From a virus: a stretch of DNA of 29,695 nt. The position numbers and the translations under genes were made by a program. The first letter of the stretch is position 1. Each line of letters begins with the position of its first letter. The stretch covers positions 1-29,695 of IMG/VR virus record IMGVR_UViG_3300047178_000050; one strand, given 5' to 3'. Shown in pieces: positions 1 through 29,695 of this stretch. Under the pieces are notes generated by a model that was not told the origin of the DNA, made no database searches, and saw only the letters and a list, made by a program, of their open reading frames with translations.

Positions 1-2
1 GC

Positions 3-284
3 CTATTCCTTGGCTACAGGTGTTGCCGCTGGATTCAATGGAACCTCTGTAGATGGCTCTAGGTGCGGCTCAGGGTTTGCCGAGCTAGTGACTACCACCT
101 TACCCGCGTCGGTCTTGCTGAAGTCCACCAGGGCGCGAAGAATGGCCACTGCAATAACTCCAGCGGACGCTTTCGGAGGCAGAGCCATCACAGCAAGGAT
201 GATCGCAATCGCCGCACCGCAGAGGCCGGTTATTGTGGATTTCGGGCTGCTGAGGAAGTTGGCTTTGATTTGGTTCCAAGTCAT
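3..284 (-). CDS. small membrane protein of the lysis module (holin candidate)
   Basis: A 93-aa protein with one long hydrophobic stretch at about residues 18-50 (TGLCGAAIAIILAVMALPP followed by AGVIAVAILRAL), which could form one or two membrane helices. A polar, Pro/Glu-rich tail of about 35 residues follows. The start ATG overlaps the lysozyme stop as ATGA (281-284), so the two are probably translationally coupled. Size, hydrophobicity and position directly after the endolysin gene suggest a holin or other lysis-helper membrane protein, but no family motif is recognisable. The stop lies at 3-5, so the gene is complete. Confidence 0.75.
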   Translation of the reverse strand: MTWNQIKANFLSSPKSTITGLCGAAIAIILAVMALPPKASAGVIAVAILRALVDFSKTDAGKVVVTSSANPEPHLEPSTEVPLNPAATPVAKE

Positions 285-811
285 GCGTAGTTCTCCAAGC
301 AGCGAGTCAAGGTCGCCGCATTCAGATTGGGATTCGATTCGAGAGCAAAGTTGCTAATCTGCCACGGCTGGCCAAGCAATATGATCGCCTCGCACATACG
401 CCGCTTCCAAAGGCCAGTGACTACGCCAAAGACGCCATGCTGCGTACCCTTGTTCCAAAGCAGGAATTGCTTGGCAGCAAGATTCTTGTCCCCATTGTTG
501 AACGAAGTAAGCGCGGAGCAGTGATACTTGAAGGCGGATACGCCGATGTTGAATGTGAGGGAGCAGAAGGCATCGAATTCGTTTTGCGAGGGATTCAGCA
601 ACTTCGCGCTGACCGCCTCAAAAACAGGCTGCATGTCCTGTTGCAACCATGCTTGCGCTTGCTCCATCGTGCAGGTATCACCCTGCTTGACGCCCAAAGT
701 ATGCCCAAAGCCAATCGTCCACACCCCACCACCGTCGTCATATGCAACAGGGCTGAAACTTTCCATGTCCTTCTGCGTAACGAAGTGAATTAGTGCGGGG
801 GATGGCTGCAT
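281..811 (-). CDS. phage endolysin, GH24 lysozyme (T4-lysozyme type)
   Basis: A 176-aa muramidase of glycoside hydrolase family 24 that cleaves the beta-1,4 bond between N-acetylmuramic acid and N-acetylglucosamine in peptidoglycan at the end of infection. The catalytic Glu/Asp/Thr triad is visible: E17, D26 and T32, with the same spacing as E11/D20/T26 of T4 lysozyme, inside MESFSPVAYDD and WTIGFGHT. There is no signal peptide or SAR helix at the N terminus, so it should need a holin to reach the wall. I chose the ATG at 811 because it has an AAGGAA Shine-Dalgarno at suitable spacing and gives the usual short N terminus. An in-frame ATG at 865 would add 18 residues and also has a purine-rich stretch upstream. 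A solitary CRISPR-like repeat lies 91 nt upstream of the chosen start. Confidence 0.93.
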   Translation of the reverse strand: MQPSPALIHFVTQKDMESFSPVAYDDGGGVWTIGFGHTLGVKQGDTCTMEQAQAWLQQDMQPVFEAVSAKLLNPSQNEFDAFCSLTFNIGVSAFKYHCSALTSFNNGDKNLAAKQFLLWNKGTQHGVFGVVTGLWKRRMCEAIILLGQPWQISNFALESNPNLNAATLTRCLENYA

Positions 812-902
812 AGCAATTCCTTTGAAAATCGGCGGCAGGCTTTGAACCCCGCCGGCAAGCCACATTGGTTCCCCTTGCTAACGAAGGGCTGGAATGATTT
901 TA

Positions 903-933
903 GTTTCAATCCACGCCCCTGTATAGGGGCGAC
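903..933 (-). CRISPR. solitary type I-C-like CRISPR repeat (candidate RNA anti-CRISPR)
   Basis: On the minus strand this 31-nt element reads GTCGCCCC, TATACA, GGGGCG, TGGATTGAAAC. CGCCCCT pairs with AGGGGCG to form a 7-bp stem with an AUAC loop, and the 11-nt tail equals the 5' handle left by Cas5 processing in type I-C. Type I-C repeats typically share the GTCGC start, GC stem and GTGGATTGAAAC end and are usually 32 nt. I see no second copy in the flanks or elsewhere in the window, and no cas genes. The element is transcribed in the functional orientation by the late operon, 4 nt after the stop of a 41-aa ORF and 91 nt before the lysozyme start. It is not a terminator, because no U-run follows the stem. 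The best reading is a phage solitary repeat unit (SRU/Racr type). A decayed mini-array is the alternative. Confidence 0.75.
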
Positions 934-937
934 TTTC

Positions 938-1063
938 CTAATCAAGTCCTGTGTACGGGTTGTTGTATGTAGTGGATGCGGCAACAACATTGCTGTATGC
1001 CGCGTAAATGCAAGCGACGATTTTGAGCCCTAGAATTTCGCTGAACACGATGCAAGTCTCCAT
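938..1063 (-). CDS. possible 41-aa membrane mini-protein upstream of the CRISPR-like repeat
   Basis: An ATG at 1063 opens 41 codons ending in TAG at 938-940. The product has a hydrophobic core (ILGLKIVACIYAAYSNVVAA) that could span the membrane once, and ends in TTYNNPYTGLD. The NPYTG part is encoded by a 16-nt sequence (948-963) that also occurs at 2761-2776 in the tail spike gene, in the same reading frame. This mildly supports coding or shared origin. There is no clear Shine-Dalgarno, which keeps confidence low. It lies between the Pro-rich mini-gene and the solitary repeat, within the lysis module. The stretch may instead be the non-coding leader of the repeat RNA. Confidence 0.35.
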   Translation of the reverse strand: METCIVFSEILGLKIVACIYAAYSNVVAASTTYNNPYTGLD

Positions 1064-1082
1064 AGTGAGATGTATTGCTGCC

Positions 1083-1226
1083 CTAGTCTACATCAACTTC
1101 TGGAGCTTCTTCGATGGGAAGTATGGGTTCCGTCGCGGGATTTGGCTGAGGGCTGAGAGGGCCGTGACCACCTCCGATGATGGGGTTTGGCTCTACAGGT
1201 GCGGGGTTTGTGGGTGTTTCCGGCAT
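1083..1226 (-). CDS. 47-aa proline-rich acidic mini-protein
   Basis: An ATG at 1226 is preceded by AAGGAG at ideal distance (within the end of the upstream gene), and 47 codons run to TAG at 1083-1085. The product is rich in proline, with acidic residues near its end (PETPTNPAPVEPNP, then PILPIEEAPEVDVD), no hydrophobic helix and no cysteines. It starts 13 nt after the stop of the coiled-coil/membrane protein, so it is part of the same late transcript. I recognise no family. A short disordered linker-like protein of the lysis module is all that can be said. The strong ribosome binding site makes expression likely. Confidence 0.7.
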   Translation of the reverse strand: MPETPTNPAPVEPNPIIGGGHGPLSPQPNPATEPILPIEEAPEVDVD

Positions 1227-1238
1227 AAGCATCTCCTT

Positions 1239-1673
1239 TTAATTTGCTGCACTGGTTGAATTATCCGCTGTGATTGAGTGCTGAGTGAATAGAGGCTCAC
1301 TCGAGTGGAAAGCATTGTGATACTGCAAATAGGAAAAAATCACTGCGATGATAGAGATGATTGTCCCGCACACCCAGGCAATCGACTTGATGACATCCTT
1401 CTTGCTCCAAGTGGTGGCGTCTTTGTGATAGTCGTCAATCTTTCTCTCGATTTTCACTTGCCCATCTTGAAGCCTGTTTTGGCTTTCCTGTAGCTTTTTG
1501 ATCTCTACATCCTGAAGCTGCAAGATACCGGGGCGCGTACCTGTACCGTTGCGATCAATCGCCACAATGCGGTTTTTGATTTCGGCTATCGCTGGTAGAA
1601 GTTCTGTAGCTAGGGTGTAGTTGATTATTTGCTGCACCTCTTCCCGGTATTCCTTGCTTAGATGCTCTGCCAC
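1239..1673 (-). CDS. coiled-coil plus single-helix membrane protein (XhlA-like architecture, holin-associated candidate)
   Basis: A 144-aa protein starting with GTG at 1673 behind AGGAG. Residues 1-95 are highly charged and predicted by eye to be helical/coiled-coil (IKKLQESQNRLQDGQVKIER). A hydrophobic segment follows at about residues 96-118 (SIAWVCGTIISIIAVIFSYL), then a short polar tail. A coiled coil followed by one membrane helix is the plan of haemolysin XhlA-type and other holin-associated phage proteins, and the position before the endolysin agrees. No sequence motif proves this, and a membrane anchor for another lysis factor is possible. Confidence 0.75.
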   Translation of the reverse strand: MAEHLSKEYREEVQQIINYTLATELLPAIAEIKNRIVAIDRNGTGTRPGILQLQDVEIKKLQESQNRLQDGQVKIERKIDDYHKDATTWSKKDVIKSIAWVCGTIISIIAVIFSYLQYHNAFHSSEPLFTQHSITADNSTSAAN

Positions 1674-1802
1674 AGTTGCTCTCCTTTGCTGGGCTAGTTT
1701 AAAACGCCATTCAGATCAAGATTGTTCACCTTGAGCCGTTTTAGTACGTGCTGATGTTATAGTTCTTGGCGGTCGGTGTTCCTGCAAGCACCGCTAAAAC
1801 AT

Positions 1803-4800
1803 CTATTGATCGCTAATTTTCTCAAGCACCACGGACGCTTTGATTGTGTGCGACCCTGTGCCTGTAATTTGGATCGCGTATTGAATGGGAGTTCCAGCGA
1901 CGGCGCGGAAGGTTGCGCTTGTTGGACCTCCACTAGTGGGCGCGTAGCAGTTGGCTCCAACTGTCGTAGTTGCGAAGGCGCAAAGATTGATCCCGTAAGG
2001 ACTACCTCCAGTTACGCTTGTCCAAACCGCCGATGTCGTTACGGCGCCTGTGGAGTCTGCCACAATTACAGTTGGGTCGATTGTAAGGCGGTACTCGCCA
2101 TCCGAGGTCGTCGTAAATAGCGTCACAGTGCCACTGCTTGCGGTCAGAGTGAGCGCGGTTTTTGCCAACACGCAAACGGATGGGAGAGAGCATGTTTCAG
2201 GTGCAGAACAGTACCAAAGGCCAGTCGAAGCCGTGTAGACGCAGCGATAAGTCATACCCGGAGCGGTCGTGAACGCTGTCGCGAAAGAGCCTATTGACGT
2301 ACCTGCCGCGAACGGTGTCGCGCTATCGGCGACAAAATCAAGGGTGCCAGAATAGAGATTGTAAGTCGCCGCGTAGTAGCCGTATGCCGCAGGCGGCGTC
2401 ATAACATTCACGGTGCTAGTACCCGTAAGGTGAAAAATCTCCATCGGTGGAACAATGGTGGATGCAGCCGTTACGATTGACCCCTCGGGCAGCGAATGGA
2501 AGATGTTAAGGTTGCCAGCCCCGGCAGCGCCGAAATGAAGGCCTGTGCTGTCTCCGTACAAAAGGGCGTCTGGTGAATTGTTGCTGACGTTGAGAGGGCA
2601 CTTGTTCGCAGGTTCATAGCAAGCTCTCCACGTAGAGCCATATTCTTCGCCAGCATACCAATCAAGCGTTGATCCGTTCATATATGCGGTAAGCGCAAAT
2701 CCCCCTCCGTAGAGGTAAGCAGGATTTGCGCTGCCAAGCGGCACGTACGATTGCAGGATGCCTGTGTACGGGTTGTAGTTCATCAAACTGTTGTAAGCGT
2801 AATCGCTGCTGGGTGTGGATGGCGTCTGAGCGATAACAGCGGCCACTTGCTTCGCGATCGTAAAGTAGCCCGCAGCCGTGCCGTGCGTGTTTGTGGAATC
2901 AATGGACGTCGGCTGGATCAAGCCCAACGCCACGCCGTTTGCATTGCTGATGAAGACCGAGGTTAGATCGACAAAAGGAATCGAAACACCAGCATAGTTA
3001 TTCTGAGTCGTAGCCGAGGCCAATGTCCGCGTTGCATCCAGAATCCCCTTTTGATTCGAGGGCGTGGCCGCTGTCGTATTTTGAGGCAAGAAGCTCATCA
3101 GCACGGTATCGCTGCCGCCCGCTTTCTCCGCTGCCAGCAGCGTAGCCATGTTGGACGAGAACGTTGCGGGCGAGTACCCCGACTGCGTTTCTCCAACACC
3201 CAACGAGTTAATCGTCAGATCGCAGCCAAGAGCCGCATAAATGGCCGACGACGATGGCGAATATGGTTTGGTGTTCACAGCCCAAAGCGCAGAGCTTGAG
3301 CCCCCACTACCCGCGTTGATGATAATCACGGCGTTTGTAGTGGAATTGTAAGCCACAGTCGCTATCAAATGAATCGTGCCTGTCACTTCGGAAACGTTCA
3401 GCGTGTGAGTTCCTACAGACCCAGCCGTAAGAACCACCTTGCCTATGCCAGCCGCGCCCGTCGCCGTGAATGGCACCGCGGTTCCTCCGTCGATGTTCGC
3501 TGTACCTGTTCCTTCGGTCGTGTCGATAGCGTAATAAAGTTCGAAGGTGTCCACAGGCCACGCTACGCCGTTACTGTCCGCGGGCGTAAACGTAATAGGT
3601 GCGGTAGACGTACTCGCAGCAATGGTAGCTATGCCGATACTCGTAAAATTGATGTCCTGGTTGAAGGACGCGCCCCGAACAATACGCGCATCGTTGATAT
3701 CGTAGCGTCCGTAAACAAAAGTCTGCCCGCCATCGCCAGCCCATGATTGCCACTGCGCGGGAACGCCGTACGTAGACGTGAGGATATGCGCGAGTGAAGT
3801 AGGCCAGTTAAATGACGTCATGTTCGTACCGCCGCCGACCGTGTTGTTGCTTAGGTAGCCAGCGGTTTCTGAGTCTCCCGCCATGCAAACGCGTGCATTG
3901 CCTGTTCCCTGCTTCACCCTAGCAAGCGCAGCCCGCCAGTGAGGCATATTGAGCGAGGCTGCAGCCACGGGGCTGGATAGGCTGTAGCTGGTTGTGTTTG
4001 GATTCTGCAATGCCGCGCTGCCGCATCCTGTAGTCGTGGTGCATATCGGCGAACCGCTGACTGTGCTTCCCGAACCCATTGCGATCGGCTCGCTCGTACT
4101 CACAGTCGTACCGTTATCGCTCAAGGAGGAGTTGACGATAGAGTTCGCACCGTTCGCCTTGGGTAGTGTGTTTGTCGTTAGAGAGGAGGAATTGGTGTTT
4201 CCTCCCGCGCTGCCGCACGTACCGCTCGCAGGAGTGCAGGGGATATAAGAAGTACCCACACCACCGTAGTACGTGTTTGTCGGCAGATTCAGTGCGGCCA
4301 CGCTGGGAAAATTGATTGTTGCAGGACCACTGCTACCGCCTGGAGTTATGGTGAAATAGTCTTCTCCATAGCCAAGACCTGGACTTCCCGTGACCGCAAA
4401 TATGGGCTCACTTGGGGGCGTACTCGGATTGTTTGGGCTGTTTCTTACGGTAAGTGATGTCGTGTTCGCCCCAGTAGACTGAAAGTACGTCTGACCGTAC
4501 TGATCAATGCAGAACTCCTCAGTACCATTTTGGGTTTGAAAGCACACACCCATAGAATCTTTTATTTGAAGAGGGTTTCCAGTTGAGTCTAGCTCAGGCG
4601 TGACAACACGCGTCGTAAAGTTTGGAGAGTCAAGCGGTGCATAGTTCTGCTGACCAAGCGTTGGATTCGTGTATGGTGCAAATACGCCCGTACTTAAGTC
4701 ATAACGAGGGATATTCAGCACGCCCCCTGTATATGTGGCCGCGCCGTTTGTGCCGGTAGTCGTGAGATTGAAGGCATTCCCTGAGACACACAAACCCCAC

Positions 4801-4937
4801 TGCGATACACTCGCTACCGTGATTAAGCAGTTACCGTTCGTGGTAGATGGGCGAATCTGATTTGGATTGATGGTCTGCGCTTTCAATGAAACAGAAAGAC
4901 CAGCCAAGAATATCGCGATGATAAAAATACGTTTCAT
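1803..4937 (-). CDS. tail fibre/spike protein with SGNH (GDSL-like) hydrolase domain and N-terminal signal peptide
   Basis: A 1044-aa, Thr/Ser/Gly/Asn-rich receptor-binding-type protein. Residues 1-20 look like a classical Sec signal peptide (MKRIFIIAIFLAGLSVSLKA, then Q), which is unusual for a tail protein. About residues 20-340 are low-complexity fibre sequence. A probable SGNH hydrolase spans roughly 345-705: block I is AGDSETAG with nucleophile Ser356, and the distal block is DSTNTHGTAAGY with His685 (Asp680 nearby). An apparent beta-rich insertion lies at about 430-545. Such domains de-acetylate or cleave esters on surface polysaccharides. The C-terminal 330 residues are again fibre-like. 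The ATG follows the previous stop directly (TAG-ATG) and has AGGGG at good spacing, which supports this start and hence the signal peptide. Confidence 0.85.
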   Translation of the reverse strand: MKRIFIIAIFLAGLSVSLKAQTINPNQIRPSTTNGNCLITVASVSQWGLCVSGNAFNLTTTGTNGAATYTGGVLNIPRYDLSTGVFAPYTNPTLGQQNYAPLDSPNFTTRVVTPELDSTGNPLQIKDSMGVCFQTQNGTEEFCIDQYGQTYFQSTGANTTSLTVRNSPNNPSTPPSEPIFAVTGSPGLGYGEDYFTITPGGSSGPATINFPSVAALNLPTNTYYGGVGTSYIPCTPASGTCGSAGGNTNSSSLTTNTLPKANGANSIVNSSLSDNGTTVSTSEPIAMGSGSTVSGSPICTTTTGCGSAALQNPNTTSYSLSSPVAAASLNMPHWRAALARVKQGTGNARVCMAGDSETAGYLSNNTVGGGTNMTSFNWPTSLAHILTSTYGVPAQWQSWAGDGGQTFVYGRYDINDARIVRGASFNQDINFTSIGIATIAASTSTAPITFTPADSNGVAWPVDTFELYYAIDTTEGTGTANIDGGTAVPFTATGAAGIGKVVLTAGSVGTHTLNVSEVTGTIHLIATVAYNSTTNAVIIINAGSGGSSSALWAVNTKPYSPSSSAIYAALGCDLTINSLGVGETQSGYSPATFSSNMATLLAAEKAGGSDTVLMSFLPQNTTAATPSNQKGILDATRTLASATTQNNYAGVSIPFVDLTSVFISNANGVALGLIQPTSIDSTNTHGTAAGYFTIAKQVAAVIAQTPSTPSSDYAYNSLMNYNPYTGILQSYVPLGSANPAYLYGGGFALTAYMNGSTLDWYAGEEYGSTWRACYEPANKCPLNVSNNSPDALLYGDSTGLHFGAAGAGNLNIFHSLPEGSIVTAASTIVPPMEIFHLTGTSTVNVMTPPAAYGYYAATYNLYSGTLDFVADSATPFAAGTSIGSFATAFTTAPGMTYRCVYTASTGLWYCSAPETCSLPSVCVLAKTALTLTASSGTVTLFTTTSDGEYRLTIDPTVIVADSTGAVTTSAVWTSVTGGSPYGINLCAFATTTVGANCYAPTSGGPTSATFRAVAGTPIQYAIQITGTGSHTIKASVVLEKISDQ

Positions 4938-5429
4938 CTAAAACCCCTGAACAAAAAGTGAGTCTCCGGGCTGCGGAGCGGTTGCATATGTAAGGACGGT
5001 TCCCACAAGCGTAAATCCAAGGCCAGGAATCAACGGTATGTTAAGCCATACAGTGGCTTGGCTAAGTGTTTTCGAAATGGAAAAAACACGATTGGTTCCA
5101 TCAATAGTGCCGGTTGGAACTTGACTGAACGGAACAGGCGCACCGCTTGAAGAACCCACGAATTGATCGGGATACACTACCTGTGTTCCATTTGGGTAGA
5201 CGTAGACCACAGTGTAAAGCTGTCCATCGTTCAGATAGGCTACCGCGTGACCCGTTCCATCCGTTATCTGCGGATTCGCTGCTGTCGTTCCTGAAGTGTC
5301 GGAATAAACGGGAGCGAGAGGAGTGAGAGCAGGAAGGTTTGTCGGCTGCGTCAAATAATAGACGAGCGTACCCGCGATGGCATTGCCAAGCGTGTTCGTG
5401 ACAGTATCATCGCGGCGTAAGATCGACAT
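4938..5429 (-). CDS. tail/structural protein, probable fibre-attachment subunit
   Basis: A 163-aa protein with ATG at 5429 behind AGGAG. The N terminus carries a repetitive motif common in phage tail appendages (RRDDTVTNTLGNAIAGTLVYY). Residues 108-163 (TIDGTNRVFSIS to YATAPQPGDSLFVQGF) resemble the small beta-domain that ends many fibre and structural proteins. It sits directly before the spike gene with no gap. The likely role is a tail appendage or adaptor for the spike, judged from composition and position rather than a named family. Confidence 0.7.
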   Translation of the reverse strand: MSILRRDDTVTNTLGNAIAGTLVYYLTQPTNLPALTPLAPVYSDTSGTTAANPQITDGTGHAVAYLNDGQLYTVVYVYPNGTQVVYPDQFVGSSSGAPVPFSQVPTGTIDGTNRVFSISKTLSQATVWLNIPLIPGLGFTLVGTVLTYATAPQPGDSLFVQGF

Positions 5430-5439
5430 TCCTTATCTC

Positions 5440-6087
5440 CTAGATGTTCACAAGCAGTGCGCCAGTTCCCGTACCCGTAAGACCCGAAAGCGTTCCACGC
5501 ACAAATAGCGCAGTCGTCTCAAAATAGCCTGTAGGAGCCGATAGGGTAAGAACAGCGGTTGTGTTCGTCCAATTCACATTGTCGCTAGATACCTGCATGG
5601 TGCAGGTCAGTGCCGAAATTCCAGACGATGCGGTCAGTTGGCAAAAGACTGCGTTCTGGCTACGCGCTCCCGAAGGCCGCGCCAAAGCTCCAGAGATAGT
5701 CGAACCAGCGACTACAGTCTCGCCTGTGACCTGCGGAATGAACGAAAGCGTACCGCTATCTGCCGTCGTCGCCAGATTAGCGCCCGTCAGTGCAAATGAA
5801 ATCGTTCCCGCTCCCGTAGCATCAAGATTGAGCGCCGTGACTGGTGCCTGCGTCACATTGAACGCGCCTGCCTGCTGCTGCGATCCACGGATATCAATCA
5901 ATGTTCCAACGACAGGAAGAACGCCGCTAAAGCCCGTTACCGTGACCGTTGCCACATTCGAGGCCAAAGCCACGTTAGTGATGTAGAAATTTCCGCCGTC
6001 CGATGCGATGCTGCCGAGCAAATAGGTTTTGCTTCCGGCCGATACGAGAAGTGTGGGCGATCCTGGGGCTGCGTTGAAATAGGGCAT
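5440..6087 (-). CDS. tail structural protein, beta-rich, unknown role
   Basis: A 215-aa Thr/Ser/Gly/Ala-rich protein with few charged residues, ATG at 6087 behind a GGAGG sequence. The second half (SSGISALTCTMQVSSDNVNW) resembles phage proteins built from beta sandwiches in which measured-value-like modules (SSDNVNWTNTTAVLTL) recur. It lies between the ejection proteins and the fibre genes, so a virion role in the tail tip or appendage is likely. No catalytic motif is visible. Confidence 0.65.
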   Translation of the reverse strand: MPYFNAAPGSPTLLVSAGSKTYLLGSIASDGGNFYITNVALASNVATVTVTGFSGVLPVVGTLIDIRGSQQQAGAFNVTQAPVTALNLDATGAGTISFALTGANLATTADSGTLSFIPQVTGETVVAGSTISGALARPSGARSQNAVFCQLTASSGISALTCTMQVSSDNVNWTNTTAVLTLSAPTGYFETTALFVRGTLSGLTGTGTGALLVNI

Positions 6088-7902
6088 CTAGTTACCTCCA
6101 AATAGTTTTAGGCGTTGCGCCTTGAGAGATTCTTCATGCGCTGCTGCTGCTTTTTCTGCCTCAGTGTGGAACGCATTCAAAAGCAACGAACGCATTGACG
6201 GTGCGCCCCTCCCCGTCAATGATTCCAACATAGCCGCCGAAGGCGGTGCAGGCAAAGCAAAAGGCTCTGGTCGAACTGTCCCGTCAGGATTCGCTATAAG
6301 AGTGCGTCCGCTAGAAGTTGGCGCGAAGCGATCTGCGAACTGCGTTGGTTCAACCCTAAGACTTGCGTTACCCCCAACCCTTCCGGGATGCAGATTGCCT
6401 ACAGGGAGTCCATCGCTTAGAGCATCTGGAGATGCAATTGAACCGAGCAATTTAGGAGACATCGGTGCAGGCGTCACGACAGAAGAACGAGACGGAAAGC
6501 CGCCTTTTGTATAGTCAGCACCGCCCGGATCGGCAATTGCGCCATCGCCCAACAATCCAGCGGGTTCCGGCGACTCCAAAGGCTTGAACTTTCCGAGGTT
6601 CGGCTTCTCGCCAGCCTTTGCAAATCCTTCACGAATACCTACATCGGTTGCGCTGCCACCCATCAACGGACGGCCTGCAACTAAATCACGCAGTCCAGAG
6701 CCAATGTTTCCAATTTCCTGCAATGGCTTGGTGATGTCAAACTTAGTCATCTTCCCAAACCCATAAGGCGTGTCTTTATCCAAAATCGTGCTTCGACCTG
6801 CAACTTGATTACCGACACGCGATACTGCACTAAAGTTCTTGCGAATCTCCGCAGGATTGATGCCATACTGCTGCAACGCGGGATCAAGTGTGCTTTTGAT
6901 AGCCTCTTCTCGCGCCAAGGCGTCAGCTTGACTCAATCCTTTTTGCTGTGCGAGCTGCAATGCTGCTGGATCGCCGGTTTTCAACCCTCGATTCATCGCA
7001 GAAAGTTCTTTACGCTCTTGCTCTAGCGCATTAAGTGTCGTCGGATTGCCGTTGGGATCAGCAATGGGCGATTCTCCGACCGCGTTTAAAGTTTCTTTGT
7101 AGGGAGCCCAAATCTCTGCTTTTGCCGGCTTTATTTTCCCTTGCAAATCCTCAAGAGACGATGCGCCTTGGAGATAAGGACGCGCTAATTCGACGGCATC
7201 CTGCATTGGCAGAACTTTCTTGCCGTTCGGAACCTTCAACCCACGCAAAGCAGCCGCATCGCGGTCACCCACTGCGGCATCCTGAATCATCCCTCCCATC
7301 TTTTTAGGTACTGCCGTGATTGCATCCGCAGCCGCTTCGGGAACAAGTGGAGCTAATTGCATAGCGGTTCCGGTCAGTGTCCCCATAGTGCTAGGGTCAA
7401 TGGCTACATTCTTGATGTCCTTTACATAAGAACCAGTCGATTTAGGGGCTTGCATCGCCGCTGTCGTCATTCCAGAACCAAGAATGGGAATTGCACCGAT
7501 GCCATGCGACACAACACCAGCCCCGTTTCCTTCTTTGGCCGCATCTGCCGCTTGTTTCAATTCTCCAATGCTGCGCTTCGCACCTTCGTAAACTCCCTGA
7601 ATCAATGGCAATCCCGCAGCGGTAGCGGCAGATTTACCGATGTATCCCAAAGGGTTTGACGTGAAATCTGCACGATCTCTGTTTGACGCTTCTACAGGGT
7701 GCAACAAATCATGCAGCATGGGTGTAGTGCCGAGGCTATCCGAAAGCGAATGAAAAAAACCACGCGGCTGAGGTGCAGGTGTGGGCGATGATCCGCTTTG
7801 AACATTCGTCACATCATTGCTACTAGGCGGAGGCGCACCATATTTTTCCCACGGATTCTGGGTAGGTGTAGCCGCCGCGTAACGTTCCCAAGGCTGAGGC
7901 AT
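6088..7902 (-). CDS. internal virion/DNA ejection protein (PWE-repeat type)
   Basis: A 604-aa protein. The N terminus holds two copies of a PWExY motif (PWERYAAATP and NPWEKYGAP), a pattern often seen at the start of podovirus ejection or internal virion proteins. Alanine- and glycine-rich helical stretches with hydrophobic patches follow at about residues 85-200 (IGKSAATAAGLPLIQGVYEG; GVVSHGIGAIPILGSGM), suiting a protein that inserts into the envelope during DNA delivery. A charged helical region spans about 260-360. The start ATG overlaps the preceding stop as TAATG at 7902. The function is inferred from composition and from its place in a three-gene ejection cluster. Confidence 0.65.
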   Translation of the reverse strand: MPQPWERYAAATPTQNPWEKYGAPPPSSNDVTNVQSGSSPTPAPQPRGFFHSLSDSLGTTPMLHDLLHPVEASNRDRADFTSNPLGYIGKSAATAAGLPLIQGVYEGAKRSIGELKQAADAAKEGNGAGVVSHGIGAIPILGSGMTTAAMQAPKSTGSYVKDIKNVAIDPSTMGTLTGTAMQLAPLVPEAAADAITAVPKKMGGMIQDAAVGDRDAAALRGLKVPNGKKVLPMQDAVELARPYLQGASSLEDLQGKIKPAKAEIWAPYKETLNAVGESPIADPNGNPTTLNALEQERKELSAMNRGLKTGDPAALQLAQQKGLSQADALAREEAIKSTLDPALQQYGINPAEIRKNFSAVSRVGNQVAGRSTILDKDTPYGFGKMTKFDITKPLQEIGNIGSGLRDLVAGRPLMGGSATDVGIREGFAKAGEKPNLGKFKPLESPEPAGLLGDGAIADPGGADYTKGGFPSRSSVVTPAPMSPKLLGSIASPDALSDGLPVGNLHPGRVGGNASLRVEPTQFADRFAPTSSGRTLIANPDGTVRPEPFALPAPPSAAMLESLTGRGAPSMRSLLLNAFHTEAEKAAAAHEESLKAQRLKLFGGN

Positions 7903-9329
7903 TACTTCTTCACCGCCTCCCAGTTATTCTTGTCAGCAGGATTGCCACCTTTGAACCGATATCCACCTTCCACATCGCCAGCTTTCGGTGCACCAGCGGG
8001 AGCGTTTTCGGCTGGGAGTTTTAGACCACCAGATACGGTCGTAACGCCCTTTCCAAGACGACTTGCCGTGGAACGAATCTGCCCAGTCTGACGCAGGAAG
8101 TAGTCTAGGTCTGGAGTGCTGGCATTCGGAATAAGCGCGTCCAACTTGGCAACAGACGAATCCGTAGCAGTTCCACCAGCGGCCTTTCGCATAGCCTGAA
8201 TGTTTTCATGCGCGGCAGCATTTGCCGTAACATAATCCCGCTCTGCTGGCGTAAGGTTTGCTTTCGCTCCTTCACCCTGAAGCCACTGCGTAAGAGTTCC
8301 GCGAGGCTGAGACAAGGCAGCGGCAACACCTGGAGAATTGAGTTTCCCCCCAGACTGCACAAGGTGATGCGCTGCGCTTTCGAGAGAACCGAGCGCACCG
8401 AACACGTCTCCAAACTGAGCGGAGTTTGCCTGAGCCTTTACAGCTTGTGCAGCATTTTTAGTTCCCACGGTCGTCAACTCACCGTTACCATCTCCAATCT
8501 GAGGTGCGCCTGGAAGAACATTGCCGTGCAAATCCTTATTGAATGCTCCCTCAAGGTAATTGCCGTAGTACGCCTGAGCGCGAGTGATGGCTGCATTGGC
8601 ATTCTGACGAGCAATTTCGGCGCGGGTGATTGCCAACTTATACAACGGCGAATTAGGGTCGTTCTTGTAGCGGTCAACGTCTGCCTGAGCCGTCAGATAG
8701 TCTTGACGTGCCTTTTCCGTATCATCGTGAATCTGTCGAGATGCGGATGCTGGATTGTTTGGATCGTCTATGACGTTACCAGTGAGATTACCATCCTCGT
8801 CCTTTTCCGCGATAAGTCCTTTGCCGCCCAAAGTCGAGAGAAGTTTCTGTTGAATCTTTCCCTGCTCAATTTGAGGACGCGCCTGCGTGTATGCCGTAGC
8901 AGCTTCCGTCTGCTTGCGCTGATCTGCCTGCGACTGAAGCTGCGAAATGCCCTCAAGATCGGCCTTATCGCGCTGTTCAATGCCTTCATTGTGCAACTGC
9001 GTCCCAGGAATGAGAGACATCGTTGCGGGGGCAAAGATGTCACCCAACACATTACCGATGTTTGCCGCCGTATGGCCAATCTTGCCAAGAACGGACGTGG
9101 GCGCAACCGGATGCTCACGCTTATAGAGATCAGCTGTGATGTCGCCCGCTCGTTGAGTTAGGGGATCAGCCGCACTGGAATCCATGCGATGATCTACTGT
9201 CACATTTGGGGCGACGATAGGAGCAAGTGCAGGCATCGCAGGCGCACCCATTGGAGCAATCGGAGGCGGTGCAATCTGCCCCAGAAGTGCTTGCTTGCGG
9301 ACATCACCGAAGGTAGAAAGGGTAGACAT
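7902..9329 (-). CDS. internal virion/DNA ejection protein, helical Ala/Gln-rich
   Basis: A 475-aa protein. An upstream in-frame start at 9413 exists, but the ATG at 9329 overlaps the previous stop as TAATG and gives a normal N terminus (MSTLSTFGDVRKQALLGQI). A Pro/Ala-rich segment at about residues 20-45 is followed by a hydrophobic Ile/Ala/Gly patch (LGKIGHTAANIGNVLGDIF) and a long Gln/Ala/Lys-rich helical region (about 110-300). The middle protein of a cluster of three, it is probably one of the proteins ejected with the DNA in short-tailed phages (functional counterpart of T7 gp15 or P22 gp16/20). This is by analogy of position, not by a motif. Confidence 0.65.
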   Translation of the reverse strand: MSTLSTFGDVRKQALLGQIAPPPIAPMGAPAMPALAPIVAPNVTVDHRMDSSAADPLTQRAGDITADLYKREHPVAPTSVLGKIGHTAANIGNVLGDIFAPATMSLIPGTQLHNEGIEQRDKADLEGISQLQSQADQRKQTEAATAYTQARPQIEQGKIQQKLLSTLGGKGLIAEKDEDGNLTGNVIDDPNNPASASRQIHDDTEKARQDYLTAQADVDRYKNDPNSPLYKLAITRAEIARQNANAAITRAQAYYGNYLEGAFNKDLHGNVLPGAPQIGDGNGELTTVGTKNAAQAVKAQANSAQFGDVFGALGSLESAAHHLVQSGGKLNSPGVAAALSQPRGTLTQWLQGEGAKANLTPAERDYVTANAAAHENIQAMRKAAGGTATDSSVAKLDALIPNASTPDLDYFLRQTGQIRSTASRLGKGVTTVSGGLKLPAENAPAGAPKAGDVEGGYRFKGGNPADKNNWEAVKK

Positions 9330-9892
9330 TAGCCGAAAGCCTTCTTTGCGTTGGCAGCGCCCGTAGCCGCTCCGGACAAAGTCTGAATGACATTCATAGC
9401 ATTCTGGAGCCACCCAGTCTGATTCGCCGCCGTACCAGCCATTGTTGCGCTGTTAGCCGTATTTAGGTTGTCGCTTTGCGCTCCTACATCCGTTCCGTAC
9501 AGCCCTTGCAGCATCTTTGCTGCCTGATCCTGCTGCTGAAGTTTCACGCCTGCATCATTGCTGGCGATACCCTCCGCTGTACTAGCGTTGGACTTGTCAC
9601 GTTGCCGCGCTGCATCACCCAATGCGGTCGCAAAACCAGCATCATTGCGAGTGCGGCCGGCTGTGAGGTTTGCTTGGCCAGTGATTCCGGAAGTCGAACC
9701 ACCCGACGACCCCAGCGCGTTCGCGAGCATGGCTCCCATATCCTGCTGAGAGTACCCCTGTGGGTTGTTCAGGCGTTGCGTTAGAAACGGCGTTAGCTGG
9801 CCGTTGATCTGGCTGGCATCGTTGCCGTAGTTGGCGGCATTCCCTGTCGCCGTTCCGTATGTTCCTTGGGCTTGCCCAACACCTGACCGCAT
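9329..9892 (-). CDS. internal virion protein, gp14/gp7-like by position
   Basis: A 187-aa protein, Ala/Gly/Gln/Asn-rich with hardly any aromatic residues, typical of small ejection proteins of podoviruses. The N-terminal half is helical and polar (QGYSQQDMGAMLANALGSSG). The end holds an amphipathic stretch (WLQNAMNVIQTLSGAATGAA) that could insert in a membrane. ATG at 9892 is preceded by AGAGG. It is the first gene of the ejection cluster, and its stop overlaps the next start (TAATG). Similar small proteins form the outer-membrane pore of the T7 ejectosome. That assignment is inference. Confidence 0.6.
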   Translation of the reverse strand: MRSGVGQAQGTYGTATGNAANYGNDASQINGQLTPFLTQRLNNPQGYSQQDMGAMLANALGSSGGSTSGITGQANLTAGRTRNDAGFATALGDAARQRDKSNASTAEGIASNDAGVKLQQQDQAAKMLQGLYGTDVGAQSDNLNTANSATMAGTAANQTGWLQNAMNVIQTLSGAATGAANAKKAFG

Positions 9893-9907
9893 CTTTACCT
9901 CTGCTGA

Positions 9908-9928
9908 AATGTTCCGAGTGGAACAATT
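9908..9928 (-). promoter_or_regulatory. inverted repeat/hairpin before the ejection gene cluster
   Basis: TGTTCC, GAGT loop, GGAACA forms a 6-bp stem with AT-rich extension on both sides, located 16 nt upstream of the start of the 187-aa gene. In the minus-strand RNA it is followed by only a short U stretch. It could slow transcription or protect the 5' end of a processed ejection-protein mRNA. No direct evidence for either. Confidence 0.3.
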
Positions 9929-9969
9929 AGGGTGAAGGCGGGTCAGGCCACGAATGGATTACGTTTCAA

Positions 9970-10374
9970 CTATACCACCGTCGAGCGCGTCCACGGAAAC
10001 CATTCTCTAGTGGGCTCCCACCCGAGAGAAGCCATCCGCTTTCCGAAATGGCGATTTATCTCAGGTGGTACGACGCAATAGGTCGAATCAATTCCCTGCA
10101 ACCATAACGCGGCCAAATATTCAGGCTGAACCGTCTGTATGTCGTGCCAGCGTTCACGAGGTGCGCCAGAGGTAAGCAGGTAGCTCTCACACTCCACGCG
10201 CCCCGCTAGGAGCGTTGTAGGCTCCCCATTGCGCTCTATAACCATTTTTGCGATGAATAGAGGGCTGTCGAGGTCAGGATAGCGATAATCTACGCCAGAG
10301 GCCGCATGTATGCGCTGAAAGTGCATCAAATCACTTGGCCGATAAGGCCGAACTAGGAGATCATCCATGCTCAT
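9970..10374 (-). CDS. GNAT-like fold virion-module protein
   Basis: A 134-aa protein with a GNAT acetyltransferase-like opening: DLLVRPYRPSDLMHFQRIHA is the usual beta1-alpha1 element, and AALWLQGIDSTYCVVPP the middle strand region. The end (FGKRMASLGWEP) resembles the last helix and strand, where GNAT proteins have a Gly-Trp turn. The acetyl-CoA loop (Q/RxxGxG/A) is not evident, so enzyme activity is doubtful. Similar GNAT-like proteins sit next to ejection genes in T7-like phages. An in-frame TTG at 10431 would add 19 residues, but the ATG at 10374 (or 10368) is preferred. Its start overlaps the start of a plus-strand mini-gene at 10367. Confidence 0.65.
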   Translation of the reverse strand: MSMDDLLVRPYRPSDLMHFQRIHAASGVDYRYPDLDSPLFIAKMVIERNGEPTTLLAGRVECESYLLTSGAPRERWHDIQTVQPEYLAALWLQGIDSTYCVVPPEINRHFGKRMASLGWEPTREWFPWTRSTVV

Positions 10375-10525
10375 TATTCTACCGCTTCTGATCGCAATCG
10401 TCGGTTTGGTCGTATATGCGATTTCCGTCAACCCAAAGGCGCAGGTTATTGCTGAGGATTGCTTTTGGGTAGGGTTGTTCGTTTTTCTGTTGAAGTTTGC
10501 GGGAAACTTTGCCCTTCCTCGTTAG
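10367..10525 (+). CDS. 52-aa two-helix membrane mini-protein on the opposite strand
   Basis: ATG at 10367 sits behind TAGGAG at good spacing, followed by 52 codons ending in TAG at 10523-10525. The product has two hydrophobic helices: LIILPLLIAIVGLVVYAI (residues 2-19) and CFWVGLFVFLLKFAG (32-46), joined by SVNPKAQVIAED. Small phage proteins of this build (helix, Asn-Pro-Lys turn, helix) are widespread and unexplained. The gene is one of only two on the plus strand. It overlaps the start of the GNAT-like gene in antisense and ends 4 nt into the end of the next convergent gene. No plus-strand promoter is obvious just upstream. A holin, anti-holin or superinfection factor is possible. Confidence 0.75.
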   Translation: MLIILPLLIAIVGLVVYAISVNPKAQVIAEDCFWVGLFVFLLKFAGNFALPR

Positions 10526-11097
10526 ACCTGCCGAATAACTCCGGTAGCTTTGCGCGTTGGCTGCGCTCCAAATCCCTGCCCCGATACCGTTCCCGATGCT
10601 GGCGTGGTTCCGCTGCCTGCCGATGCGGGTAAATCGCCTTGCGTGGTGCCTGCATTGTCCATTGTGATGTACGTCGGATATGCAATCGGCTGCGAAGGCG
10701 GAGATCCTGGATTCTGTGAGTACGTACGCACGTAATACTGCTGCATCATGCCAGTGGCGTTCAAGGTAGGCAGTTGAACTTGTGCATCCCGAGTCGCGCC
10801 ATGCTGAATCACCATCTTTGGGCTTGTGAAGTTGGGATCGGTGTGAACTTCCGAGAAGTAGGTGCGGGCGCGGTTCGTGGGATTGTTGTCCGTCACTCGC
10901 AGGTGAAGCTGCTCCCCGATTACTGTGGCATTTACGGCGTCTGGTTTAGGAGGTGCGGACGCCTGCCCTGTGGGATCGACACCGATTTGTGAAGACGTGT
11001 GATTGTGTGCATCAATCATCGACTGAAGCAACGCCCCCAGCATAGGGCTATTGCGGTTCAACTGCGCGAGAAAGCGGCCTCCACTTAGCTGAGCCAT
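10522..11097 (-). CDS. structural protein of the tail module, beta-rich, unknown role
   Basis: A 191-aa protein with a helical opening (GRFLAQLNRNSPMLGALLQS), then about 100 residues resembling a fibronectin type III-like beta-domain (GEQLHLRVTDNNPTNRARTY). The C terminus is Gly/Ser/Thr-rich and flexible. It starts one nucleotide after the end of the nozzle gene, so it is the next cistron in the same mRNA. Phages of this layout often carry such a small protein between nozzle and ejection genes. The role in the virion is not determinable from the sequence. Confidence 0.6.
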   Translation of the reverse strand: MAQLSGGRFLAQLNRNSPMLGALLQSMIDAHNHTSSQIGVDPTGQASAPPKPDAVNATVIGEQLHLRVTDNNPTNRARTYFSEVHTDPNFTSPKMVIQHGATRDAQVQLPTLNATGMMQQYYVRTYSQNPGSPPSQPIAYPTYITMDNAGTTQGDLPASAGSGTTPASGTVSGQGFGAQPTRKATGVIRQV

Positions 11098-11098
11098 C

Positions 11099-14000
11099 TT
11101 ATTCCTTTCCAGTCAGGCTATTGTAGACATCCTTGCTGCCGATTAGCGTCATCTGCGACAAATCCATCTGCGAATCCAGTCCGCCTGACTTGTACTCCAC
11201 ATACACGCGATTTCCAGGGATGTTCAGAGGACGTTCGCGGTCGAAGTCATCTGCTGCCAGTGCAACGCCTCCGGGTACGGTGTAGTTCGTTGTGCTGTCG
11301 ATGCGGTTGCTGAAGAAAGACACGATGGCATTGCCGACACCCGTAATCGTCGCCAAGAGGTAGCTCCACCGCTTGCGACCTGCACCCAAAGCAGGGTATT
11401 TCTGTACATCCGTCTCGTCTCCAAACCCATAGGTAACATAACGCCACGGAATCTCTGCGCCATCGTCATTGGTAGCCGTCAGAGCATAAATCTTAGAGTT
11501 GCTGAGGCCATTGCCAAAAAGTAGTGGGTTATCAGAGCCATTCGCTTGCGTGATGAAATCAGCATAGGGGCTTGGAATCTGCTGAATCGACCATTTGCGC
11601 CGAAGGTCTGCCGTATCCAAGTTCCCAAATTGCGTAGCGAATACAGGTGCGGCGTCCGTGATATCAGAACCGGACATCTGCCCTTCATACGAGCACATCA
11701 GAACGACATTCGGGAATGTAGGAGCCGCGTTGACCGGCGCATCTGGCAGCCAGAAGTTAGGTGTAGGCAGCGGTACGCCGATATAGAACTTGCGCTCCTG
11801 CACGTCATTGCGTAACCAGATAGACTGACCCGCAGACCAGTTCAACGCGTCCCAAACCTGCTGAATCTCTTGCGAAATCTTGCGTGGTTCTCCGCCTGTG
11901 AACAGGTAGACGCCATTGCGATTCGCCGTAAGAATCCATTCCTCACCCGAATCATACGCATTGACACCACACGCCCCGGCCTTATTCGATACCTCATGCA
12001 CACCCCAATTTGCAGGTTCGTCACCTGAAGAGTCTTGCGTGTAGTACATCGATCGGTCTTTCAGCAGGTAGAGTAGGTCGTACATAACGACTGCACCATA
12101 ACACGGCTGCGTGTTCTCGCTGTTCGTGTTGATCTGCCCTGATTCCCCATCTACACCTTCAGGATCGGCCTCGTAGCTCACCAAAAGCTGCGTTTCATTT
12201 ACAGGTTGGCGCGTAGGGAAAATCTCAATGCGATCAATCTCTACATCGCCGCCAGCAGGAAGGTTGTTCGTATAGACGCGAAGCAAAAGAGCAGCGGGTA
12301 CTGCATCAAAATCCGTTGTCAGGAGCGTTCCTGTATATGTGGCATACGTCGTCGCCAACGTGGGAAGCTGAAAAGAACCGTACTGTTGATCATTTCCACT
12401 TACCTGAGTGCTGAGGTCAATAAACGTGGTGCCCTGAATACCAGAGGGAGAGCGAGCCGTGACACGCACCGAATAAAGCATATTCGGGCGGATGATCTGC
12501 ACCCCGTAATAGTCAAGATACGCAGTTTGCGTAATCAGACCTGCTATTGCAAGTGTCGAGCCAGTCGTGTTGAATGTGTATAACGAACTGCCAAAGATCG
12601 GCGAATCGATAAGACTGAGATTTCCTGAAGCACTGGGAGCAATCGCCCAGCCAAGCGGAAGCAAAGAACCTGAAAGATACCCTCCATCAAAGCTGAGATT
12701 GACGAAGTTCTGAATCTTCGATTGCGTTAATCCATAGAACATCCGTCCGGCGTACTGCACGATCCACGCAGGATTGCCAATCTCAATTTGATTGAAGAGA
12801 TTTCCCCCCTGTACATCGATAGGACGTGCCGAAAGAAGATCGGAATCGCGAAAAGTCAGCGAAACGCTGGTAGTCGTGTTGTCATTGATGCGGAAAGAAT
12901 TGCTGACGTAGGTCTGACCGTTGACCGTGTAGGTCACAGGATTGTCGATGGTGTAAAAGTTTCCTCCTGGTACACCCAATTGCCCTGCCTCAGTGATGGC
13001 TACCTGTCGATAGATCGTATCGGGTGGTCCAATAGGAATCTGCGAGGCGACCAACGTACTCGTGTTGCTTGGAATTGTAAAAATGACTGGCGTACTTGGA
13101 AACGTCTCGGCATCATTGCGCGTACCAAAAAAGACGACGCCCTGCCGCGTACCTGCTGAGATGTATTGAAGCGTTCCCGAAAAGATCAGGCTTCCGCCTG
13201 TCGAATTGCCATAGATCGGATTTGTTGAGCTTCCGACAAGGGCTGCGCCTGGATCAAAGGCAAAGACATCACCCGCCGTTACGCCTTGGCCTTCCTCAGC
13301 CGCCGCCGTCGTGTTGGGAACCGAAACGCTAACGGAGAAAGTACCTGTCGATCCCCCAGAAGCAGCCGTGATAATAAGATTTGCACCATTCAACGCACCG
13401 TTGGCGTTATTTGTCCCGGTGATCGTGACCTGCTGACCCACTACAGGTGCGACGCCGCTACTCAAGGCATACGAGTACGTTGCTGTTCCACCAGAGACGA
13501 CAGTCTGCGTGATAACGAACGCGCCTGAATCGATATCCTGCGTGATCGTCCAAGTGTTGTTGTAATTTGTCACTGACGCGCCGGTCACGGTAATCGTATT
13601 ACCAACGATCAAACCGGGAACAGGAACCGAAGTCGTCAACGTGGCAAGACTGCGCTGATAGTGCGCTGTGTATGAAGAACTTGTGCTCCCACGATAGTAG
13701 ACAGGCGCACTCGTAGAAACGATATAGGTGAAGTAGTAGAACGCTCTAGGCTGACCCGGAGGCGATACCAGACCCACTGAGGTCACCTGTGCTACGACTG
13801 GCCCTTGTGTGGGGATGCCAGAGCCTGTAAACGATACGTAGACATAAACAGGAAAGCCGCTATTAAAAGCATTGACTAGATCGGTATCGGCTCCCGCCAA
13901 TGTCGAATCAGAATAGAAAATCGTGACGACATTGCCAGCAGTTTGCGTCGTTGGCCCTGTCGATTGCAGGTAATAAGAAGACGTTCTGTTTTGCGCGACT

Positions 14001-14941
14001 GGCTGGGTAATCGTAGCAATCGCATAAGTGTTTCCGGTGTAGACCTGCGGCGTAAACGATGGAGGCGCACCAGGCCCAACCTGCGTGATTCGATCAATCC
14101 AATCGCCTGTGTACTGACGCGGAATATCGATGCCTGTCGCTAGGTTGCTGAAAGCGATGTACTCGCGGTCATAAGCGGTCGTAGATTTCGCATAGCTGCC
14201 GGCGGGAATGTCAGACAGCAAAGGCGAAAGAACACCGGGGTTAGTCGAAACGTTTTCGACCCACATCTCTCCGCTGGCATCCATAGCGAGCGTCCGCAAT
14301 GTGCCATTCGAGGAAGGAAAGCTCTTTACATACTGAAAATTGGAACTTGACCCCGCAAGGTATACGGTAATCGAGACATTATTGATCAGATACGAGGCAA
14401 GCGAAAACTCGCTGAACACCTCAATCTGGACGCCGAACGTCGTGTTGTTGACGCTTGGCGATGCACCCCACAAATCGGAAGCCGAACCGAGGGACACTGC
14501 GCCGGCAACAGCAGTTTTTGGTGTGCCTATCGGAACCCCATCTTGCACGAGTTGGACGGTAGCCGTACAAGCCGTGGGGCATTGAAGCGTGAAGTTTACC
14601 TGAATGCCAGTCTGCGGATTCGCTACGTCAAATGCAAACTGCGTAATAGTCAGAACACCAGAATCAGTGCCAGATGCCGAAGCAAACAAAGAAGTGCTAA
14701 CCGCATTTTGCGGATTTGTCCAAGTGGAAGATGCTCCGAGCGTTCCCGGATTCGTGACAAGCAGATCGGCAAACGAATAGACGTTCTTCGTTCCCTTGCG
14801 AGACATAACGCTGCCTACAGCGAAATCTACATCATGGCAACGCGGCGAAGTGCCGGACGGTAGACTGTCCGGCCCCGCGTATGTCACCAAACCTCCGAAT
14901 GTCGTGAGGAGAACCGCCGATTTGTTATACAGGTTATGGAT
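11099..14941 (-). CDS. giant tail nozzle/hub-type protein (P22 gp10 or T7 gp12 role)
   Basis: About 1280 aa. The start of the conserved region (FGGLVTYAGPDSLPSGTSPR, then DVDFAVGSVMSRKG) and the C-terminal part (AVVMYDLLYLLKDRSMYYT; SGEEWILTANRNGVYLFTGG) match nozzle/packaged-DNA stabilisation proteins that build the tail hub as a beta-propeller. The middle (about residues 220-620) is Thr/Ser/Gly/Val-rich with repeated beta-modules and makes the protein longer than the T7 and P22 counterparts. TTG (14890) and GTG (14887) starts exist, but coding sequence continues upstream (HNLYNKSAVLLTTFGG) with no ATG, GTG or TTG. The ATC at 14941 lies 1 nt after the previous stop, with GAGG 5 nt before it, so I take ATC as the likely start. 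Confidence 0.8.
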   Translation of the reverse strand: MHNLYNKSAVLLTTFGGLVTYAGPDSLPSGTSPRCHDVDFAVGSVMSRKGTKNVYSFADLLVTNPGTLGASSTWTNPQNAVSTSLFASASGTDSGVLTITQFAFDVANPQTGIQVNFTLQCPTACTATVQLVQDGVPIGTPKTAVAGAVSLGSASDLWGASPSVNNTTFGVQIEVFSEFSLASYLINNVSITVYLAGSSSNFQYVKSFPSSNGTLRTLAMDASGEMWVENVSTNPGVLSPLLSDIPAGSYAKSTTAYDREYIAFSNLATGIDIPRQYTGDWIDRITQVGPGAPPSFTPQVYTGNTYAIATITQPVAQNRTSSYYLQSTGPTTQTAGNVVTIFYSDSTLAGADTDLVNAFNSGFPVYVYVSFTGSGIPTQGPVVAQVTSVGLVSPPGQPRAFYYFTYIVSTSAPVYYRGSTSSSYTAHYQRSLATLTTSVPVPGLIVGNTITVTGASVTNYNNTWTITQDIDSGAFVITQTVVSGGTATYSYALSSGVAPVVGQQVTITGTNNANGALNGANLIITAASGGSTGTFSVSVSVPNTTAAAEEGQGVTAGDVFAFDPGAALVGSSTNPIYGNSTGGSLIFSGTLQYISAGTRQGVVFFGTRNDAETFPSTPVIFTIPSNTSTLVASQIPIGPPDTIYRQVAITEAGQLGVPGGNFYTIDNPVTYTVNGQTYVSNSFRINDNTTTSVSLTFRDSDLLSARPIDVQGGNLFNQIEIGNPAWIVQYAGRMFYGLTQSKIQNFVNLSFDGGYLSGSLLPLGWAIAPSASGNLSLIDSPIFGSSLYTFNTTGSTLAIAGLITQTAYLDYYGVQIIRPNMLYSVRVTARSPSGIQGTTFIDLSTQVSGNDQQYGSFQLPTLATTYATYTGTLLTTDFDAVPAALLLRVYTNNLPAGGDVEIDRIEIFPTRQPVNETQLLVSYEADPEGVDGESGQINTNSENTQPCYGAVVMYDLLYLLKDRSMYYTQDSSGDEPANWGVHEVSNKAGACGVNAYDSGEEWILTANRNGVYLFTGGEPRKISQEIQQVWDALNWSAGQSIWLRNDVQERKFYIGVPLPTPNFWLPDAPVNAAPTFPNVVLMCSYEGQMSGSDITDAAPVFATQFGNLDTADLRRKWSIQQIPSPYADFITQANGSDNPLLFGNGLSNSKIYALTATNDDGAEIPWRYVTYGFGDETDVQKYPALGAGRKRWSYLLATITGVGNAIVSFFSNRIDSTTNYTVPGGVALAADDFDRERPLNIPGNRVYVEYKSGGLDSQMDLSQMTLIGSKDVYNSLTGKE

Positions 14942-14942
14942 A

Positions 14943-15320
14943 CTAGCCTCGCAGGAAATCGAATTCAGCGAAAATGCCAGCCGCCGTCAGCGCAGCGGGA
15001 AGCGCAGCTGTTGTGAGTTCAGTCGTTCCATTAAATATCCGAATCGACTTGTTTACGGTGTCGTAGTACATCGAATATCCACCGACTGCCTGAATCCATC
15101 CGACAACAGGGACACCCTGCCCAGGCCCGTCAGAACCCGTATAGGTTGGCGGCAACAGGTATGCCGATCCTGTTGACGTGAGGATTGTCAGGAAGTTGAT
15201 AGGAATACCTGTTGTTGCGGTGTAATTTCCAGAAAGTCCCAAATTTCCGCGAAGCAGGAAATACTTCTGCGTCTGATCTGTTCCGCCTTTTGTTACGGGT
15301 GTCCAAGTAGGTGCAGCCAT
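14943..15320 (-). CDS. small structural protein between adaptor and nozzle
   Basis: A 125-aa protein, ATG at 15320 behind GGAGGG. A TTG four codons upstream was rejected. It is Gly/Thr/Ala-rich with probable beta structure (FLLRGNLGLSGNYTATTGIP) and a hydrophobic end (ALPAALTAAGIFAEFDFL). It lies between the adaptor and the nozzle gene and ends 1 nt before the proposed ATC start of the latter. Probably a neck or tail decoration component. No family recognised. Confidence 0.6.
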   Translation of the reverse strand: MAAPTWTPVTKGGTDQTQKYFLLRGNLGLSGNYTATTGIPINFLTILTSTGSAYLLPPTYTGSDGPGQGVPVVGWIQAVGGYSMYYDTVNKSIRIFNGTTELTTAALPAALTAAGIFAEFDFLRG

Positions 15321-15352
15321 AAAGCCCTCCAAACATTAGTTGAGGTTAAGTG

Positions 15353-16129
15353 CTATCGGTGGTCGGAACCGAAGGGTTGGCGTTGAAATTCTTTTGCCTG
15401 TGAATTCAAGACAGACTCGCTGATTAGCTTCTTCGTGTACTTCTGTGCCTGCGATTCTGCGAGTTGAAACTGGTCGGGTGAAAGTCGTTGAGCGTAATAT
15501 GCGACCATCTTGAACGCAATCGCATTTGTGCAATCTTGAATCGGCACGTAAGTCGTAGAGAAATCGATTGCATCGCCAACGATGTTCGGAAACACGGCCA
15601 TGTAGCGGATACGCATATCGGCGTTCTGCAAAGCGCCATTCATCCACACTTCGTTCTGGCCGCGTACCTCGTACTCGCGCAGGCAATCCCCCTGATAGCC
15701 GCCGCAAAGCCCGTCAGAGGCTATCTGCATGGGCATAAACGTGCCGCCTACGTTTGACGGACGCGACCAGAGTTTCATCACCCAAAGCAGATCGGGCGGA
15801 AGCAGAAAGTTTGAGTTCCAAGTTGTGCCGTTGTAGTAGCCCTGATAGGTCAATGCGACCTGCGTTTCAGGATTGGCCGCTGGAATCGCAGGAATGTTGT
15901 TTACAAGGTAGTTATCGACTACTACCCGCATATCCCCAACAATGCGAAGGTCAGAATACAGGTCGCGAATCGCGGAGTTGAGGAACGGCTTCATCCAAGG
16001 CGCGTCGTCTGTATTGATTTGGCCTGCGCCGTTGTCGAAAGAATCGTTGACGATGCTGCGATATAGAAGACAAATGTCTTCTAGCGAAGGAACGCCTTCT
16101 AGCCCGTCCTGACCAACTACAGTAGCCAC
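15353..16129 (-). CDS. head-tail adaptor (gp4/gp11-like) protein
   Basis: A 258-aa protein starting with GTG at 16129 behind CGGAG. The composition and motifs (SLEDICLLYRSIVNDSF; WMKPFLNSAIRDLYSDLR; FLLPPDLLWVMKLWSRP) are like adaptor proteins of podoviruses, which form the ring joining portal and nozzle. The C-terminal third is helical (AIAFKMVAYYAQRLSPDQFQ, then QAQKYTKKL). It is separated from the upstream minus-strand gene by the plus-strand HNH element. Assigned from position between capsid and nozzle genes and from these patterns. Confidence 0.7.
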   Translation of the reverse strand: MATVVGQDGLEGVPSLEDICLLYRSIVNDSFDNGAGQINTDDAPWMKPFLNSAIRDLYSDLRIVGDMRVVVDNYLVNNIPAIPAANPETQVALTYQGYYNGTTWNSNFLLPPDLLWVMKLWSRPSNVGGTFMPMQIASDGLCGGYQGDCLREYEVRGQNEVWMNGALQNADMRIRYMAVFPNIVGDAIDFSTTYVPIQDCTNAIAFKMVAYYAQRLSPDQFQLAESQAQKYTKKLISESVLNSQAKEFQRQPFGSDHR

Positions 16130-16176
16130 GTTACACTCCGTTTGCTATGTGGGGTGGTCAGCCCTGCTGTGTTGAA

Positions 16177-16185
16177 TGATATACT
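16177..16185 (+). promoter_or_regulatory. extended -10 promoter for the HNH element
   Basis: The plus strand reads TGATATACT, a TGn extended -10 with TATACT at 16180-16185. No good -35 is present, as is usual for extended -10 promoters. Transcription would begin near 16192, giving a leader of about 54 nt before the GTG at 16246, which has AGGAGG 5 nt upstream. It is the only clear promoter on the plus strand. Confidence 0.5.
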
Positions 16186-16245
16186 AAAGGCACGTCGCAG
16201 TGAGTGTTCAAGCACCCACGACGCAAAGTCCGTTAGGAGGACACC

Positions 16246-16739
16246 GTGCGTAATTTCAAGGTATCACGCCAGCCCATACCTGTAATAGGGCCTTCGATTG
16301 CTTACGTTCCACTTTCGCAGGGAATGTTCTCTCTCATTGATCTCGATGAGGTAGATCGCGTATCTGCTACACATGGACAGCTTCGTTGTCCAAGGAATAT
16401 TACGCGATAACCACTTTTAGGGATGAATATGGGAAAAAACATAGGATATCAATGCAGTCATTCATACTAGGCATATCTGGCAAAACGGTAACAGGCGATC
16501 ATCGAAATTGGAATACCTTGGACAATCGAAAAGCAAATTTGCGAATTTCTTCGCAGTCTGAGCAAGTTCACCATCGTAGATACCCAAAGGGATATTCCAA
16601 GAATAAGCAAGGAAAGTATTGGGCTCGAATGACCGTTTCTAGGAAATATGTTGCTTTGGGAGTCTTCGCTACGGAGGAAGAAGCGCGAGAAGCATATTTG
16701 GCGGCCTCTCGCACCCAATACCCAGAAATATACGACTGA
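16246..16739 (+). pseudogene. frameshifted HNH homing endonuclease with AP2 DNA-binding domain
   Basis: Two overlapping frames make one HNH/AP2 protein. Frame 1 runs from GTG 16246 (AGGAGG upstream) for 54 codons to TAA at 16408-16410 and gives the typical N-terminal module YVPLSQGMFSLIDLDEVDRV. The protein continues in a -1 frame (SKEYYAITTFRDEYGKKHR onward, open from about 16386 to 16739) with the HNH core (GDHRNWNTLDNRKANLR) and an AP2 domain (GKYWARMTVSRKYVALGVFA). No slippery heptamer is evident at the junction. The first His of the HNH motif, normally in a M-H-R sequence, is Gln here (SMQSFILG). The element is more AT-rich than its surroundings and faces the late genes. I infer a dead, recently arrived homing endonuclease. 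Confidence 0.8.
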
Positions 16740-16805
16740 GCGGTACTCACCTACCTGCCAAGTTGACCAGACCAAGCGAGTAGCATTTCGCGCCCAGAAG
16801 GTCGT

Positions 16806-17645
16806 TTAGGAAGCGCGGGGTCTTCCTACTGGATTACTCCAGCGGAACTCCTCAGGTACATCTTCCTTAGATTTGATACCGGAGGCAACCGCTGCTCTCC
16901 ATCCAGTTTCCGATGGTTCGATGCAGATAACGCCTAAAGATTCTGAGCGATGAAACTTTAGCCCAGCCTTGATGACTTCGCCACAAGTGGGGCATTCCGT
17001 CTTCGCTTCCAATGCCGTGTTGTGCGGCGTCTTGAGTCCTGCGAAGTTCAAAGCGTCGATCATCTCTTCGTTCAGGATAAGAGGCAAACGTGCGGGCGCA
17101 GATGAGTTCGTGGTCTGATACAACCGCGTGAGCTGCGTATAGCGTTCCCGCAGGCGGTCCTCAGCGGACTTTGCTTCTTCTTCTGTCGGCTTGTCATCCA
17201 TGTTGCCATTGACAGGATCATAGGGGCGAACGATGAAGAAAAGCCCTCGCACCAAAAGGTTCGTGCTGTAATCAACCTGATTCGGAACGACGTAGTTCTG
17301 ATCAAGCGAAAAAACATTCTCTGGGTTCAGCCAATCCATTGCAACCCACTTGCCATCGTCAGCGGTGACCTTCTTTTGGTTCTTGTTGCCTTCGATGGAA
17401 AGATCATCCACGTAATACTTCGGATCGCTGATAGACGCCACCTTGCGGTAACGCTCATTCTTGGCGCGGCCTGCAAACATCACGCCACCGCTTGCTGAGA
17501 ACTGCTGGCGCGTGTTTACCGTGAAAATAGTCACGATGTTTTCAGGGTTGCGCGTCATGTTGCGGTCGAAGTGGTAGTCTCCAGAGTTCTCACCCCTAGA
17601 CATCCCCATTGAAATATCGCTGTGATACACGGACTGCTGTGCCAT
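16806..17645 (-). CDS. conserved head/neck-module protein with zinc-binding motif
   Basis: A 279-aa protein whose ATG overlaps the previous stop (TAATG at 17645). Near the C terminus is a possible zinc site: C218, C221, H232 and C241 (ECPTCGEVIKAGLKFH, then C). The N-terminal half contains short beta/turn-rich segments (VTIFTVNTRQQFSASGGVMF). A charged helix spans about residues 150-180 (EEEAKSAEDRLRERYTQL). It is co-transcribed with the 216-aa protein between capsid and adaptor genes, as unknown conserved pairs often are in this kind of phage. Function unknown; head completion or DNA-end handling are guesses. Confidence 0.6.
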   Translation of the reverse strand: MAQQSVYHSDISMGMSRGENSGDYHFDRNMTRNPENIVTIFTVNTRQQFSASGGVMFAGRAKNERYRKVASISDPKYYVDDLSIEGNKNQKKVTADDGKWVAMDWLNPENVFSLDQNYVVPNQVDYSTNLLVRGLFFIVRPYDPVNGNMDDKPTEEEAKSAEDRLRERYTQLTRLYQTTNSSAPARLPLILNEEMIDALNFAGLKTPHNTALEAKTECPTCGEVIKAGLKFHRSESLGVICIEPSETGWRAAVASGIKSKEDVPEEFRWSNPVGRPRAS

Positions 17646-18295
17646 TAGTTGACGCTCCTTTTGGTCTGCTGAAGGACGGATTTGACGCGCTCAGGATCGT
17701 TCAGGAAGCGTTCAATCTTCTCTTCCTTATCTCGTATCTGCTTTTGGGTAGCGATGCCTCGGTAAAGTTCACGAGAATCGCCGAAAGATTTGGCAAGCGC
17801 AGCCTTTTGCGCTGCTTCCTTGTCAGCTATATGCTTGGCTTTCTCTTCTGTCGAAAGATTGAGGAAATCACGAACGCCAGGAAAATACTGCTCGACCCAC
17901 TGCAAAGTCGGAGCGCAGTTTTCGAGATATTCCTTGCCGTCCGTCATCTTAACCATGCGTTTGATTCGCATGATGTTGCGGTATCGGCCTTGGGATGGAT
18001 AAGGCCCTGCAGTATAGAGCGGTTCGATGTGGACGATGCCCGAACCATCCGCAACCGTTCCCATCTCCCAATTATTCAGTTCCCACTCTTCCTTCGTGCC
18101 CCAAAACTCAGGAAGTTCATACTTCACTAGTAGCCAACAATCATCCGCTACCACACGAAACGGTTCGTAGCCTTTACCGTTCGATAGCATATAGGTGAAG
18201 TCTCCACTCCACACGAACTTGTAGTTGGGTTCGCCATTCAGACGCCGCCCACCAGCGAGCGTCAAGGCATTTTGGATATGGACTGGCACGTTCAA
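17645..18295 (-). CDS. conserved unknown protein of the head/neck module
   Basis: A 216-aa protein, ATG at 18295. The first two thirds look like a compact alpha/beta domain rich in Trp and Tyr (YKFVWSGDFTYMLSNGKGYE; EFWGTKEEWELNNWEMG). The last third is a charged helix (EKAKHIADKEAAQKAALAKS; IRDKEEKIERFLNDPERV). It is separated from the endonuclease VII-like gene by 6 nt and overlaps the next gene, which suggests an obligate pair with the 279-aa protein. I do not recognise the family. Confidence 0.6.
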   Translation of the reverse strand: MNVPVHIQNALTLAGGRRLNGEPNYKFVWSGDFTYMLSNGKGYEPFRVVADDCWLLVKYELPEFWGTKEEWELNNWEMGTVADGSGIVHIEPLYTAGPYPSQGRYRNIMRIKRMVKMTDGKEYLENCAPTLQWVEQYFPGVRDFLNLSTEEKAKHIADKEAAQKAALAKSFGDSRELYRGIATQKQIRDKEEKIERFLNDPERVKSVLQQTKRSVN

Positions 18296-18301
18296 GGGTG
18301 G

Positions 18302-19033
18302 TCACTCCTGTTTTCTGTGTTTCTCAAGGTATACTACAGCACGCACACCCCAATCTGGAAACTTCTCTACTCGCTCAAGGGCAGCGTTACAAAGATGGCA
18401 GAGCAAAGCTCTAACGTGTCCATGCTTGTGGCAGTGGTCTATCGCCAGTTGCTTCGGAACTCCGTACTGCTTGGAAGATTCGGGCTGTCCGCAAATAGCG
18501 CATAAGTTTTGTTGCTCCTCAATCATCTTTACTATTTGCTCGGGAGTTATTCCCCTGAGTTTGGATCTTCGCTTCAGCGAAATTCCCGCTACATCCATCC
18601 TATACTTCTCAGGGTTTCGGTCGCGATAAATAGCCGTATACACTCGCGATCTTTCGGCGTTCTTCAATCTCCAAGCCTTAGTGTTTTCTCCCTGACATGC
18701 TTTGCATTGCGACCCGCGAACACCGCGAGTCATATAGAACTCTGTCAGTAGTTTATTTTGCCCGCACTTCGAGCATTCCTTTTCGTGCATCTCTGCTTGC
18801 TTCTGGCGCTGCTTTTCAAGATAGCTTTCGTACTTGGCCTTGAAAACTTCCTGATTCTCTCCGCGCTTCAGTCGGTATAGCTCTCGCGCCCGATTACGGT
18901 TTACATTTCCGTATTGCTTGTTACACTCTCGGCATCTTCCATAGGGCTTGCCGTTGAAGTAGTAGAACTCATCATGCGGTTTGTCTTGCTTACACCGCCC
19001 GCAAACCTTTGTAGCCGCCGCATTAATATCCAT
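18302..19033 (-). CDS. recombination endonuclease VII-like nuclease with two N-terminal zinc ribbons
   Basis: A 243-aa protein. Two zinc ribbons come first: C11/C14 with C34/C37, and C87/C90 with C110/C113, separated by a charged helix. Residues 175-222 match the phage endonuclease VII family: zinc ligands C178, C181, C212 and C215, the DHCH motif at 199-202, and N216 after the last Cys, as N62 in T4 endonuclease VII. All key residues are present, so the enzyme is probably active, cutting branched DNA or acting as a free-standing homing nuclease. It sits between the capsid gene and the head/neck pair. An extended -10 lies directly upstream, and there is no Shine-Dalgarno. Its placement in a structural operon suggests a mobile or moron gene. 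Confidence 0.85.
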   Translation of the reverse strand: MDINAAATKVCGRCKQDKPHDEFYYFNGKPYGRCRECNKQYGNVNRNRARELYRLKRGENQEVFKAKYESYLEKQRQKQAEMHEKECSKCGQNKLLTEFYMTRGVRGSQCKACQGENTKAWRLKNAERSRVYTAIYRDRNPEKYRMDVAGISLKRRSKLRGITPEQIVKMIEEQQNLCAICGQPESSKQYGVPKQLAIDHCHKHGHVRALLCHLCNAALERVEKFPDWGVRAVVYLEKHRKQE

Positions 19034-19040
19034 AGGCTGG

Positions 19041-19049
19041 ATTATAACA
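19041..19049 (-). promoter_or_regulatory. extended -10 promoter driving the endonuclease VII-like gene, near-leaderless
   Basis: The minus strand reads TGTTATAAT, a perfect TGn extended -10 box. TATAAT ends 7 nt before the ATG at 19033, so the expected transcription start falls within about 1 nt of the start codon. The gene has no Shine-Dalgarno. Both facts fit a leaderless mRNA. Confidence 0.5.
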
Positions 19050-19080
19050 CGGAGGCTACTCTAGTAAGTCACTGAAAACA

Positions 19081-20448
19081 CTAAACCGTAGTCAGGGAAA
19101 TAGACGGCAGGCTGCTGAGATAAAAGCCGCTCTTCGGATCGGTGCAGATGAGGTTCAACGCCTGCTCCCATGCAAACATCTTGGAGTTCAGGTACGTCCA
19201 ACCGGTTCCGAAACCGCCAGCTTGAGCGGGGACGGGAACGATGGGCAGACCTTCGCCGAAATCCTTGAGGCGCATGGTGTACGCTTCGCCGATCACCCAA
19301 TCCTTGGGACGAACACGGTCAGCGCGAGTCAGATCGGCGGTTGTAGACCACAGAACGTCTTCGCCGAGGAATGTCTTCTGCATTCCCTTTGCGATGTCGG
19401 GAACGTTGTCGCCTTTCATCTCGTAGGTCGGTGTGTACTTGTTGTACCAGTCGGAAGCAAACTGTGCGCCCTGGGCCGGATTTGCATACCAGAAGGCTCC
19501 CTTGTCGTTCTGCATGTAGTTCTTGTCACCCGATGCCCGCATACGGATAGCTTCGATCTTCGCAGCGACGGAAGGCGGCAACGACTGACCATTTGCGTTC
19601 AGGGTAGGCGTCGATAGGCGACCAGGGTAGTTGGCGCGAGTGATACCCGCCATCGTTCCGGTATTGCCGTTGCGATGCCAATATTTCAGGCCGTACATCG
19701 CCGAACCAGCCGCGCCGGTGCCACCCTGAATGACCAGAATGTCGCCAACAGCCGTGCCAGTCGGAAGAGCGGTCGAAGAGTACAGCGTACCCGCAACCGG
19801 ATCGGTGAAAGACACTGTAAACGATCCGCGAGCCGTTCCACCAACAGCCGGAAACACCTGAATCACCATCTGATCGGTGAACAGAGCTGCATTTACGCCG
19901 ATGATGGACGAATAGGTAGCCGAGCCACTTGCGCCGCCGCCCGTTGCATTGTTGACAGTTCCCGTTGCCGGAATTGTGTCAATCGTGCCAGAAGCATCGC
20001 CGTAGGTCAGCCCTTCCATATCGTTCATAAACGAATCGGAAGAGTATTCCATCTCGGACGAAGGCAACTTGATCTTGCCGCGTCCACCCGCAACCGCAGC
20101 GATAGCGTCCGATGCGATTTCAGTCACGCCAAGGTACTGAAAGGGGGTTGCCGCGAACGAATCATACGTCGAGGCGGTACCGCGAGGGATGGGAGGAACG
20201 CTGCCAGGAGTGGACAGAGCCAGCGCAGTGAAGTTGCCGCCACCCTGTGCGCGGAAGCCGGCGCGGAACGCGCCACGCTGAATGCCGCCGCCGCTGGTGA
20301 TGAAACCAACAGGGACTTTCTTCGCGCCGTTCTTGATGAGCTTGTTGTAGAGGCCGTTGAAGAACGGCTGATAATTCTTGAGTTCGGTATCTGCCCAAAC
20401 TTCTACTTCTACGCCTTCGACTGCGGATTCTGTGATAGGTCCAGCCAT
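19081..20448 (-). CDS. major capsid protein
   Basis: A 455-aa protein downstream of portal, scaffold and the DUF6582-like gene, the place of the major capsid protein in nearly all tailed phages. It is Gly/Ala/Thr-rich with a helical opening (WADTELKNYQPFFNGLYNKL) and the spaced aromatic/Gly segments common in HK97-fold subunits (PKDWVIGEAYTMRLKDFGEG). A Gly/Ser/Thr-rich insertion lies at about residues 150-235. It assembles the icosahedral shell with the scaffold. The ATG at 20448 follows a GAGG element, preceded by a stable-looking hairpin (20463-20501). The leader upstream is unusually long for this genome. Assigned mainly by order and size. Confidence 0.85.
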   Translation of the reverse strand: MAGPITESAVEGVEVEVWADTELKNYQPFFNGLYNKLIKNGAKKVPVGFITSGGGIQRGAFRAGFRAQGGGNFTALALSTPGSVPPIPRGTASTYDSFAATPFQYLGVTEIASDAIAAVAGGRGKIKLPSSEMEYSSDSFMNDMEGLTYGDASGTIDTIPATGTVNNATGGGASGSATYSSIIGVNAALFTDQMVIQVFPAVGGTARGSFTVSFTDPVAGTLYSSTALPTGTAVGDILVIQGGTGAAGSAMYGLKYWHRNGNTGTMAGITRANYPGRLSTPTLNANGQSLPPSVAAKIEAIRMRASGDKNYMQNDKGAFWYANPAQGAQFASDWYNKYTPTYEMKGDNVPDIAKGMQKTFLGEDVLWSTTADLTRADRVRPKDWVIGEAYTMRLKDFGEGLPIVPVPAQAGGFGTGWTYLNSKMFAWEQALNLICTDPKSGFYLSSLPSISLTTV

Positions 20449-20462
20449 TGTCTCAACCTCAA

Positions 20463-20501
20463 AGTGAATTCACGCCGGAGCGCGGGTCTGTGCCATTCAC
20501 T
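20463..20501 (-). promoter_or_regulatory. hairpin in the major capsid mRNA leader
   Basis: AGTGAAT (20463-20469) and ATTCACT (20495-20501) are perfect 7-nt inverted repeats, and CAC/GTG and CCG/CGG pairs inside extend the stem with small internal loops. The base of the stem is about 2 nt upstream of the GAGG ribosome binding site. Such 5' hairpins can protect abundant capsid mRNAs or position processing. The rest of the leader (to 20718) holds TTGACA at 20642-20647 without a well-spaced -10 box, so the promoter is unclear. Confidence 0.4.
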
Positions 20502-20718
20502 GTGAGGGAGAACATGTTTTGGGCTTGGCAGCCTTTGCATGTGAGGGAATTGCACCCCCTGTTTCATTTCATCATCGCTTGCGGGGTCAGTCGCCGCGAT
20601 TACGGAAGCCCTTCACTGTACAGATTACTTATATCACAGGATGTCAAGAGGGGCATCTCTCTGCAACTTTTTGAGTGCTACTTCGACCTCCCATGCCATC
20701 TTTCTGTGCTCTGTTTTA

Positions 20719-20997
20719 TCACTTCTTTTTCTTGCCCAATGCACTCTTCAACATCGAACCCATGTCGGTTTCGCGCTGCACACCCTCGGTTCCCTGCTCG
20801 CTCCCTGAACCGATATTCGGGTACTTAGCATGAACTTTGGATCGCACTTCTGCTTTGACTTCAGGCGAACCATTCTGACTGACACGAGAAAGAGCATTCC
20901 GTGCATGATTCGGGTCATTTATCGGATAAGATCGACCTGGCCCTGCAAAATCCTTGCTTGGTAATGCCTTCCGCTCTTTGGTATCCAAACGCCCCAT
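20719..20997 (-). CDS. DUF6582-like small phage protein
   Basis: A 92-aa protein with the conserved core LPSKDFAGPGRSYPINDPNH, then ARNALSRVSQ, GSPE and VRSKVHAKYP. This pattern (LP-x-FA-x-PG-x-x-YPI-x-D, ARNALSRVSQ-x-G) is seen in a small family that occurs beside portal and capsid genes in many phages. Its function is not known. The C terminus is a Lys-rich tail (LKSALGKKKK). It lies 8 nt after the scaffold gene. I am confident of the family resemblance, not of a role. Confidence 0.8.
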   Translation of the reverse strand: MGRLDTKERKALPSKDFAGPGRSYPINDPNHARNALSRVSQNGSPEVKAEVRSKVHAKYPNIGSGSEQGTEGVQRETDMGSMLKSALGKKKK

Positions 20998-21005
20998 AAT
21001 CCCTC

Positions 21006-22262
21006 CTAGTTTGCCTTCTGCAACTGCACAGTGCGCCCGTCCGCCAGGTGAAACAGCCCCTTTTTGACGGTGTTTTCATAGCCAAGCGCGGTCATCTTGT
21101 CCATATCCCACTTTGACTGATCCGGAGCTTGTGCCACACGGACTGCGCCGCCACTTGTCGGGGTCGCGCCAGCAACGGGAGGCTGACGCATCGTGCGGAC
21201 GTTCCCGTAACGCGCCACCACTAGGTCATCGACAATCTTCTTCGATACCTCATCGATCTTTGCCTGCACAAAGTTGGCGACCGTCGCAGAATCAGCCTTC
21301 CCGCTTTTGTTCAGGGCACCATATGCCTGCAATTGCTTCTGAAAAGCCTTGTCTGCACTCAGAACGGCGACGAGTTTTGCATCGTATGACTCGCGCAAGT
21401 CCGACTGTTGCATTTCGGATAGGTTTTTTTGCTTGATGTACACGGAAGCGTTGTCTGTGAAAGACTTCGCCATATGCGCGGTCGTCGTTTCCGTGACGCC
21501 CTTAGTGAAGTTGTCCACGTCCTTTTGCGAATAGCTGTCCAGTTTGGCTTGAAGCTCGGCAACCTTCGGGTCAACAGTCTTAGTGCCGCTCGGCATCGTG
21601 CCCGCGCCTTTGACTTGATTCTGCAACCAGTCAAACTGCTGCTTGATAAGCTCCTGAACCTCTGGATTGCCCTCGGCTTTTGCATACATCGTGCGAAGAT
21701 GCTGCTCCATCCCTGTAGCAGCCAAAGCCGCGCTGAAGTGAGGCTGAACGATGGCAGCAAAGGCGCGATCATCTGTCTGGGATAGATGCGTGAGCGCGTC
21801 TGGCAGCATTTTGTAGAATCCCTGCTGCATGTCTTCCGGCAATTCACCCACAACAGAGAAATCAGCAGCAGCAATACGCGAATCGATCTGCTCGATCTGC
21901 GCCGTGCGTTCCATCAGGTCAGCAGCAGCCTCAGGGCCACCGATGGCATCGATGGTCGTCTTCCACGAACGAATGTCTTCTACGCCCTTGGGAGCAAGCT
22001 CGCTGATGGCTCCGTAACGCCCGTAGGTGTCGCGAAGTTTCGTGAGCATATCCGCAAGCTCAGGACGCGACTCGCGCAGTTCCTTGAGAGCCTTTGACCA
22101 TTCGGGATTGAACTTGCGCCCGTCGATCTTGTCTTCAGGGGCAGCGTCCAGTTTTTGCGCGGAGTCGTCAGGTAGTTCCGGCGCATCGTCTGTCTGTTGG
22201 TCGTTAAATACCAAGTCCTGCGTGTCTTCGGTCTGGTCGATTTGGTCGAGTACGTCTGCCAT
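21006..22262 (-). CDS. capsid scaffolding protein
   Basis: A 418-aa acidic, highly helical protein between portal and capsid genes, the scaffold position of P22/T7-type phages. The N terminus is very acidic (LDQIDQTEDTQDLVFNDQQT). The centre has amphipathic helices (AIVQPHFSAALAATGMEQHL; LQAKLDSYSQKDVDNFTKG). The C-terminal part has a short basic/Trp-containing stretch (QSKWDMDKMTALGYENTVK) of the kind that binds coat protein. Its role is to guide prohead assembly. The identity rests on order, composition and length. Confidence 0.75.
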   Translation of the reverse strand: MADVLDQIDQTEDTQDLVFNDQQTDDAPELPDDSAQKLDAAPEDKIDGRKFNPEWSKALKELRESRPELADMLTKLRDTYGRYGAISELAPKGVEDIRSWKTTIDAIGGPEAAADLMERTAQIEQIDSRIAAADFSVVGELPEDMQQGFYKMLPDALTHLSQTDDRAFAAIVQPHFSAALAATGMEQHLRTMYAKAEGNPEVQELIKQQFDWLQNQVKGAGTMPSGTKTVDPKVAELQAKLDSYSQKDVDNFTKGVTETTTAHMAKSFTDNASVYIKQKNLSEMQQSDLRESYDAKLVAVLSADKAFQKQLQAYGALNKSGKADSATVANFVQAKIDEVSKKIVDDLVVARYGNVRTMRQPPVAGATPTSGGAVRVAQAPDQSKWDMDKMTALGYENTVKKGLFHLADGRTVQLQKAN

Positions 22263-22276
22263 CGGTCGGTCACTCC

Positions 22277-24709
22277 TTACGGGTTAGGTGTTCCAGAATA
22301 TGAGATTTTTTGCTTGGTGGGTACGCCGCCAGCGTCCACGCCTTCTTTTTCCTGTATTACTTCGTGCATATCTGGTGACGGCACGACTTCTTCAGGAGAA
22401 ACCGTGATGCCATACTCCTTTTGCAGCATGGCAACCTGAGCATTTGCTCCCAGCTTATCGACCGCCACTGTCACAGAAGGTTTCACTTCGGGCGCAGCTG
22501 GAGGCGGCGAGAGTTTCGCCTGCATATCCGTGTGACCTTGCCAATGCAGCATGAGATTTTGAAAGACATCAGGTTGCTCGCGCTTAAGCTTTTGCCCCTC
22601 GGGGCTATTGATCTTGCCAAAGCAGATAGACGCTTCTATCGCGTGATTCACGGAAGCATCCTGCTCCACCGGAACAGAGCAAACAAGCGGCGGAATCTGC
22701 TGCATGGCCTGTTGCGCCTGCTGCATCGCCTGTTGGCCTTCGGGAGACTGCGCTTCCTGTGCCGCCTGCGGATCGGTTGCCGCGCGTTGCTGAAGTTGCT
22801 CCATCTGCAACTGAGCTTGAGACAACGCAGGGTTAGGCAACGGCTTGGACTTCAGAATGACTTCAAACTCTTCCTGCTGCTTACGGACAGAATCAGTACC
22901 GGGGATCGTAATACCAAACCGTTTCGTAGCGCGGTTCGCGGCCTCAAAGTTGCACGGATCACCGCAGGCGTTAACCACTGTAGAAACGCCGCCGGCGTCG
23001 ATGAAGTCTTTCAATCGCTGTTCTTTCTCGGCCTCTGATTCGGGGAAACCGCTGTCTGCCTCGGGATAGCAGTAGGTGTCGCCCTGCAACGCGCCCATAT
23101 CCACAGAAATGCGCCCAACGCCGGGAACCATGCCGCTTGCTGTGCCTTGGCGATTCTTTCCCGCCCACTTGGCTGCGTTTCCACACGAAATAGCGATACC
23201 CCAATTCATCGCATTAAACGGCGTCCCAAAGACCTGCAAAGCCTGATCGCGCTGGATCGTAATACCGCCAACCGTATCGGTATTCGTGGCATCTCCGAAC
23301 ATCGAGGGACTCGCGCCGTCGAGTGTATCCGGCAATCCCTCAACATGGAATTGGATAAAGTCCATGAGCTGCGCGGGAGGCTGCGGAACCTGCTCTGTGC
23401 CGGTAAAGGTGTTGATATCCTCATTAGCGTCTGCATCTACTGGCGTGGAATATCCTGGATCATCTCTCTGCTGCTGCAATGCCTCAGAATTGATCTTGTC
23501 TTTGCGGTGGAACTTACGCGGAACCGTCGCCGTCATGTAGCGATTGAACAGACGGTAATCGTAGTTCAACACCTTCTGCGTCGTCAGATTGTTCGATCCA
23601 ATCGCCCTGCGGTTCTGCCCTGTACCATCACGCGAGTAGAGGATAATCACGCAGTCATCCATCTTCTCGTTCCGGCAGTAGGCAAACTCCCCGCCAATGT
23701 AGACAATCCTCATGCCATCGGGAAAAGTTGATCGCAGAATCTTACGCTGTTCTTCGTCCACTACGTCACGATACTGCGAAGGACGCAGCCACCAAGTCGA
23801 TTCAGTGCAGGCGCGGTCAGTCGCATTTGAGGTCATACCCGTCTGATTTGCGACGGCGTTGCGGACTGTCAAACGGCAAGTTCGGTCGATCTTCCCTTCG
23901 CCACCGCCCGCAGAAATGTTCTTGATCCATGAGAACTTTTCCTTGGCGATCGCAAGGTCAATCTCGCGCATTGCCTTGCACCAAGGAAGGCTCATGTCCT
24001 CATCAATGGACATCGGAACCTGAAACTCAAGTTTTCCAAGAGCGCGGGTGACTTCCTGCATCCCCGGCTTACCGTCTTCCTCGCCAAACCTCTGAGCATC
24101 GGCTACCGTCTCGGTAATCAGTGCCACGCGATCATCGGTGTAGAACAAACCCCCGACCTTGACGCATAGCTTGCGGACGTTCGTCGCCTGCTTCCACAAG
24201 TGCTTGTATTTTCCCGCTTCATCAGCGGCACGTTGATCCAATGCCGAATCGGGACGCTTGGCAAAGAACTCAGGTTCAGGGTCTTTTACGGTCAACGCAG
24301 CGACGATCTTGTCTTTTCGTGCGCCGTAGATGTTGACCGACCACATTCGATCTTTGTCTTGGCGCTTGATTCCACCAGCACCCATACCCCCGGAATCACC
24401 AGTACCAGCAATCACCCATCCCCCGCCGTCTTTGGTGTTTGTCAACCACTGATAGCCACGATCAAACAACCTGGCTTCTGCAGCCTGAATGACTTCCCAA
24501 ATCCGCGCTGCGTCCTCGTACTTACCCGCGCCGTCCGTCATGGACTTAATTGCCACAACCAAATCAGTGCCAAGTTCATCCGGCCCGTACATGTCTTCGG
24601 GCGACATCTCAAACGGAGCATAAAGCCCCAAGTCTTCCACCACTAAGGGCGTGAGTCCGAAGGGCTTTACTTCTTTCACGTCATCTTCGGTATTGAGTTC
24701 AGGTGGCAT
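22277..24709 (-). CDS. portal protein
   Basis: An 810-aa protein directly after the terminase block, of the size and layout of P22-type portals, which form the dodecameric DNA channel at one head vertex. The N-terminal half contains wing/stem-type helices and Trp-rich segments (WLTNTKDGGGWVIAGTGDSG; STWWLRPSQYRDVVDEEQRK). The region at about residues 350-470 carries regular portal patterns (VLNYDYRLFNRYMTATVPRK; QLMDFIQFHVEGLPDTLDGA). Near residues 640-690 is a Gln-rich helix (QAMQQAQQAMQQIPP) like the barrel region of long portals. The C terminus is acidic and Pro-rich. ATG at 24709 has only a weak SD. Confidence 0.85.
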   Translation of the reverse strand: MPPELNTEDDVKEVKPFGLTPLVVEDLGLYAPFEMSPEDMYGPDELGTDLVVAIKSMTDGAGKYEDAARIWEVIQAAEARLFDRGYQWLTNTKDGGGWVIAGTGDSGGMGAGGIKRQDKDRMWSVNIYGARKDKIVAALTVKDPEPEFFAKRPDSALDQRAADEAGKYKHLWKQATNVRKLCVKVGGLFYTDDRVALITETVADAQRFGEEDGKPGMQEVTRALGKLEFQVPMSIDEDMSLPWCKAMREIDLAIAKEKFSWIKNISAGGGEGKIDRTCRLTVRNAVANQTGMTSNATDRACTESTWWLRPSQYRDVVDEEQRKILRSTFPDGMRIVYIGGEFAYCRNEKMDDCVIILYSRDGTGQNRRAIGSNNLTTQKVLNYDYRLFNRYMTATVPRKFHRKDKINSEALQQQRDDPGYSTPVDADANEDINTFTGTEQVPQPPAQLMDFIQFHVEGLPDTLDGASPSMFGDATNTDTVGGITIQRDQALQVFGTPFNAMNWGIAISCGNAAKWAGKNRQGTASGMVPGVGRISVDMGALQGDTYCYPEADSGFPESEAEKEQRLKDFIDAGGVSTVVNACGDPCNFEAANRATKRFGITIPGTDSVRKQQEEFEVILKSKPLPNPALSQAQLQMEQLQQRAATDPQAAQEAQSPEGQQAMQQAQQAMQQIPPLVCSVPVEQDASVNHAIEASICFGKINSPEGQKLKREQPDVFQNLMLHWQGHTDMQAKLSPPPAAPEVKPSVTVAVDKLGANAQVAMLQKEYGITVSPEEVVPSPDMHEVIQEKEGVDAGGVPTKQKISYSGTPNP

Positions 24710-24726
24710 CGTGGAAAGTGTATCAC

Positions 24727-25047
24727 CTACTCAACGGATTCAGCAGGAGCCGGTGCAACCGTGTTGGTTTCGGGGTCGTAGACTCGAGTGTAATCCGTCA
24801 GTCCTTGGCCTTCGGTTTCAGTCCATGCGTTCGGCTCCGCGCCATCGATTCCGCTGGATTCCTCATCACTCTCAACGCGGTTCTTGGACTCATTGTAGGC
24901 GTCCGTATTCTCGGGGTTGATCGTCACTAACTGCGCCTTGTCCAGATCGAAACAAGCATCGTGCGGGACGTATCCGGTTGGGTGCGCGTCGGTCAGAGAT
25001 TCGTTGACGACGTGGACCTGCGGCTTTTCATCATTGGGTATTGGCAT
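24727..25047 (-). CDS. unknown acidic protein between terminase and portal genes
   Basis: A 106-aa acidic protein (MPIPNDEKPQVHVVNESL, ending TVAPAPAESVE). The ATG at 25047 has AGGAG 7 nt upstream. A longer in-frame start at 25092 has no such site and would place the start well inside the previous gene. It overlaps the end of the 84-aa gene by 17 nt. No motif or hydrophobic segment is visible. Probably a small virion or packaging accessory protein. Confidence 0.6.
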   Translation of the reverse strand: MPIPNDEKPQVHVVNESLTDAHPTGYVPHDACFDLDKAQLVTINPENTDAYNESKNRVESDEESSGIDGAEPNAWTETEGQGLTDYTRVYDPETNTVAPAPAESVE

Positions 25048-25285
25048 AGTATTTCTCCTGTTCGGTAATCGATTCGCGTTCCAACTGCTCAAAACTCTTG
25101 TCGATCGGTGTGGTCACTACATTGGATGCTGGTTTGACCGCTAGAGGAATGTGCGAAGTCGGCTGCACTGATCGCTTTACCTGTTCCGCATACGCCTGAG
25201 CCTCACGCTCTAACCGGATGGCATCACGAACAATATCGATTAGCCACGCGCGTAACCGCTGTTTCCAATTTACCCGTCCCACCAC
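25031..25285 (-). CDS. unknown small helical protein downstream of the terminase
   Basis: An 84-aa protein starting with GTG at 25285 (or the next GTG at 25282) inside the last codons of the terminase gene. The first 40 residues form a basic amphipathic helix (WKQRLRAWLIDIVRDAIRLE). The second half is polar. It overlaps both neighbours, so translation is probably coupled to the terminase. No family recognised, and the coding evidence rests on good gene packing and codon continuity. Confidence 0.55.
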   Translation of the reverse strand: MVGRVNWKQRLRAWLIDIVRDAIRLEREAQAYAEQVKRSVQPTSHIPLAVKPASNVVTTPIDKSFEQLERESITEQEKYYANTQ

Positions 25286-27882
25286 TCGCCGCCTTTCGCT
25301 GCTTTCTCTTGACGCTGACTCTCGCGCAATTGTAGCAAGTAATTTGCCATTGGGTCAGGTGTTGCGGCCAATTCACGCCGCAATTTCTCTTCATGCGGGA
25401 TCGCAGCCGGTCGCCCAACGATGTGATATACGCCATAGCCTGCGCCCTGCAACGGGTCATCACCCGAGAACTCGGCAATCATTTCAGGCCGCTTATCGTC
25501 GCGGGGAGCTGCAATCAGCGTATCAATCAGTTTTGGGCAATCTTCGCATATCTGCCAGTTCCGCACCATGCGCTTTTGGCCTGTCTCGTCTTTTGCTCCC
25601 CCCCAAATCTCCTTGCGTAGCAGGTTGTACATCGTCTGTTCGCGGCCTAGTTTGTCTTTGCCTGAGTTGAGCGGAAGCGGGATGCCGTAGGGCTTCAAAA
25701 CTGCTCCCAGACGCATAGCCACACTGTTAACAGACGCGCCAAACGTCTTCGTTGCCGTACTTGCAAAAGCATCATGCGAAAACGGAAACGCCGCAATCTT
25801 CGGAAACTTGCCTTTGTCATCAACCAGCCAAGAAACGATACGTTCTCCCAGCATCTCGGGGTCATGGTGTTGAATCATCATTTCGTGACCAGTGCGGATA
25901 ACCCCATAGTCGTCCATGTAGTGCCGGTAGAGTGCCGTGTAGTGCTCGAATCCCCAATCCCCGCTGATCCATTGCCTATGCCACGGCATCGGGTTCCAAT
26001 CCGTGTCAGGAACTACGTTGAACGCCCCATCAAACGCGCCTGTAAAGTATCCGCCCGTAACATCCCACGAGCCATCCATGAGAGCCATACGCAGCCGCTC
26101 GGGGAGCGAGTTTAGTCCCGCAATGAACTGCGGATCGTTGGCGAAAATAGGATTGTCGAGGTAGGTACAGGGGAAGTAAGCGTAGTCCTCTGGCTTGTAG
26201 GCGCGTTTTTGATTCGCGTCCATCTCATCGTATGGGCGATGCTCTACAAAAACTTTCCGTACCCAGGTAGACCCCACTCCAACCGGATTGCCAGCTCCCA
26301 GCCTACGGGCGTAGGGCGACACAGGACAGCGGTTCCAAGCAGCAATGTTATTCCACTGCCCCCAGGTAAAATCACACAATTCATCGTAGTTGATGTCGAG
26401 CCACTGGCCTTGCCATCCATAAACATCCGCCTCGTATTGCATCGATCCAAACTGAGTGACCGCATTGTTGTGCCAAGTCACGGTCAGTGTCGTCTCGTTG
26501 AACTTCTTGTATAGCGATGCATCGATTTTTTCCCGAAAGCGTGTGATGAGCGTGTTTCGCACCATCGGCTGCGTCCGGCGAAGCATTAGCGTTTGGACTT
26601 GCTTACCATCCTCCATGCTGAACTCATTACAGCGGATTAGATTTTCCATCAGAAGGGCGGTAGTGTTGTGCGTCGGGATCATCGACCGGCCACAGAGATA
26701 GAGATGCGATGGAGAATCAACCGCGATACAGCGCATCGGAACGCTATCCACGCGTTCGGCCCCAACGATATAGCGGAACTTCGTGGTTCGCCTCGGCTTG
26801 CTGGGCAGTCTTTTCAGCTTGCGAGCGATACGGAATATGGGCAGTTCGGTAGTGAAGCAGATGCGATATTTCACGCCGCAATCACGTCCCTTGATCGTCG
26901 CTCGCCCCGTTTTGAGCGTAGCCTTTATGCCCAGACTGATGGCCAACTCATGCACGTCAACCGCAAGCGCAGGCAGGATGGTGCAGAACTCACAGAATCC
27001 GCTCTTGCCATCTGCGCATCCATCAGCGTCCATTAACCCTTGGAAAAGGTAAAGCCTCTGCTCAGCGGAAGCTCGCAGGTATGTGCGCGGAATATGCTTG
27101 TTTCCCAGCATACCTTCCCGCCGAAGCATTGCCGTCAAGCCATCGACACGGAACTTGATAGGATCTCCGGTAGCACGCACAGGATAGGCCAGGTTATCGA
27201 ATACCTCGGCGTCCACGCCATAAATCAATCCACTCTGGCTATTCCCATCGCCCAGCCATGCGCCCAGGGTATACGGGTCGATAGGCAAAGTAGCAGCGGG
27301 AAGCGTCAATGACCCAGCCAGTGCAACGGCATGATTAGTTCGACCACTCTTTGTCGTCAGCGTGTCGGCGATCTCTTGCGTGGTACGCACCGATGGTCGA
27401 GGCTCCTTGCACTGTGGAGCGCGTGACGCATTGAGCGCAGCCATCCAAGGACGCCGGCCAGTTGATCGTGATGCACGCTTGGCCCTACGTTGGGCACGCC
27501 ACTCAGGATCGCAGCGGGTGAGCGCGGCCAGTTCGACCGCATCCCATGTCTCCCAAAGATGGTCAGCGCAGCATGTCTGCTCGGAGCCGTCGTCAAAGGT
27601 AATGCGATACGCTACAGAGTCGCTCGTCACTGGAGATATGTAGGTGACCGAGCACGCATCCCCAGACTCACAAAAGACGCGATCCCCAACTGCTATATCA
27701 CCTATAGTCGTCCAGCCCTTGGGGGTTGGAATGGGCGTATCTAGGCTCAATTGCTTGCCAGGGCCAGCCGCTCCTCCTAGAAAGCCATAGGGCGCAGGGG
27801 AAGCGTGAAACTTGCGCTGCATCGGATAGGGGCTGTAGGACTTTTTTAGATCAATGACGGCGCGTTCGGGGCCAGTAATCAT
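25270..27882 (-). CDS. terL: terminase large subunit interrupted by an intein (DNA packaging ATPase/nuclease)
   Basis: The primary product of 870 aa is a terminase ATPase split by a 363-aa intein, leaving a spliced protein of 507 aa. The Walker A motif reads GAAGPGK, then the intein, then TT (K43 and T407 flank the insertion). Walker B is WLDINYDE (about residues 494-501), and a GNPVG coupling-type sequence follows near 530. The RNase H-like nuclease has SGDWG (Asp642), SHDAF (Asp704) and FSGDDPLQGAGYG. It packages DNA with the small subunit and portal. A TTG at 27888 could start two codons earlier, but the ATG at 27882 overlaps the previous stop as ATGA. Without splicing the ATP site would be destroyed, so splicing is essential. 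Confidence 0.95.
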   Translation of the reverse strand: MITGPERAVIDLKKSYSPYPMQRKFHASPAPYGFLGGAAGPGKQLSLDTPIPTPKGWTTIGDIAVGDRVFCESGDACSVTYISPVTSDSVAYRITFDDGSEQTCCADHLWETWDAVELAALTRCDPEWRAQRRAKRASRSTGRRPWMAALNASRAPQCKEPRPSVRTTQEIADTLTTKSGRTNHAVALAGSLTLPAATLPIDPYTLGAWLGDGNSQSGLIYGVDAEVFDNLAYPVRATGDPIKFRVDGLTAMLRREGMLGNKHIPRTYLRASAEQRLYLFQGLMDADGCADGKSGFCEFCTILPALAVDVHELAISLGIKATLKTGRATIKGRDCGVKYRICFTTELPIFRIARKLKRLPSKPRRTTKFRYIVGAERVDSVPMRCIAVDSPSHLYLCGRSMIPTHNTTALLMENLIRCNEFSMEDGKQVQTLMLRRTQPMVRNTLITRFREKIDASLYKKFNETTLTVTWHNNAVTQFGSMQYEADVYGWQGQWLDINYDELCDFTWGQWNNIAAWNRCPVSPYARRLGAGNPVGVGSTWVRKVFVEHRPYDEMDANQKRAYKPEDYAYFPCTYLDNPIFANDPQFIAGLNSLPERLRMALMDGSWDVTGGYFTGAFDGAFNVVPDTDWNPMPWHRQWISGDWGFEHYTALYRHYMDDYGVIRTGHEMMIQHHDPEMLGERIVSWLVDDKGKFPKIAAFPFSHDAFASTATKTFGASVNSVAMRLGAVLKPYGIPLPLNSGKDKLGREQTMYNLLRKEIWGGAKDETGQKRMVRNWQICEDCPKLIDTLIAAPRDDKRPEMIAEFSGDDPLQGAGYGVYHIVGRPAAIPHEEKLRRELAATPDPMANYLLQLRESQRQEKAAKGGEWWDG
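26665..27753 (-). mobile_element. class 3 intein with LAGLIDADG homing endonuclease, in terL Walker A
   Basis: Intein residues 44-406 of the precursor begin with QLSLDTPIPTPKGWTTIGD and end in IPTHN, before Thr+1. The first residue is Gln, not Cys or Ser. The class 3 signature is complete: Trp110 at block B position 12 (CADHLW), Cys385 at block F position 4 (RCIAVDSPSHLYL), and Thr404 at block G position 5 (THN). In class 3 inteins the block F Cys attacks the upstream peptide bond directly. The middle holds a LAGLIDADG (DOD) endonuclease: TLGAWLGDG (205-213) and GLMDADG (282-288). Insertion is at the G-K/T step of Walker A, a preferred intein site because that DNA is conserved. All splicing and endonuclease motifs look intact. 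Confidence 0.93.
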
Positions 27883-28298
27883 TCCCAAATGTCTCCAACC
27901 TTACGAAAGCGACCGTGCAAGCCTTTGTGGCCGATGGGCAAACCACAACCAAGGATGTCGCCTGAGTCGTTTGGCTTATCACGATATCGACAAAATTCTA
28001 CAGGTTCAGGGTTGGCAATCGCTTCGCGACTCGTTAGGCTTGCCATAGTTTCGAGTGCTATGCGCTTCCTATACTCAAAAGTTGAGTTGGGGATGGGAAT
28101 CTGATTCGAACAGGTAGCTGCCACGCCACAAGCGTTGCCGCCAGTCGGGAGTTCTGCCCCTTGAACTATCCCACCATTCTTATTCCATGAACGCTTACGG
28201 CATTTTGAAGAAGCGCAGTGGGAAGGCCAAGTCTCACCCTTGATCCAGCGGTGTCCGCACTCGTCACACTTCCAACACTCCACAAACGCTGTACTCAT
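27879..28298 (-). CDS. zinc-ribbon protein with second His/Cys motif, between terS and terL
   Basis: A 139-aa protein. The N-terminal zinc ribbon uses C11, C14, C28 and C33 (KCDECGHRW, then HCASSKC). The C-terminal 40 residues hold a second Cys/His cluster (FCRYRDK and CGLPIGHKGLHG) resembling short zinc-binding elements of unknown function. It shares the ribbon and the HxW position with the 63-aa protein at 29334-29525, so the two are probably related. Its stop overlaps the terL start (ATGA). It has no Shine-Dalgarno but a TATACT box 6 nt before the ATG. A DNA- or RNA-binding accessory of packaging or a moron gene are both possible. Confidence 0.7.
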   Translation of the reverse strand: MSTAFVECWKCDECGHRWIKGETWPSHCASSKCRKRSWNKNGGIVQGAELPTGGNACGVAATCSNQIPIPNSTFEYRKRIALETMASLTSREAIANPEPVEFCRYRDKPNDSGDILGCGLPIGHKGLHGRFRKVGDIWE

Positions 28299-28304
28299 GT
28301 ATCA

Positions 28305-28310
28305 AGTATA
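28305..28310 (-). promoter_or_regulatory. -10 box for the zinc-ribbon gene, probable leaderless start
   Basis: The minus strand reads TATACT followed by exactly 6 nt (TGATAC) and then the ATG at 28298. Transcription would start at or next to the A of the ATG. The gene has no Shine-Dalgarno. The -35 region is poor (TGCATT at 17 nt), so confidence is limited. Confidence 0.4.
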
Positions 28311-28340
28311 CACAAACGGGCGTCTCAAATGCACACGCGC

Positions 28341-28820
28341 TTACTTCCGCTCCGGCCTCGGCACATCGTTCACAAGCTGCACTCCAACCGAACCGCCGTG
28401 GTTCAGATCGAGCTTCTCGCCGTATTTCTTCGGGGCCAGCTGCCCAGCTCGCTTAAGTAGCGTCTGCACAATCAGTTTAGATCGCTCCACATTGTCAGCA
28501 GTCCGAGTCTCTGTAAACGTACCACCAGATTTTGACTCTTTCTCCGTGCTGATTTCGCCTATGCGCGAGCTAAATGCTTCCTTTACAGCAAGATCGACGA
28601 AATAATCACCTTGAATTTCACGCGCACGTACGGAACTCTGCCGAAATGCTTCGTTCGATTCCAGCCAGCGCCAAACTGTTCTGAGTGAAGGAGTTTTGGG
28701 ATAATCCCCGTTCCGCATCTCCAAAAGGATATCCTCAAGAGAAAGCTGAGTAGTAGCTATACGCTCACACACTTCATCGGCTATCTCTTGATCGAAGGGA
28801 ATTGATGGACGACCAGCCAT
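28341..28820 (-). CDS. terS: terminase small subunit
   Basis: A 159-aa protein with a helix-turn-helix of the small-terminase type (MRNGDYPKTPSLRTVWRWLE, then SNEAFRQSSVRAREIQ). The central helix pair (YFVDLAVKEAFSS; SKLIVQTLLKRAGQLAPKKY) is the usual oligomerisation region. It recognises packaging DNA and feeds it to the large subunit encoded one gene downstream. The ATG follows the previous stop immediately (TAA-ATG) with AGAGG at good spacing. Confidence 0.9.
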   Translation of the reverse strand: MAGRPSIPFDQEIADEVCERIATTQLSLEDILLEMRNGDYPKTPSLRTVWRWLESNEAFRQSSVRAREIQGDYFVDLAVKEAFSSRIGEISTEKESKSGGTFTETRTADNVERSKLIVQTLLKRAGQLAPKKYGEKLDLNHGGSVGVQLVNDVPRPERK

Positions 28821-29123
28821 TTACCTACCTCTGCGAACAGGAAATGCGTCCTGCAATCCTGGATTGATGGGGGCGATTACTTGATTTCCCTGCAACTGAC
28901 GCTTCAACTCGTTTAGCAATCCCCCTTGTGGCAAGTGATACTGCCCTAACGAGTTACGCAGGTCAAAGATGGTTTCCCCGAGTTTTGAACCCAAGGACTG
29001 CGGCTGAGTTCGGTCGATCACGTCTGAGTTGTAATCAGCCAGGAACTTGCTAACGGGATTGGTTGGTTGTGGCTGAGCGTATGCCAGTCTTTGCAGTGAG
29101 CCGATTTGGTTGGGATCAGGCAT
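28821..29123 (-). CDS. unknown small protein before terS
   Basis: A 100-aa protein, ATG at 29123 behind GAGG. It is polar with few hydrophobic stretches (SKFLADYNSDVIDRTQPQSL; LLNELKRQLQGNQVIAPIN). No motif, signal or membrane segment. It ends in an Arg-rich tail whose last codons carry the terS ribosome binding site, so the two genes are translated together. Confidence 0.6.
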   Translation of the reverse strand: MPDPNQIGSLQRLAYAQPQPTNPVSKFLADYNSDVIDRTQPQSLGSKLGETIFDLRNSLGQYHLPQGGLLNELKRQLQGNQVIAPINPGLQDAFPVRRGR

Positions 29124-29193
29124 GGCGTCCTCGTTATGAGTCTACCTGCTTAGCGTGATGTGTGTGCAAGTGGTATTGTAGCAGGGAGAGCGG

Positions 29194-29337
29194 CTAGATT
29201 GCGTAGAGTCTTGGTGAGTGGGTCATGGGTACATCGATCTTGGTGTCGGGGATAAAGGTGAGGGAAGATCGATTGAAGCTCTCTTGCGATACAGGTGTTG
29301 CGACTAAAACGAACATAAGTAAAGCTTTATATCTCAT
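29194..29337 (-). CDS. 47-aa signal-peptide-like mini-protein
   Basis: The ATG at 29337 overlaps the stop of the zinc-ribbon gene as ATGA, with GAGG upstream. 47 codons run to TAG at 29194-29196. The N terminus (MRYKALLMFVLVATPVS) has a positive start and a hydrophobic core like a short signal peptide or anchor. The rest is polar (SFNRSSLTFIPDTKIDVP). There is no lipobox cysteine. Function unknown. The tight overlap makes it likely to be translated. Confidence 0.6.
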   Translation of the reverse strand: MRYKALLMFVLVATPVSQESFNRSSLTFIPDTKIDVPMTHSPRLYAI

Positions 29338-29525
29338 TTTTTAAAATCCTCTCGCGTTTGGTTGATTTGTTTGTCGTGGTAAACAGGCAAAGCGGCTGTT
29401 TTTGCTTGCTGATTCCAACGCCTGGATTTGCATTTAGCGCAGTGCGTGGGCGTAGACGCACCAACGACCAGCCACTCATGAGAGCACTGGTCGCAGTGGG
29501 CTGCTTGTCGGGTGACAAAGCTCAT
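29334..29525 (-). CDS. 63-aa zinc-ribbon mini-protein
   Basis: Zinc ligands C11, C14, C29 and C32 (HCDQCSHEW, then THCAKCKSRRW), followed by a basic/polar tail. The spacing and the tryptophans match the N terminus of the 139-aa protein at 27879-28298, suggesting paralogy. It overlaps its neighbours on both sides by ATGA, so it is part of a tightly coupled string of mini-genes. A nucleic-acid- or protein-binding adaptor is likely. An alternative reading in another frame (29327-29518) is judged a shadow because the cysteine pattern is lost there. Confidence 0.7.
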   Translation of the reverse strand: MSFVTRQAAHCDQCSHEWLVVGASTPTHCAKCKSRRWNQQAKTAALPVYHDKQINQTREDFKK

Positions 29526-29695
29526 GCCATCAACTCCGCGATAAGATCATCAGCCGAAAGGTCCAGCTTGACGGGTACAGCCTTGCGAACCGTATAACCG
29601 GCTTTGCGGGCCTGAGCCTTGAAACCCGTAAACTCATGCGGCATAAGGCGATACACTCCGTTGGCGAAGATCGAAGCATACGTGGCCTCTGCATC
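29522..29695 (-). CDS. 3' end of a gene entering from the right edge (partial)
   Basis: From the edge of the window to TGA at 29522-29524 a reading frame of 57 codons is open and in phase with the ATGA overlap into the zinc-ribbon gene. The C-terminal piece includes YRLMPHEFTGFKAQARKAGY and VKLDLSADDLIAELMA, a well-formed globular-protein end. The beginning lies outside the window, so length and function cannot be stated. Confidence 0.6.
   Translation of the reverse strand, partial: DAEATYASIFANGVYRLMPHEFTGFKAQARKAGYTVRKAVPVKLDLSADDLIAELMA

Follow-up and report, generated by a model that had tools for sequence, protein, structure and literature searches.

A solitary CRISPR repeat between the genes of a phage late operon raises the question of what it does there: whether it acts against host immunity, regulates the genes around it, guides Cas proteins to a target, or does nothing. 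The repeat considered here lies at positions 903-933 on the minus strand of an IMG/VR virus record, a short distance upstream of the lysozyme gene. An earlier note, made from the sequence alone, took it for a type I-C-like repeat and a candidate RNA anti-CRISPR (Racr), or alternatively a one-spacer guide, with a possible link to lysis timing.

Genomic context of the repeat

The window, meaning the whole stretch of DNA analysed, is the entire IMG/VR record of 29,695 bp with linear ends. Its main genes are encoded on the minus strand, from the terminases down to the lysozyme. The features that bear on the repeat are as follows:

28341-28820, minus: small terminase, Sf6 type
25270-27888, minus: large terminase
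1239-1673, minus: 144-aa coiled-coil protein with one hydrophobic segment, of lysis-module type by appearance alone; no significant family match
1083-1232, minus: small proline-rich ORF of 49 aa (47 aa from the ATG following AAAAGGAG); no family match
938-1063, minus: small, putatively coding ORF of 41 aa (METCIVFSEILGLK...NPYTGLD); no clear ribosome-binding site
903-933, minus: solitary type I-C CRISPR repeat and candidate Racr, from sequence, fold and a 29/31 match to the repeat of a real I-C array
914-933, minus: predicted 20-nt 3' tag after Cas5c cleavage, GT plus the hairpin CGCCCCT-ATAC-AGGGGCG, from the fold and with the cut site by analogy with Cas5d
903-913, minus: predicted 11-nt 5' handle TGGATTGAAAC, from sequence and the same analogy with Cas5d
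866-902, minus: leader between repeat and lysozyme gene, in the position of a pseudo-spacer; no protospacer in the collections searched
281-865, minus: phage lysozyme/endolysin, likely start near 811 (PF00959, E = 2.6e-30; PHROG endolysin)
3-284, minus: 93-aa ORF with a hydrophobic segment, a possible holin by position and sequence alone; no family match

The repeat is intergenic, with the stop codon of the 41-aa ORF 4 nt ahead of it and the lysozyme gene beyond; the small overlapping ORFs that cross 903-933 on both strands lack support. A good ribosome-binding site precedes the ATG near 811 (AAAGGAATTGCTATG), the likely lysozyme start, which lies ~90 nt past the repeat; an alternative longer start (865) would leave a gap of 37 nt. 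The element thus lies upstream of the lysozyme gene as the earlier note had it, but not 'just upstream' of the likely start. A PADLOC scan recognised no acr gene near the repeat.

Several other features of the record are worth recording. An Endonuclease VII family protein (PF02945, E = 1.8e-17) is encoded inside the structural region (18302-19033, minus). The large terminase holds an in-frame insertion of ~1.09 kb (26668-27753, minus) that is missing in three relatives (L101, L108 and L109), matches LAGLIDADG/homing endonucleases and splits the Walker A motif (GPGK|TT). It is an intein whose first residue seems to be Gln (QLSLDTP...) and whose last residues before T seem to be HN. A likely tail fibre protein of 1044 aa, which has no family match and whose N-terminal segment resembles a signal peptide, is encoded at 1803-4937 (minus); its gene shares a 16-mer (ACAACCCGTACACAGG, coding NPYTG) with the 41-aa ORF that precedes the repeat.

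Identity and solitary state of the repeat

The minus strand at 903-933 reads GTCGCCCCTATACAGGGGCGTGGATTGAAAC (31 nt) and is a genuine type I-C CRISPR repeat, intact rather than degraded and with all fixed I-C features present. As RNA it folds into a stem of 7 bp (CGCCCCU/AGGGGCG) that closes a 4-nt loop and leaves an 11-nt tail unpaired, at an energy of -13.2 kcal/mol against a shuffled mean of -6.3 (z = -3.2). A consensus-type match at 25 fixed bases is expected by chance ~5e-11 times in a window of 29,695 bp. A permissive Rfam scan of 780-1080 returned a single family, CRISPR-DR9, placed exactly on 903-933 and covering model positions 1-37 of 37, with a score (E = 0.0026, 24.2 bits) below the curated gathering cut-off of 45; at the gathering threshold, Rfam gave no match. 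Sequence, fold and Rfam family agree with the 31-nt minus-strand repeat and 7-bp stem described in the earlier note.

The earlier observation that neither a second copy nor a cas gene accompanies the element is likewise borne out in the window. With up to three mismatches allowed, the repeat occurs once in all 29,695 nt; no degenerate second repeat was found in the 300 nt on either side, and no cas gene lies near it. It is thus a solitary unit within the window: no further repeat, complete or partial, lies within 100 nt of it, and there is no nearby array, a status judged inside a record that ends 902 nt downstream of it.

When ~85,000 genomes were scanned for I-C repeats of 31 nt that share the closing pair of 903-933, two genomes matched. 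One of them, the Rhodobacteraceae MAG NORP251 (L116), carries the repeat GTCGCCCCTTCACAGGGGCGTGGATTGAAAC three times, identical to 903-933 at 29 of 31 positions; both differences are in the loop, and the fold and its energy are the same. These copies adjoin a cas3-cas5c-cas8c-cas7c-cas4-cas1 operon, whose genes match Cas1c, Cas4, Cas7c/Csd2, Cas8c/Csd1, Cas5c and Cas3. The array shares with the window repeat its unusual 31-nt length, its stem and its handle; as a real array, it also has spacers and an adjacent cas operon, and what ties it to the phage is the likeness of the repeat. The window repeat therefore matches known repeats over its full length, in this array and end to end in CRISPR-DR9. 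The exact sequence was found in none of the ~85,000 genomes, and no repeat with 0-1 mismatches occurred in ~790 sampled genomes from the family and phylum of the MAG. Matches in a phage collection were weak (at best 84% over 30 nt, in a record without annotation), and the fuller matches in a plasmid collection were other I-C repeats at 84-91%. Nine related phage records (portal 86-88% identical) end before the lysis module and so lack the repeat region.

Solitary type I-C repeats across viral genomes

IMG/VR was scanned with three patterns and with a fourth that targets repeats of 33 nt, which together yielded ~108 distinct solitary I-C repeats with sufficient flank (loci L007-L188), with genes around them called by a simple ORF script rather than a gene finder. 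When 40 whole records were searched for further copies, 34 held one copy and no record had an array of more than two repeats. Among loci whose genes share a predominant direction, 48 have the repeat in sense with those genes and 18 have it antisense (p = 0.0003). Repeats also tend to follow stop codons closely: 13/108 begin no more than 4 nt after the stop of a sense ORF that is 40 aa or longer, where random positions would give 2.1, and 34/108 begin within 25 nt, where 10 would be expected. The window repeat, 4 nt after a stop, belongs to this stop-codon-adjacent group. Taken together, orientation and placement suggest that these elements work as RNA and speak against a function confined to the DNA, for example as an integration site. 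Two stem positions left free in the search pattern are Watson-Crick paired in 69/72 repeats, against 22 expected if the two sides were independent, so the sequence of the stem varies but its pairing persists. Since host repeats compensate in the same way, what this shows is that the repeat is intact, not that the phage itself selects for it. The set provides a testable rule for the class, namely a sense-strand repeat directly after a stop codon with its stem kept by compensation.

On some viral contigs, two or three solitary repeats occur at spacings of several hundred bases. Those at 358-389 and 955-986 of L016 flank a single transglycosylase gene (PF01464), those at 5190-5220 and 6177-6208 of L073 differ in sequence and flank one gene of 297 aa, and L045 has repeats at 1026-1057 and 1604-1635. 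In L009, L012, L014, L016, L020, L051, L096, L141, L181, L186 and others, AAAC is repeated right after the repeat end (GAAAC-AAAC...), several times over in L125 and L141.

A candidate RNA anti-CRISPR

The best explanation of 903-933, by analogy with characterised elements and with a probability of about 60%, is that it is a type I-C solitary repeat unit working as an RNA anti-CRISPR. In favour of this reading are the full-length repeat with its I-C stem and handle, its near-identity to the repeat of a genuine array, the single copy, the RacrIC1-like layout and, in the class, the sense bias, the closeness to stop codons, the compensated stem and the prevalence of single copies. The class is already known: 2,103 solitary repeat units have been found in viruses, and several such units have been shown to be Racrs (PMC10651486, which cites an earlier report by Faure et al. 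2019). The assignment made in the earlier note fits this published class, of which the window repeat would be a new candidate member.

Type I-C systems are without Cas6, and Cas5c (Cas5d) instead binds the hairpin of the repeat, which it cleaves at the base of the stem (PMC3890593). From a 32-nt repeat, the Cas5d of B. halodurans produces a 5' tag of 11 nt, carried by the following crRNA, and a 3' tag of 21 nt (PMC3890593). Given the sequence, fold, solitary state, orientation and real I-C match computed here, a course of transcription, Cas5c binding and cutting, and inhibition can be proposed. The repeat is in sense with the minus-strand late operon, as the earlier note had stated. No sigma-70 promoter within 260 nt upstream scored better than random same-strand pieces, so its transcription, if any, would be by read-through, and 903-933 is presumably transcribed with the late operon. 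The resulting RNA would fold into the computed hairpin, which host Cas5c may recognise. Cas5c would then bind and probably cut, remaining on the upstream hairpin product and leaving the 5' handle on the lysozyme mRNA. As neither cleavage product would be a complete crRNA, Cas5c, possibly together with Cas7c and Cas8c, would end in non-productive complexes and host type I-C interference would fall, as the precedents of RacrIC1 and RacrIF1 suggest.

The position in the late lysis module would be an odd time for expressing an inhibitor of immunity, and counts against the Racr reading, as do the lack of an evident local promoter and of an identical host repeat in the genomes searched. The placement in a late lysis operon and not an early anti-defence locus is also the only unusual trait of the repeat, which would be a further I-C candidate among RNA anti-CRISPRs and comes from a phage group not otherwise described.

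Possible origin from host arrays and the possibility of a passive scar

The repeat might instead be a passive, functionless scar from a host array, left by recombination or misdirected Cas1-Cas2 and harmless where it follows a stop codon. Although this is unlikely for the window copy, some other solitary I-C repeats bear signs of such an origin, in an analysis made post hoc, after the data had been seen. The I-C PAM, TTC, stands exactly 34 or 35 nt upstream in 21/108 repeats, against ~1.7 per position. In the first-scan set (n = 73) it is exactly 34 nt upstream in nine, against ~1.1 per position, and in an independent set (n = 35) it is at 34 nt in four and at 35 nt in five, against 0.55. In the marked examples, which include L020, L021, L027, L030, L079, L177 and L182, a PAM-marked stretch of spacer length ends exactly at the repeat.

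A direct duplication of 10-35 nt, X-repeat-X', flanks 9/108 repeats, against 0.4 in shuffled pairs (L027 at 5724-5755 on the reverse strand, L183, L175, L051, L162, L063, L049, L131 and L154). The duplications are exact (34/34 in L027, 33/33 in L183), diverged (25/35, 24/34) or short (10-15 nt), and X starts right after TTC, TTT or CTC with one or two exceptions, in which the triplet is displaced by a single base. When a PAM and a 10-of-11 seed match were required across whole loci, the targets of the downstream sequences were the adjacent copies only (5/5), and none was adjacent in the controls. The L027 duplication interrupts an otherwise continuous open frame resembling, by sequence, an IS3-type transposase. 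Candidate origins of these marks are exchange with host arrays at matching spacers, misdirected Cas1-Cas2-Cas4 or, for the exact copies, assembly chimeras, a possible explanation of L027 and L183.

The window copy itself has neither the TTC mark nor a flanking duplication, which argues against a scar. For the same reason, its assembly as a chimera via shared spacer or protospacer stretches is not supported. The repeat is also intact, and the sense bias and stem compensation of the class speak for use as RNA. A PAM-anchored scar in a minority of repeats could nevertheless reveal the route by which phages take up repeats from the immunity directed against them, an insight that, if true, would be worth more than the single element at 903-933.

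Processing, guide and terminator alternatives

It is improbable that the repeat serves chiefly as a Cas5c cut site in the late mRNA, parting the lysozyme message from the upstream genes and so changing lysis timing in type I-C hosts. Strand and position are right for such a site, ~90 nt ahead of the likely lysozyme start, and other phages carry repeats between genes of one operon (e.g. L016 and L073). However, the neighbouring genes vary among phages, so that there is no consistent regulated gene, and cleavage is also expected as a side effect in the Racr model. The link to lysis timing drawn in the earlier note fares poorly for the same kind of reason: solitary I-C repeats elsewhere adjoin portal, terminase, head protease, nuclease and unknown genes with no enrichment beside lysis genes in the set, so a lysozyme neighbour does not characterise the class. 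A processing site that depends on Cas5c and ties lysozyme expression to host type I-C, draining Cas proteins and tuning lysis together, is decidedly doubtful.

There is very little likelihood that the repeat encodes a one-spacer crRNA-like guide, whether aimed at a different phage or serving CreA/scaRNA-like repression. The transcript would continue for at least 35 nt past the handle, but such a guide would have no second repeat to end it and no evident target. With a PAM and 9 of 11 seed positions required, the downstream 35 nt had no target in the window; they had no protospacer in 1.7 Mb of fetched loci (best 23/35), and none in 50,697 phage records, where matches were at chance level. The guide role and protospacer raised in the earlier note thus found no counterpart in these collections. 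Nor does the window contain, at the same 9-of-11 seed setting, the TTC-flanked partial promoter match of a CreA-type guide. With no second repeat in the window and no protospacer in these collections, the element does not have the form of a mini-array or one-spacer guide. A chance hairpin or terminator unrelated to CRISPR is ruled out despite the GC-rich hairpin at 903-933, given the 25 fixed I-C consensus positions (chance 5e-11), the CRISPR-DR9 match, and a stem that is followed by no T run and at which no terminator is predicted.

Comparison with known systems

Use of host Cascade by a repeat outside an array is known from CreTA, in which degenerate CreA repeats guide Cascade to a toxin promoter (PMC9458426). 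The window repeat resembles CreA in lying outside an array, where it could engage host Cascade, and differs from it in being intact and in having no guided target found in the searches above. It is closer to RacrIF1, which ties up Cas6f and Cas7f (PMC10651486), and to other solitary repeat units, being likewise solitary, intergenic and able to form a repeat-mimicking hairpin. Type I-F uses Cas6f, whereas the I-C processing enzyme is Cas5c; as Cas5c leaves an 11-nt 5' handle on the downstream RNA, the proteins sequestered in type I-C may differ from those bound by RacrIF1.

The closest parallel is RacrIC1, a Bifidobacterium prophage RNA anti-CRISPR against type I-C (Camara-Wilpert et al. 2023; PMC10651486). 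RacrIC1 shares a transcript with an AcrIC5 homologue, whose stop codon it follows by 11 nt, and is by itself enough to rescue phage growth from type I-C (PMC10651486). It has a mapped transcription start and demonstrated activity and follows an acrIC5 gene, whereas the window repeat follows a putative 41-aa ORF in a late lysis module, with no evident promoter. In both, a single I-C repeat in a phage is co-directional with its neighbours and lies directly after the stop of a small ORF (at 4 nt in the window), without cas genes and without a second repeat. This shared layout makes a decoy for Cas5c and its partners the most likely function of the repeat at 903-933.
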